From Akkermansiaceae bacterium (GTDB lineage: Bacteria > Verrucomicrobiota > Verrucomicrobiia > Verrucomicrobiales > Akkermansiaceae), in contig JAPKCM010000030.1 of assembly GCA_028822935.1 (NCBI GenBank), forward strand, positions 1 through 55,483: 55,483 nt of DNA, in the 5' to 3' direction. Made by a program: the position numbers and the translations under genes. The notes under the pieces were generated by a model. It ran no database searches. It had not been told where the DNA came from and saw only the letters and a list, made by a program, of their open reading frames with translations. Below, in pieces: positions 1 to 55,483 of the stretch (the stretch's first letter is position 1; every line of letters starts with the position of its first letter).

Positions 1-96
1 CGCGATCCCCATCGTGATGTTCACCGCGATCCCCATCGTGATGTTCACCGCGATCCCCATCGTGATGTTCACCGCGATCATCGTCATGATGTTCGC
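1..96. repeat. 24-bp tandem repeat inside a coding region
   Basis: Three identical 24-bp units lie at 1-24, 25-48 and 49-72, and a diverged fourth unit lies at 73-96. The unit length is a multiple of three. Read on the minus strand, each unit encodes the octapeptide EHHDGDRG (EHHDDDRG in the diverged unit). The array runs off the window edge, so the copy number is unknown. Perfect DNA identity of the units suggests recent expansion. Confidence 0.95.
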
Positions 97-196
97 GCTG
101 TTGTTCCTTATGTTCGCTGTCCGGCTCGGCGGTCACGATCGGCGCGCGGCACATTGCGACGGCGATCAACATTAGAAAAATGGCAAGGGAGTTCAT
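1..196 (-). CDS. secreted His/Asp-rich repeat protein, 3' end outside window
   Basis: The minus-strand frame opens at ATG 194-196 and stays open for 65 codons to the window edge. Residues 1-23 form a clear signal peptide (hydrophobic LAIFLMLIAVAM, cleavage likely after IVTA). A short charged linker follows, then EHHDxDRG octapeptide repeats from about residue 35. The His-His-Asp pattern suggests binding of divalent metals in the periplasm or outside the cell, but that is inference and I recognise no family. The upstream AAGGAA is too far (about 15 nt) to be a convincing ribosome binding site. The C-terminus is missing, so any further domain cannot be judged. Confidence 0.75.
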   Translation of the reverse strand, partial: MNSLAIFLMLIAVAMCRAPIVTAEPDSEHKEQQREHHDDDRGEHHDGDRGEHHDGDRGEHHDGDR

Positions 197-577
197 AATA
201 GTCGATGTTTGAGTTCCTTTAAACCACTACATCGCAACCTTGCTAAGTCAATCCATAACCCAAAGTTCACGGATCCCTACGATTCTCTTCTTCGCGCCCT
301 CTGACTAACATTTCATCCGACAGATATGTCGAGCGACCTCGAAACAGTAGATCCCAAAGACGTCCGCCCTGCCGCGTAACGAATCGCGCCCCATATCGTT
401 CGTAGCGCCATGAAGCGAGAAAGCCCCTGTCAAACCAATGATCGCTCGCCGATCCCTTAGATCGGCGCCCTCAAGCTCCCAACCCCAAAGAAAATTCCTA
501 GCAGTACTGCCCTTGGGCCGGGATTGGAGGGGGGCAATGCCCTTGTCGAGAGGGCGGATTCGGCGATACTTTGAGCC
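197..577. other. intergenic region between divergent genes
   Basis: This spacer must carry the start signals for the His-repeat gene (minus) and the methyltransferase (plus). One copy of the dispersed repeat lies at 465-506. The minus strand has an open frame here of mixed composition, but it matches nothing I recognise. No convincing terminator or RNA gene is visible. Confidence 0.5.
465..506 (+). repeat. dispersed ~43-bp repeat, copy A
   Basis: The copy reads GCGCCCTCAAGC, a short variable part, then CCCCAAAGAAAATTCCTAGC and AGTA. It matches copy B (33375-33417) and copy D (25521-25563, opposite strand) along its length, with the same overall size. The preceding CCGATCCCTT also occurs before the partial copy at 17992. 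It lies in a spacer. Confidence 0.6.
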
Positions 578-1264
578 GTGAAGCCCTATATTCAATTGGA
601 CAAAACCAGTCTTCCCGATGGAACCCTGCTCTCCCTGCACAAGCAAGACGGGGAATTTGTCATGCAATACAACGGGTTGGAGTTGATGAGCACAAACCTC
701 ACATGGTCCGAACAGATGCTTGCGGATTTGGGCTGTGTCGATCTGTTGGAAGGGGCGCCGACCCGGCCGGAGCACCCGCGGGTGCTTATTGGCGGGTTGG
801 GCATGGGATTCACCCTCAAGCGGGTTCTGGAATTGGTGGGCTCACCGGCCACCATCGATGTCGCGGAATTGATGAGTCGGGTCATCGAATGGAACCGCAC
901 CTACCTAGTTGAGCACAATGGCCCCTTGCTCGAAGACCCGAGAACGAACGTGATTCTAGCCGATCTCTTCGACTGCCTCGGAGAAGGTGACCACTACGAT
1001 GCGATCCTGATCGATATCGACGACACGCCCGACGCGCTGATCACCGTGGACAATGTAAAGCTCTACACGCCAAGTTTTCTGTCACTGCTGCGGGAATCGC
1101 TCAATCCGGGCGGATGTCTGGCCTACTGGATGGCGATGCCATCGCCGAAACTCGAGAAGGCGCTGAAGAAAGCCGGCTTCAATTTGGAGGCGCATCCGGC
1201 GAAACCCCATGAGCAATCAGAACGGGCGATACACCGGATCTATGTAGCCCGCCTGATTTTGTAG
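578..1264 (+). CDS. spermidine-synthase-like SAM-dependent methyltransferase fold protein
   Basis: A 228-residue cytosolic protein with the Rossmann core of the spermidine synthase/methyltransferase superfamily. Motif I is GGLGMGFT at residues 72-79, the acidic ribose-binding residue is in ATIDVAEL (E97), and the post-motifs are ILADLFD (about 127-132) and DAILIDIDD (141-149). In this family such motifs bind S-adenosylmethionine or its decarboxylated form. The N-terminal 60 residues resemble the small beta domain of spermidine synthases. The start is GTG at 578, the first start giving a full domain. Polyamine synthesis cannot be separated from methyl transfer from sequence alone, and the gene stands alone, so the substrate is unknown. 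Confidence 0.8.
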   Translation: MKPYIQLDKTSLPDGTLLSLHKQDGEFVMQYNGLELMSTNLTWSEQMLADLGCVDLLEGAPTRPEHPRVLIGGLGMGFTLKRVLELVGSPATIDVAELMSRVIEWNRTYLVEHNGPLLEDPRTNVILADLFDCLGEGDHYDAILIDIDDTPDALITVDNVKLYTPSFLSLLRESLNPGGCLAYWMAMPSPKLEKALKKAGFNLEAHPAKPHEQSERAIHRIYVARLIL

Positions 1265-1296
1265 TCGCCGCTCGATCCGATCTGCACTGCGCGGCG

Positions 1297-1611
1297 GTGA
1301 CCATAAAACCTGTCCCAGACTTTCCTTCCCTGACGTTCCCAGCGGAAGACAATCGAGTCGCCGATCATGAGTCAAATTTCCAGTTCGCATGGAAGTCCGA
1401 AGCGCATCTCGTTTTGTATCCTAAGGAAGAACCGCCATCTCCTTCAGCCAAACAGGTGATTCCTTCTCCCACCCATCCCACATGGGCCCTGTTCTCCGTT
1501 GAGATCGCGACCATCGGATTCAAGCTCAAGCAAGCGGATGGCGATTGCGTGCTCTTTCAGCGACTGGTGGCGAGCTGTGAGATCGCAATCAAAGCGTCAG
1601 ACGATTTGTAG
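1297..1611 (+). CDS. doubtful small open frame
   Basis: A 104-codon open frame starting at GTG 1297 fills most of the spacer between the methyltransferase and the peptidase gene. It has no signal peptide, membrane segment or motif I recognise, and no ribosome binding site. Proline-rich stretches in the middle look like non-coding sequence. It could be a relic or chance. Apart from it I see nothing else in 1265-1619. Confidence 0.2.
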   Translation: MTIKPVPDFPSLTFPAEDNRVADHESNFQFAWKSEAHLVLYPKEEPPSPSAKQVIPSPTHPTWALFSVEIATIGFKLKQADGDCVLFQRLVASCEIAIKASDDL

Positions 1612-1619
1612 GCAATTCA

Positions 1620-2963
1620 TCACAGCCCCAAAGCCTTCCGATTCGCTTCCTTCCACTCCACACCGAGTTCCTTGAGGGTCTTCCCGGTCCACTCTTTCCA
1701 AAGCGCTTCCTGATATCCTTCGTGAATAGAAAGATTGATGTGGCGCATCAGGTCTTCGTCGTGATTCTTGACCACCCAATCGAAGAAGTGAGCTGTGATC
1801 CGGTAGCTGCTATCGTGCGAGGCTCTCCCAAAGTTTCTTCTGGTAATACGTGCGCCTTGTTTCTCGGGTTCAAAGAGGAACCACCGGATGTAATCCGCCG
1901 CGCCCTCGGTAACCCAGGTGGGAAGACGCTTCCCCCGGGTGATGCGCCCATTCTCATCACGACCCGCGAATTGCACGACGTGAACAATCTCATGAATGCC
2001 CGCACCGACGGCTTCGCCGCCGAGTTCGCGTCGCATGAAGTCCGCATTAAACACCACCGCAGCTCCACTGGCATAGGCCGGAACTCCGCTTAGGTTTTTA
2101 GGAAGGTTCTTGGCCGGTCTCAGCGTGAAAGTAATCTCAGTCGAGGGTGCCACTCCGGGAACCGGAAGCATCGCGATGATTTTGGGATACCACTCGTCCA
2201 TCACCGGAAGGAGGTGCTCCTCCGCCCACTCGGCGAGATCGGAGGCTTCGGTCGCATCAAGGGTGTAGGTGAATTCCCCGGACTTCGAGGGGAACTTCTT
2301 TACGATGGGCTCGGGCTTCTCGATCCGAGTCACTTCCGGACCATTGGCATCGATCACATCAATCTCACTGAAGAAGGTCTCGTTAAAATTGCCCTTTGAT
2401 CGATTCGGCTTCACTTCAAACAAGAGGTGGCGGAATTGCCCCAGCGATTTTTCATCAGCTCCCCTGATGAGAACCCCGTGCTGCCCGGCGGGAACTTTCG
2501 AGGTGTCGACTTTCTCGATCAACTTCCAGTCGCCTTTGGGGGCCTCCAGCCATTTTGGCAGCTCGGGCTTCTCGACATTCGTCCCATAAAGAGCGAACCG
2601 CTGCGCCGCTCGGGTGCTATAGTGCCACGAATAACTGGCAACCGAAGCGACCTCGATGGACTTTCCCAAATCTACCAAAACCAATCCACCATTGCTCCCC
2701 TGCGCAAAAAAGAAATTACGGGAAGGATCATCCTCTCCGCGCGGAATGAAACCATCATTCAAAACCGTAAGAGAACCAGCCGACCGGTCCGCGGTTCCTC
2801 CTACCACTCGAAAAGTCGCCTGACCCGCCGCATCATTCGTCGCCGGAGCCGGGATCCTCTCGAGCTGGAAATGGGAACCATCACTCCGTCCACTTTGGAC
2901 AACAGCATAGAGAGAAACAAGGGGAGTCAAACTAGCGAAGAGAAGAAGAGAACGGTGATTCAT
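1620..2963 (-). CDS. secreted basic-secretory-protein (BSP) family metallopeptidase
   Basis: The chosen start is ATG 2961-2963, because MNHRSLLLFASLTPLVSL then forms a normal signal peptide; a longer frame to 3029 adds an unlikely leader. The protein is about 447 residues. The middle (about 60-220) resembles a discoidin-like beta-sandwich (SYSWHYSTRAAQRFALYGT). The C-terminal 220 residues match plant-type basic secretory proteins: zinc-binding HEIVH at residues 324-328 followed by VVQ, then WVTEGAADYIRW downstream. Such proteins are secreted zinc peptidase-like proteins. Substrate and exact cleavage are unknown. It is a single gene facing away from the giant LTD protein. The stop codon is TGA, showing that TGA terminates translation here. 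Confidence 0.85.
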   Translation of the reverse strand: MNHRSLLLFASLTPLVSLYAVVQSGRSDGSHFQLERIPAPATNDAAGQATFRVVGGTADRSAGSLTVLNDGFIPRGEDDPSRNFFFAQGSNGGLVLVDLGKSIEVASVASYSWHYSTRAAQRFALYGTNVEKPELPKWLEAPKGDWKLIEKVDTSKVPAGQHGVLIRGADEKSLGQFRHLLFEVKPNRSKGNFNETFFSEIDVIDANGPEVTRIEKPEPIVKKFPSKSGEFTYTLDATEASDLAEWAEEHLLPVMDEWYPKIIAMLPVPGVAPSTEITFTLRPAKNLPKNLSGVPAYASGAAVVFNADFMRRELGGEAVGAGIHEIVHVVQFAGRDENGRITRGKRLPTWVTEGAADYIRWFLFEPEKQGARITRRNFGRASHDSSYRITAHFFDWVVKNHDEDLMRHINLSIHEGYQEALWKEWTGKTLKELGVEWKEANRKALGL

Positions 2964-3339
2964 TAATAAGAGGCTGAAGCTGGAGGAGAAGTTAAGTCCC
3001 CTTGGATTCAAATACGATCTCGCTACCATAAGATTTAAAAAAAGATCCAGCGGGAAGCCAAATCACGTTGGCGCCACAAGCGGAGGGAATACACAATGGA
3101 AGCAAGGATCCCCAGAGCCGCGCCCATCTCAAAAAGAAGGACACCACTACTCGCGACCACCAAAAGAAAGGGCCAGCGATACCGGAGAATCTGGACCACC
3201 TTAACCAACTTACCACTGTCGGTATGCGGAGACCTCCAACACCATTCCATCCAACAGTCCACCGTCACTCCAAGGACCTTCTATTGCTTTTTAGTGATAA
3301 AACTTAATACTCTGGGGATTTGACGGATTTACATCGATC
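2964..3339. other. intergenic region between divergent genes
   Basis: This spacer of about 376 bp separates the BSP peptidase (minus) from the LTD/CotH protein (plus). A minus-strand open frame, 3035-3268 (77 codons, GTG start), encodes a hydrophobic stretch (WPFLLVVASSGVLLFEMG) that could be one or two membrane helices. It has no start signal and no known relatives that I recognise, so I do not call it a gene. Confidence 0.3.
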
Positions 3340-6300
3340 GTGTCAACTTTGTCGATGCGAGTCATTCCTGTTTTCGCCTTCCTCCTATCTTCACTTTCGT
3401 CCCACGGCCAGGTCCGCATCAACGAATTAATGGCTTCAAACGTGCGGTCGTTCCCGGACGTCGCCGACTTCGACGATTACCCCGATTGGATCGAACTCCA
3501 CAACACGTCTCCGGAGACCCAATCGCTCACCGACTACTATCTCAGCGATGACCCCGACACTCCCACCAAATGGCAGTTCCCCTACGGTTCCACCATCGCA
3601 GCGGATGAATATCTCGCCGTCTTCGCCGACGGTTTTGACGTCGGCAAAGGCGAATCGTATCAGCGCGAATATTGGCCGCGTTCCAGTTACACCACCATCA
3701 GACATCACACCAATTTCAAACTCTCGTCCTCAGGAGAAACCCTCTTTCTCCACCGGACGGTTCGCGACTATCAGTTTCCACTCCCACTCGCCTCGACCTG
3801 GAGATACTACGATGCCGCAACCCCGCCGGCAGAGACATGGAAGACCCCGGGATTCAATGACAGCTCTTGGTCTTCTGATACCGCACGCTTCGGATACCTC
3901 GCGCCAGCTCTACCGGACCTCGTCACGCAAATCGACTTCGGCGACGATCCCGCAAGTAAACCCATCACGACCTATTTCCGAAAAAAATTCACTATCCCGG
4001 GAAACCTCTTCAGTTTTGGCGATCACAGTATCACCTTCCGCTACAACGACGGAGCGATCATTTACCTCAACGGCCAGGAACTGGACCGTCTCAATCTTGG
4101 AAACAGTATTTCCCACGGAAGCAATGCACAAAACGAGGTCGGATCCTACGGTGCAATCGCCGAGAAGACCATCGAACTCCCGAATGACCTCGTCATTCGC
4201 GGTGAAAACATCTTCGCTGTTGAGCTCCACCAAGCCTCCGCCCAAAGCGAGGATCTCTTTTTTGAGTTCACCTCAACCATCACAGGGTTTTCCGGATTCA
4301 GACAGAGGGATTACGGAACCGAAACCCAGGGCAAGAACTGGTCATACCTCGACGACAACAGCGAACCTGATCCCACTTGGGCTGACTACGACTTTGATGA
4401 TTCTGCCTGGTCCACTGGAAACAGCCCCATGGGCTACTTCAATGGAGCTTTTAATACTGACCCAACGCTCACCCTCATCGACTTCGGAGGCGACTCTTCA
4501 AACAAGATAATCACGAGCTATTTTCGTTCAAATTTCGACATCGCTGACCCGGCGGGCGTCGCCGGTCTCCGCCTTACTCTTGATTCCGACGACGGAGCCG
4601 TGATCTACATTAACGGCGTGGAAGTCGCACGGGAAAATCTCCCCTCGAATGCCATCGATTCGACCACACTCGCCACCGATGAGACCTCCGGTTTAGGCCG
4701 GGCTACTCGAAGGATATTTCTAATCGCCGACAATACCAACCTGGTCGCTGGAGACAACTCCATCGCGGTGGAGGTCCACCAATCAAGTGCCCGCTCCCCG
4801 GCCATGCTCTTCGACCTTTCTGTTGAAACTTACACCTTTCAAGCCCTCGAGTTAATCGATGAAATCCCTTTCGCAACCCAAGTCAGTGACGTCTCGATCG
4901 GCCGAAATCCGGCAAAACCGGATCAATGGGTCAACTATGCTTCACCCACCCCGGAAGCTCCTAATTCCGGCCCTGCCGTCACCTCCCTCCGGGAGGAAAG
5001 CGCCTCCGCTGAAATTTCACCCGCCGCCGGCCTCTTCCCGGACTCCGTCAGCGTGTCAATCTCCGCCGCCGGTGACATTTATTTCACGCTCGATGGCTCA
5101 AATCCCAACGTTGAATCTTCACTCTACTCCGCACCATTCGAGCTGACCGAAAGTACTGTGGTCCGTGCACGCGTCTTTGAACCAGGAAAAGTTGCTGGTG
5201 AAATTGTCACCAGCACCTACCTGATCGGAGAATCTTTTACCAGCGGCCTTCCCGTCCTCTCCCTCTCCGCGCCGCCAGAAACTCTCTTTGGAACCCAGAT
5301 TGGTATCTACGGAGCCAGAAATGCAGCTGGAGGAAACGTCCACAAGGGAGTCGACGCTCCTGGCCACCTCGAGTTCTTCCCTGTCGATGGCAGCGAGGGC
5401 TTCGCCGTAAACGGAGGATTTCGCCTCGGCGGTGAAAACAACTGGGCCTCCCACGCCCAGAAAGCGTTCAACTTCGCCACTCGCGGAAAGTATGGCGATG
5501 ATGCAATCACCTACGACCTCTTCCCCGGTTCCGGCATCCAGCAATTCACCGCCCTCACCATTCGCGAGGGAGGCGACGATTGGTCGCAAGCTCGACTCAC
5601 TGATGGAATTTTTGAACCTCTCACCAAGGAAACAATGGAGGTCGAAGCCAACCGCATTCGCTCCGCCGTCCTCTTCGTCAATGGCGAATACTGGGGACAC
5701 TACAACATCCGTGACCGCTGGGATGATAATTGGTTCTTCCAAGAATACGGCACCAACGATGGCGCGTATGATCGAATCATCGCCGGCCAAAGTGGCGCCG
5801 ACAACGGCACCCGCGATGATTGGGACGCCCTCTACTCATTCATTTCTTCAAACGATGTGAACGACCCACAAATATGGGCTATTATCGAATCCCGCATTGA
5901 GATCGACAGCCTCATTGACTTCGTGATCGCGGAAAGTTACGGGAGAAATTCCAGTTGGGGCGGCAACCGCGAATGGTGGCGCGACCACCGCCCGGGCTCC
6001 AAGTGGCGCTGGTTCATCCCGGACATGGACCGGACATTTGGCAATACCTCGAACTCTGCTCGGTTCGCCGATCTGATCGACAGAGAAACCACGACCCAGC
6101 ATCTCGCCAACAGTCCTCTTTTTCGGGCAAGACTAGCCCAACGCAGTGCCGCTCTGATGGCTTCCACTCTTTCGCAAAACCGCGTCCACGGACTGATCGA
6201 GACCCTCGGCGGAGCCACCGCCCCCGAAATCCAACGTCAACTCGACCGCTGGGGCCGTCCCCGGATTGATGAATATCAAAACTCCCTTGACCGCATGAAG

Positions 6301-9051
6301 AATTTCGCCAGCGATCGCGCGAATGGTTTCCTTGCTGAAGTTGCCAACGAGTTAAACCTCGATGACGCCCTCTCCTCGGACCTCAACAAAACTGGAGAAG
6401 GTTCGTTCCGCGTCGCCGGTATTCCCGTCGCAGCACAAACCCTGGCTCTCTTCCCAAACATCGAAGCGACCATCGAAGCTCTCCCCGCCCCCGGCTATCG
6501 CTTCGACCACTGGACCGGAATCACCGGCGATTCTAAAACTACTTTCGTCCTTCCCACCGATCAAACAATCACTGCGCATTTTATTGCCGATTCCTCCACC
6601 GGGACCTCCGGAACCCTTAGCTCAAACACCACCTTCTCCGCCGCCAATTCACCTTACGTCGTCACCAGCGATCTCATCGTTCCGGCAGGCGTCACCCTCA
6701 CCCTCGAACCCGGCGTCGTCCTCGAGTTCCAGCAAGGAGTGAATCTCAGAGTCATCGGCACCCTTCTCGTCAGAGGAACCGCCGCCTCAAAAATCACCTT
6801 CCAGGGCCGCCACGGAAGCACTTGGGGAGGCGCCTCATTCGAGCAACCCACCACCCAATCCATCATCACCCACCTCGTCCTTCGCGACGCCTCCCGTGGC
6901 GTCGATGCCAACATCTACCCCTCCGCTATTTCCGGACTCGATGCAGATGTCGTGATCGACTTCCTCGACATCGGAGCCTCCCGTGGCCCCCTCTTTTTCC
7001 GGGGAGGATCACTCCTTCTCAGCGATTCAATCATCGCCATCCCCCTCACCGGTGACGGTCTCAACGTCAAACAAGGAAGCGCCGAAACCCTCCGCTGTAC
7101 CTTCACCGGAAACACCTCCCCTGACACCGATGCCATCGACTACGATGGTGTGATCGACGGTATTATCAAAGACTGCCGCATCTACAATTTCCAGGGCTTC
7201 AACAGCGACGGCATCGACACTGGCGAGCAGTGCGTCAATTGCCTCATCGAAGGAAACACCATCTTTTACAACTCCGACAAAGGCATCTCGGTGGGCCAGG
7301 GCTCGACCGTCATCCTTCGCAACAACCTCATCGTTGGCTGCGCTCAGGGCGTGGGCGTCAAGGACACCGGATCCACCATCCTCATCGACCAGAACACCTT
7401 CGTCGATTGCGCCGAGGCCGTCGCCGTCTTCGAGAAAAATTTCGGTTCCGGCGGAGGCATTGCTACCGTTATCAACTGCATCTTCACCGACTGCGATCAA
7501 CCTGCCACCGTGGACTCGCTCTCCACTCTCACCGTCTCCTACAGCCTCAGCAACACCCTCCCGCTAGACGGCCCTAACAACCTCTTCAGCGACCCGCTCT
7601 TCGTCGACGCCCAGGCCCTTAACTTCGAACTTCAAGCAATCTCTCCGGCCATCAATTCCGGTGACCCCGCTCACGTAGCCGACCCTGACGGCTCCCGCGC
7701 CGACATAGGAGCACACTACACCTATTCGCCCGACGACTACCCCTTCATCACCACTGGCTCTGTGGTCATCAACGAAGTCCTCGCCAATTCCGGAGACCTC
7801 ACCGATTGGATCGAACTCTACAACCGTACTAATGAGGACATCGACATCAGCGGCTGGTTCCTCAGCGATGACGGATCAGAGTTAAAAAAATACCGACTCC
7901 CCGGCGGCACCGTCATTGCCGCCAACAGTTTCCTGACCTTCTACGAGGATTCCAACTTTGGCACCACCAGCCCCGATCCCAATCGTCTCGAAGGCTTCGC
8001 CCTCAGCGACACTGGAGAAACCGTCCATCTCACCTCAGCCGCCAACGACCAACTCACGCAGTACCGCTTCAAAGAAAACTTTGGCCCCTCTCTTGAAGGC
8101 CAAACAATCGGCTACTATTATAAAAAGAGTAGTGACAGTTACAACTTCGTTGCGCAACAAAATCCCACTCAGTCCGCCCAAAATTCCTCTCCAAAAAGCG
8201 GCCCGATTGTCATCTCTGAAATCATGTATGCCCCTGCCGGAAACTCCGCCGCGGAATACTTCGAACTCCTCAACATTAGCAGTGCTCCGACTCACCTCTA
8301 CGACACCGCCCGCAATGCCGGATGGCGAATCGCCGATGGAATCGTCTTTGAGTTTCCTGCCTCCTCCCCAGTCACGCTTGCCCCGGGAGAGAGACTCATT
8401 CTCACACAGAACGTCGCTGCCTTTAACTCGGAATTTATCCCTCAACCCGGCACCCTAGTCATGCAATGGACCTCCGGGAAACTCTCGAACGGCGGTGAAA
8501 CTCTCCAACTCGACCGCCCTGGGCCCCTCGATTCCTCCGGCGCACTCAGCTACGTCCGCGTCGACCGGGTCAACTACGACGACGATCTCCCCTGGGACAT
8601 CGGAGCGGATGACACCGGCCTCGCTCTCTCCAAGATCATCGAGAGCGATTACGGAAACGACTTCATCAATTGGGCCGCCACCGCCGCCAGCCCAGGTTCA
8701 TTTCTCTCCGGCGGCAATTACAACAGCTGGGCGACCAGATTTAACATCACAGACCCCTACGGAGACGACGATGGTGACCAACTAGGCAACCTCCTCGAAT
8801 ACGCCCTCGATTCAGACCCCACCATCCCAGGCTTCATCCAGCCCCTCTCCGTGTCTCACAATGGAAACACCGCCATCCTCAACTACCCCGACTCTCTTCA
8901 CCGGGACGATCTCGACGTCTCACTCGAAACATCGCTAAACCTCATCAACTGGACCGTCATCCCGACCTTCTCCGTCGATGGCTTCCGCAAAACCATCCGC
9001 AGCCAAAACGCCACCGAATTCCACCGCATCAGCGTCAGTCTCAAGCCCTAG
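3340..9051 (+). CDS. giant secreted LTD / CotH-kinase / beta-helix surface protein
   Basis: A 1903-residue secreted protein. Approximate domains: signal peptide 1-24; lamin-tail domain 25-145 (INELMAS, DWIELHN); two jelly-roll segments 155-315 and 330-495 (DDGAVIYINGVEVAREN); chitobiase C-terminal-like domain 558-630; CotH kinase-like domain 640-1010 (NGEYWGHYNIRDRWDDNWF, then WRWFIPDMDRTFGN); InlB-type repeat 1022-1083 (YRFDHWTGI); right-handed beta-helix 1085-1450; lamin-tail domains 1473-1590 and 1621-1745; and a C-terminal tail after GDDDGDQLGNLLEYALDSDP. CotH proteins are atypical secreted kinases. The beta-helix and LTDs suggest binding to glycans or other extracellular material. The first start is GTG 3340; ATG 3355 gives an equally good signal peptide. 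No Shine-Dalgarno is seen. The target is unknown. Confidence 0.9.
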   Translation: MSTLSMRVIPVFAFLLSSLSSHGQVRINELMASNVRSFPDVADFDDYPDWIELHNTSPETQSLTDYYLSDDPDTPTKWQFPYGSTIAADEYLAVFADGFDVGKGESYQREYWPRSSYTTIRHHTNFKLSSSGETLFLHRTVRDYQFPLPLASTWRYYDAATPPAETWKTPGFNDSSWSSDTARFGYLAPALPDLVTQIDFGDDPASKPITTYFRKKFTIPGNLFSFGDHSITFRYNDGAIIYLNGQELDRLNLGNSISHGSNAQNEVGSYGAIAEKTIELPNDLVIRGENIFAVELHQASAQSEDLFFEFTSTITGFSGFRQRDYGTETQGKNWSYLDDNSEPDPTWADYDFDDSAWSTGNSPMGYFNGAFNTDPTLTLIDFGGDSSNKIITSYFRSNFDIADPAGVAGLRLTLDSDDGAVIYINGVEVARENLPSNAIDSTTLATDETSGLGRATRRIFLIADNTNLVAGDNSIAVEVHQSSARSPAMLFDLSVETYTFQALELIDEIPFATQVSDVSIGRNPAKPDQWVNYASPTPEAPNSGPAVTSLREESASAEISPAAGLFPDSVSVSISAAGDIYFTLDGSNPNVESSLYSAPFELTESTVVRARVFEPGKVAGEIVTSTYLIGESFTSGLPVLSLSAPPETLFGTQIGIYGARNAAGGNVHKGVDAPGHLEFFPVDGSEGFAVNGGFRLGGENNWASHAQKAFNFATRGKYGDDAITYDLFPGSGIQQFTALTIREGGDDWSQARLTDGIFEPLTKETMEVEANRIRSAVLFVNGEYWGHYNIRDRWDDNWFFQEYGTNDGAYDRIIAGQSGADNGTRDDWDALYSFISSNDVNDPQIWAIIESRIEIDSLIDFVIAESYGRNSSWGGNREWWRDHRPGSKWRWFIPDMDRTFGNTSNSARFADLIDRETTTQHLANSPLFRARLAQRSAALMASTLSQNRVHGLIETLGGATAPEIQRQLDRWGRPRIDEYQNSLDRMKNFASDRANGFLAEVANELNLDDALSSDLNKTGEGSFRVAGIPVAAQTLALFPNIEATIEALPAPGYRFDHWTGITGDSKTTFVLPTDQTITAHFIADSSTGTSGTLSSNTTFSAANSPYVVTSDLIVPAGVTLTLEPGVVLEFQQGVNLRVIGTLLVRGTAASKITFQGRHGSTWGGASFEQPTTQSIITHLVLRDASRGVDANIYPSAISGLDADVVIDFLDIGASRGPLFFRGGSLLLSDSIIAIPLTGDGLNVKQGSAETLRCTFTGNTSPDTDAIDYDGVIDGIIKDCRIYNFQGFNSDGIDTGEQCVNCLIEGNTIFYNSDKGISVGQGSTVILRNNLIVGCAQGVGVKDTGSTILIDQNTFVDCAEAVAVFEKNFGSGGGIATVINCIFTDCDQPATVDSLSTLTVSYSLSNTLPLDGPNNLFSDPLFVDAQALNFELQAISPAINSGDPAHVADPDGSRADIGAHYTYSPDDYPFITTGSVVINEVLANSGDLTDWIELYNRTNEDIDISGWFLSDDGSELKKYRLPGGTVIAANSFLTFYEDSNFGTTSPDPNRLEGFALSDTGETVHLTSAANDQLTQYRFKENFGPSLEGQTIGYYYKKSSDSYNFVAQQNPTQSAQNSSPKSGPIVISEIMYAPAGNSAAEYFELLNISSAPTHLYDTARNAGWRIADGIVFEFPASSPVTLAPGERLILTQNVAAFNSEFIPQPGTLVMQWTSGKLSNGGETLQLDRPGPLDSSGALSYVRVDRVNYDDDLPWDIGADDTGLALSKIIESDYGNDFINWAATAASPGSFLSGGNYNSWATRFNITDPYGDDDGDQLGNLLEYALDSDPTIPGFIQPLSVSHNGNTAILNYPDSLHRDDLDVSLETSLNLINWTVIPTFSVDGFRKTIRSQNATEFHRISVSLKP

Positions 9052-9175
9052 ATTGCCCGTTTTACGGCACCCTCAACCCAGAATCTCTACTACACTCGCG
9101 TGAGAGTTGATCTCTGCTCTAGAGTTTGACAGAGATGATCTATCTGAAGCGGTAATCTTTGAAAGGGCGGGGAAA

Positions 9176-9610
9176 TCAATGGGCGACCGGCCCGCAGTTT
9201 GGACAGGGTGAGGTCCATTCAACTTCGCCAGTAGTATAGCTTTCTTGCTTCCAGATGGGGACACGGGCTTTGATGGAATCGATGAGAAATCGATTAGCAT
9301 CGAAGGCTGCTTCGCGATGGGGCGAGGTGGTAAGGGTCGCGACCGCGCAATCGCCGATGTCCAAGGTCCCGATGCGATGGACGGCGACCGCTTTGGTGAT
9401 TGGAAATCTTTCCATGGTCTCGGCAAGAATGCGCTCACCCTCTTTCTGTGCGAGGATCAGGTGATGGGTGTAGCGGAGTTCGGTGACGTGGCGACCTTCG
9501 TGGTGATTGCGAACGAGGCCCTCGAAGACCACGAGGGCTCCGCAGGCGGGGTCGGCCATGTCGGAGCGGAGGGCAGAGAGGTCGAGGGCGGTGTCTTGGA
9601 TCGAGAACAT
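9176..9610 (-). CDS. moaE: molybdopterin synthase catalytic subunit MoaE
   Basis: The large subunit of molybdopterin synthase, which moves sulfur from the MoaD thiocarboxylate to cyclic pyranopterin monophosphate in the cytosol. The 144-residue length is typical. Recognisable parts are GALVVFEGLVRNHHEGR, ELRYTHH, HRIGTLDIGDCAV, the substrate-binding ASP/HREAAFDA region and the lysine-rich KARVPIWKQESY loop that holds the two catalytic lysines. The CPNCGP tail is an extension. It lies 42 bp downstream of the mobA-moaD fusion on the same strand and is probably co-transcribed with it. The start ATG at 9608-9610 has no obvious ribosome binding site. Confidence 0.95.
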   Translation of the reverse strand: MFSIQDTALDLSALRSDMADPACGALVVFEGLVRNHHEGRHVTELRYTHHLILAQKEGERILAETMERFPITKAVAVHRIGTLDIGDCAVATLTTSPHREAAFDANRFLIDSIKARVPIWKQESYTTGEVEWTSPCPNCGPVAH

Positions 9611-9652
9611 GAAATTTGCGAATGAGTGGAGAAACTTTAGGTCTCCGCCATG

Positions 9653-10495
9653 TTAACCACCAGCGAAGGGGGGCATGAAGGCGATAGTTTGTTCGTTGGC
9701 GAGCGGGGTGTCCCACGAGGCGAACTCATTGTTGAGGGCGGGCTTGACGTGAGGGAGATCGAGGGTGAAGTGGTGCTTTAAGCGAACCTCGTCCCAAAGA
9801 CCAGCAAGGGTGGCCGCGGAAGTACGCAGATCCTCGGATTCGGTTCCCGCTTCCTCGCTGAGCTTGGCAAAGTACTCCACCGTAATCGTTTTTTCGACAG
9901 CTCCGTATTGGTCGAGATGTTCCAGTTCAGCGAGTTGTTCCGGACGGTTCATATTGAGAAAGGCCTGAGGATCAGAGGGAGTGAGCTCGATGCGGTCGAG
10001 AGAGGTCAGGAAACGGCGGGCACAGCGTTGGTTGACGGCGATGACTTTATCCAGTTTCGCTGACGCACTTGGCGAATAGATTGCGCAGAGGGGCTCGGGC
10101 TGATTGTCGAGCGGATTAAGAAAACAGGTGACGTCTTTTTGGGAATCATGGTGATCCATTAGCTCTTTCAAATCGCTTAGTCCAAGCCGCGGGAGGTCAC
10201 AGGCGATGATGAGCCAGGGTGAACGAGGGTCATCATTGAAAGCGGCTTGCAGTCCGCCGAGGGGACCGGGCGATGGTTCGAGATCGGCGAGAGGGCGAAG
10301 ATCGTGAGGAGAACGCTGAATATCGCAGCCTGATTGATTCAGGGAGGGATGAGCGATCGAGAGGTAGATTTTCTGGGTAAGAGGGCGGATCAGGGAAAGA
10401 ATACGATCGAGCTGGGTGACGCCACCAATCTTGAGAGAGGCTTTATCGGTTCCCATACGGGTAGATTTTCCGCCGGTGAGGATGAGAGCTTTCAT
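9653..10495 (-). CDS. mobA-moaD: MobA-MoaD fusion: Moco guanylyltransferase joined to the sulfur carrier
   Basis: 280 residues in one frame. Residues 1-195 are a MobA-type nucleotidyltransferase: LILTGGKSTRMGTDKASL at 4-21 (GTP binding), PGPLGGLQAAF near 76-86, CDLPR at 99-103 with metal-binding D100, and FLNMNRPEQL at 179-188. Residues 202-280 are a ubiquitin-fold MoaD: VEYFAKLSEEAG, then FMPPFAGG with the Gly-Gly at the very C-terminus. MobA adds GMP to molybdopterin; MoaD must be thiocarboxylated on its last glycine. Both activities look intact because the GG end is free. The start is 2 bp after the moaC relic stop, and moaE follows 42 bp downstream. A domain fusion is more likely than a sequence error because the linker reads cleanly. 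Confidence 0.9.
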   Translation of the reverse strand: MKALILTGGKSTRMGTDKASLKIGGVTQLDRILSLIRPLTQKIYLSIAHPSLNQSGCDIQRSPHDLRPLADLEPSPGPLGGLQAAFNDDPRSPWLIIACDLPRLGLSDLKELMDHHDSQKDVTCFLNPLDNQPEPLCAIYSPSASAKLDKVIAVNQRCARRFLTSLDRIELTPSDPQAFLNMNRPEQLAELEHLDQYGAVEKTITVEYFAKLSEEAGTESEDLRTSAATLAGLWDEVRLKHHFTLDLPHVKPALNNEFASWDTPLANEQTIAFMPPFAGG

Positions 10496-10497
10496 GC

Positions 10498-10593
10498 CTA
10501 AAAATCGGAGTTGCCACCGGTCTTTCCCACCAGTTTGAGATCAGGGATGACGATAGCGGGGTTGGCGTCATCGAAATGGGAAAGGTCGGCCAT
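10498..10593 (-). pseudogene. moaC: internally deleted moaC relic (31 codons)
   Basis: The frame reads MADLSHFDDANPA and then IVIPDLKLVGKTGGNSDF before TAG. The first 13 residues match the start of MoaC, which typically opens with a Leu-Thr-His segment. The last 18 match the end of MoaC (a VIGPVRLLxKxGGKSGDF-like end in E. coli as I recall it). About 120 central residues, including the catalytic lysines, are missing, and the two ends are joined in frame. It sits 2 bp upstream of mobA-moaD, where an intact moaC would fit. MoaC makes cyclic pyranopterin monophosphate, so this copy cannot. It may survive only as a translational leader for mobA-moaD. A novel small protein is the alternative. Confidence 0.7.
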
Positions 10594-10734
10594 GGATAAA
10601 AGAGTGATCGTTCCCCTGCCCGAAGTCAACCGACGTCCCAACTAGAATCGACGGCCAGGCGGTGCCGTAATCTTACCAGTTCACTCGTGATCCATAAAAG
10701 AAAAGGGCAAGGAGCATAGAGCGCCAGCGAGGTC

Positions 10735-11673
10735 TTATTGGCTGGCGCGCCATGTGGTGAGAGCACCACACAGATCTCCCAAAGCGCACCCCACAGATTT
10801 GAAGAGAGTGATCTCTTCTTCATTGATCCGTGCGGGAACTGACTCGCGGCAGAGGTCGGAGAGCTCACCAATGACTTGATCGGTGGAAAAGGTGCCTTCG
10901 CTGACCGGAACGAGGATTTCTCCAGCCTCTTTAAAGCAGTTCGCCTTGTTATCGACATAGACACGGGAGCGATTGACGAGCGCGCTATCGCACTCGCGTT
11001 TATCTGCATGGTGGTTGCCAAGAAAATCGGTGTGGGTGCCGGGCTGAATCCAGTCGCCATGGACGATGATGTCGGCGCTGCCGGTGGCACAAACGATGAT
11101 GTCCGATTTTGAGCAAGCGCTCGCCAGTTCGGAGATGACTTCAAAAGCAATGTTCGGAAATTCGAAGGACATCTTTTTAACAATGGCCTCAGCCTTTTCT
11201 GGCGAACGCCCCCAAATTCGAATCGTTTTCAGCGCCCTGACGCTGGCGTGTGCACGAATCAAATATGGGACAAGTTTCCCGGTGCCGATCAGCAGCATTG
11301 ATTTAGAATTGGTTCTAGAAAGGTGGCGCGAGGCGAGGGCAGATACGCCGGCTGTTCGCCAACCGGTGATGCTAATTCCATCGATCAGCGCAAGAGGAGT
11401 GCCAACCTTGCGATCGAAGATCATGATTTGTGAATAGAGGCTGCTGTGGGGTGGTGAGTTGCCGGGAAAGTAGGTGAATGCCTTGAGTGCGATCACTTCA
11501 TCGTTCCAAGAAGGCAGCATCGCAAATGCGTCATGGTTGCCTGGCTTTTCATCAAGCTGAAGCACCTGGCGCGGTGGCATGGTGTAATTACCCGCGAAGG
11601 CATCATTCAGTGAATCGATAAATTTCGGGTAGCTCAGTGAGGCGTGAACTTGTTCGGCTGAAATGATCTTCAT
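10735..11673 (-). CDS. ornithine cyclodeaminase / mu-crystallin family protein
   Basis: A 312-residue cytosolic NAD(P)-binding protein. Family marks are the N-terminal VHASLSYPKFIDSLNDAF, PPRQVLQL, ITGWRTAGVSALASRHLS at about 103-120, the dinucleotide-binding MLLIGTGKLVPYLIRAHA (a variant of the usual GxGxQ loop), IRIWGRSPEKAE, DIIVCATGS, and the C-terminal SVGCALGDLCGA. Members deaminate ornithine to proline, reduce imines or act on related amino acids; the sequence does not fix the substrate. It starts 24 bp after the stop of the second CotH protein on the same strand, so the two could share a transcript. The spacer 10594-10734 to the moaC relic shows nothing. Confidence 0.87.
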   Translation of the reverse strand: MKIISAEQVHASLSYPKFIDSLNDAFAGNYTMPPRQVLQLDEKPGNHDAFAMLPSWNDEVIALKAFTYFPGNSPPHSSLYSQIMIFDRKVGTPLALIDGISITGWRTAGVSALASRHLSRTNSKSMLLIGTGKLVPYLIRAHASVRALKTIRIWGRSPEKAEAIVKKMSFEFPNIAFEVISELASACSKSDIIVCATGSADIIVHGDWIQPGTHTDFLGNHHADKRECDSALVNRSRVYVDNKANCFKEAGEILVPVSEGTFSTDQVIGELSDLCRESVPARINEEEITLFKSVGCALGDLCGALTTWRASQ

Positions 11674-11697
11674 GCTCTGCTGGTTTGCATGGCAAGG

Positions 11698-14600
11698 TTA
11701 CTCCAGCGCGGCTTTTGCTCGGATAAACTGTCTTGGCTGGGTGCTAAATGGCGTTGCACTGCGGAAGCGAAGGGTCTCTGAGCCGTCGCCATTGGCGAAG
11801 GATTGCATAAAGATTGGAGTCTCTAACCAATTGCCTAAATCATCGCTGATCTCAGCGACGACAGACACGTCATCAGCTCCGGCGCGGCGGCGAATATCGA
11901 TGACCAAATAATCATCAAGGACCGTTGCAACTTCAACTGGCATTACTTCACCGACTGGTAAAATGCCGCCTGACGGCGCATTCGGATCGCCGCCGAGAAC
12001 GTATTCGAGAATCGCTTTGATGCCGTCCATGTCGTCGTCGGAGTCATCAGATGGCACGCCGTTGGCTGCTTTCCAGGCGACGTAACTTATGGCATCGGTC
12101 GATCCCGGATTACCGCCGACCTGCGAGCTATTGCGCCAGCTCAATGCATTTGCCGGATCAGGATTACTGGCTGGCTTGATCAACACGAGGCTGTAGCCAT
12201 CGCCGTCCGGGCTGTCAGGCCATGGTGGCGTGTCGTTATAGAAGAAGTCATGCACGGTTGCCGAATTGGCATCGAGTAGAATAACTTGCTCGCCGTCGTT
12301 GCTAAAGCTGCCACCAAAAACCCCCGCTACCGAGAGTCCCATACCGTAGCGGAATTCAAAAGCGGCCTGGTTATTGACTAAAAGAACACGCTCACCTGGA
12401 GCAACAACACGGAACGGATTATCTTCGGTAAAGGTAAACACCACCCCGAGCGAAAACTGCACATTGGCGAGGTCGATGTGGCTCGCACCGATATTTGTCA
12501 GCTCGACGTATTCGAACTCGCTGCGCTGAAGGAAACCCGCGTTGATCTCAGCAGCGCTTGGCGATGCCGGACGGTAGTGGATTTCCGAAACGACGAGATT
12601 TGAAGCAGAAGCGGGCGCGGTATCAACGATGAAGGTTGCCTTGGTCAGGGCACTCCACTCGCCATTGTCCAAAACCCGGGCTTCGATGGTATTGATTCCC
12701 GGTTGAGTGAGTAAAAGTGGATTTGGTGTCGATACCATCTCACCCGTCAATCTCAGATCGAAGCTGATGTCGCTGGAGCCTGCATTTGCCTGATGAATTT
12801 CGACAGCCAGCGTGTTGTTCCCTTCGACCAGAGCTGTGGTGGGAATCGAAAAGGTAAAGAAGGTTGTTTCATCAGCTCCACCAGCGGTTTGGTTCGCATA
12901 GGTTTGGTAAGTAATGGTGCCGGCAGGCATCGCTGTCCGGGCAATCTCACTTCCATTCAAATAGATGACCGCTCCGTCATCGCGCAGCACTTCAAGATTC
13001 AGACCGGTGAATCCGGAAGCACCCGTGACGGTGAAGTCTTTCCGGAAGTAGGTGGTGGCATACTTGTCCCCACTGTCCGGGCCAAAGCTGAGCTCGGGGT
13101 TTTGTCCGTTGCCATAGCCGAGAACTGCTGTGCCGGTAGACCATCCGTTGTCGTTGAAAGAAGGCTGACGCCAAGCGGTTCCCTGATTGCTGCCATTGTC
13201 GAGATACTTCCAGGTTGATCCCGCCGTAACCAGCGACTGCAAGCTGGAATTTCCTTGGAACATTTGCGAGCCGGACGTGATTGCTCCGCCCTGCTGACGA
13301 GGGTCGTCGCCATTAACGCGATAGTAAATCGCTCCCGGCCCACCACTAATCAAGATTTGCTGGCTGCTGGAAATGTAACCGCCGTGTTGACTGTATGCTG
13401 GCGGATTCATCGAAGGATACCAGTCGGCTGCGCGAAGCTGGCTGATCATTGTTGGAACGCGTCCGGTGATGAAATTCTCGATGTTTTGGATCGCGCTCAG
13501 CCAGTTGTTTCGGTTGCGTGTGCCGGAGTCTCCCCAACGTGCGGAGTGCGCGATCACTGCGCGATCGATTTGGTCAACGCGCCGCTGTAGACGAGCCAAA
13601 CCATTGGGGTCGGTCATCAAACCATCATTGTAACAAAGCTCCGCGATACGATCTGAGAATTCCAGCATGTATTCGAGATTTTCATCCGCGAGTGTCTGGT
13701 GAAGAACGTGCGGATTGAAGTCAGAGAAATTGGTGGTAGTGCCTTTGTAAGGCGTGACCATATTGTTGTCGCCCGTTCCCAAGGAGTGCTCGGAATCGTG
13801 CTCGAAGAACTTAAATCCATCTGGATTCACGCGGTCATAGATGCCGAAGTAGTTGTTTGGCCTTGTGCCAGTGTAACGAGAACCCGGGCCATCACGATCA
13901 CCCGTGTAGTAGGTCATGATCATGTAATCGATGAGATTCTCCGCATCAAGAAGGCGCTCGAAAGAAGGATTGATTGTTCCGTCGCTGTTCTTTCCCTGAG
14001 CTTCAAAGTAGGAACTTGTGGTGGTAAATCCAGCGAGCCATTTATCGAATAATCGCTCGTATGCCTGACTATTTCCGTCGGTGACATCACCGAAGGATTT
14101 GACGACATCGTAGTCCTGTTCTGTTCCGCCAAAATAGGTCTCAGCGTAATTCGCCTCCGCTCTTTCATCCGTCTGGGTCATGCCCCAGTAGACGCCGTTT
14201 AAATAGAGATGATACCAGCGCCCGCGAGTATACTGGTGGCCCATCTCGCCCTGCAGATCACGAGACCAGGTGTCGCGCGCAAATGAGTTCTGCCCCTGTC
14301 CGCCCCACGCCCATGAATAGTTTTGCGGGCCGCGCAGGTCGAATTTGTCAAAGTTGTCCGCTCCCTCATCACCGAACAGTTTATAATTGAGACGACCGTT
14401 GCCATAGTCTCCCCGGAAGAAAATTCGGAACGAGTGTTTCGGATTGCTGGTGCTCCGTGAAAAACCACCGCGAATACGCAATCCGCACGGCGACTGGAAA
14501 CCGGTTGCGTTTCCGTCCGGATCGACCCATCCCGGAGGATGAATCAACTCGATAGATGCTTCCCTTTCCCAGGCAAGACCGCGGCTTCCCGGATTCGAAT

Positions 14601-16650
14601 AAATTCCGCTGCTTCCTGTCAGTCCGTCCTGATTCAACGAAATCGAAATCGTCGGGATCGATTGCAACGCTTCCGTGGTACTCGCAACGCCGCCGAGATC
14701 CGGATTGCTATGATTGACCACGCCGAAGGCCATATTATAGCGATTGTATACCTGATTGTTCACCGGCCCAGTTGGCCATCCGGGAGGCGCTGTGGCAGAC
14801 TGTTGGATGACATCGTCGACGTAGAGATAGGTGTGTGAGTCGATATCGGTCTGATCAAAGCCGAACTTAAAAGCAGCGGCGCGCAGGACGGTCGTCGTCG
14901 TCACACTGATCGGCGCAGAATAAACCATGCCGTTTGTTTCTGTCGGCTTCGAGCCATCGGTGGTGTAGCGAATTTCCGCGCCGACGGTTGTCGTGGTGAT
15001 CGCGACTGACTGAGGCGTTGTGTAAAACCCGCGAGCCGGCGTAAAAATCGTATCCTCGACTTTTCCCTGACTCGATGGAGCGCTGTTGATTCCCTCCGGT
15101 GTGGGATCATCAAAATAGAACGGATCGCCCGCCTGCAGTCCCCCACCGGTGAGTTCCGGGAGAACGAGGAAGGAGTCGTCCGCCGCAGAAACATTCAGCC
15201 CGTGGATCGCCAGAACGTTACTGGATCCATTGATCAAAAGTCCGGTATTTGAGGTCAGATTAAACGATTGTGGAATCAGAGCGTCGGAGGTCGAGGCCCG
15301 GGCTGCCGTCGCCGATGCGTCCCACGCAGGTGTGCCCGTGATGGCATTTGCGGATGCCACGCGTGTTCCATTCAAATAGGCGACAAAGCCGTCATTATAA
15401 CGCATGCTCAATGAAAGTGATTCCAGCGCATTGATGTCATTGACGGTAAAAGGAATGCGAAGGTAGGCGCTGGATCGAACTCCCAGCATCGACGAGCTAA
15501 TATCAGTGTCGATCACTCCTCCTCCAGCCGAGCCATCCGGAGTTGTCAGAACTTGAAGACCACCGGCTGCCGTATCTCCGATCAATCGCATGCTGGAATC
15601 GAACGAGCCGAAGTTGCCAGGAGCCGCGAACACTTCCATTTCAGCACCACCACCGGCCTCCCAGTAGAGTGCCTCGATCGCGTGGGCGCCTGCCGACAAA
15701 GAAATCGTCCCAACACTCGTTCGCGCTCCGTGATTCGTATCATCCACCATGACATTCACCCCGGCGACCCGAATGCGTCCGCCGTCGTCCGAGTTCATGC
15801 CGAATGTCCACGTTCCAGCCGTTGGGATAATGATCGTTCCCGTTGCCAGGATCGCGTAGTTGTCTCCACCGCCTCCGGGGAAAACCTGATTACCAGTGGA
15901 AAATTGCCCATCACCACCCGTGTCGAGAAAGTTAATAATCTGCGTGATGACCGTCGTATCAGAAACGATGCCGCTTCCGGCCAAGAGCGATTCCGAGGTC
16001 GCGATGCTATTGATCGTGCCGCTGCTGTGGACATCGCGAACCGTGAAGCCCGGCACTTCCAGGCCGAACCCCAGCCCGGTGTTTCCGGTGCTCCAGTCCG
16101 TGGGCGTGAAACCCGCCTGGGTCCATGATGTCCCTAAAGTTCCGTTCGAAGGAATCAGATAAGTCGATGAGACGCCTTCTGAAATCAGAGGAACGCCGCT
16201 GAATGCCAGTCCAAAGGAACGGTCAGGATCTTGCGCAGAATATTCTGGTGAGAATTCGTTGGCGATTGTCGTTCCGCCAGGCTCCACCAACGCCAAGTAT
16301 TCACCACCGGCCGAAAGCGAAAAACTCGTGTGTAATTCGTTTTCAGGAACTTGTCGGTTTTTTCCAGAAGCAAAAACAACGAGGAATCCACCAGGAGCGA
16401 TTGTCGCTGGCGGAAAGGTCCACTTTGTCAGGTTGGTCGCATTGTCTGTCAGCGTCCAGCCATCCAAATCGACAGCAGCGGCATCAGGATTGTGAATCTC
16501 TATCCAGTCCGGAAAATCGCCATCTTCATCCGCGAGGGTTTCTGTGTTGTCCGCCATAAACTCCGTAATAAGAGGCGTGGCATTTGCAGAAAGAAAGGAG
16601 AAGCCGAGGATAAATGCCATCAAGAGATGGAGGAAGTATTTAGGAGGCAT
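11698..16650 (-). CDS. giant secreted LTD / PA14 / CotH-kinase surface protein
   Basis: 1650 residues with a signal peptide (1-24, ending SANA). Approximate order: lamin-tail domain 26-150 (ITEFMADN, DWIEIHN); PA14-like beta-sandwich 200-365 (TFGMNSDDGGRIRVAG); jelly-roll 395-500; chitobiase C-terminal-like domain 530-615 (IRYTTDGSKPTE); CotH kinase-like domain 665-1080 (YLNGVYWGMTQTDERAEANY, FKFFEHDSEHSL); second jelly-roll 1150-1300 (DDGAVIYLNGSEIART); second lamin-tail domain 1350-1510; and a short acidic Asp-rich stretch DDSDDDMDGI near 1535 before the tail. It is the second CotH/LTD giant in 13 kb and shares module types, not order, with the plus-strand protein at 3340. Likely role: extracellular binding or modification; target unknown. 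Confidence 0.9.
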   Translation of the reverse strand: MPPKYFLHLLMAFILGFSFLSANATPLITEFMADNTETLADEDGDFPDWIEIHNPDAAAVDLDGWTLTDNATNLTKWTFPPATIAPGGFLVVFASGKNRQVPENELHTSFSLSAGGEYLALVEPGGTTIANEFSPEYSAQDPDRSFGLAFSGVPLISEGVSSTYLIPSNGTLGTSWTQAGFTPTDWSTGNTGLGFGLEVPGFTVRDVHSSGTINSIATSESLLAGSGIVSDTTVITQIINFLDTGGDGQFSTGNQVFPGGGGDNYAILATGTIIIPTAGTWTFGMNSDDGGRIRVAGVNVMVDDTNHGARTSVGTISLSAGAHAIEALYWEAGGGAEMEVFAAPGNFGSFDSSMRLIGDTAAGGLQVLTTPDGSAGGGVIDTDISSSMLGVRSSAYLRIPFTVNDINALESLSLSMRYNDGFVAYLNGTRVASANAITGTPAWDASATAARASTSDALIPQSFNLTSNTGLLINGSSNVLAIHGLNVSAADDSFLVLPELTGGGLQAGDPFYFDDPTPEGINSAPSSQGKVEDTIFTPARGFYTTPQSVAITTTTVGAEIRYTTDGSKPTETNGMVYSAPISVTTTTVLRAAAFKFGFDQTDIDSHTYLYVDDVIQQSATAPPGWPTGPVNNQVYNRYNMAFGVVNHSNPDLGGVASTTEALQSIPTISISLNQDGLTGSSGIYSNPGSRGLAWEREASIELIHPPGWVDPDGNATGFQSPCGLRIRGGFSRSTSNPKHSFRIFFRGDYGNGRLNYKLFGDEGADNFDKFDLRGPQNYSWAWGGQGQNSFARDTWSRDLQGEMGHQYTRGRWYHLYLNGVYWGMTQTDERAEANYAETYFGGTEQDYDVVKSFGDVTDGNSQAYERLFDKWLAGFTTTSSYFEAQGKNSDGTINPSFERLLDAENLIDYMIMTYYTGDRDGPGSRYTGTRPNNYFGIYDRVNPDGFKFFEHDSEHSLGTGDNNMVTPYKGTTTNFSDFNPHVLHQTLADENLEYMLEFSDRIAELCYNDGLMTDPNGLARLQRRVDQIDRAVIAHSARWGDSGTRNRNNWLSAIQNIENFITGRVPTMISQLRAADWYPSMNPPAYSQHGGYISSSQQILISGGPGAIYYRVNGDDPRQQGGAITSGSQMFQGNSSLQSLVTAGSTWKYLDNGSNQGTAWRQPSFNDNGWSTGTAVLGYGNGQNPELSFGPDSGDKYATTYFRKDFTVTGASGFTGLNLEVLRDDGAVIYLNGSEIARTAMPAGTITYQTYANQTAGGADETTFFTFSIPTTALVEGNNTLAVEIHQANAGSSDISFDLRLTGEMVSTPNPLLLTQPGINTIEARVLDNGEWSALTKATFIVDTAPASASNLVVSEIHYRPASPSAAEINAGFLQRSEFEYVELTNIGASHIDLANVQFSLGVVFTFTEDNPFRVVAPGERVLLVNNQAAFEFRYGMGLSVAGVFGGSFSNDGEQVILLDANSATVHDFFYNDTPPWPDSPDGDGYSLVLIKPASNPDPANALSWRNSSQVGGNPGSTDAISYVAWKAANGVPSDDSDDDMDGIKAILEYVLGGDPNAPSGGILPVGEVMPVEVATVLDDYLVIDIRRRAGADDVSVVAEISDDLGNWLETPIFMQSFANGDGSETLRFRSATPFSTQPRQFIRAKAALE

Positions 16651-16836
16651 AGGTCTTATAATCGCACAAAAACAACGAATTTAAAAATTGAAAAATCAGC
16701 CCACACGCACCCTCAAAGGATTAAGATCTGCTGTTAGCTGCTGCTTGGCCTTGGTCCACCAACAATCAGCATCCTTTCCATCCCTCTCGTAGATCGCAAG
16801 CGTGATCAAACAGCCCGACCAACGCGCAGCTGCGCT
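16651..16836. other. spacer downstream of the CehA/McbA relic
   Basis: In the frame of the relic, past its TGA stop, a further 47 codons stay open on the minus strand (ending LNPLRVRVG near 16700) with protein-like composition (WWTKAKQQLTADL). I do not recognise it. It may be another relic. The rest is AT-rich sequence upstream of the LTD/PA14/CotH gene and probably holds its promoter. Confidence 0.3.
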
Positions 16837-17217
16837 TCATTTTGCCTCCACCGGAGATTCCGCAAGCCGCTTGCGATATTCCTTTCTTGCGTGGGCGAAT
16901 GCGGCCCGGGTATCAGCCAATTCGGCTCTGGCAATAAATCGCTCCTTTTGGCTCCAACATTGGTCGACCGAATCAAGACACCATTGTGCGCTGCGCTTCG
17001 AGGTCCGGACCTCTTTGCCATCCACCACGACCCACACCGAATTGATATGCGAACTCCCGAGCACCCGCATCACCACCCAACTGCTCCGCTCAATCGGCAC
17101 CTCGAAGCTTACCTCGCTCACTTCGCCATCGGCCACGACATTCTTACGCGCCGCAAACGGTTGCAAAAAAGCGGAGACTTTGTAGTCGGAAGATTGCTGT
17201 TTTCGCCTACCTTCCAA
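16837..17217 (-). pseudogene. C-terminal relic of a CehA/McbA-family metallohydrolase
   Basis: A 126-codon frame whose last 85-100 residues match the C-terminal end of PVC-group CehA/McbA proteins (PHP-type metallohydrolases): EVPIERSSWVVMRVLGSSH, VDGKEVRTSKRSAQWCLDSV, DQCWSQKERF and the final RKEYRKRLAES. The catalytic PHP domain, which should lie several hundred residues upstream, is absent. The frame stops 5 bp before the oppositely oriented rhomboid gene, so the missing part was removed by a rearrangement or deletion there. The ATG at 17217 is probably accidental. Not expected to be active. Confidence 0.75.
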
Positions 17218-17221
17218 ACCA

Positions 17222-17839
17222 ATGGAAAGTCCTCCAGCCCTGCCAACCGATCATCGTCGGGGTCAGCTTGTTAAAGCTTTGAAAGACAATCTCGCGCTCC
17301 TTTTTGGGGTGGTCGCGCTTGCCTGGGGGCTTGAGATTCTTGACACTATTCTTCTTGGATTTCTTGATCGTTTCGGGATTCAGCCGCGCTCGTTCGCCGG
17401 ATTGCCTGGAGTGGTGACCTCTCCCTTTCTCCACCTGGGATTCGGTCACCTCATCTCCAACACCATTCCTTTTTTAATACTCGGCGGCATCGTTCTCATC
17501 GGAGGACGGAGAGTCTTTCTCATGGCAACGCTCTTCATCATTGCGGTGGGGGGCATGGCTCTCTGGACCCTCGGTCCAGGCGCGACGAACCATCTCGGTG
17601 CCAGTGGTCTCATCTTCGGCTACCTCGGGTTTCTTCTCGCTCGCGGAATCGTCGAAAAGTCGAGCTTTTGGATCGTCGTTTCAGTCGTTACCCTCCTGCT
17701 CTACGGCGGCATGTTGAGTGGCGTTTTCCCCGGTCAGCCCGGTATTTCGTGGCAGGGACACCTCTTCGGGCTCGTTGCCGGAATTCTAGCCGCGCGGGTC
17801 ATGTTTACCCGCGAGAAACCGCTGCCATTGGCGAACTAG
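17222..17839 (+). CDS. rhomboid family intramembrane serine protease
   Basis: 205 residues with about six membrane segments. The catalytic elements are all present: HLISN (H76xxxN80) in the second helix, GASG with nucleophile S128 (NHLGASGLIFGYLGF), and H180 in SWQGHLFGLVAGI. Rhomboids cleave membrane proteins within or near the bilayer. The protein is a minimal rhomboid without an extra domain. The ATG at 17222 is the first start and leaves a polar N-terminal tail of about 20 residues. The gene begins 5 bp from the truncated CehA/McbA relic, so this locus was rearranged. The stop overlaps the HRDC relic on the other strand. Substrate unknown. Confidence 0.92.
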   Translation: MESPPALPTDHRRGQLVKALKDNLALLFGVVALAWGLEILDTILLGFLDRFGIQPRSFAGLPGVVTSPFLHLGFGHLISNTIPFLILGGIVLIGGRRVFLMATLFIIAVGGMALWTLGPGATNHLGASGLIFGYLGFLLARGIVEKSSFWIVVSVVTLLLYGGMLSGVFPGQPGISWQGHLFGLVAGILAARVMFTREKPLPLAN

Positions 17840-18006
17840 GAATTCGACTCGCGGATCGCAGCGAGAAACGGTTCAGGATACCCTTCAACCTTGACCTGAG
17901 CGACGCCCCGAATTCGGAGGGCCGTCTCCCCGGTCGTTGGTCGAAGTCGGGTGAAAAACTCGAGAAAACTCCCCTCTCCGATCCCTTCAACGACGCCCTC
18001 AAGCGA
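17836..18006 (-). pseudogene. HRDC-domain C-terminal relic
   Basis: A minus-strand frame of 56 codons between stops encodes RPTTGETALRIRGVAQVKV followed by EGYPEPFLAAIRE. This is the classic end of an HRDC domain (RPTT...L..I.GVG..K...YG..FL..I) found in RecQ helicases and RNase D-type proteins. Only the last third of the domain remains. Upstream the frame is closed by a TGA at 18007-18009, inside a partial copy of the dispersed repeat. It overlaps the rhomboid stop by a few bases. It is a decayed fragment, not a gene. Confidence 0.65.
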
Positions 18007-18033
18007 TCAACCCAAGAAGCAATTTCCTTTGGA
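17992..18033 (+). repeat. dispersed ~43-bp repeat, partial copy C
   Basis: The segment ACGCCCTCAAGCGATCAACC and the following CCAAGAAGCAATTTCCT match copy B at 33375 almost base for base. The last ten bases have diverged. It sits at the broken edge of the HRDC relic, so it may mark the break. Confidence 0.5.
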
Positions 18034-18052
18034 AGCGTGCCGTCGGGGGCGC

Positions 18053-18083
18053 AAAAACCACAATCTCCTTTCAGAGATTGTGG
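18053..18083 (-). terminator. intrinsic terminator of the TSP3-repeat protein gene
   Basis: A perfect 10-bp stem (CCACAATCTC with GAGATTGTGG at 18058-18067 and 18074-18083, 6-nt loop) is followed on the minus strand by TTTTT. It starts 28 bp after the stop of the minus-strand gene at 18111, the right place and orientation for a Rho-independent terminator. Confidence 0.8.
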
Positions 18084-18110
18084 CATCAGTTAAAATCCAA
18101 CCCTGTTCCT

Positions 18111-19943
18111 TTATTCGTTCTCCACCACTCGGAAGAAGCGGCGAACGTCAATCGGATTAGAAAGAGCAAAGGTGAAACTGGTGAGATCTCCTCCCGAGGG
18201 AATACTGTCATCGACGTCCTCTGAGAACCCGGTCATGTCACTCGAGGTGAAAACCGAATAGGTCCTGTTATCACGGGAATTCCAGGTCAAGGTGACTTCG
18301 TTGGTCGCAGAATTGACGTCAATCGAAGAAATTTGCAGAGGGGCGACGGGCCCCGTTTCACCGAAGTATTCGATTTCGGAGATCGCGTGGACACCAATCC
18401 CGGTCCGGGTCACGGCGTAGCGGATATACTCGTAAGCGTCCGAAGGAGACGGAAGATCGATTTGGGCGGTCAAATCACGGGTACCACCCCAGATCGACTC
18501 GTCGTCTGCTCTGGCATAGATCGTCTCGAAGACTATCCCGTCATTTGATCCTTGGATTTCGAAATCGAGTGGATCGCGACCCGGAGTGTCATTGCTCGAT
18601 GTCAAGGTGATGTGAGTGAGCGAGACTGCTACCTCAAATTGCACCGTGATCTCGACAGGTTCACCGCCGCAGCACAATTTATTTTGCCCTCCGCCAATTT
18701 GGTTGTCGAAGACATCGAAGGATCCTTCGCTGCCGCCGAAGTTGCCGAAGTATTCCTCGGCGTTTGCGGTAATTGAGATCCAGTTGAAGTTCTCACCGGC
18801 AGTTTGAGGATTATCTCCGTCTGCGAAAATCGTTTCGCCATCGATTCCATCATCTTCAGGGTCCGTGAGATCGCCTCCGAGGAGGCCATCGATGAGGGTA
18901 ACCGTCGCCACCGCGGACTTGCTATTCGGGTCATTGGGGTCGGTCGAATTATTGACTTCAAATCCATCTTTTTGCTTGTCCCCGTCAGTGTCGGCTTTGT
19001 TTGGATCGGTGCCTGTCTGGGTGGCGCTCACGAAAGTTCCGCCACCATCTTCGAGTCCATCTTCGAGTCCATCTTCATCGGTGTCGGCCACAAGAGGGTC
19101 GGTTCCTGTTTCGGTCGCACTGACAAAGGTGCCCCCTCCATCTTCATTCCCGTCCAAAATGCCATCATCGTCGGTGTCATCGTTATTGGGATCGGTTCTT
19201 CGGATATATTCTTCCAGGTTCGTCGAATTGTCTGAATCCAGATCACCTGCCGAATCGTCGACATTCTTATCGAGAGAATTGGCATCTTCGTAAGCGTCCG
19301 GCATCCCGTCATTGTCGGCATCAGTAAGAGTCTCCACTTTGACCGAATCAATCTCCCAGTTTGGATTACCCGGTCCCTTTGCTCCTTCGTCGAAGGCACC
19401 CACAAAACGGACCTGAATGCTGGATCCAGCGTCTACAACGCCTACTTTTGCGATACTCGTGATAAAAGTTCCGTCTCCATATCCAGCGGAATCCATACTA
19501 AACCCATCAAGACCAATCAAAACATGATTACCGATCAAAGGGAGCGGGTTGGTATACCCATTTTGCTTGAAGGCTGAGGACGGAACATTCGTAAATGCGC
19601 CTCCATCAATCGAAATTTGCAGACCGCCTCCATCCCAATTGCCTCCCTCAATACTGTATCGATGATCAAAGCTCACCTGAATCTCGTGAGTCGTAGGAAC
19701 TGCAATTGAAGGACTGGTAATAGTATTGGTGGCCGGACCGCTATCATCACCTTCCATCGACCAGGTTCCGCTTCCGGAATTGTAGATGGATGGAATCGGC
19801 GTGTTTCCAGTTGCTTCTTGAACAAATCCACCGTCATTGGCGGAAAAATCTTCATCAAGTAGGTCGACGGCTCCGGCAGAGGAGACCATCGCAACCGCCA
19901 AAAATGGGGCCACAGGTAGGTTACAGAATAGATGCTTTGACAT
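18111..19943 (-). CDS. secreted TSP3-repeat / discoidin-like protein
   Basis: 610 residues. Signal peptide 1-25 (ending SSAGA). A jelly-roll-like domain (about 27-210) resembles MAM/laminin-type sandwiches. Thrombospondin type-3 calcium-binding repeats follow at about 215-345 (DADNDGMPDAYED, DTDDDGILDGNED, DTDEDGLEDG), with a GGGTFVSATxTGTDP motif repeated twice. A discoidin-like (F5/8 type C) domain spans about 400-535. A C-terminal tail VTLTWNSRDNRTYSVFTSSD...RRFFRV is shared with other secreted proteins of this window. Probably Ca2+-dependent extracellular binding; ligand unknown. It has its own terminator, and an 11-bp tandem repeat touches its start codon. Confidence 0.85.
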   Translation of the reverse strand: MSKHLFCNLPVAPFLAVAMVSSAGAVDLLDEDFSANDGGFVQEATGNTPIPSIYNSGSGTWSMEGDDSGPATNTITSPSIAVPTTHEIQVSFDHRYSIEGGNWDGGGLQISIDGGAFTNVPSSAFKQNGYTNPLPLIGNHVLIGLDGFSMDSAGYGDGTFITSIAKVGVVDAGSSIQVRFVGAFDEGAKGPGNPNWEIDSVKVETLTDADNDGMPDAYEDANSLDKNVDDSAGDLDSDNSTNLEEYIRRTDPNNDDTDDDGILDGNEDGGGTFVSATETGTDPLVADTDEDGLEDGLEDGGGTFVSATQTGTDPNKADTDGDKQKDGFEVNNSTDPNDPNSKSAVATVTLIDGLLGGDLTDPEDDGIDGETIFADGDNPQTAGENFNWISITANAEEYFGNFGGSEGSFDVFDNQIGGGQNKLCCGGEPVEITVQFEVAVSLTHITLTSSNDTPGRDPLDFEIQGSNDGIVFETIYARADDESIWGGTRDLTAQIDLPSPSDAYEYIRYAVTRTGIGVHAISEIEYFGETGPVAPLQISSIDVNSATNEVTLTWNSRDNRTYSVFTSSDMTGFSEDVDDSIPSGGDLTSFTFALSNPIDVRRFFRVVENE

Positions 19944-19973
19944 GATTAGAGTTTGATTAGAGTTTGATTAGAG
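19944..19973. repeat. 11-bp tandem repeat in the leader of the TSP3 gene
   Basis: GATTAGAGTTT occurs at 19944-19954 and 19955-19965, followed by GATTAGAG at 19966-19973. It directly abuts the start codon of the minus-strand TSP3-repeat gene. Changes in copy number would alter its promoter or leader spacing, so slipped-strand (phase-variation-like) control is possible but unproven. Confidence 0.85.
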
Positions 19974-20065
19974 TAACCACCTACTAATTAAATGAAGCGC
20001 CCCCAGTCAAGAACCTTCTGTTTAACCAAAGAAAAATTAAACATTTCCGATGATTTGAAGAGTCA

Positions 20066-20423
20066 TCAAGATTTCTGCTGGAGTCGGTTGGCTGCACAAT
20101 AGTGAGCGGGTGATATTTGCATCAGCTTCTTGAAGCTTTTACTGAGGTGAGCGATCATGAAAGCCGCAGACGAGGGCGATTTCTGTCACCGTTTTTTCAG
20201 TGCTGGCGAGCAGGCGGGCGGCGGCCTCAATTCGGACACGCAGCAGATTTAGACAGCAAGAAGGACGAAGTCCAGTTCACTAAGGTGTCTGCCACCTTAG
20301 TCCTGTTTTTGCTGAAAAACCACTCGTAAACTCTGCTTGGCTGAGCCCATAAGAGCGGTGGGAAATCCGGTCAGGAACGTTTGTAGTTTGCTCCCACAAG
20401 ATCAAACAATTCAACCGAGTTTC
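20066..20423 (-). pseudogene. decayed AraC-family transcription regulator (C-terminal HTH)
   Basis: Read in pieces, the minus strand encodes GLSQAEFTSGFSAKTG, then LRVRIEAAARLLASTEK and TVTEIALVCGFHDRS, then HLSKSFKKLMQISPAHYC: the double helix-turn-helix of an AraC/XylS regulator. Three lesions are visible: a 25-bp palindromic insertion at 20274-20298 with in-frame stops; a frame change (2-bp loss) near 20146-20152 between FHDRS and HLSKS; and a stop upstream at about 20424-20426 that cuts off the ligand-binding part. Removing the insertion restores KTGLRPSCCLNLLRVR. The gene is dead; its former target is unknown. Flanking 19974-20065 and 20424-20482 show nothing more. Confidence 0.75.
20274..20298. 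mobile_element. 25-bp palindromic insertion with 5-bp target duplication
   Basis: The 25-bp insert lies between direct repeats AGTCC (20269-20273 and 20299-20303). It contains the inverted repeat CTAAGGTG / CACCTTAG (20280-20287 and 20293-20300, 5-nt loop). Deleting the insert plus one AGTCC restores the AraC reading frame across the site. It looks like a REP-type palindrome or a minimal mobile repeat; no transposase is nearby. Confidence 0.6.
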
Positions 20424-20482
20424 CTAACAGATTTTCCCACGGAATAATACCTTAAGGAAGTGCCATTCGGGTTATATGCCCA

Positions 20483-23401
20483 TCACTCGGCGGCAAGAAA
20501 ACGACGGAGCTCTGACACCGTCGGCGCCCCCGCACCTGCCCAAAGAATCTCTCCTCGCTGGTTCGTTACGACAGATGTGGGATACGGCAGCTCAGCGACT
20601 CCGATCCAACGCTGAAGAAACACTTCTGCTTTTTTACGGTCCAACCTCGAGAGGTCCGTCTGTAAAGTATACGGGAGATCGTGCTTATTCTGATAAGCGA
20701 CTAGTGCTTCGCGGCCTTCTTTTTCATCGAGAGGAAAGCCACGGAATTCCACGCCAAGCCCCTGCGTCATCGCTTTGAGCTGCTCGAAATGAGGACGGTA
20801 ACGAGCGCAAGCTGGGCACCACGTGGCCATTCCCTTCCAAACCGTCAAGCGAGCTTTTGATTGATACCCGAGCGGGAAGGTCGCTTTTCCCAGCAAAGAA
20901 TTCTGTTTTGATTCCACGTCCCGGCGGTAGGGTTTCCGTTCCTCGCCACCCCGCTCGTCGACGGTCAACCACTCTCCATGCTTCACCTTGGTAACCGTTG
21001 ATTTTCTTCCAGACGGCCACCTTACGATCAGCTCATCAATCTCTTCCCAATCGCCTAATCCCACGATCATCACAGCGCTATTTTGAGAACCGTAGCCCTG
21101 GCCGCAGCGGTGCTCTCTCTCGATCATCTCTTCTCCTTTCCTAATTTCAATGCGAGTACCGTATCCATCACGATTACTCCAATCTGATGCGGTGGCAGTG
21201 CGATTACCTCCCCTGAAAGAAAGGGCGATAAAGTTACCGCTCCGATCTTCATCACTCATTTCATTGTGAAACAGCCGTGTCAGCGGGTTCATCGCATTTA
21301 CCGAAACGATGTCACTCCACCCGTCCCGGTCATAATCGAAGACGGCAAATGCCCGTCCATCAGATTCATCGTCCAAGCCAGAAAGGCCGGACTGGTCTGA
21401 AAAGTTCGAACCAGTCCCGTCATTTAAGTAAAGCTTGTTTCGTTCGTGACCACTCAGAGAGTGGACCCGAAGTTTACCGTCAACCATCTCATCACCAGCT
21501 TCGACACGGGCGTCCAGTAAGTCATCGACTCTCCCTGTTTGAGGGTCGCGATCCCAAGCTTCGGATTCACGGAGTTTGCCTCCGATATTTTCATCTTGTC
21601 GCACGACCGTGCGCCAGAGATTACTTCACAAATCAATATCCGATTCGAAAGAACGAGGGGCGGTAAAATAACCACTCAAGACGTGAATATCGAGATCCCG
21701 GTCGTTATCGATATCAACAAATTGGCCACCCCAGGACCAACCAGATCTGGCAACAGGGATCATCGACCCTCCATATCCGGCAAGCTGTTCGAACTTCCCG
21801 CCATTCTGGCGGTAGAGAAAATTACCGGACGCCGCCTCGACAAAACGGGGATCAACCTCTGCGAAATCGCCTAAAACCCGTTGCCCTGCTTTGCTAAACA
21901 TATTGGTAACAAAAAGATCATCTCTACCGTCCCCATCGTAGTCCCCCCAACACGCTCCCATCCCAAAACCCATCCGGTCCAAGCCAGTTTGAGAAGCAAT
22001 ATCGACGAACCCCTCCTTTCCATCATTGCGAAAAAGGTGGTCTACCGCCCAGTCGTTTGCCACCGCAAGATCGGGATCTCCATCCTCATCAAAATCCCCC
22101 CATGTCGCTTGTAGGGAATTTTTCCAGCTACTGATTGAGGAGTCAGAATGAACTCTTTCGAACTGACCATTCCCCATATTCTTAAGAAGCCAATTAGGAG
22201 GACCCGTTTGATTCAGGTACCCCCCATGAGATTCTTGACGAGATTCCCGATACTTTTTGCGGAAGACCCGTGCCTCTTCAGCCGTCAGGTATTTTGAACA
22301 CCAATCTGTCCCTTCCTCTCCCCCAAACCCAGGAATGCTCCCGGTCAGATTCCCCCGACGATAGGTCGTGACATAAAGATCAAGGAGACCGTCTCCGTCA
22401 TAATCTGCCGCAGCGAGAGAAGTCGCTAAAAAAGGAAGGTCCGTCTTTTTTTGTTCGACGACCCGAAACCCACCTTCGACATTCTCGAGATAAGTCATTC
22501 GCTCAATACTTCTTCCGAGCATGAGATCTGGATCCCCATCATTGTCAAAATCCGCAAATATTCCGCAGGTGGAATTGCCCGGCAACGAAAGCTCAAGCGC
22601 AGAAGCCTTTTCCACAAAAGTCCCGTCACCTTGATTGTGCAGGAACAAATTTTTTCCCAGACGGACCATGATATAAACATCGTCCCACCCGTCGTTATCA
22701 ACGTCGACCACTGAGACCGCAGGCTTAAAGCCCATCGCAATGGGTTCAAAGTCTTGCGTGGGGGCCATTTTTTTATTAGTACTGTAATGGTAATTCAAGG
22801 CCCTTCGATGTTCGGATTGAGTGAGCAGTCGACGTGTCGGGAGATCAGGCAAAGCCTCGACCAAACGATCGCGAAAATATTTCCGAGATATTTCCGGCTT
22901 ATCGACCTCCTGGATCAAGGTCCAATCGCTCATTTCATATCGCCCCTCTTTTCTGGACCATTGGACCCGATAAGAAGAGGAGCTCTCCTTCCATTTTTTG
23001 CTCTGAGTCCGAACCACTGCATGAAATGCGACTTCAGCCACATAATCGTCCTGATTCTCAGACAGAAACTCTCCCTTCACAATCCTCAGAGAGGCGCTAT
23101 CAAAAAAATTCACTCCGTCGGTCCACACGGAAGCTAATTCTTTCAGTGAATCTGGAGTTGGTTCGCTGAAGTTCTTGAGATCCCGGGTAATTCCTTTGAG
23201 CTCCTTCGTGAGTTCCAGGATAAGTTCTTCACTCGCCACAAGCCCAGGAATTCGCCCGGAGATCTGATCACCCGAGAGATCCTCGCGGTTCCTTTCTCTT
23301 AAAAAGAAAAAGGTCAACCCGCTCACGATGATCGTGGAGGCAATGATTGAAACACCCAATTTCATCATGATTAAGAAAGCAAATTTAGATTTTCGCCACA
23401 A
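20483..23401 (-). CDS. FG-GAP/ASPIC protein with thioredoxin-like domain, one in-frame TGA (possible selenoprotein)
   Basis: One continuous frame of 972 codons broken only by TGA at codon 592 (21626-21628). N-terminal membrane anchor at about 12-32 (SIIASTIIVSGLTFFFL), then a linker. FG-GAP/VCBS repeats with Ca-loop motifs run from about 220 to 660 (DVDNDGWDDVY, DFDNDGDPDLM, DYDGDGLLDLY, DFDEDGDPDLA). An ASPIC/UnbV-type region follows (SGHERNKLYLN, DYDRDGWSD, VRWPSG). A redoxin domain at about 835-972 has the CPAC motif (C862, C865 in TWCPACARY). Without read-through the products are 591 and up to 373 residues (from GTG 21604), splitting the propeller. Intact frames on both sides argue against old decay. 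Options: selenocysteine insertion, recent nonsense mutation or sequence error. Location: periplasm or surface. Confidence 0.75.
21600..21628 (-). promoter_or_regulatory. in-frame TGA with SECIS-like hairpin
   Basis: The TGA is followed by 17 nt up to a GGTC loop closed by a perfect 5-bp stem CGCAC/GTGCG (21609-21613 and 21600-21604). As I recall the bacterial SECIS model, it asks for an upper stem of a few base pairs, a small apical loop with G among its first two bases, and a UGA-to-loop distance of roughly 16-37 nt. All are met, and the E. coli fdhF loop also carries GGUC at 18 nt. A GC-rich stem could still arise by chance. Confidence 0.4.
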
Positions 23402-23439
23402 CGCTCAATTTTAGAAAACGCAACCTCTTTACTTTCTCA

Positions 23440-23468
23440 TTGAATCCCGGTGAATTTTTGAGTAGAAT
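23440..23468 (+). promoter_or_regulatory. sigma70-like promoter, possibly leaderless
   Basis: TTGAAT (23440-23445), a 17-bp spacer and TAGAAT (23463-23468) match the -35/-10 consensus well. The -10 box ends only 9 bp before ATG 23478, so a transcript starting about 7 bp downstream would have almost no leader. No Shine-Dalgarno is present, which fits a leaderless mRNA. Confidence 0.45.
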
Positions 23469-23477
23469 GGTTGCTGT

Positions 23478-25430
23478 ATGAATATAAAGCACGTTGCATT
23501 TATAGGTCTATTGGCGATCCCGGCCAATGCTGCAGTTCTCTGGAATATTGGAATAGATGATGAAACCCAAGACGGTAATGGTGATCCTACAAGCGGATTG
23601 AACGATCTTGCCACGCTGAATGGCGTAGACTTCAATGTCTCAGGAGTTCAGGAAAACGGTCTCCAAGATCTACCCGGCAGCCCGGCGAATACTGGCGGCG
23701 CAAATGGTGGTGATCGTGATGTTGATGATGATTTCTATTTTGCGGGAGTTTATACGACTGCGGCTGGCGATGGTGGCTATGTTCCAGTCGGTGTCGTTTC
23801 GGAAAATGAATCCTACTATGATCGCGCTTTAACCGGCGGCGACCCAAATATGCGTTGGCATTTTAATCTTCCCGATACCGTGACAATTGATGACCACTTC
23901 ACCTTCACGATTGACTTTCATAATTTGAGCGAATCAAACGCCGCAGACGTCTCAAGCTACGAGCTCACTTTCTGGGTAGATGGGAAACAGATCGGGGAAA
24001 TGCAACCCCATTTGGATGTTGATATCCCGTCAGCACAAAGCTGGAACATTGACTTGGATGACTTGGGTGGCGTCGAGCAGGTTGGTCCGGGATTTGATCA
24101 CTACGTTGAAGTAAGGAGCACTCCGACGGGCAGCGCCCGCTGGACCAGTCTTGACTATGTTCAGCTGGAAGTCTCATCTGACCCCATCGTTGAAGATGAC
24201 CCGAACATCTCCTTAGCGACAGCAGTCAACTTTGGTGACATTCCATTGGGAGGCGAAGCGTCCACCGAAACCATCGTTTTTACAAATTCTGGGCTAACAC
24301 AGAATCTAGTCATCACTGAGCTTACGCTCGGAGGTGTCAATCCCGCCTCCTTCTCTATTGTTGCGCCAGCTCTGCCTATCACCGTGGCACCTGGAGCTGA
24401 ATCGCAAATCGAGGTTATCGTTACTCCTGGCGCGATCGAGGAAAGCCTTTCCTCCACCTTAACGGTGACTTCCAATGACACCTCGGATGACTCTAAGGTC
24501 GTATTCCTTAGTGCCCGGATTTTAGTGCCTTTCAGCGATGAGGGGACTTTGTGGTTCATCGGAACTGACGATAGCACGCAGGACGCCGCCCTCACCGATC
24601 CTGCTTTCTTTAATGGAATCGATTTTTTCGTCTCGGCGGTCCAAGAATCCGGGGAGGATTTCTTGCCAGGAAACCCTGCCAATACTGGTGGAGCTGGTGC
24701 TACCCGTGATACCGATGATGATTTCTATTTTGCAGGTGTTTACAACACTGTTGTCGATGGAGGTGATTACGATCCCGTCGGTATTGTGGCAGCCAATGAG
24801 CGCTACTACGATAGGGCATTGACCGGCGGTGACCCCAATATGCGATGGCACTTTAATTTGCCGGAGTCTGTTGGTCGTAACGACAACTTCATTTTCAGCA
24901 TCGATTTCTACAACCTCGATGATGACGGCGCTGCAGAAACCTCTGGATACGACCTGACCTTCTTCGTCGATGGACAACAAATCGGAGAAATGCAACCTCA
25001 CTCCGAAGACGATCTAGATGCCGCGCAAAGTTGGGAATTTGCTCTTGATGATTTGGGCGGCGTGGCCGAGCTCGGACCTGGGTTCGACCACTATGTCGAA
25101 GTTAAGAGCCAGGGCACTGGCAACGCACGCTGGAGCAGTCTGGACTATGCAAAGCTGGACATCGAGGCTGGAGGGAATAGTGGGCTTGTCATCACGGAAC
25201 TTTCGGTGGATTCACAAACCAACAACGTGACCTTCAGCTTCCAAGCAAAGGTCGGAAGAACCTATATTGTTGAGCGTAGCACAACACTGCTCCCCACCGG
25301 AGAGCCTGGCGGATGGCAGGAGATCGAAGACTTTCTGGTGGCGGAATCCGAGATTCAATCGTTCACTGACCTCGGAGCTGCTGCAGGCAGCGAAAAATTC
25401 TTCTATCGAGTCCGTGTCACCGATCAATAG
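23478..25430 (+). CDS. secreted protein with duplicated domain around an ASH/HYDIN-type Ig domain
   Basis: 650 residues, signal peptide 1-18. Two homologous blocks of about 200 residues (about 19-230 and 355-565) share DDDFYFAGVY, YYDRALTGGDPNMRWHFNLP, QIGEMQPH, DDLGGV and PGFDHYVEV. Between them (about 240-345) is a choice-of-anchor-D/ASH-like Ig fold (VNFGDIPLGGEAS, TIVFTNSG, LTVTSNDT). The tail VTFSFQAKVGRTYIVERSTT...FFYRVRV is the C-terminal module shared with other secreted proteins here. I do not recognise the duplicated block by name; its pattern suggests a carbohydrate- or ligand-binding beta-sandwich. It is a single gene, divergent from the FG-GAP gene, with a good promoter directly upstream. 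Confidence 0.8.
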   Translation: MNIKHVAFIGLLAIPANAAVLWNIGIDDETQDGNGDPTSGLNDLATLNGVDFNVSGVQENGLQDLPGSPANTGGANGGDRDVDDDFYFAGVYTTAAGDGGYVPVGVVSENESYYDRALTGGDPNMRWHFNLPDTVTIDDHFTFTIDFHNLSESNAADVSSYELTFWVDGKQIGEMQPHLDVDIPSAQSWNIDLDDLGGVEQVGPGFDHYVEVRSTPTGSARWTSLDYVQLEVSSDPIVEDDPNISLATAVNFGDIPLGGEASTETIVFTNSGLTQNLVITELTLGGVNPASFSIVAPALPITVAPGAESQIEVIVTPGAIEESLSSTLTVTSNDTSDDSKVVFLSARILVPFSDEGTLWFIGTDDSTQDAALTDPAFFNGIDFFVSAVQESGEDFLPGNPANTGGAGATRDTDDDFYFAGVYNTVVDGGDYDPVGIVAANERYYDRALTGGDPNMRWHFNLPESVGRNDNFIFSIDFYNLDDDGAAETSGYDLTFFVDGQQIGEMQPHSEDDLDAAQSWEFALDDLGGVAELGPGFDHYVEVKSQGTGNARWSSLDYAKLDIEAGGNSGLVITELSVDSQTNNVTFSFQAKVGRTYIVERSTTLLPTGEPGGWQEIEDFLVAESEIQSFTDLGAAAGSEKFFYRVRVTDQ

Positions 25431-26091
25431 TCTGTTCTTCAGCCGCCGTCTTTTTTAGAGCCTGGCGCAGATAAATTCTTTCCAAGGTCGGAGCGCACAG
25501 TGCGCTTCGGCCTTTATTCTTACTGCTAGGAATTCGCTTTTTGGGGGAGAGTCTTGAAGTCGCCTTTGGGTCGGTGTGGAGGAAGGAGAGAACTTTGAGC
25601 ACTCAACGTTGAACGTTTAATTTTGGAAAAATATACCCTGAAAAATATGCCGGGCATAGTGGAAGAGAGAATCCTCAGAACGCCTGTAGTTAAAGGGTCT
25701 GGTGCGCTTTCATTCGCCTGGGACTCGGGGCAGGTTTTGGAGGCTTCCGCTCGACGGGGATTCAAACTTAGGGGACCCTTCCCAGATCACGGCTCTGGAG
25801 GATGAAAATTCTGGAGGGAGGATGCGAACCAAGGTCCGACAGAAAGACCTCCCCTGACAGACACCTGAAGAGTTAATTTTTGCTTCAAACTCTCACGCCT
25901 CATTCAATCGTGAACCCATTTTTTTAGGGAGAGCAGGGACCTCCCTTTGTAGTATGCCTTGCTTATTAATTAAGGGGAGAAAGGTGGAAGAGTGGTCCGA
26001 TTTTGTGTCGTCAGAACGGGGAATTCCGAGGTGATTCCAGAATTCGTATTGAGTCTTCTTCCCCGGATTGCATATGCTGGGCATAGAAATG
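25431..26091. other. 660-bp intergenic region
   Basis: It contains a 15-bp palindrome (AGCGCAC, A, GTGCGCT at 25492-25506) and dispersed-repeat copy D (25521-25563). Short open frames on both strands look like chance. A stretch near 25770 (GGGGATTCAAAC) recalls a tRNA T-loop, but no acceptor stem or other arms pair with it. The end should hold the promoter of the beta-propeller gene. Confidence 0.5.
25521..25563 (-). repeat. dispersed ~43-bp repeat, copy D
   Basis: On the minus strand it reads GCGACTTCAAGACTC, then CCCCAAAAAGCGAATTCC and TAGCAGTA, matching copies A and B in length, order and ends. It lies about 90 bp after the stop of the duplicated-domain gene. Confidence 0.6.
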
Positions 26092-27426
26092 ATGAAGATA
26101 CTATCTTGGACCCTGCTTAGCTTATCTCTTTCGCTCGTCGCGATTGCTAATCCCAACTGGCCGAATCAACGCGGTCCTCACTTCAATGGCACCGCGGAAG
26201 AAGGGATGAAGTTGCCCACCAAGTTCTCACCTACCGAGAATGTGGTGTGGAAAGCACAGCTTCCGGGAAGCTCGGCTGCCACTCCGGTCGTATGGGGGGA
26301 CCATGTCTTTGTCACCGCGGCTGATCACGAGAAGAAGGAACTGCATGCGATCTGCCTTGATGCTTCCACCGGCAAGCCCCGCTGGTCGAAGGTGATCTCA
26401 AAGGGACGGGTGCATCTGGATGACCGCAGCGACTTCGCAACGCCTTCGCCGGTCACGGACGGTAAGCGGGTCGCCTTCTTCTTCGGCAACGGGGACCTGA
26501 TCGTCTACACCATGGATGGAAAGGAAGAGTGGCGCAAAAATCTCATTCCGAAAGGTGGCAAATACTTCGCGTTCCAATGGACTTTCTCCACCAGTCCCAT
26601 TCTCTCGGGCGACAATCTCATCATGCAGATTTTGCAACGTGATGTTCCGTTCAACTATGGCGAAGTTTCGCGCGGGCCCGCCGGAGCGACCAAGATCCCG
26701 TCCTATCTTGTCGCCTTTGATTTTGCGACCGGCGAGCAGCGCTGGAAGGTTGATCGTCCGGCCGAGGCGGTGGCCGAGTCGCTCGAGGCCTTTACCACTC
26801 CGGTTCTCAGTCGGACGGCTGATGATGGGGGAGACCTGCAGCTTCTTGTGGCCGGAGGGGATGCTCTTACCGGTCACGACCCAGCCAATGGCAAGGAGCT
26901 TTGGCGTTGGGAGACGTGGAATCCCAAGAAAATTGGCCACTGGCGACTTGTTCCTTCTCCGGTCGCGGGGAGCGGAGTTGCCTTGGTCTGTGCTCCCAAG
27001 AAGAACCCGGTCTATGCCGTCGACATGAAGACCGGCAAGCTGTTGTGGAAGAGCAAGGATCCCGAGGTGTCCTCCGATGTCTGTACTCCGCTCTACCACG
27101 AAGGCTACTTCTATGTCCTCAATGGGGATTACAAGGATAAGCGAATTTCTTGTATCGAACCAAGAAGTGGCAAAGTGCTTTGGACCGGCGCGATTGGAAC
27201 ACGTGCCAAGATCGAGGCCTCGCCAACCCTTGGCGATGGGAAGATCTACTTCCAGGATCACAACGGACAGGTGTTTGTTGTGGCGGCGGATCCCAAGAAG
27301 TTTACCCTCCTGCATCAGGTTCAGTTTGGCGATCGCACCGTACGCGACCAGCGTTGCAGTCTCGCTCTGGCAAACAACCGGGTGTTCCTTCGTAGTCAGA
27401 AGACGCTCTACTGCTTTGGGAAGTAG
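26092..27426 (+). CDS. secreted PQQ-type beta-propeller (BamB/WD40-like) protein
   Basis: About 444 residues from ATG 26092. Earlier in-frame ATGs at 26068 and 26089 exist, but 26092 gives the cleanest signal peptide (MKILSWTLLSLSLSLVAIA). The mature part opens with NWPNQRGPHFNGTAEE, typical of planctomycete/verrucomicrobial PQQ-like repeat proteins. Blades carry repeated W-K/R-x-x-L strands and aromatic turns (LDASTGKPRWSKVI, FDFATGEQRWKVD, VDMKTGKLLWKSKD, IEPRSGKVLWTG). No PQQ ligands or dehydrogenase active site can be assigned, so it may be a scaffold or an enzyme of unknown substrate. Likely periplasmic. It converges with the barrel gene on the other strand. The spacer 27427-27564 holds only weak hairpins. 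Confidence 0.87.
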   Translation: MKILSWTLLSLSLSLVAIANPNWPNQRGPHFNGTAEEGMKLPTKFSPTENVVWKAQLPGSSAATPVVWGDHVFVTAADHEKKELHAICLDASTGKPRWSKVISKGRVHLDDRSDFATPSPVTDGKRVAFFFGNGDLIVYTMDGKEEWRKNLIPKGGKYFAFQWTFSTSPILSGDNLIMQILQRDVPFNYGEVSRGPAGATKIPSYLVAFDFATGEQRWKVDRPAEAVAESLEAFTTPVLSRTADDGGDLQLLVAGGDALTGHDPANGKELWRWETWNPKKIGHWRLVPSPVAGSGVALVCAPKKNPVYAVDMKTGKLLWKSKDPEVSSDVCTPLYHEGYFYVLNGDYKDKRISCIEPRSGKVLWTGAIGTRAKIEASPTLGDGKIYFQDHNGQVFVVAADPKKFTLLHQVQFGDRTVRDQRCSLALANNRVFLRSQKTLYCFGK

Positions 27427-27564
27427 GCGGCCGGCTGCGATTCTCGCTACCCCAAAATCTCCTTCACGATTTTCCTGTGGGCACAAATATGGCAAAGGAG
27501 CCAAACTTCGGATCGATGCGGGCGGGGAGGCCCTCTCCTTCGTAGAGGAGACGTCTTAAAAGGC

Positions 27565-28476
27565 TCAGAAGGTGAGAGACGCATTGACCCCTACGAAGGG
27601 AGAAGGGTCGTAGTCGCTTTCAAGAATCTCGTTGCCCCCACCATCTTCGAGCTGAAGTTCGTTTCCGAAGTCGACACCGCCGACGAGTGAAAAACGCAGG
27701 TGTTTCGCGGCTTGGAATGAAAGTCCGACGAAGACTGGGATCCCGTGATCTTCGCCTACTCCACCCGGGGAGGCGGAGTTGTTTTTGTCGAGGCGGAAGC
27801 GGAGCTTTTCATAGCGGGCACCTAGGGAAAATCTGGTTTTGTCGGAGATGTCCCAGTTGAGAGCGAGGCCCGTTCCTAGGGTGGCTCCGACGGACGGGCC
27901 GGTGGTAAGGCTGAGTGCTTCCGTGAGTTTCCAATTGACCACAATCACCGGGAAGATGCTGGCGTCGTCTTCGATCTGGGTCATGTAGCCAATGCCGGGG
28001 CCGAGGCTGAGACGGTCACTAAATTTGTAGGAGAAGGCGGCGATTCCGCCCCCTTGGAGTGAGTCTCCAAAATCGGAGCCGCTTTCGCCGACGAAGCGGA
28101 TCGACGAGGCGGCGAAGAAATCCCAGCGTTCACCGAATTTCCACCTGATAGGTAAGCCCAACCGGACGGTGTGGATGTCATCCCAAGGACTGAGAGATCC
28201 AAAACTGAAGGGGGTTGCTCCGCCCGAGAAATCGTAGGAGTTGAGGCTGTAGCCAGCGGAGAGGGCGATCACGCGACCTTCCGCCCGATACAAAGGAACG
28301 CCCGCGCGGGCGTAGAAAAATTGGCTGGAGACATTTCCGCCATCGTCAATGTCAGACTCGAAGTTGTAGAGATATCCCGTGCTCAGCGGGGATGCGGAAG
28401 AAGGTCTCTGGGCTCGAGATGAAGCGGCCGTGCACGAGACAAGGGTGAGAGCGAAGAAGATGTATTTCAATTGCAT
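27565..28476 (-). CDS. outer-membrane beta-barrel protein (DUF6268-like)
   Basis: 303 residues, signal peptide 1-22 (ending SSRA). The rest alternates polar and hydrophobic residues as in a transmembrane barrel of about 12 strands (for example RFSLVGGVDFGNEL and SPFVGVNASLTF), and the final residue is Phe, the usual signal for the BAM assembly machine. The pattern resembles the DUF6268 family of verrucomicrobia and planctomycetes. Function and cargo are unknown; a porin-like or structural role is possible. It is a monocistronic minus-strand gene. Confidence 0.75.
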   Translation of the reverse strand: MQLKYIFFALTLVSCTAASSRAQRPSSASPLSTGYLYNFESDIDDGGNVSSQFFYARAGVPLYRAEGRVIALSAGYSLNSYDFSGGATPFSFGSLSPWDDIHTVRLGLPIRWKFGERWDFFAASSIRFVGESGSDFGDSLQGGGIAAFSYKFSDRLSLGPGIGYMTQIEDDASIFPVIVVNWKLTEALSLTTGPSVGATLGTGLALNWDISDKTRFSLGARYEKLRFRLDKNNSASPGGVGEDHGIPVFVGLSFQAAKHLRFSLVGGVDFGNELQLEDGGGNEILESDYDPSPFVGVNASLTF

Positions 28477-28913
28477 GGGGGAGGGTAGGAGCGGTGAGCG
28501 CCTCGCCGTTAGAGTGCCCCCGCATTTAGAATACGGACGAAAATTAGCAACAGATTTATCGGATTTCGATTAGCTGACGGGTGGGGTTTGTTTGGGCCGG
28601 GGTTCTCAGCGAGGAGGGGCTGGAGGCAGTCTTAAGGACCAGCAGCACAAGCCGATGAAATTTGCAGGTTCGAAGTCAGGGTAAGATAGAACCCTGAGTC
28701 GTGATCCATGAAGCTGGATGCGGGAGAGGGGGAAAGAGGATGACTCAATAGTAGCCTCAAGCAGCTTGAGTCTACTTTTTTGGGGCGAAAGAGTCATTAT
28801 TACTTTTCTTTCAGATGACTCTATCGCTGTGACTAGAAAATGCGCTTTACCGGCCCAGTGTTTTGATTGGGGAAAGAATAAAGCCAATATCAAAAAGTTC
28901 ATCGCAGAATTGA
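28477..28913. other. intergenic region with orphan terminator
   Basis: No supported gene. It holds the upstream region of the barrel gene (minus) and a strong plus-strand terminator hairpin with no plus gene before it. That suggests a lost gene whose 3' signal remains. The PA14 relic follows directly. Confidence 0.5.
28750..28781 (+). terminator. orphan Rho-independent terminator
   Basis: Stem AGTAG-CTCAA / TTGAG-CTACT (one internal mismatch, 5-nt loop GCAGC) at 28750-28776, followed by six T. An outer inverted repeat TGACTC / GAGTCA (28741-28746, 28791-28796) encloses it. No plus-strand gene ends nearby. Confidence 0.55.
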
Positions 28914-29129
28914 AAAATCAAGATCCACAACAAATTGGTGATCGACGGAGATTATCATTACGACGGAGCTGAAATCAGTAAGACTGTCAAATTGGATCAA
29001 GGGATTCATCCCTACCGCTTGTATTATAAAACGACTGCCGGTAAACCCGCTCTTAAGCTTGAATGGGAAGGTCCGAAGGGTGTCCGGGATCCCCTACCCG
29101 CTGATGCGTTACGGGTTGATGAGCCCTGA
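28914..29129 (+). pseudogene. PA14-domain C-terminal relic
   Basis: A 71-codon frame after a TGA encodes KLVIDGDYHYDGAE, then KTVKLDQGIHPYRLYYK and PALKLEWEGPKG. This is the last half of a PA14-type domain (the "lyIDGklv" strand, "l..G.hpi.l.Y" and "l.l.w.gp"). Such domains usually end sulfatases, c-type cytochromes or glycosidases in this phylum. There is no start codon or upstream domain, so it is the tail of a lost gene. Confidence 0.65.
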
Positions 29130-29156
29130 AGAATAGGGGGATGAGATTCGGAAAAC

Positions 29157-30278
29157 CTACTTGGCTTTGATCATCTTGGATTCGTTGTCGAAGATATCGC
29201 GGCAACGAATTTCAAAGCTCAGGGAGGAAGCGGCCATCCCCTTTGGGAGTTCCAGAGTGACGCTTCGAGTGTGGGGAGAACTGATGAGCTTTTCGAGGAC
29301 GACCGTGCCGGCTTTGTTCTTGGCGGAAATTTCGATGCTGAATTGAGGCGCCGATTTCGGATCGAGTTTCCACTCGATGTTCACCGTGTTCCCTTCTGCC
29401 GATTTTGCGCTGGCAGAAAGAATTTTTGCCGGAGCGTATCCGGGTTTGGTTTCGCTTCGTTTGATCGAATGGCTCGAGGGGTTTGTCGCGGTGGCTTGAG
29501 TGTCGGCTCCGCCACTGGTCATGAAGTAGAATTCGCCCGTCTTGTCCTTGGCGACTCCGCCATTCCAATTGGTCTTAAAGTTGAAGGAGCGTTTGCCTTC
29601 GACTAAATCCCACGAATTCACGGAATAGCGCGCTTTGCCAAAGGCGTGCCATTCGCCGGTGGGTTTGCGTTTCCATCCGTTGCGAATGTGGGTGGTGCGG
29701 GCCTTCTTTCCCGTCTCCAGCCAGTCCTCGATGAAGGAATCGTTTCCGCCTTTGAAATAGGCTCCCTTGGTGGCGACATCCATCGTGACCATGTGCGTCC
29801 ATTCGTTGCTCTTGGAGGACCGAACCCAGTATCCGTAGAGGGTGTGATCATCGACCGGCCAGCAGCGGGAAACGAGCGTGTACCAAACATCGGTGTCCCA
29901 GCCCAATTCGAAGTTCCATGACTTTAGGCCGGTTCCTTCGCCGCCGAAGTTTTCCGTCAGGGTTCCAGGTCCATGATAGACGGCCTTGATCGGGGCGGTG
30001 TGTTCCTTGTGATCCCAGATTGAGAAAATATAGTTGTGGGCCTTTGGATGAGCCTGGATCCCTGCGTAGCCTCCGGCCTTGCCGCCCCAACCGAGAGCTT
30101 CGTAGTAGGTATACATCGCCTCGCCATTCTTCGGGACACGAACTTCGTTGATCAGGATGTCGCCGTCGAAACTGGCATCGTTGTAGACCATGTGAGATGA
30201 GGGCGCCGCGTTCTCTCCGGCAAACCCGGAGAGCGTAAAGAGCGAGAGGGTGGCAGTCGTCAGGAGAGGCTTAAGCAT
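29157..30278 (-). CDS. secreted DUF3472 domain protein
   Basis: 373 residues, signal peptide 1-20 (ending SGFA). Residues about 30-260 match DUF3472: EALGWGGKAGGYAGIQ, FSIWDHKE, FGGEGTGLKSWNF, WDTDVWYTLVSRCW, and the tandem W-rich strands after it. The last 90 residues form an Ig/FN3-like domain (SVTLELPKGMAASSLSFEIRC). DUF3472 proteins are extracellular and often lie near polysaccharide-degradation genes; biochemical function is unknown to me. The neighbour upstream on the same strand is the oxidoreductase at 30503, separated by a 224-bp spacer with a repeat copy, so they are probably transcribed separately. Confidence 0.87.
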   Translation of the reverse strand: MLKPLLTTATLSLFTLSGFAGENAAPSSHMVYNDASFDGDILINEVRVPKNGEAMYTYYEALGWGGKAGGYAGIQAHPKAHNYIFSIWDHKEHTAPIKAVYHGPGTLTENFGGEGTGLKSWNFELGWDTDVWYTLVSRCWPVDDHTLYGYWVRSSKSNEWTHMVTMDVATKGAYFKGGNDSFIEDWLETGKKARTTHIRNGWKRKPTGEWHAFGKARYSVNSWDLVEGKRSFNFKTNWNGGVAKDKTGEFYFMTSGGADTQATATNPSSHSIKRSETKPGYAPAKILSASAKSAEGNTVNIEWKLDPKSAPQFSIEISAKNKAGTVVLEKLISSPHTRSVTLELPKGMAASSLSFEIRCRDIFDNESKMIKAK

Positions 30279-30344
30279 AACTTTGGAAGGATTGGTGAAT
30301 CGCTAATTTTGTCGAGCGCTTACTGAAAAGGGCGCCTTCGACAT

Positions 30345-30390
30345 CGCAAGAATTTTCTTTTGGCGGGAGGGCTCTGAACCCGCCTTTGGA
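30345..30390 (-). repeat. dispersed repeat, diverged copy F
   Basis: On the minus strand: GGCGGGTTCAGAGCCCTCC, then CGCCAAAAGAAAATTCTTGC. Spacing and the CCAAAAGAAAATTC core agree with copy A. The flank CCAAAGGCG is shared with copy D. Similarity is weaker than among A, B and D. The rest of the spacer 30279-30502 shows nothing. Confidence 0.4.
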
Positions 30391-30502
30391 CCGAAGCCGA
30401 GGGCGAGGTGATCTCCCAAATTTTGCCCCATGAAACGATGGGACAGAACGCGGGCGGCAAAGCCCGGATCCAAGCGGATGATCACTAAAAGTTAAGAAAC
30501 AA

Positions 30503-31834
30503 TCAGGCTTTAGGAATTTCAAATCCGGGGGCCCAGGCAGGAGCGACAAGAGCGTTGGCCTCTGCAACTTCCGACCCAGCACCGGTGAACTGACATTTCG
30601 CGGCATCCCACCCGAATTTTTTATTAGGCCAGCGGTTGATGACGATGCCCAATAGAACAGCCTCGGTGAGTGGTCCACTGAAACTGAAGGGAGTGCTCGT
30701 CGCTTCCTTGCGTCCGGTGGCCGCGTCAATCCATTCATGGAAGTGGTTCACCGCTTTCTCTTCTGCCGGTAGAACCGCAAGCGGGGTGCCGTCGGGTTGA
30801 TACACTTGAGGAACGCCAATATGAGGGAGAACAAGCGTGCCTTTCTCACCAATGAAGACCGAACCTTGGCTCGGTAGTTTCATAGATTTTGGTAATCCCT
30901 CGAGAGTTTTTGGACTCAGTGATCCATTGTACCAGGTAAACTCAGGTTTACCAATCGTGAATGGAGTTCCTTTAAATTCATACTCAACCTTACTAATCAG
31001 AGCAAAGTTCCGGGAAAATGGTTTAGGGCCTCGAGAGATGACGGAAAGAGGCTCTTTGAAATCGAGTGCTCCAAAGACGGGATCGACGATGTGACATCCC
31101 ATATCGCCTTGGGTGCCTGAGCCAAAAGAGAACCATTTGCGCCAATTACCCCGGTGATACCAGCCGTCGACAAATGGGACTTTACCGGTAACACCACAGT
31201 AGAGATCCCAGTCCAAGGCATCAGGGATCGCGCTCACATCCTTGGGCTTATACTCACCGCCCCATCCCTTACCTGACCAGGAATGAACTTTCTCAACTTT
31301 ACCAATGACACCGTTACGGATCCACTGAACGGCGCTCCGGTAGGCGGGATGGCCATGGATTTGGATACCCATCTGGGTTGCGAGGTGCGGTTTCTTCGCG
31401 GCTGCTTGAGCGAGAAGGCGGCACTCGCCAATGTCTTGCGCAAGGGGTTTTTGGAGGTAAACATGTTTGTTGTGATGCAGTGCCAGAAGCGCGATCGGAG
31501 CATGCATGTGGTCGGGAGTGGCAATCAGCACCCCATCGAATTTGTCGGCCATCTTGGCGAACATTTCCTGGTAGTCTTGGAACTGGGCTGCGCCGGGGTA
31601 ACGATCCTTGTTGTTTTTACCTTTGAAAAATCGTGAATCAACATCGCAAACGGCGGTTAATTCATAGAGCGGGTGGCTGCGCAATTGTCCCAGGTCAGAA
31701 CCTCCACGTCCACCGATCCCGACTGCCGCGATGCGGAACTTCCTCGGCTTGGCCGCAAAGGCCGAATAGGGCTGAAGTGCTGCTGCTGCTGCGGTGAGAG
31801 AAAGGCCTTTGAGGTAACTGCGGCGATTGATCAT
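30503..31834 (-). CDS. Gfo/Idh/MocA family oxidoreductase with Tat signal
   Basis: 443 residues from ATG 31832-31834, chosen because it opens directly into a twin-arginine signal (NRRSYLKGL followed by a hydrophobic Ala-rich stretch ending AFA). The Rossmann fold begins RKFRIAAVGIGGRGG (NAD(P) binding). VYLQKPLA replaces the EKP motif with QKP, a change common in PVC homologs. The C-terminal Gfo/Idh/MocA domain includes GDMGCHIVDPVFGAL with the His expected near the active site. Family members oxidise or epimerise sugars, inositols or glycosides with tightly bound NAD. Export by Tat suggests folding with cofactor before secretion. Substrate unknown. Confidence 0.9.
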   Translation of the reverse strand: MINRRSYLKGLSLTAAAAALQPYSAFAAKPRKFRIAAVGIGGRGGSDLGQLRSHPLYELTAVCDVDSRFFKGKNNKDRYPGAAQFQDYQEMFAKMADKFDGVLIATPDHMHAPIALLALHHNKHVYLQKPLAQDIGECRLLAQAAAKKPHLATQMGIQIHGHPAYRSAVQWIRNGVIGKVEKVHSWSGKGWGGEYKPKDVSAIPDALDWDLYCGVTGKVPFVDGWYHRGNWRKWFSFGSGTQGDMGCHIVDPVFGALDFKEPLSVISRGPKPFSRNFALISKVEYEFKGTPFTIGKPEFTWYNGSLSPKTLEGLPKSMKLPSQGSVFIGEKGTLVLPHIGVPQVYQPDGTPLAVLPAEEKAVNHFHEWIDAATGRKEATSTPFSFSGPLTEAVLLGIVINRWPNKKFGWDAAKCQFTGAGSEVAEANALVAPAWAPGFEIPKA

Positions 31835-32080
31835 GTGAGGCGCTATACGAAATTTTCTGGCTGCCCCTTTCATCGATTAAAATCGGATGTTGTTAGCTGC
31901 CTGAAAAGGCCGCAGGTATTCCTGCTAGTATAACCGGGGAAATGAAAGGAGGGGCGAGCGATTAAAAAAAAGCAAAAATATCTCGGGCATAGGAACACGA
32001 AGGCCACCGATTTTCTGACCCACAAAAAAACAGAAATCACGGGTTGGGAATAAAGCCAATCTGAGTCTACTCTCAGAGAG

Positions 32081-32299
32081 ATGAAAAATTCATGCCTCAG
32101 CTTTCTCCAGTGGAGCCTTTTCATAATTGGCACGATCTTCAGCGCGAAGGCGGAAAAAATCACCTTCCCGGCTGCCGATGGTCTGGAAGTCGCGCCGCGC
32201 TTGGTGGGAATGGGGTTTCACTGTCTCGCGGTCGAGCAACGTTCGGGGAAGGCCACCTCTGGGGTTACCAATGAGGCGGTGACTGGTAATTTACGGTAG
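32081..32299 (+). pseudogene. alpha/beta-hydrolase (dienelactone hydrolase-like) relic with internal deletion
   Basis: 72 codons with a good signal peptide (ending FSAKA), then EKITFPAADGLEV, the usual mature start of secreted dienelactone-hydrolase-type proteins. The next residues, APRLVGMGFHCLAVEQRSGK, belong about 30-40 residues further on in intact relatives: the strand with the FHQAG oxyanion segment is missing and the ends are joined in frame. A stop follows after VTNEAVTGNLR, removing the catalytic Ser, Asp and His. Not an active enzyme. It ends 12 bp before the phosphoesterase start. The spacer 31835-32080 upstream carries no other gene. Confidence 0.65.
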
Positions 32300-32310
32300 A
32301 TAATTGAATC

Positions 32311-33318
32311 ATGAAACGACGTAACTTCATCCAGTCAACCTCAACGGCCTCGTTGTCAGTACCGCTCGGCTGCGCGATCACTGGGGCTCAGGCCGCAGAG
32401 CCCCCCTCTGAAAACCTATCGAGCCGCGGCTCTTTCGCGGTGGATGCGAACCGCGTGAGGTTTTACTCTCCTGCGGTGAAGGAATCCATTAAGGTGTTAA
32501 TTGTCGCCGACACGCACCTTTTCAAGGATGATGATCGCGGTGAACCGTTTCAGCAGTTCAGCGGGCGGATGGCGAAGGCCTACAATCGAACGGTCCATTT
32601 CCAATCAGGTGAACCGACGAATCCGGAAGAGAGTTTTGTGGAGGCGCTGAAGCATGGTAAGCAGTCTGAAGTGGATTTGTTGGCGCTCGTCGGAGACATC
32701 TTCAGCTTCCCATCTGAGGCCGCGATCGATTGGGTGAACGGACAGCTCAAGCAGGCTGGGCTGCCTTACCTCTACACCGCCGGAAACCACGACTGGCACT
32801 ATGAGGGGATGAAAGGATCGCTCGAAACACTCCGGGAGACATGGATTGAAAAACGGCTTAAATCGCTCTACCAAGGCAATCATCCGCTGATGGCGGCGTA
32901 TGAAGTCAAGGGCATCACTTTTCTCGCCATTGACAACTCGCACTACCAAATCCTGCCAGAGCAACTCGACTTCTTCCGCGAACATGTGAGCCACGGTAAG
33001 CCCATCGTGCTGATGGTTCATATTCCACTTTTCGCTCCGGGGCGCCCCACCGGCTACGGCTGTGGACATCCAGCCTGGAGCGCCAAGACCGATCGCAACC
33101 ATGAATTGGAACGGCGTCCCAAATGGCCCGGGTCCGGTCATACCGCAGTGACCATGGATTTTCATCGTGAAGTGTTCGCCGCGACGAATTTATTGGGTGT
33201 CTTCGCTGGGCATATTCATCGGCAATCGATTGACGTGATGAATGGGATTCCACAGTTCGTCACCAACGCGAACGCAACGGGAGGATTCATGGATGTCGAA
33301 TTTCTGCCTGCCCCATAA
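32311..33318 (+). CDS. exported calcineurin-like metallophosphoesterase
   Basis: 335 residues with a twin-arginine-like leader (MKRRNFIQSTST; signal ends AQA). All five metallophosphoesterase blocks are visible: D67-T-H69 (VADTH), GDIF with D129, GNHD (159-161), H in MVHIPLF, and GHIH near residue 300, the ligands of a di-metal centre. Substrates in this family range from nucleotides and phosphodiesters to phospholipids; none can be assigned. Location periplasmic or extracellular. It follows the hydrolase relic by 12 bp and may use that gene's old promoter. Confidence 0.9.
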   Translation: MKRRNFIQSTSTASLSVPLGCAITGAQAAEPPSENLSSRGSFAVDANRVRFYSPAVKESIKVLIVADTHLFKDDDRGEPFQQFSGRMAKAYNRTVHFQSGEPTNPEESFVEALKHGKQSEVDLLALVGDIFSFPSEAAIDWVNGQLKQAGLPYLYTAGNHDWHYEGMKGSLETLRETWIEKRLKSLYQGNHPLMAAYEVKGITFLAIDNSHYQILPEQLDFFREHVSHGKPIVLMVHIPLFAPGRPTGYGCGHPAWSAKTDRNHELERRPKWPGSGHTAVTMDFHREVFAATNLLGVFAGHIHRQSIDVMNGIPQFVTNANATGGFMDVEFLPAP

Positions 33319-33374
33319 AACAGCACACGTGTTGGCGTTTCGTATTCAGGTCAGATCAGGTATTCGCAAATAAT

Positions 33375-33417
33375 ACGCCCTCAAGCGATCAACCCAAAAA
33401 GAAATTTCCTAGCAGTA
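33375..33417 (+). repeat. dispersed ~43-bp repeat, copy B
   Basis: ACGCCCTCAAGCGATCAACC, then CAAAAAGAAATTTCCTAGC and AGTA. It is the best-preserved copy, lying between the convergent phosphoesterase and PA14/propeller genes. It matches copy A (465), partial copy C (17992) and inverted copy D (25521). Confidence 0.65.
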
Positions 33418-33430
33418 GTCGTCGTTGGAA

Positions 33431-36196
33431 TTACTCCGTCACGTGGATCGTGTTCCAGATTTGGCTCACGATCTCGCCACCGCCCTCGGTCTCGAGATCA
33501 ATGTTGATCTCCATCATGTGGACCGGGCGAAGGTCATTCACCTTGAGAAAGACCGATTTACCATCCGGCAGGAGCTTCGCTGACTCGACCGTGAACCTGG
33601 TGCGGCCTTTCGGCGGGTCATCCGAGCTGCGATGTCCGGTTTGATACTCCGAAGTTCCGTAGGCGTGGGTCCAGCGCAGGTCGCTTCCTGACAGCGCATA
33701 GCTATCCGGTTCTTCTGCCAACGCCTTGTCGAGTTTCTCCGTGAAGCCGATCACGATTCCACCGTCACGAACTTCGAGGGCGCTGGGTATCTTCACCTTC
33801 CGTCCGGTGTAGCGGACGCGATCGAGTCCTCCTTCGCGAGCCGCATTGGTCTGCCAACCTCTGAGTCCGGCGACATAGAGTTGACCGTCCCTCTTGTTGA
33901 ATCGGCCGCGCATCGCGCTGGAGGTTGGGCGCACTGGAATTTTGACGACTCCGCCCTGCATGATGTCTCCACACTTTTGCTTGAGAACGAGGTAGAGTGC
34001 GCTCTGTCCGTAGCTGAGGTGCAGCATCTCTCCCTGGAACGGTCCCCATCTCTTGCTGGTGACCCACACCTGGCCGCCGTTCGAGTTATCGACGCTCTTG
34101 GGGAGCCAGGCCAGCGGCACGGGAGCCTCGCCCGGGTCGAGGTGTTTGTCCCGTTTTCCGCGACGCTGGGCAACGGTCGTGGTGGTATTCATCTTGGCGT
34201 AGTTTGCGGCCGCATCGACCACTCCAAGGAATTCGCCCTTGTCGATCCAGTGGATCGGGCAGCGCGGCACGAAGGTACCCTCATTGTCCCCGCAGGTGAT
34301 CTGGCCGGTGGGGCTCACTCCAATTCCGTTGGGTGCTCGCAGACCGGTGGCGTAGCGCTCGATCTCCGATCCATCCTTCGAGACGCGAATGATCGAGCCG
34401 TGATGGCGGCCCATGCGACTGAAGCTCAGCCCGCCCCCGAGCACGGGGCTGCCATAGGCGAAGTAGAAGTCCCCGTTCGGAGCCCTCTGCAGATCGAAGC
34501 AGAACTCATGAAAGCTGGTGGTGAGCTCCCAGTCGTTGTTGAAGTTCTCGTGGTAATCCGCCTCATCGTCACCATTGAGGTCATGGTAGCGCGTGATTTG
34601 GTCGTCGCCCACCGTGTAGATGACATCGTCGACGATGGTGAGGCCGAGCGTTTCGTGGCCTCCAGCCGCAAAGCGTTTCCACTGCAGGTTCTCAAGTTTC
34701 TCGTCGATGCCACTCACGATCCAAACGTCGCCGTCCCAGGTGCAGACAGCCGCGCGACTCGGATCACTGGTGAAGAAGTCGAAGCCCCCAATCCGCATCT
34801 TCATCCCGTAGGGATTCTCGTAGGGGAGGGTGAGGCGATCGAGCAGGTAGGCAGAGACGCCATCATCTTGAGCGATTGTTCCTTTGGTCGTGACGGTCTC
34901 CGGAAAGCGGCTGGGGCCGCCCTTCGTGTAGAGGGTGAGATCCTCGAGATTTGTTGATATCACCCCGGTGCCGTAGGCGATCTTAAGGTGAGTTCTCCCG
35001 GCGGGTATCTGCAACACGATGCCGTTCCTCCCGATTGTTGGCATGAGGTCTGCTCCGAATACCCGGATTTTCGGCGCGCCGTCGACCTTGGCCAAAACCA
35101 TCGTGGCGGGCCTCGAAAACGTGCCCTGGATCGTGCGCGTGATCACGCCATTCTCGAGGGCCGGCATTTCGAGGATGGAGTCTTTTCCGACGGTGTAGCA
35201 CAACACCACCTTGTCGTGATGCGCGTAGAGCCCACTATAATGTGCCTGTGTTTTCGGCAAGGGACCCAGTGGCGGATAGGCGCCATCTTCCGCGATCCGC
35301 GGCTCATGGAAGCTACCGTCCTGGTTGGCCCAGCCCGGCGCGGCGGCATTCGTGAAGAGCGCCTCGCCCACGAACAAGGGGAAGACATCGTTACCGCCGC
35401 TTATGGGACCGCCTTTCAGCTCCAAGCCGCCCTTCGTCCACCCCGCCGCCATACGCATGGTATCCGCGTCGAAGACGATGCAGGCGCTCCCTTCTTCGTT
35501 GAGGCGGATGATCTGTCCCCGGAAGACGAGGTTCTCGCCCTTCTCGTCCTGGCCCACCCGCAGGGCATTGCCTGCGAAGCTTCCGAGTCGGGCCGGAAAC
35601 ATCCCAGGATCGTGAACCGGAAGGGGCGGAGTCTGCCTCGGCGCTTTCGCAAAGGCCGCCGGATCCCACTTGAGCGCCTTCAGACTCTTCGGATCGTGGG
35701 AGAAAATCAAAGCGGGGATTGGTTCCTCTTTTCTTCCGGGACGGATCCAACTCGCAATACACCCGGCCCCGACTCCGCCTTCCTGGTAGAGGATCGTGAC
35801 TCGATGGGATCCGGGGAGCAGGGTGATCGAGCCGCTCTTCTTTGTCATGCTGTGCGGCCCCCAGTTTTCAACCACGAGCTCGCCGTCAATCGAAAGTCGC
35901 GATCCGTCGTCGGAATTCGTGAGGAACTTGTAATCGCCTTCTGTCGCGATGTTGAGAGTGCCGCTCCAACGCACCATGAACTGATCGGAAAGCTTTGATC
36001 CGTAAAACTCACCCGACGTTTCGGGAAAGTTCACCTGCTTGTCGATGCGCACCAGCCAGGGCTGTAGGCCGGTGGGCACTTCGTATTCATCGCCCAGTTT
36101 TTCGGGGAGCTTGAAATACTCGGCGATTAAACCAGGCGCACCGAAGGCACTTACAGGGAAGGAAACTGATAACAAGGTAACGAAGAGGCGATTCAT
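33431..36196 (-). CDS. secreted PA14 / DUF6797-like / beta-propeller protein
   Basis: 921 residues from ATG 36194-36196, giving a normal signal peptide (MNRLFVTLLSVSFPVSAFG). The open frame runs to 36499, but that part belongs to an older relic. PA14 domain at about 20-155 (LIAEYF, FLTNSDDGSRLSIDGELVVE, IASWIRP). The next block (about 190-460) resembles the DUF6797-type region of verrucomicrobial proteins. From about 470 to 820 a six-bladed propeller like PVC dehydrogenases or sorbosone-type enzymes is suggested (GLTIVDDVIYTVGDDQITR, YATGLRAPNGIGVSPTG, GDNEGTFVPRCPIHW). No heme motif is present. Likely an extracytoplasmic sugar- or glycan-acting protein; activity unproven. Confidence 0.85.
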   Translation of the reverse strand: MNRLFVTLLSVSFPVSAFGAPGLIAEYFKLPEKLGDEYEVPTGLQPWLVRIDKQVNFPETSGEFYGSKLSDQFMVRWSGTLNIATEGDYKFLTNSDDGSRLSIDGELVVENWGPHSMTKKSGSITLLPGSHRVTILYQEGGVGAGCIASWIRPGRKEEPIPALIFSHDPKSLKALKWDPAAFAKAPRQTPPLPVHDPGMFPARLGSFAGNALRVGQDEKGENLVFRGQIIRLNEEGSACIVFDADTMRMAAGWTKGGLELKGGPISGGNDVFPLFVGEALFTNAAAPGWANQDGSFHEPRIAEDGAYPPLGPLPKTQAHYSGLYAHHDKVVLCYTVGKDSILEMPALENGVITRTIQGTFSRPATMVLAKVDGAPKIRVFGADLMPTIGRNGIVLQIPAGRTHLKIAYGTGVISTNLEDLTLYTKGGPSRFPETVTTKGTIAQDDGVSAYLLDRLTLPYENPYGMKMRIGGFDFFTSDPSRAAVCTWDGDVWIVSGIDEKLENLQWKRFAAGGHETLGLTIVDDVIYTVGDDQITRYHDLNGDDEADYHENFNNDWELTTSFHEFCFDLQRAPNGDFYFAYGSPVLGGGLSFSRMGRHHGSIIRVSKDGSEIERYATGLRAPNGIGVSPTGQITCGDNEGTFVPRCPIHWIDKGEFLGVVDAAANYAKMNTTTTVAQRRGKRDKHLDPGEAPVPLAWLPKSVDNSNGGQVWVTSKRWGPFQGEMLHLSYGQSALYLVLKQKCGDIMQGGVVKIPVRPTSSAMRGRFNKRDGQLYVAGLRGWQTNAAREGGLDRVRYTGRKVKIPSALEVRDGGIVIGFTEKLDKALAEEPDSYALSGSDLRWTHAYGTSEYQTGHRSSDDPPKGRTRFTVESAKLLPDGKSVFLKVNDLRPVHMMEINIDLETEGGGEIVSQIWNTIHVTE

Positions 36197-36299
36197 GGAC
36201 GGAAATTTATAACTTAGAATCGTAATAATCCTTCCCGCAATACCAAGAATTATTTTGCTACCCTTTTGCAAAAAAGGCATCCTTTTCCCATCGCTAAGC

Positions 36300-36611
36300 T
36301 TCTGCCATTCCTGCTGGAACAGCCTCGAAGTATTTCTGATTGGAAAGGTGACCGTCGCGATGCCATTTGACGAGGTGATGATGTTGGCACCATCAATGGA
36401 ACCCATGGTAGTGGACTGGAGGAAGCACGGTGGTGGCATCCGTAAAATCAAGGTCCTCAGATTGCGTGATCTGGTGTCCCGTATTTGGAGCCCCCACAAA
36501 TGACAGAGTGCAGAATCACGATTCAGGGTCGCAGGTCAGGGAAACCACCTGGAGAGCCTCGCTTGCCTGGCCTGCCAAAACCCCGACCCACACGGCGCTC
36601 ATGAGAACCAT
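36300..36611 (-). pseudogene. relic of a secreted protein: signal peptide joined to C-terminal tail
   Basis: From ATG 36609-36611 (or 36602) the frame gives a signal-like MVLMSAVWVGVLAGQASEA. It passes directly into VVSLTCDPES, a TGA, and FCTLSFVGAPN plus DLDFTDATTV: the conserved C-terminal module of secreted proteins in this phylum. After VHYHGF the reading moves to another frame with DGANIITSSNGIATVTF and NTSRLF. The whole middle of the protein is gone, and one stop and one frameshift remain. The rest of 36197-36674 shows promoter-like AT-rich sequence near 36200-36250 only. Confidence 0.55.
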
Positions 36612-36674
36612 TAGGGTCAATTTTTTATTGATCCTTCACGGCCTGAAACTAACGAACAGTTTTGCGCGCGACAA

Positions 36675-39600
36675 TTACCCCTTTTCTAACTCGCGTATTT
36701 CAGAGTTCGTTTCCTCCGGACGATCCCGCCAATACCACCTCCAGGCCCGCTTCAAATCCTCTAACATCAGGAAATTCAGCGGGACCAGGAAGAGAGTGAT
36801 GAGAGTCGAAAAGAGAATGCCATAACCGAGCGAGATCGCCATTGGGATGAGGAACTGTGCCTGCAAACTGGTCTCAAACATCATCGGCATCAGTCCGACG
36901 AAGGTCGTCACCGAGGTCAGCATGATCGCCCGAAAACGGGCACCACCCGCCGAGATCACCGCGTCGTGCAACCCCATTCCTTCAGCGCGTCTTCCATTGA
37001 TATAGTCCACCATGACGAGGCTGTCATTGACCACCACTCCGGCCAGAGCCATTAAGCCGAAGAGGCTGATAATACTGAGTGGATGCCCCATGATCATGTG
37101 GCCCAAAATCGCTCCGGTGAGGCCGAAAGGAATGGCTGACATCACGATGACGGGCTGAATGTATGACTTCAAGGGGATCGCTAACAAGGTGTAGATGAGA
37201 AAGGCCACGAAGGCTGCGCCGATGGAAAGACTACGGAAGGCATCGGCCTGCTCCCGCGCTTCTCCCTCGAAGGAATGATGCATGCCAGGATACTTCGCGA
37301 CGATCCCGGGAAGGTCTTTTTCCAAGGCTCTCGTCACCGCTCCCATGTTCACCTCTTCTTTATTGGCATCCGCCGTGATGTCGATGGTGCGATTGCGGTC
37401 AATGCGGCGGATCGAGGTGAATCCCGGCCCGATCTCGGTATTCGCGACCGCGGAAAAAGGAACCTCGGCCCCATCCGGCGTGCGGATGCGCATACGCTGG
37501 AGCTGGCTGATCGAAGAGCGATTTTCTTTCGGATAGCGCACCATGACGCGGACATCTTCGCGACCGCGTTGGATTCGCTGAGCCTCGGCTCCGAAGAAGG
37601 CCTCACGCGTTTGCCGGGCAAGATCATTAGTGGTCAGGCCGAGCGCTTCGGCTTCGGGTTTGATGCTGAGTTTCACCTCTTCCTTGCCCGCATCATAGCT
37701 ATCGTTGATGTCAGAAAGATGGGGGATTGTTGCCAGCAGTTTTTTAATTTCCTCCGCCGCTTCCGCCAATTCATCAAAATTCGGTCCGGTCAACCGCACC
37801 TGCACCGGCGAGCCGCCGCCATTGCCCTTGGCCTCGCCGGAATAGCGAATCTCTTCGACTCCCGGCAGGTTGCCAACCTTCTCCCGCCATTGCCGTTCCA
37901 GCTCCTTCACCGTAACAATGTCATTCCGCTCCTGCCCCGGTAAAAGCGCCATCATGACCTTCCCGCGCGACTCGCCCTCGGTGTAGGCAATGATTCCGCT
38001 AATGACACTATTGCCGCGCCCGGCATCGAAATATTCTTCCTGCAAAGCCACCGCGCCCGCGCTGATTTGTTCCAGATACCCAATCGTCGTTTCGGCGGAA
38101 GTTCCATCCGGCATCGTGAGAGAAACCTGCACCATGTCGCCCTCAACCGTGGGCATGAAAACGAAGCGCATCCGATTACTCGCGACCGTCGCGCTTAGGA
38201 TGATAAGCGTCGCTAAAAACAAGGCACTTGTGAGATAGCGATGACGAGCGGCCACCGCCAAGGCTGGCTGGTAAACCTTGACCGCAAACTTGACCAAGCC
38301 ATCGGAAAAAATCCGGCGAAAGCGCTCAAAACGGTTCACTTTATCGGTAGGCCGGTCGAGCCTGCGGAGGTGCTTTAGATGGGCGGGAAGGATGAGCTTC
38401 GACTCAATCAAGGAGAAAATCAGAACCGGAATGACGACTAGGGGAATTGGCTCGAACATCTTCCCCGCAACACCCTCCACCATGAGCATGGGCGCGAAGG
38501 CGGCGATGGTGGTGAGAACCCCGAAGATCACCGGCACCGCCACTTCACGTGCCCCGACAATCGCCGCCGTCTCGGTATCAGGTTGGATCGAAAAGTTGTG
38601 ATAAATATTTTCGCCGGTCACAATGGCGTCATCCACGACAATCCCCAGCACGAGGATAAAACCGAAGAGGCTGATCAAATTAATGGTCACGCCGAGGTAA
38701 GGCATGAGCCCAATCGCCCCCATCAAGGAGACGGGAATCCCCATCGCGATCCAGAAAGCAAGCGAAGGACGGAGAAAAAGGGTGAGCACAAAAAGCACGA
38801 GCACGAAGCCGAAGATAGCACTGCTTTTCAGCGTATCCAAACGGTCCGCAACGATTACCGAAGTGTCTCCCCAATAGTGAATCTCTGCGCCCTCTGGGAT
38901 GAGCCGGTCGCCAGCGCCAGCGAAGAAAGTCTTGATCGTTTCGGCAATCCGCACCGAGTCCTGCTCTCCAACCCGCGATACCTGCACCATGACACAAGGC
39001 TTGCCATCGAAGCGAACCATCGAGGGTGTTTCATCAAAGCCATCCGTGATCTTGGCGATTTCGCTCAGCTTGACTCGCGAGCCGTCGGGATTGGTCAGCA
39101 CCACGATATCGCGAAAATCCTCACCCACGTACGCCTGTCCTTCGGTGCGAAGAAGGATGTTTCCGTGGCGGGCCTTAATCGCTCCGGCGGGCAAATCAAT
39201 CGACGAGCGCGAGATCGCTTGGCTGATCTGGCTCATCGTCAAGCCATACCGCTCCAGAGTTTCCTCCGTCACCTCGATGGCAATTTCATACGGCCTCACC
39301 CCCAGAAGTTGCGTTTGTGAAATGCCGGGAAGATTGGTCACTTCATCGCGCACGATTTCCCCCAACCGGCGCAAGCCCCGTTCGGGCATCTCGGCCGCAA
39401 TCACCACCATCAGGACCGGAATTCTAATTTGTGGGATGCTAATAATGGGCTTTTCAGTCTCCGCTGGGAAGGTGCTGATCGAATCAACACGCGCCTTCAC
39501 ATCGTCTAATAAAATCCGTTTATCATAGCCGGTATCGATTTGGATCGTGACAGATCCCGCCCCGGGCGAAGCCACCGAATTGATATGCTTGATTCCTTCC

Positions 39601-39827
39601 AAATCATGGATCGCTTCCTCCACGCGCAAGATCACGCCTTCTTCCGACTCCACCGGCGTCGATCCGCGATACGGCACCGTGATGGTGATGAGGTCAAGTT
39701 GCGCGTCCGGGAGAATATCGGTGGCGAGCGGCTTCAGCAAAGCCTTCATCCCCAGCGCCATGATTGTAATCATGAGCAAGTTAGCCGCGACACCATTTCG
39801 AGTGAACCATGCGATGGGTCCCTTCAT
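36675..39827 (-). CDS. RND efflux transporter, inner-membrane pump (AcrB/HAE family)
   Basis: 1050 residues, 12 membrane helices expected. The N-terminal segment WFTRNGVAANLLMITIMALG is typical. Pore and docking regions flank helices 2-6. Proton-relay aspartates lie in FILVLGIVVDDAIVTGENIY (helix 4, around residue 400). A second half repeats the fold (LMALAGVVVNDSLVMVDYIN). The pump uses the proton gradient to export drugs, detergents or metabolites from the periplasm through a tripartite complex. Its ATG overlaps the adaptor stop by 4 bp, so the two are translationally coupled. It is the last gene of the outer-membrane factor/adaptor/pump operon. Substrates cannot be read from sequence. Confidence 0.95.
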   Translation of the reverse strand: MKGPIAWFTRNGVAANLLMITIMALGMKALLKPLATDILPDAQLDLITITVPYRGSTPVESEEGVILRVEEAIHDLEGIKHINSVASPGAGSVTIQIDTGYDKRILLDDVKARVDSISTFPAETEKPIISIPQIRIPVLMVVIAAEMPERGLRRLGEIVRDEVTNLPGISQTQLLGVRPYEIAIEVTEETLERYGLTMSQISQAISRSSIDLPAGAIKARHGNILLRTEGQAYVGEDFRDIVVLTNPDGSRVKLSEIAKITDGFDETPSMVRFDGKPCVMVQVSRVGEQDSVRIAETIKTFFAGAGDRLIPEGAEIHYWGDTSVIVADRLDTLKSSAIFGFVLVLFVLTLFLRPSLAFWIAMGIPVSLMGAIGLMPYLGVTINLISLFGFILVLGIVVDDAIVTGENIYHNFSIQPDTETAAIVGAREVAVPVIFGVLTTIAAFAPMLMVEGVAGKMFEPIPLVVIPVLIFSLIESKLILPAHLKHLRRLDRPTDKVNRFERFRRIFSDGLVKFAVKVYQPALAVAARHRYLTSALFLATLIILSATVASNRMRFVFMPTVEGDMVQVSLTMPDGTSAETTIGYLEQISAGAVALQEEYFDAGRGNSVISGIIAYTEGESRGKVMMALLPGQERNDIVTVKELERQWREKVGNLPGVEEIRYSGEAKGNGGGSPVQVRLTGPNFDELAEAAEEIKKLLATIPHLSDINDSYDAGKEEVKLSIKPEAEALGLTTNDLARQTREAFFGAEAQRIQRGREDVRVMVRYPKENRSSISQLQRMRIRTPDGAEVPFSAVANTEIGPGFTSIRRIDRNRTIDITADANKEEVNMGAVTRALEKDLPGIVAKYPGMHHSFEGEAREQADAFRSLSIGAAFVAFLIYTLLAIPLKSYIQPVIVMSAIPFGLTGAILGHMIMGHPLSIISLFGLMALAGVVVNDSLVMVDYINGRRAEGMGLHDAVISAGGARFRAIMLTSVTTFVGLMPMMFETSLQAQFLIPMAISLGYGILFSTLITLFLVPLNFLMLEDLKRAWRWYWRDRPEETNSEIRELEKG

Positions 39828-41017
39828 TTCGATTCCTCCGGCGTAATTCGTTCTCTTGGTTCGACCAAGCTACCATCAATCGCGAAGGGCAAAGCGGTCA
39901 GGCAAACCCTCTCTCCTTCTTCCAATCCACCACTCACGACAAGGTTGGGGAGATCGTTGAAAATCACCTTCACTTCGCGGAGACGAATACGATCTTCATC
40001 ATCGATAATTTTTATCTGATTCCCAAATCGCACCGCCTGCTCCGGGATGACAAAAACATCCTCAAGAGTTTTGCCTTCAATCTCCGCGCTCACAAACTGC
40101 CCCACTTTCAAAGGCGGACGCTCCCCGTCGTTGAGAGCGTAGGGATCATCGACTTGCGCAATCACGAAAAGCTTGCGCGAGCGCGGATCAAACTCCCCCT
40201 CGGCACGAACCAGACGCCCCTCCCAAGGAGCATTGGGGATATTGGAATCTCGTAACAGGACCTTCGGTTCTTTTGCCCCCACGATCACACTACGACGGTA
40301 TCGCTTTGGGAGATCGATGAATTCGAGATCACGCGGATCAATCGGCAAGCGCACCTCGACGTAATCGATCGCAAAGATCTCCGCGATCGGAGTTCCCGGA
40401 CTAATCACCTGCCCAAGATCGACGCTCTTATCGCGGACATAGCCAGGATAGGGCGCGGAAATTTTAGTGCGCTTTAGATCACGCTTGGCCCGCTCCAGCC
40501 GGGCCGCCGCCGCTGCCGAAGCGGCACGCGCCTCGGCTAACTGAGGCTTTCGCATTGTGAGATCGCTAGGATCGCCTCCTCTTCCGAGATCACGCCAAGC
40601 TGCGACGGCTTGCTCTGCACGCGCCACTTCAAGTGCCAGCGCTGCCGTTGACTGGGCCAAGGTCGCTGCGCTTTCCGTCACCGCCGCGCGGTAATCGGCC
40701 TCGTCGAGTTCAATCAAAACCTCCCCTGCCTCAAAAAATCCGCCATTCCGAAAACCAGGGGAAACACGAATCACTTCACCCGAAACCTGCGGAATTAGAG
40801 TGCTCTTGGTGTGCGGCAAAACTTCTCCACTGGAAACGAGGGTGACTTGATGGCTTCCCTTGCGAGCAATAACAAACTCCGCCCGCCTCACTTCTTCCGG
40901 CGCTTCCACCGGTTCCACCTCAACGCGGTTTTTCATCATCCAAGAGCTCACCCCGCCAGCCGCACCAAGAACCACGAGCGCCGGAACGAATGCCTTCAGG
41001 ATTTTTTTGAATGTCAT
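39824..41017 (-). CDS. RND efflux periplasmic adaptor (membrane fusion protein)
   Basis: 397 residues. The N-terminal membrane anchor (FVPALVVLGAAGGVSSWMM) has no lipobox. The lipoyl half GEVLPHTKSTLIPQVSGEVI is followed by an Ala/Glu/Arg-rich coiled-coil hairpin of about 80 residues (AATLAQSTAALALEVARAEQ to AAAAARLERAKRDLKRT). Then come the second lipoyl half (ISAPYPGYVRDKSVDLGQVI), a beta-barrel and a membrane-proximal domain (FVIPEQAVRFG). It links the pump to the outer-membrane channel. Gene order places it between the channel (12 bp upstream) and the pump (4-bp overlap). Confidence 0.93.
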   Translation of the reverse strand: MTFKKILKAFVPALVVLGAAGGVSSWMMKNRVEVEPVEAPEEVRRAEFVIARKGSHQVTLVSSGEVLPHTKSTLIPQVSGEVIRVSPGFRNGGFFEAGEVLIELDEADYRAAVTESAATLAQSTAALALEVARAEQAVAAWRDLGRGGDPSDLTMRKPQLAEARAASAAAAARLERAKRDLKRTKISAPYPGYVRDKSVDLGQVISPGTPIAEIFAIDYVEVRLPIDPRDLEFIDLPKRYRRSVIVGAKEPKVLLRDSNIPNAPWEGRLVRAEGEFDPRSRKLFVIAQVDDPYALNDGERPPLKVGQFVSAEIEGKTLEDVFVIPEQAVRFGNQIKIIDDEDRIRLREVKVIFNDLPNLVVSGGLEEGERVCLTALPFAIDGSLVEPRERITPEESK

Positions 41018-41029
41018 AAAGGGAATATT

Positions 41030-42445
41030 TTAGCGACCGGGGAGTGATTGAAAATCTCCACCGAGAGCGAGGTGAAGATCGATGCGATTTTGAAGACGGA
41101 GGTTCTTCAGCTGCAAGAGACCACTATTGGCATTGAAAGAGCGTCGCTGAGCTTCCAACCAAGTCAACCCATCGATCAAGCCGCCCGCATATTGATCCCA
41201 GGCCAACTCCTCGGCTTTCGTCGATTCCACCGCCGCCTGTTTTTGGGATTGAAGCTGATTTCTCAGAAAAACCTCTGCCGCCAAGGCCGTCTCGACCTCG
41301 CCAAAGGCCTGAAGAGCATTTTGCCGAAAGTTTGCCAGAGCTTCGTCATAGCGTCCTTGTGCCGCCTCGATCCCACCCTGAATCCGCCCGCCATCGTAGA
41401 CCGTTTGGGCGATACTCGCGCCGATCGAACCCGCGAGATAGTCCGGGTTAAGGAACTTCCGAAGCTCGCTACTACTCGTCCCTCCGCCCACCGTCAGACT
41501 GAAGCTTGGGAGGATCTGCTTCTTTGCCTCCCCCACCCGCTCGGAGGACGCCGCCAGCCGAAACTCCGAAGCTCGCAAATCGGGGCGACGCTCCAAAAGA
41601 GCCGACGGAAGACCCGTCGGCACCCCGACTCCCATATCGGGGAGACTTTGCGAGACTTTCAACTGGCGCGCCGGATAGCGTCCAATCAGGATCTCAAGGG
41701 CCCGTGTTGCCCGATCCAGCTGCCGACTCTGGGCCGCCAAATTACTGCGGGCACTGGCAACATTCGTCCGTGTTAACCGGAGATCAAGAGGCTCCGAGGT
41801 CCCAAGATCAACCCCCCGCTCCACAAAATTCAGATTCTTCTCCAAACTCGTCAAGGTCTCGCGAGCCAATCGCACCTGCTGTTCAAGCTCGGCGGCATTG
41901 AACCAGGAGCGCGCGATATTGGCCGCCAACGAGAGCCGCAAAGCATGAAAATTCGCCGCACTGGCATTCGCATCCGCTACCGCAGCACGAGAGCGGTTTC
42001 GGACCCGTCCCCAAAGATCGACCTCCCAATTCAAGCTCGCCCCGATGTCATGGGATGTCGCATAATTTGAGACCGCTGAGGTCCCGCCGGAACCATCTGG
42101 AACCTCAGCCACTCCGCGCCTCCGTGTCGTGCCTCCCGTTGCAGAAATCTGAGGCAAGCCAGCCGCCCGCGTGATTCCCGCATTCGCTCGCGCCGCCCGG
42201 AGCCGCCCCGCCGACGCCGCTAAATCCTGATTCGCCCCCATCGCCTCCGCAACCACGGCATTGAGCCCGGGCTCCGAAAAATCCCCCAACCACCCTGTCG
42301 CCGCCCGTCCCGGAATTGCCCGGCCAGCCGTGAAATCCCCCGGTGCGACCACCTCCCCCCCGGATTGCGGCCCCTCAAGATCAGCGCACCCGTAAGCTCC
42401 CAGCGCAAAGGCCAGAAGGACAAAACGCGAAGCAGGAAAAGTCAC
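41030..42445 (-). CDS. outer-membrane efflux lipoprotein (TolC/NodT family)
   Basis: 471 residues. Lipoprotein signal with lipobox LGAYGC (Cys about 20). Two repeats of long alpha-helices form the trimeric tunnel (AASAGRLRAARANAGITRAA, LNWEVDLWGRVRNRSRAAVA). RPDLRASEFRLAASSERVGE and IAQTVYDGGRIQGGIEAAQGR mark the second repeat, and the NodT-type LEAQRR is near the end. It exports substrates passed by the RND pump. It is the first gene of the operon, followed after 12 bp by the adaptor. No regulator gene is adjacent. Confidence 0.93.
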   Translation of the reverse strand: MTFPASRFVLLAFALGAYGCADLEGPQSGGEVVAPGDFTAGRAIPGRAATGWLGDFSEPGLNAVVAEAMGANQDLAASAGRLRAARANAGITRAAGLPQISATGGTTRRRGVAEVPDGSGGTSAVSNYATSHDIGASLNWEVDLWGRVRNRSRAAVADANASAANFHALRLSLAANIARSWFNAAELEQQVRLARETLTSLEKNLNFVERGVDLGTSEPLDLRLTRTNVASARSNLAAQSRQLDRATRALEILIGRYPARQLKVSQSLPDMGVGVPTGLPSALLERRPDLRASEFRLAASSERVGEAKKQILPSFSLTVGGGTSSSELRKFLNPDYLAGSIGASIAQTVYDGGRIQGGIEAAQGRYDEALANFRQNALQAFGEVETALAAEVFLRNQLQSQKQAAVESTKAEELAWDQYAGGLIDGLTWLEAQRRSFNANSGLLQLKNLRLQNRIDLHLALGGDFQSLPGR

Positions 42446-42545
42446 AAGAAGTAGATAGGCTGAAATAGCAGGTGGTCGTAGGACTCTGAATTATTCAACC
42501 AGAAAATCAAAGCCACCATCCTCAAATCACCCAATTCTACCCACT

Positions 42546-42567
42546 CTGCTAGCAATTTGCCTTTGGG
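42546..42567 (-). repeat. dispersed repeat, partial copy E
   Basis: On the minus strand CCCAAAGGCAAATTGCTAGC plus AGA resembles the 3' half of the family (CCCAAAAAGAAATTTCCTAGC). Only about 22 bp match. It lies in the 140-bp spacer between the efflux operon and the permease gene, which otherwise shows nothing. Confidence 0.35.
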
Positions 42568-42585
42568 ATGGACCGCTGAGCCCGT

Positions 42586-43893
42586 TCAGCTCATCGGAAT
42601 AAGTGCACTCGCCAGCCACACGACGCCAAAGCCCACCACCCCCATCAGTGACAACATCACCGAGAAGGTCTTGAGTGTTTCCATCTCATTCATTCCCGAC
42701 ATCTTGGAGACGATCCAAAAACCGCTGTCGTTCATCCAGGGCAAAGGCTTCGACCCACAACCGATCGCAAGCGCGACATAGACCCGATGAAATCCAAGAT
42801 CAGCCTCCAACACCATCGGAGCGACAATCGCTACAGCCGTGATCATTGCCACCGTCGCTGACCCTTGCGCAAAACGAACGAGTGCCGTCAGAACAAAAGC
42901 CAACAGGAGAACGCCACCGCCATCCCCAACCATCCCCGAAAGCTCCCCGCCAATTCCGGTATCCTTCAAGACCGCCCCAAAGGCCGCCCCCGCTGCAGTG
43001 ATCAAAATGATCACCCCTCCACTCGACAGCGCCTCGTGAACCACTTTCTTCAACTCACAGAATCGCGAAGCCAAAATCATGGCCACCCCCGCCCCGAGAG
43101 CCATCGCCACGTTCTTGTCACTCAAAGTGACCAGCCAGTCCGGCATATCGCCCTTCATCTTCACAAAAGTTCCCCCACTGATCAGCACCAAAGGCAACAA
43201 AATGGGCAGCAATGACCAACCCAACCCAGGAAGCTCTTTCTCCTCATCACTTTCAACTTCGGGCGCATCCATCTCTCGAAAGGGAATATTAAACCGTGCG
43301 TTCGCCCAGCGGGCATAGGTGTATCCTACCGTAATCGTCACCAGTCCCAATATCAGTCCAGCTGGAATCAACATTCCCAAACTCACCTCAAGACGGGCCG
43401 CCACCAACAAAGGCCCTGGCGTCGGAGGCACCAGGGAATGCGCCATGCTGGCTCCCGCCACCACGCTGAGAAGAGCGAGAAGATAGACCTTCGGATTCGT
43501 CCGCGCGAAGGCCCGCACGAGCGGAAGCATAAGATAAAATACGGTGTCGAAAAACACCGGAATCCCGAGAACAAATCCGCTCCCCAGAAAAGCCAGGGGT
43601 GCTCGTTTCACTCCAAAGAACGAGAGAAGCCCCCGCACAATTCGCTCCGCCGCTCCACTTACCAAAAGGCACTGTCCAATGATCGCCGCCAGTGCGATCA
43701 GAATTCCGATTTTCCGGCATCCCTCGCCGAATCCCGCCGCAACCTGACCCATCGCCTCAGATCCCACGCCAGGCGTCAGCACCGACACCACGAATGCTCC
43801 CAGAAGCAATCCCAGGAAAGCATGCAACCGCAGCAGCAGAATCGACACGATCACCACGGTCAAACCCATCAGGCAAATTTCAAGAGCACCCAT
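42586..43893 (-). CDS. GntP-family gluconate/sugar-acid permease
   Basis: About 435 residues, roughly 12 membrane helices. GntP marks: LRLHAFLGLLLGAFVVSVL at the N-terminus, GKxxxxxG-like GCRKIGILIALAAIIG, LGIPVFFDTVFYLMLPLV, SLVPPTPGPL, and the C-terminal LAIGCGSKPLPWMNDSGFW. The family co-transports gluconate or related aldonates with protons. The start is ATG 43891-43893, supported by a GAGAGGG ribosome binding site seven bases upstream; a longer frame from 43914 would bury that site. It is divergent from the dehydratase/lyase pair, so it very likely imports the sugar acid they degrade. Confidence 0.92.
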   Translation of the reverse strand: MGALEICLMGLTVVIVSILLLRLHAFLGLLLGAFVVSVLTPGVGSEAMGQVAAGFGEGCRKIGILIALAAIIGQCLLVSGAAERIVRGLLSFFGVKRAPLAFLGSGFVLGIPVFFDTVFYLMLPLVRAFARTNPKVYLLALLSVVAGASMAHSLVPPTPGPLLVAARLEVSLGMLIPAGLILGLVTITVGYTYARWANARFNIPFREMDAPEVESDEEKELPGLGWSLLPILLPLVLISGGTFVKMKGDMPDWLVTLSDKNVAMALGAGVAMILASRFCELKKVVHEALSSGGVIILITAAGAAFGAVLKDTGIGGELSGMVGDGGGVLLLAFVLTALVRFAQGSATVAMITAVAIVAPMVLEADLGFHRVYVALAIGCGSKPLPWMNDSGFWIVSKMSGMNEMETLKTFSVMLSLMGVVGFGVVWLASALIPMS

Positions 43894-43900
43894 TCCCCAA

Positions 43901-43907
43901 CCCTCTC
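43901..43907 (-). promoter_or_regulatory. ribosome binding site of the GntP permease
   Basis: GAGAGGG lies 7 bp upstream of ATG 43893. It is one of the few good Shine-Dalgarno motifs in the window and decides the start of this gene against the longer frame. Confidence 0.7.
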
Positions 43908-43985
43908 TGATCAATCAAACCTGAGCCATCCCAAAATTCCTCTCTTTCCCTCTCTCGCTCTTTCCTTCAATCTTCACTCAACATC

Positions 43986-45713
43986 ATGAGTCGCCTCACC
44001 CCCGATCAACTCCGCTCTTACCGCTTCTTCGGCCCCGATGATCTCCGTTCCTTCGGCCATCGCTCCCGCCACAAACAACTCGGCATCAACCAAGAGGAAT
44101 ACGAAGGCAAACCCGTCATCGCCATCCTCAACACCTGGAACGACCTCCTCCCCTGCCACTCTCATTTTCGCCAACGTGCCGAGGAAATCAAACGCGGCAT
44201 CTGGCAAGCCGGTGGATACCCCGTCGAAATGCCCGTGATGGGTCTCAGCGAGACCTTCATGAAGCCCACCTCGATGTTCTACCGTAACCTCCTCGCCATG
44301 GAGGTCGAGGAAACCCTCCGGTGTCACCCCATCGATGGCGCGGTTCTCATGGGAGGATGCGATAAAACCGTCCCGGCCCTGCTCATGGGAGCAATCATGG
44401 TCGATATTCCCGTCATTTTCATGCCCGGCGGCGCAATGATGCGAGCCTCTTGGCGCGGCGAACCCCTCGCCTCGGGATCCGATGTCTGGAAGTATTGGGC
44501 CGAACGCGGAGCCGGAAATCTCTCCTGCGACGACTGGCAGGATTTCGAAGATCACATCACGCCCGGCCCCGGCCACTGCATGACGATGGGAACGGCCTCC
44601 ACCATGACCTCCATCACCGAGACCCTCGGCCTGACCCTTCCCGGAGCCTCTTCAATTCCCGCCGTCCACGCCGCGCACTCACGCATGGCCGCCGCTTGCG
44701 GACTCCGCATCGTGGACATGGTCTGGGAAGATCTCAAACCCTCCCTCTACCTCACTCGCGAATCCTTTGAAAACGCCATCACCGCCGACATGGCCATCGG
44801 TGGCTCCACCAATGCCATCATTCATATCACTGCCATGGCCAAACGCGCAGGCGTCGATCTCCCGCTCGAACTCTTCGACGAAATCTCCCGCAAGACCCCC
44901 GTCCTCGCCAACCTCCGACCCTCCGGAAAATACGTCATGGCCGACTTCTTCGATGCCGGCGGCCTCCCCGCTCTCCTCAATCGAGTGCGACACCTCCTCC
45001 ACCTCGACGCCCCCACCGTCTTCGGAAAGACCCTCGGCGAATGCCTCGACGGCTCGGAAGTTTACAACGACGACGTCATTGTCCCTCTCGACAAGCCTCT
45101 CTTCAAACAAGGCGGCACCGCCATCCTCCGAGGAAACCTCGCCCCCGAAAGTGCCGTCATCAAAACCTCCGCCGCCACTCCCAGATTCCTCCAACACAAA
45201 GGACCCGCTATTGTCTTCAAAGACTACCCAGACGTTCAAAAACGCATCCACGATCCCGCCCTCGGCATCACCGAAAACCACGTTCTCGTCATGCAAAATG
45301 CCGGACCCATTGGCGCGCCCGGCATCCCCGAATCCGGCATGCTTCCCATCCCAAAATACCTCCTCGAAAAAGGAGTCCGCGACATCCTCCGCATCTCCGA
45401 TGCCCGAATGTCCGGTACTTCCTACGGTTCCTGCGTCCTCCACGTCTCTCCCGAAGCCTCGGTCGGCGGCCCCCTCGCCCTCGTGCAGGATGGCGACCTC
45501 ATCGAACTCGATGTCGCCAATCGCGCCATCACTCTTCACGTCAGCGAAGAAGAGCTCGCCACCCGCCGCGCCGCCTGGACTCCGCCCGAAAAACGTTACT
45601 CCCGTGGTTACGGCAAGCTCTTCGAAGACGAAGTCACCCAAGCCCACGAAGGCTGTGACTTCCGCTTCCTCCACTGCGACGGCTCCAAGACACCCGATCC
45701 CGGAATTCACTAA
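43986..45713 (+). CDS. IlvD/Edd-family sugar-acid dehydratase
   Basis: 575 residues, as usual for the family. Iron-sulfur ligands are likely C57 (LLPCHSHF), C125 (MGGCDKTVPA) and C198 (GPGHCMTMGTAST). The C-terminal beta-barrel has DARMSGTSYGSCVLHVSPEA with the catalytic serine region. IlvD/Edd enzymes remove water from 2,3-dihydroxy acids: dihydroxyisovalerate in IlvD, phosphogluconate in Edd, or free aldonates. The N-terminus RFFGPDDLRSFGHRSR and the neighbouring GntP permease and DapA-type lyase favour a free aldonate (arabinonate/xylonate/gluconate type) over branched-chain amino acid synthesis. The 92-bp gap to the divergent permease must contain both promoters. Confidence 0.88.
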   Translation: MSRLTPDQLRSYRFFGPDDLRSFGHRSRHKQLGINQEEYEGKPVIAILNTWNDLLPCHSHFRQRAEEIKRGIWQAGGYPVEMPVMGLSETFMKPTSMFYRNLLAMEVEETLRCHPIDGAVLMGGCDKTVPALLMGAIMVDIPVIFMPGGAMMRASWRGEPLASGSDVWKYWAERGAGNLSCDDWQDFEDHITPGPGHCMTMGTASTMTSITETLGLTLPGASSIPAVHAAHSRMAAACGLRIVDMVWEDLKPSLYLTRESFENAITADMAIGGSTNAIIHITAMAKRAGVDLPLELFDEISRKTPVLANLRPSGKYVMADFFDAGGLPALLNRVRHLLHLDAPTVFGKTLGECLDGSEVYNDDVIVPLDKPLFKQGGTAILRGNLAPESAVIKTSAATPRFLQHKGPAIVFKDYPDVQKRIHDPALGITENHVLVMQNAGPIGAPGIPESGMLPIPKYLLEKGVRDILRISDARMSGTSYGSCVLHVSPEASVGGPLALVQDGDLIELDVANRAITLHVSEEELATRRAAWTPPEKRYSRGYGKLFEDEVTQAHEGCDFRFLHCDGSKTPDPGIH

Positions 45714-45760
45714 GAAACAAATCAAATCTCAACCTCGCAGCCGCGTCAGCGAAAGGAGCC

Positions 45761-45838
45761 GTGGCGCCCTCGCCACTTCTCAACCCCGGCTCCCCGCCCA
45801 TAACCCAAGCCCGACCATCCAAGCGGCGAGGGCGCCAC
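45761..45838. repeat. 14-bp perfect inverted repeat in the dehydratase-lyase spacer
   Basis: GTGGCGCCCTCGCC (45761-45774) and its exact complement GGCGAGGGCGCCAC (45825-45838) are separated by 50 bp. They lie between the dehydratase stop and the lyase start at 45869. It could be a REP-like pair, an mRNA stem separating the two genes or an operator. Confidence 0.7.
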
Positions 45839-45868
45839 ACCTTCTTTTTCAAAAACCGCAGTAGCACC

Positions 45869-46780
45869 ATGCAAACTTCACCAGTCACACCCGAACAACT
45901 CAACGCCTCCGTCATCGCGGTCCCTCCCTTGCCCCGCGACCGAGACCTGAAACTCAAGCGCGAGGAAAACGCCAAAGTCATCCGCCACATCGAAGCCGGA
46001 GGAGTGTCCACCCTCCTCTACGGTGGCAACGCCAACTTCTACCACATCGCCCCCAGCGAATACGCCGAAGCCCTCGACATCATCGCAACCGAGAGTGCTG
46101 AGAAGACTCTTATCGTCCCATCTGCCGGCCCCGCCTACGGCACCATGATGGATCAAGCCACCATCCTCAAAGACTTCGATTTCCCCACCGTGATGGTCCT
46201 CCCCATGCCAGGCCTCATCACCGACGCGGGCGTCGCCACCGGCTTCCGAAAATTCGTCGAAGCCCTCGGAAAACCTGCCGTCCTCTACATTAAGTTCGAA
46301 GGCTACCTCCAGCCAGAAACCGTCGCGACACTCGTCAACGACGGGCTCGTCTCCTGGATCAAATACGCCATCGTCCGCGAAGATCCCGCCCAAGATGATT
46401 ACCTCTCCCGCCTCATCGAAGTCGTCGATCCGCGCCTCATCGTCAGCGGCATCGGAGAGCAACCCGCGATCACCCATCTCACCAAATTCCAAATCAACGG
46501 ATTTACCTCGGGCTGCGTCTGCCTCCGCCCCGATCTCTCCCAGTCCATGCTCACCGCCATCAACGCAGGCGACCTCGAGCGCGCTGAAAACATCCGCGCC
46601 ATCTTCAAACCCCTCGAAGACCTCCGCAACGAAATCAACCCCATCCGCGTCCTGCACCAAGCCGTCGCCCTCGCCGGGATCGCCAACACCGGTCCCATCC
46701 TCCCCCTCCTCAGTCCGCTAGGAACCACCGAGGCCCGGCGCGTCCAACAAGCCGCCCAGACTCTCCTCTCTCAATCATAA
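45869..46780 (+). CDS. DapA/KDG-aldolase-type lyase or dehydratase
   Basis: 303 residues from ATG 45869, the first start inside the conserved fold; an open frame reaches 45761 but runs through the inverted repeat. It is a TIM barrel of the dihydrodipicolinate synthase family: VSTLLYGGNANFYHI in place of the GTTGE loop, VPSAGPAYGTMMDQA, and Schiff-base Lys K142 in AVLYIKFEGYL. Family members cleave or dehydrate 2-keto-3-deoxy sugar acids, the product of the upstream dehydratase. Together with GntP and IlvD/Edd it makes a short route from an imported aldonate to central metabolites. Exact substrate unknown. Confidence 0.87.
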   Translation: MQTSPVTPEQLNASVIAVPPLPRDRDLKLKREENAKVIRHIEAGGVSTLLYGGNANFYHIAPSEYAEALDIIATESAEKTLIVPSAGPAYGTMMDQATILKDFDFPTVMVLPMPGLITDAGVATGFRKFVEALGKPAVLYIKFEGYLQPETVATLVNDGLVSWIKYAIVREDPAQDDYLSRLIEVVDPRLIVSGIGEQPAITHLTKFQINGFTSGCVCLRPDLSQSMLTAINAGDLERAENIRAIFKPLEDLRNEINPIRVLHQAVALAGIANTGPILPLLSPLGTTEARRVQQAAQTLLSQS

Positions 46781-46793
46781 AAAACAGGAGAGC

Positions 46794-47003
46794 GACTATT
46801 TCCTGGCTGGGGATTATGGCGGAAGGATTGGTGTTTTGGCCGACGACGAAGATTGGCTGAAGTTTGACCGGGAAATCACAGCTGGAGATCCGAACAATCG
46901 ATTCCATTTCATTCTCACTCCGGAGCAAGCTGCTGCCGATTTCAACTCCGAAGTGCGCAAGTTGGTCGTTCAAGAACGATCTAGTCGAGATAGCAGAATA
47001 TGA
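46794..47003 (+). pseudogene. unrecognised coding relic
   Basis: A 69-codon frame with protein-like composition (DYFLAGDYGGRIGVLADDE, FDREITAGDPNNRFHFILTP) but no start codon lies 13 bp after the lyase stop. On the opposite strand at about 46990-47110 a second frame (DPIPKKDAGQNIVYEITLKY) also looks coding. I recognise neither. Both are probably fragments. The spacer 46781-47117 holds nothing else. Confidence 0.3.
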
Positions 47004-47117
47004 GATCGACGAGCCGGAGTCCACCGGCTGATACTTCAAAGTGATCTCATAAACGATATTCTGCCCCGCGTCCTTCTTCGGAATGGGATCACTTGAAGAC
47101 CAATCACGACTCGCTCC

Positions 47118-50100
47118 ATGATAAGCAACCGCCGAAAAACCTCCCTCTTCCGACGCCACACTCTTCTCGGGGCAGTTCTTTGCTGCCTGCTGGCTCTCTG
47201 GCTCAATCTGACCGCAGAGGACACCCCAAACATCAGGCCCCAGCTCAAAGCAGGTGCCTTCGTTCAGGATGTCACGCCTCCCTTCGACTCGCTCCTCATC
47301 AACGGTGGATTTTTGGAACGTCGGCGCGGCAAAATGAACCCCGGCGATCTCAAGGCTCGCTGTTTTGTTCTGGAAAGGGGCGACGTGACCATCGCCATCG
47401 CGGTGGTCGACAGTTGCATGATTCCGCGTGACGTGTGCGATCAGGCGAAGGCTCTCGCCTCCAAGGCCACCGGCATCCCGCCCGAGCGTATCCTGATCAC
47501 CGCAACCCACACCCACAGCGCGCCCAGCACGATGGACTATTGCCTCGGAACGATGAAGGATCCCGCATACACGAAATTCCTCCCCTCAAAAATCGCAGAG
47601 GGCATCGCGAAGGCACACCAAAAAATGGAACCAGCCAAGATCGGCTGGGAGCAGGTCAAGGCTTCCGGCTACACCAACTGCCGCCGGTGGATCACTCAAC
47701 CCGATGAGATGCTGACCGATCCCTTCGGAGAACAATCCGTGCGCGCTATGATGCACCCCGGTTATCGAAACCCAAAATACATCGGACCGTCCGGCCCGGT
47801 GGATGACGAACTCTCGCTTCTCTCAATCCAAGCCCTTGACGGAAGTCCCCTCGCCGTGCTTGCCAATTTCTCCATGCACTACCACGGGGGCGGCGGCCCA
47901 GCCGACTACTTTGGTCTCTTCGCAGACCGTTTGACAAAGCGATTGACCGTCGATGGAAAGAGTCCGATTTGCGCCATGACCCAGGGCACGAGCGGCGACC
48001 TCTATCGCGTCGATTACAGCGGGGAAAAGAAATCAGATGACATCTCGCGCTACACCAACGAACTCGTCGAACTCTCAGGAAAAGCGCTCAAAGAGACCAC
48101 CTATCACCAAGCTCCGTCGCTCGATATGGACCAGGAGATCCTAACTCTGCAACGCCGCCTGCCCGACGAAAAACGTCTGGCTTGGGCCGATAAACTTCTC
48201 ACTCCAATGAAAGGACGGCGGCCTAAAAACCAACCGGAAGTCTATGCCGAACAAGCACGATTCATTCACGAAAACCCAAGTGAAAAGGTCGTGCTCCAAA
48301 CGATACGTATCGGTGATCTCGCCATCACCGCAACCCCCAACGAGGTCTATTCCATCACCGGATTAAAACTCAAAGCACGCAGCCCGTTCTCATCCACTTT
48401 CAATATCGAATTGGCCAACGGAGCCGCCGGATACATTCCTCCTCCCGAGCAACACGCACTTGGCGGCTACACCACCTGGCCTGCCCGTACCGCAGGGCTC
48501 GAAGTCGAAGCAGAACCCAAAATTGTCGAAGCGGTTCTTACCTCGCTGGAGAAACTCTCGGGCAGGCCACGCAAATCTCTGGCCGTCCACAAAAGCACCT
48601 ATGCCAAAACCATCCTCGCAGACAAGCCCCTCGCGTATTGGCAGTGTGAGGAGTTCGACGGAGGTAAACTTGCTGATATTTCCGGCCGTAATCACAGCGG
48701 GATAATCGATGGCGTAGTCGCCTACCACCTGCCCGGCCCCGCGAACGAATCCTTCTCAGGGAAGGCGGTGAACAGTTCCCTTCAACTCGTGGGCGGCACC
48801 GTTTCGGCCACCATTCCCGAAGCGCGCAGCGTCTCTTTTTGGTTCTGGAATGGCATGAGCGATTCTCTCCGGGACAACACGGGTGACCTTGTCAAAAACG
48901 GAGCATCGCTTCGCCTCCGCATTGGAGGGAAAGCCGACTCTGCCGCAGCTGGTGCCCTGATCATCCAGAACGGAGATCAAATCTTCAAAGGCTCCACAAA
49001 ACTCGCTCTCCGCACCTGGCATCACGTTATGGTTTCAAGCGATGGCGACACCATCAACCTCTATCTCGATGGTAATCCAAAAACCGAAATCTCCACCGCC
49101 CTTCCCGGAAAACCATCCAACGAATGGCGCTTCGGTGGCGACCTCCCCTTCGAAGGTCGCCTTGATGAAGTCTCATGGTTTGGCAAGGCTCTCACCGGAG
49201 AAGATGCCCAGCGCCACTACACCGCCTCCGAGATGACGCCCCCTCCGAAGCCCGCACCACCGCGGCCAAAATTTGAACGGGGCGCCATGACTGGTTATCA
49301 AAAAGCCCTCATTGCTTCCAAACCTGTCGCTCACTGGCCCTTGCAAGATTCCGCAAAAGATCAAGGCCCGCGAAAACACCATGGATCGTTTGAAAATGAC
49401 GCCGTCCCCGCCAGGAAAAAGACAAATGGAAACACTTTTAATGGCGGCCGCATGCGCGCCGATGTGCCTAAGATTGGCGACACCTACAGCGTCGGATTTT
49501 GGGTTCAAAACACTCTTCCAAACCATAGCCGCCCCGTCACGGCCTACCTCTTTTCACGAGGTGTCGACGGGATGAAGGATGCCGAAGGCGATCACCTCGG
49601 CATCGGCGGAACTCACGCGGCGGCCGGACGCCTCATCGTTTACAATGGCAATCAACGTGGAGATTTACTCGAGGGCAGAACGCAATTGGAGCCGGAAAGT
49701 TGGCATCACGTCGTCATGATTCGTGAAGGCGGACGAGTCCGGGTGCATCTCAATGGCAGCCCCACGCCCGAGATCGATGGCAAGCTCCCCCGCACGTATC
49801 CCGATCAGCACCCACAGTTTTTTTTTGGAGGCCGCAGCGAGAATTTTGCCAACCTGCAAGGTCAGCTTGACCACATCGCCCTCTATGATCGCATCCTGAG
49901 TCCAAAGGAAATCTCCTCCTTCTATCAAACCGTCAAACTGATACCGCCCGGAAAAAAGAAGACCCCAGCCGATCGCGGTCCTCTCTCTCCGAAGGCCGCA
50001 CTCAAGTCCATTCATGTGCCGGAAGGCTACCAAGTTCAATTGGTGGCAGCCGAACCACTGGTGCAAGATCCGGTCGCAATCGACTGGGCTCCCGATGGCA

Positions 50101-52751
50101 AACTCTGGGTCGCGGAAATGGCGGACTATCCTTCCGGAGTGGATGGCAAACCCGGTGGTCGCGTTCGCTTTCTTGAGGACCTCGATGGTGACGGAGTCTA
50201 TGACAAATCCACCCTCTTCCTTGAAGAGGTGAATTTCCCGGCCGGGATCATGAGCTGGCGGAAAGGAGTTCTGATCGCGGCCGCTCCCGACATCATTTAT
50301 GCCGAAGATACCGATGGCGACGGCAGGGCCGACTTCCGCGAAATCCTCTTCACCGGGTTCAAACAGGGCAACCAACAACTCCGCGTCAACGGCTTGCGGT
50401 GGGGGCTCGATAATTGGGTCCACGGAGCCAACGGAAGTCATCATTCCAGCTATGCCTCGGGCCTCAAAATTAGTTCTCCGCGATTCAAGAAAACGGTCGA
50501 ACTCGGCAGCCTCGACTTTCGCATTCGACCCGATGAAGGCCTGATGGAGCCGCTCTCCGGTCCCTCCCAATTTGGCCGCACCCGCGATGACTGGGGAAAT
50601 TGGTTCGGGGTGCAAAACAGCTTTCCTCTTTGGCACTACGTTCTGGAGCATCGCTACCTCAGTCGTAACCCCGACTTCGCAGCGCCCGATCCCCGACGCC
50701 AACTCCGGCCTCAAAATCCGCGGGTCTACCAAGCCACCTCTCCCCAAAAGAGGTTCCACAGCTTCAACCAAGCCGGCCGATTCACGAGTGCTTGCTCTCC
50801 CATGATCTATCGTGATCGCGTCCTCTTTGAGGACGACAAAACACATGCCTTCACCTGCGAACCATTTCACAATCTCGTCCAGCACATGATCGTAAAAAAA
50901 GAGGGTTGCAGCTTTACCGCAGAGCGGGCGGAAGCAGAGACCGCACTCGATTTTTTCGCCTCGGAAGATCGCTGGTCGCGCCCCGTCATGGCACGCACCG
51001 GACCCGATGGCGCTCTGTGGGTGGTCGACATGTATCGCTATATGATCGAACACCCCGACTGGCTTCCAGAGGCCGGCCGGTCCGAAATGCAGCCCCACGA
51101 AAGGTTGGGTTTCCAACAAGGCCGCATCTATCGTGTTGTTCCGAAGAAGCGCGCACCACGGCCCATCCCCCGTCTCGACCAAGCCACCGCCGAACAACTG
51201 GTAAAGCAACTCGCCACCTCCAACGGCATCGTCCGCGATCTCGCGCACCGGCTCCTTGTGGAAAAGAAGGCGGTCTTCGTCACCGACTCCTTATCGGAAA
51301 TGGCCGGGGATCACAATTCACCCAAAGCACGTCTCCATGCTCTTTGTGTTCTCGATGGCATTAATCGCCTCACGCCAAAGCTTCTTGAATCAGCACTCCT
51401 CGACCCCCACCCCAAAATCAGATGCCACGCCCTTCGCCTCGCCGAAGCGCGATGGGAGAGCCAGCCAAATCTTCTCACCAAAGCCATCACCCTCACCAGC
51501 GATCAAGACGCCACCGTGCGTCTTCAGGCCGCCTGCTCCTTGGGCACATCGGCAAGTCTGCAGGCCGGAAGCGCCTTGGCCCAGCTCGCGGTGGAAGATT
51601 ATGATGATCCGTTCATTCGGGCTGCCGTATTCAGCTCGGCTCACCTGCACTTCGATCACCTTGCCAAGGCGGCCCTGAAGAAAGGCGAGCTCATTAAGGA
51701 ACTCCTCAAGCTTGGCGGCAAACAAAGCTCACTGGAAGCCTTGGTCTCCCTCCTGGCAACACCTGGCAGGGATGGCTTCACACCCGCCCAACTGAAAGGG
51801 CTCGGCCTTTGGTTGGATCTCAAACCAAAGGCCTCCAAAAGAATGAGCGAAGTCATTCAAGAAGCCCGAAGAATGATCATCGATCTCGATGCCCCAATTG
51901 ATCTCCGAACTGCCGCCGCCGGACTTCTTGGTAGGGAACTAAAGCACCTCATCTCCGATCAGGCTCTGCTCAAAAAGCTCCTCTCTCCCCAAACCCCTGG
52001 CCCACTCAAACTCGCAACAATCGAAACCCTGGCCCGCGAAAAATCAGACGATCTCCCCGCGATTCTTCTTCAAGGTTGGTCCGGCTACCTCCCCAAGGAA
52101 CGCACCCTGATTCTCGACACTTTGCTGCAACGACCGCAATGGACAAAGGACTGCCTGATCGCCCTCGAAAAGGGTGAGATCGCGCCCGGTGATCTTGATG
52201 CCTCACGACGACAGCTCTTACTCACCCATGCTGATCTCGCGATTCGAAAGACCGCCGCACGTGTTTTGAAAACTGGCACTGCCTTCGAACGACTCGAGCA
52301 GATCAAACCATTCCGTAGCGCTTTAAAACTAAAAGGAAATAGCGGGAGTGGCGAAAAGATTTTCGCAAAATTGTGCGCCGTCTGCCACCTCCCTCCGGGA
52401 GGACTTCCCATGAACGGACCCGATCTCCGATCCATCACCGATCGGACCAAGGAAGGACTTTTTAGTTCCATTCTTAGTCCCAACCAATCGGTCGACCCCT
52501 CCTATACCGGTTACACCGTCACCCTGGGCAACGGCACTTCGCTCTTCGGCCGTGTGCTCTCGGAAAACGCCAACCACCTGACCCTTCGCCTTCTCGATGG
52601 CACCGACCGACAAATCCCCCGCAAGTCCCTCAAGGAATTCAAAAGCACCGGACGCTCCCTCATGCCCGACGGCCTCGAAGCGGCCATGACCCATCAGGAT
52701 CTCGCTGATCTTATTCACTTCCTCGAAAAGTTTGGACAGACCAAACAGTAG
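47118..52751 (+). CDS. ceramidase-like / LamG / PVC-type dehydrogenase / cytochrome c fusion
   Basis: 1877 residues. Positively charged N-terminus and hydrophobic signal (GAVLCCLLALWLNLTAED). Residues about 38-490 resemble neutral/alkaline ceramidase N-terminal domains (GAFVQDVTPP, TATHTHSAPS near 128-137, NFSMHYHGG). Two LamG-like lectin domains at about 505-715 and 735-945 (SVGFWVQNT, WHHVVM). PVC-type membrane-bound dehydrogenase beta-propeller at 960-1370 (PEGYQVQLVAAEPLVQDPVA, EDTDGDGRADFREILF, VVDMYRYMIEHPDWLP). HEAT-like repeats 1380-1690. C-terminal cytochrome c domain with heme motif C1753-A-V-C1756-H1757 and distal LMPDGLEA. Parts are known separately. The chain suggests an exported enzyme joining hydrolysis, glycan binding and electron transfer; substrate unproven. 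Confidence 0.88.
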   Translation: MISNRRKTSLFRRHTLLGAVLCCLLALWLNLTAEDTPNIRPQLKAGAFVQDVTPPFDSLLINGGFLERRRGKMNPGDLKARCFVLERGDVTIAIAVVDSCMIPRDVCDQAKALASKATGIPPERILITATHTHSAPSTMDYCLGTMKDPAYTKFLPSKIAEGIAKAHQKMEPAKIGWEQVKASGYTNCRRWITQPDEMLTDPFGEQSVRAMMHPGYRNPKYIGPSGPVDDELSLLSIQALDGSPLAVLANFSMHYHGGGGPADYFGLFADRLTKRLTVDGKSPICAMTQGTSGDLYRVDYSGEKKSDDISRYTNELVELSGKALKETTYHQAPSLDMDQEILTLQRRLPDEKRLAWADKLLTPMKGRRPKNQPEVYAEQARFIHENPSEKVVLQTIRIGDLAITATPNEVYSITGLKLKARSPFSSTFNIELANGAAGYIPPPEQHALGGYTTWPARTAGLEVEAEPKIVEAVLTSLEKLSGRPRKSLAVHKSTYAKTILADKPLAYWQCEEFDGGKLADISGRNHSGIIDGVVAYHLPGPANESFSGKAVNSSLQLVGGTVSATIPEARSVSFWFWNGMSDSLRDNTGDLVKNGASLRLRIGGKADSAAAGALIIQNGDQIFKGSTKLALRTWHHVMVSSDGDTINLYLDGNPKTEISTALPGKPSNEWRFGGDLPFEGRLDEVSWFGKALTGEDAQRHYTASEMTPPPKPAPPRPKFERGAMTGYQKALIASKPVAHWPLQDSAKDQGPRKHHGSFENDAVPARKKTNGNTFNGGRMRADVPKIGDTYSVGFWVQNTLPNHSRPVTAYLFSRGVDGMKDAEGDHLGIGGTHAAAGRLIVYNGNQRGDLLEGRTQLEPESWHHVVMIREGGRVRVHLNGSPTPEIDGKLPRTYPDQHPQFFFGGRSENFANLQGQLDHIALYDRILSPKEISSFYQTVKLIPPGKKKTPADRGPLSPKAALKSIHVPEGYQVQLVAAEPLVQDPVAIDWAPDGKLWVAEMADYPSGVDGKPGGRVRFLEDLDGDGVYDKSTLFLEEVNFPAGIMSWRKGVLIAAAPDIIYAEDTDGDGRADFREILFTGFKQGNQQLRVNGLRWGLDNWVHGANGSHHSSYASGLKISSPRFKKTVELGSLDFRIRPDEGLMEPLSGPSQFGRTRDDWGNWFGVQNSFPLWHYVLEHRYLSRNPDFAAPDPRRQLRPQNPRVYQATSPQKRFHSFNQAGRFTSACSPMIYRDRVLFEDDKTHAFTCEPFHNLVQHMIVKKEGCSFTAERAEAETALDFFASEDRWSRPVMARTGPDGALWVVDMYRYMIEHPDWLPEAGRSEMQPHERLGFQQGRIYRVVPKKRAPRPIPRLDQATAEQLVKQLATSNGIVRDLAHRLLVEKKAVFVTDSLSEMAGDHNSPKARLHALCVLDGINRLTPKLLESALLDPHPKIRCHALRLAEARWESQPNLLTKAITLTSDQDATVRLQAACSLGTSASLQAGSALAQLAVEDYDDPFIRAAVFSSAHLHFDHLAKAALKKGELIKELLKLGGKQSSLEALVSLLATPGRDGFTPAQLKGLGLWLDLKPKASKRMSEVIQEARRMIIDLDAPIDLRTAAAGLLGRELKHLISDQALLKKLLSPQTPGPLKLATIETLAREKSDDLPAILLQGWSGYLPKERTLILDTLLQRPQWTKDCLIALEKGEIAPGDLDASRRQLLLTHADLAIRKTAARVLKTGTAFERLEQIKPFRSALKLKGNSGSGEKIFAKLCAVCHLPPGGLPMNGPDLRSITDRTKEGLFSSILSPNQSVDPSYTGYTVTLGNGTSLFGRVLSENANHLTLRLLDGTDRQIPRKSLKEFKSTGRSLMPDGLEAAMTHQDLADLIHFLEKFGQTKQ

Positions 52752-52801
52752 CACGAAATCAATCGCTTGCATCGCGATCACCATTTCTCTACCCAGTTTA
52801 G

Positions 52802-53929
52802 ATGAAACTTCTTTTTAGCACCCTCTTAGTCGCCCTACCGCTATCGCTGATGGCAGAGAACAAATTCGAAGGCGGACTGGAGCCCTTCCTCGGCGCTCCC
52901 AAGATCGAGAGCCAGCAAGTGTTTGAAGGAAGCCGCTTCCCCAACATCGCGGTCGCGACCGATGGAACCGTCCTAGCAGTGTTCGCGCAGAACGGGGTAA
53001 GCGTGCGGCGCAGCGAAGACGGCGGCACGACTTGGGGTGATCCGATTGGCATCGCCAAGGGATTTATGGGCGGCGGGGTCACCGTCGATGAGAACAGCGG
53101 CGACATCTTGGCATTCATCGAAGAACACCATCCGCCAGCGCCGCTGACCGTCTACCGCAGCAAGGATCACGGCAAGACCTGGACGGCACAAAAGACCGAG
53201 ATCAAACCCGACAGTCAGGGGCACGTGCCGTCGATGCACATGAACGATCACGGCATCACCCTGCGCCACGGCGAGAAGAAGGGCCGTCTAGTGCGCCCAT
53301 CGCGCTGGTATGGCAAGAAAAACGCCCGCGAGGAGTGGCCGAAGCACTACACCAACGCGATCTTCAGCGACGACGGCGGCAAGAGCTGGCAGGCGAGCGA
53401 GCCTTTCCCCGAGATGGGCACCGGCGAAGCCTGCATCGTGGAACTCTCCGACGGGACGCTCTACTACAACTCGCGCGTCCACTGGGACAAGCGCCCGAAC
53501 TTCACCAAGCGCCGCGAAGCACGCAGCAAGGACTCCGGCGCCACCTGGATCGACTTCCGCATCGTCGAGGTCCTGCCCGACGGCCAGCAGAACCGCTCCT
53601 ACGGCTGTATGGGAGGCCTGACGCGCCTGCCAGTCGCCGGCAAGGACATCCTCCTTTTTAGCAACATCGAAACCCCGAATGCGCGGCGTGAGAACGGCAC
53701 CGTGTGGGCAAGTTTTGACGGAGGGAAAACGTGGCCGGTTAAGCGCCTGGCCAACCCGGGACCAAGCGGTTACTCATCGATGAACGCCGGTCGCCCGGGC
53801 ACCCCGAGCGAGGGTTGGATCTATTTTATGCCTGAGGCCAACGGCGCCAAGGTGCTGCGTTTCAATCTCGCGTGGGTGGTCGCGGGCGAAGCGACCGGCG
53901 ACGGCAAGATCCCGGATTGGGTGAAGTAG
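52802..53929 (+). CDS. secreted sialidase-like BNR-repeat protein
   Basis: 375 residues, signal peptide 1-18 (ending SLMA). Asp boxes SEDGGTTW (71-78), SKDHGKTW (120-127), SDDGGKSW (189-196), SKDSGATW (242-249) and SFDGGKTW (about 305) define a six-bladed sialidase propeller. SRFPNIAV near residue 45 resembles the FRIP/RxP motif with the first catalytic arginine; further arginines (RLVRPSRW, NRSYGC) could complete the triad. Exo-sialidases release sialic acids; related planctomycete proteins act on other glycans, so specificity is open. It lies 50 bp after the ceramidase fusion on the same strand and may be co-expressed. The second half is more GC-rich than its neighbours. Confidence 0.85.
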   Translation: MKLLFSTLLVALPLSLMAENKFEGGLEPFLGAPKIESQQVFEGSRFPNIAVATDGTVLAVFAQNGVSVRRSEDGGTTWGDPIGIAKGFMGGGVTVDENSGDILAFIEEHHPPAPLTVYRSKDHGKTWTAQKTEIKPDSQGHVPSMHMNDHGITLRHGEKKGRLVRPSRWYGKKNAREEWPKHYTNAIFSDDGGKSWQASEPFPEMGTGEACIVELSDGTLYYNSRVHWDKRPNFTKRREARSKDSGATWIDFRIVEVLPDGQQNRSYGCMGGLTRLPVAGKDILLFSNIETPNARRENGTVWASFDGGKTWPVKRLANPGPSGYSSMNAGRPGTPSEGWIYFMPEANGAKVLRFNLAWVVAGEATGDGKIPDWVK

Positions 53930-53948
53930 GGACCCGCCCCCTCAAGCG

Positions 53949-55483
53949 CTACTCTTCGCGAACGCGATGGAAAAGTCGGGTAGTTCCAGCGGTAATCCCC
54001 GTGACGGTGAAGGTGGTTTCGAGGCCGCCGGATAACACGCTGTCGACCGCTTCCGCCCATGAATCGCTGGTGAGATCTTTCGAGGAGTCGATGGCGTAGG
54101 TTCTTCCGGGGGTCGAGTTCCAAGTCAGCGTGACCGACCCTGCCTCTTTGTCGTAAATGGCGTTAGTGATTTGGAACGGAACAGCCGCACCGCCGAACCT
54201 CGCTTTTTCGATCTCTTCCAGGGTGAGCGCGTAGTTGTAAATCCTCACATCGTCAATCCAGCCATCCCATTTGCGGCCGGAGTGATCGTCTCCGATCCTG
54301 AGGTCGATCCCGTTGGTGCTATCGGTATGAATCACTTCGTCCAGAGAGGCGCTGGGAGTCTCGAGTTGGCCGTCCACATAGAGAAGGATGTCTTCGACAT
54401 CGGGAGTTCCATCGTCTTCGAAGGTCATCGCCACGTGGTGCCAGGTCGCATCCACGATGTTCGTAGTACTGACGATATATCCACCGTTGACCTCGACTCG
54501 CAGGCCCCCGGGAACAGGGCCGTTGTTATTCTCTGCACGAAAGATCCACTTATCTCCAAGCTGATCCTGTCCAAAAGCAAGGATCGCCATGTTTTCAGCG
54601 CCATTGGGACTGACTCCGCGCGATTTGACCCATGCCATCAGGGTGCGCGCCGTCGTGCCCGAGAGTTCTGGTGCCTTGTAACCAGTGACGATAATCCTGT
54701 CCCCGGTGCCATCAAATTCAACTGACGCCGAGGTGCCCGCCAGCAGTGGCGGAACATCTGCGGTATCCCAAGCTGGCCCAGTGCCATCGCTGGGATCAAA
54801 ATTGCCGACGAGTCCGTTTTCGCTCACATCAGTGGTTGTCACTCCGGCCCCCTCTTCGAAGTCGAAGTGCGCAAGTAATCCCGGAGGGACGGCGGTCAAC
54901 GTGACTTGAGCCACCCGCGAGCCGGTCGCATTGGTTGCGGTCAGGGTGTAGATGGTCGTTTCGGTCGCACTGACCACCACAGTAGTCTCACCAGTAACAT
55001 CGCCCGGCACTGGAGCCAGACTCAGAGAGTCAGCGCCGAAGGTGCTCCATTCCAGCGTAGTGCTATCTCCGGTAGTGATGGTATTCGGTCCAGTGATCTC
55101 AAAACTGCTAATGTCAGGAAGTTCTCCAACATGGATGGTGAGCGTCAAAGTCTGAGCTTCGCCGCCGAGGGTCGCGGTCAAGGTGTAGGTTGTGGTGCCA
55201 ACAGGCATCAGCTCGATGCTGCCGGATCCGTCCGTCGTGATTGGGGCCACATCCCCGACTCCGTTGTCGATGACAAGCGTATCAAGAGCAGGATCGACCT
55301 CCCATGAGAGGGTCACGGTTCCGCCTGGTGGAATAGATTCGTCATCTGCGGTGAACGTGCTGAGGATTACCGGAATCCCGGTCCCGAGTTCCAAAATCTC
55401 CGCAGCGCTGAGTACTTCATCGTAGATGCGGATGTCGTCGAGCCAGCCATTCCACTCGCGCTGGGAGTGGTCGTCAGAGATCG
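53949..55483 (-). CDS. secreted LamG / Ig-like repeat protein, N-terminus outside window
   Basis: An open minus frame of 511 codons runs in from the window end; the 5' part is missing. Order in the visible part: the end of a first LamG domain (SDDHSQREWNGWLDDIRIYD), two Ig-like or PKD-like domains (LSWEVDPALDTL, TLEWSTFGADSL; each ends TTTYTLTAT- or TTIYTLTAT-like), then a complete LamG domain (HFDFEEGAGVTTTD, WHHVAMTFEDDG, DDHSGRKWDGWIDDVRIYNY). It closes with the C-terminal module VTLTWNSTPGRTYAIDSSKD...RLFHRV shared with other proteins here. Likely an adhesin or glycan-binding surface protein. It converges with the sialidase gene (19-bp gap). Confidence 0.85.
   Translation of the reverse strand, partial: ISDDHSQREWNGWLDDIRIYDEVLSAAEILELGTGIPVILSTFTADDESIPPGGTVTLSWEVDPALDTLVIDNGVGDVAPITTDGSGSIELMPVGTTTYTLTATLGGEAQTLTLTIHVGELPDISSFEITGPNTITTGDSTTLEWSTFGADSLSLAPVPGDVTGETTVVVSATETTIYTLTATNATGSRVAQVTLTAVPPGLLAHFDFEEGAGVTTTDVSENGLVGNFDPSDGTGPAWDTADVPPLLAGTSASVEFDGTGDRIIVTGYKAPELSGTTARTLMAWVKSRGVSPNGAENMAILAFGQDQLGDKWIFRAENNNGPVPGGLRVEVNGGYIVSTTNIVDATWHHVAMTFEDDGTPDVEDILLYVDGQLETPSASLDEVIHTDSTNGIDLRIGDDHSGRKWDGWIDDVRIYNYALTLEEIEKARFGGAAVPFQITNAIYDKEAGSVTLTWNSTPGRTYAIDSSKDLTSDSWAEAVDSVLSGGLETTFTVTGITAGTTRLFHRVREE

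Follow-up and report, generated by a model that had tools for sequence, protein, structure and literature searches.

The window analysed here is a stretch of 55,483 nucleotides, contig C10 of the draft genome of an Akkermansiaceae bacterium (4.59 Mb, 156 contigs, completeness 96.1%, contamination 0.64%). A 972-codon frame on its minus strand contains a single internal stop, a TGA, and ends with a TGA stop of its own (Table 1). Translation gives SDIDL*SNLWRTV around the internal stop, as stated in the original prediction, which had proposed that this lone codon is read as selenocysteine (Sec). The open reading frame (ORF) list of the window splits the gene at this position. Translation probably starts at an ATG near 23368 and not at the TTG at 23401. 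Elsewhere in the window, positions 11698-16650 of the minus strand encode a protein of 1650 residues in which Lamin Tail, CotH kinase, Fn3-associated and PA14 domains are found.

Table 1 Features of the candidate selenoprotein gene in the window
Feature	Position	Strand	Remarks
Whole predicted selenoprotein gene	20483..23401	-	972 codons, then a terminal TGA; orthologs share length and frame
Hydrophobic N-terminal helix, putative signal peptide or membrane anchor	23297..23401	-	Sequence; helix 4-35 in the model, low confidence
CRTAC1-like beta-propeller of FG-GAP repeats	21263..22723 (approximate limits)	-	Pfam, fold model; putative Sec in an inter-repeat loop
TGA predicted to be read as selenocysteine, residue 592 of P0001	21626..21628	-	Frame and homolog alignments
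SECIS-type hairpin CGCAC-GGTC-GTGCG	21600..21613	-	Apical loop 21605-21608; nt 13-26 after the TGA
UnbV_ASPIC domain, after the Sec codon	20972..21166	-	Pfam
ResA/TlpA-like thioredoxin domain, C-terminal	20543..20827	-	Pfam, NCBIfam, sequence and fold match to solved structures
CPAC (CxxC) redox motif of the thioredoxin domain	20807..20818	-	Translation, family alignment

Pfam identifies FG-GAP_3, FG-GAP and UnbV_ASPIC domains in the protein, with FG-GAP_3 and UnbV_ASPIC over cut-off. Among solved structures, CRTAC1 (PDB 9etn) is the best sequence match (2.8e-25), and this murine protein is also the best fold match (1.6e-24, TM by target 0.68, rmsd 6.5). Built from 16 sequences, the model has a mean pLDDT of 67 and shows a CRTAC1-like propeller. 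Most of residues 579-653 are below pLDDT 50, as is the loop that carries the TGA-encoded residue, so that no active-site geometry is claimed. Compared with CRTAC1 and with bacterial ASPIC/UnbV FG-GAP proteins, the window protein adds the putative Sec in this low-confidence loop and a thioredoxin domain, which is usually fused in the family.

The C-terminal domain matches AhpC-TSA at 24.9 bits, just below the Pfam cut-off of 26. None of the NCBIfam thioredoxin models reaches its cut-off (ResA, 19.9 and 17.8 against 170 bits). Structures of ResA, TlpA and StoA match this domain, and sequence, fold and family alignment all point to a thioredoxin fold with the CxxC motif common to these proteins. 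It differs from them in being fused behind a propeller with a putative Sec and in staying far below the NCBIfam ResA cut-off. In the same genome, FG-GAP and UnbV_ASPIC are over cut-offs in all eight TGA paralogs given, of the other ten, and Redoxin in three of these eight. CxxC is found at the thioredoxin-domain position in 9 of the 11 Sec proteins of the genome, some of which have TPR repeats behind it. A lipobox-like segment in two of the other ten, together with several hydrophobic N-termini, suggests that the Sec proteins are probably exported.

The shorter open flank of TGA 21626-21628 is 380 codons, the longest among the 54 TGAs of the window whose two flanks are each open for at least 60 codons. 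The second longest, 346 codons, belongs to a TGA at 34955 of the plus strand, antisense to the ORF at 33431-36499; open flanks alone would therefore not single out the codon. That TGA ends other genes of the window had been raised against the original prediction. This is the case for 6 of the 23 ORFs checked, out of 33 listed, the present gene included, and TGA is therefore no general sense codon.

A search of the draft genome for the selenocysteine machinery, proposed as a check on the codon, recovered all its components on four different contigs: selA (485.6), selB (278.3; cut-off 242.25), selD (386.5) and tRNA-Sec (53.9 bits; cut-off 47). ARAGORN also calls a tRNA-SeC(tca). The selD of this genome (L260, G000:C53:6429-7358) has an in-frame TGA in its motif GGUASKLG and is probably a selenoprotein gene itself. 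The Rfam tRNA-Sec model taken alone is unspecific, since 5 of 14 control genomes also exceeded its cut-off; for selB this was so in two of the 14, for selA in one and for selD in two. We then compared 58 genomes, the source genome and 57 relatives, half of which have TGA members of the family. selB is over cut-off in 26/29 genomes with TGA members versus 11/29 without (p 4e-5), and full-length tRNA-Sec is found in 23/29 versus 10/29. At least one of the two is present in 28/29 versus 11/29. Among the three TGA genomes without selB over cut-off, only G007 (88% complete) also has no tRNA-Sec.

A genome-wide reassignment of TGA to Trp or Gly would make the codon an ordinary sense codon, and the frame is indeed open when TGA is read as a residue. 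We rejected it as extremely improbable. Beyond the six ORFs that end at TGA, the codon occurs once and at one conserved column in nearly every family member (L332, described below, has three), it is accompanied by a covarying hairpin, and tRNA-Sec and selA, selB and selD are all present.

The region around the Sec codon was matched in 32 of the 58 genomes. All 14 orthologs at 80-100% identity, that of the source genome included, have exactly one TGA; the closest named one (L047, 97% identity) is from an Akkermansiaceae MAG. Paralog rows among the matches listed have one TGA each. In total, 229 loci were examined, of which 165 gave 166 rows over the site (L047 contains two members) and 139 distinct sequences. 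The other 64 loci are distant or FG-GAP-only matches, a cut gene (L061) and a gap in L121. The site codon is TGA in 136 of the 139 distinct sequences and TGC in three, so that the UGA is conserved and aligned with Cys in some members. Such pooled ratios of TGA to non-TGA are not frequencies, because both kinds of region were preselected: 100 regions came from a list whose rows all had TGA, and 14 non-TGA regions were picked on purpose. The fairest count is that of the source genome, where 13 of 40 matches cover the site, 11 with TGA and two with TGC. The homolog alignment suggested with the original prediction thus gives TGA or, in one distant clade of three, Cys. These Cys forms (L046, L102 and L103, DYC-x-x-[FY]-W) come from the same order, two of them from the source genome. 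Two Cys homologs of that genome, L258 on C133 (DYCSQFW) and L259 on C143 (DYCSHYW), have neither the hairpin nor a thioredoxin domain.

Counted by rows with one TGA, there are 17 copies in a genome of the same genus (G026) and 10 in one of the same order (G056). Among 288 genomes drawn evenly from the phylum, with up to 10 candidates scored per genome, only the source genome had TGA rows. Within Verrucomicrobiota the family seems concentrated in few lineages. One locus of the source genome (L249, C8:26644-29046) carries two different Sec members tail to tail on opposite strands, and coordinates indicate a like pair in G004, G010, G016, G023, G025 and G026. Further Sec paralogs lie about 4-10 kb from the ortholog of the window gene in L047 (near 10293), G004:C4, G025:C135 and G008:C157, and at this distance from each other in G014:C35. 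In the window, no Sec paralog lies beside the gene among the matches listed.

The sequences before and after the TGA are under similar selection. In nine of ten ortholog pairs dN/dS is 0.10-0.27 before the codon versus 0.11-0.25 after it; dS is saturated in the tenth. A pseudogene, or a TGA created by sequencing or assembly error, would look the same as a lone stop in an open frame if a single genome were considered. There is next to no chance of either, and we rejected both: the same TGA is seen in many separate genomes, in paralogs and in three phyla, and purifying selection after the codon equals that before it. Sequencing error is very unlikely in view of the many separate assemblies that show the same TGA. 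A real stop with partial read-through would give a short propeller protein as the main product and extend only part of it, possibly to form a switch that depends on selenium. Termination and Sec insertion are competing events in bacteria, and the region before the TGA is under selection as well, as such a switch would have it. We consider it quite unlikely, given that the region after the TGA is equally constrained and that sense codons replace the TGA in some homologs. For these two reasons, the long product is the selected one; a second, short product may exist beside it.

Downstream of the TGA, the sequence reads AGTAATCTCTGG-CGCAC-GGTC-GTGCG. The predicted hairpin with its GGTC loop is confirmed, but not the spacing of 17 nt given for its stem: the stem starts 12 nt after the TGA, and it is the apical loop that lies at 17 nt. 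The original prediction likened this loop to that of E. coli fdhF. In the bacterial SECIS (bSECIS) model, as described in excerpts from PMC13188914, the stem has at least 4 bp and the loop, of 3-9 nt with a G in its first two positions, is 16-37 nt from the UGA; the loop of the window hairpin falls inside this range.

The caution that the window stem could be chance was justified. A stem of equal strength is found in about 44% of synonymous recodings that keep the same peptide (p ~0.44; row L025 represented the window gene together with its close orthologs in this trial), and the peptide WRTVVR favours a stem of this type. We therefore rejected the window hairpin taken alone as proof. It becomes significant because it is conserved and covaries across the family. 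With the published geometry and G-T pairs counted as half, the stem score is at least 4 in 71 of 73 non-redundant TGA sequences, the exceptions being L095 and L230. The mean is 5.95 versus 3.70 for synonymous recodings. Singly, 27 of the 73 reach p 0.05; the combined p is 2e-22, with kinship ignored.

Gap-free alignments reveal two registers of the hairpin. With loop GGTCG, mostly in WR[QR]V types (44 rows), 97.3% of cells are paired and 26 cells are changed on both sides. With loop GGTC, mostly in W[RS][TAS]V types (26 rows), the values are 94.2% and 7 cells. The conserved pairing that had been asked for is thus seen as compensatory changes in both registers. Covariation is 0.347 versus 0.120 in the 44 rows and 0.263 versus 0.154 in the 26 rows, and none of 500 shuffles is as high in either case. 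Structures slid along the alignments score far worse than the hairpin register. Measures that count pairs or pair types are unexceptional, with 71 and 164 of 500 shuffles as high for the 44 rows and 77 and 77 for the 26 rows. Alignment A3 is without four non-redundant TGA rows of another register or codon pattern (L222, L230, L236 and L242, all among the 73 scored above), and L246 was kept in alignment A2 despite its poor fit to the register. The family combines the published bSECIS geometry with covariation. An Rfam search at the site gave nothing useful, only one chance microRNA match.

TGA and hairpin are also found in a Planctomycetaceae MAG (L060) and in a Gemmatimonadetes MAG (L062), with selB over cut-off in both genomes. 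In Planctomycetota, the phylum of L060, the region was matched in 224 of 392 genomes (up to 7 candidates scored per genome). Among the matches listed, 14 rows have no stop, one has three TGAs and the rest have one. Fifty loci were read, 20 of them hand-chosen, including the 14 non-TGA ones on purpose: 36 have TGA and 14 another codon (E 3, A 3, N 3, R 2, Q 2, H 1), with no Cys. Two of the 36 TGA rows repeat genes already represented, L317 that of L275 and L269 that of L060. The row with three in-frame TGAs (L332, G357:C78) has one at the Sec site and two more 21 and 25 codons downstream, in the stretch ALUAEAUGHL; this represents either several selenocysteines or an assembly problem.

The putative hairpin accompanies the TGA across the family. 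A stem of at least 4.5 is at the right place in 35/36 Planctomycetota TGA rows and 127/136 first-set TGA rows versus 1/17 non-TGA rows, and GGTC is at the loop in 28/36, 121/136 and 0/17, respectively. For the stem in Planctomycetota TGA rows versus non-TGA rows, p is 7e-9, kinship ignored. The pattern that was to count against selenocysteine, unrelated residues at the site and no conserved hairpin, is limited to 13 of the 14 fetched non-TGA Planctomycetota homologs, in which no hairpin of at least 4.5 is present, so that hairpin and TGA go together. Conservation of the TGA, the covarying hairpin, the Sec machinery and selection downstream together uphold the proposed reading. From these sequence comparisons, we estimate a probability of about 95% that TGA 21626-21628 is read as selenocysteine.

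The CPAC motif, to which the original prediction had drawn attention, appears to be linked to this codon. A thioredoxin domain was found in 55 of 72 Sec members and CxxC in 53 of these 55; the other two have C..S and S..C. The 53 are in part related, with no fewer than ten orthologs of the window gene among them. No fused domain was seen in the remaining 17, in some cases because the tail is cut. Among 14 non-Sec members (L318-L331), the eight with E, A or Q keep the thioredoxin domain and none of them has CxxC; for three of the eight the alignment is gapped at the motif, and the printed stretches are without CxxC. The six with N, R or H showed no domain, and the two Cys members scanned have none. 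Sec members with C..C served to train the C-terminal domain model, which favours Sec members in these counts. A tree of 68 rows places the E/A/Q group within the Sec clade, with supports of only 81-91. CxxC states were coded by hand, with L046 assumed to have none. Two independent pairs, both in the same direction, show co-loss, too few for significance. From its place inside the Sec clade, the E/A/Q group appears to have given up both Sec and CxxC, possibly as a single event, and this co-loss leads us to propose a redox relay between the two.

Alternatively, Sec could be real but bind a metal or play a structural role as a selenol, without any relay to thioredoxin. FG-GAP repeats are of the calcium-binding type, the replacements H, E, N and Q are possible ligands, and the 17 Sec members in which no fused domain was seen would fit such a role. 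We find it somewhat unlikely: A and R also replace Sec, and a bare metal site would not explain why E/A/Q members lost CxxC yet keep the thioredoxin domain. In the 16-row alignment A4, no invariant column offers a partner Cys for Sec, the only invariant Cys being the Sec column itself.

In the mechanism that we propose, SelB with Sec-tRNA(Sec) would recode the UGA, guided by the hairpin that occupies nt 13-26 downstream of it. The product would be a probably exported protein of ca 960 residues, with the propeller bearing Sec in D-L-U-S-x-x-W-R, followed by UnbV_ASPIC and the ResA/TlpA-like thioredoxin domain. The selenol on the propeller may react with an oxidant or a disulfide outside the cytoplasm and be reset by the fused thioredoxin domain; members without this domain would need a separate thioredoxin. 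We see an even chance that Sec acts as the catalytic selenol in an oxidoreductase outside the cytoplasm and that the fused CxxC domain recycles it.

Bacterial selenoproteins of the SelB/bSECIS type (FdhA, SelD and others) share with the window gene an in-frame UGA, a hairpin 16-37 nt downstream with a G in its apical loop, and a genome with sel genes and tRNA-Sec (excerpts from PMC13188914). Table 1 of that review holds 119 selenoprotein families by the review's own count, a few entries being unnamed hypothetical proteins. Unlike the window family, none of those named in the table is FG-GAP, VCBS, CRTAC1 or ASPIC, and these four terms are not mentioned in its whole text. Among the papers listed, titles and abstract openings on selenoproteins of Verrucomicrobia and Planctomycetes and on FG-GAP/CRTAC1/ASPIC proteins did not yield the family, nor did a word search of PMC9312934, PMC2398784 and PMC1088965 or excerpts from PMC12013277. 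It was not found in main-text excerpts from PMC4807772, on Planctomycetes, whose supplementary candidate list might hold such a gene. No NCBIfam model (June 2026) exceeds its cut-off in the Sec region of the proteins scanned; for one TPR-rich paralog this refers to the best 25 of 40 matches. The selenoprotein family is large and apparently undescribed, in the sense of not found rather than never described.

The analysis thus looks like adding a large unlisted selenoprotein family, built on an FG-GAP propeller, to those of bacteria, with many copies per genome and members in three phyla. Standard gene callers would be expected to cut these genes in two at the TGA. According to excerpts from a 2026 review, aerobic bacteria rarely keep selenoproteins (PMC13188914); the family bears on this rarity if these lineages are aerobic, as we infer. 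A Sec-thioredoxin relay outside the cytoplasm would be the first testable hint at the role of bacterial ASPIC proteins. At evenly balanced odds, Verrucomicrobiota, Planctomycetota and at least one Gemmatimonadota lineage would possess an unrecognised class of exported selenoenzymes, in which the selenol of a CRTAC1-like propeller is recycled by a fused thioredoxin domain. With up to 17 copies per genome, and liable to be annotated as truncated gene pairs, this class may account for the retention of selenocysteine in many of these lineages.
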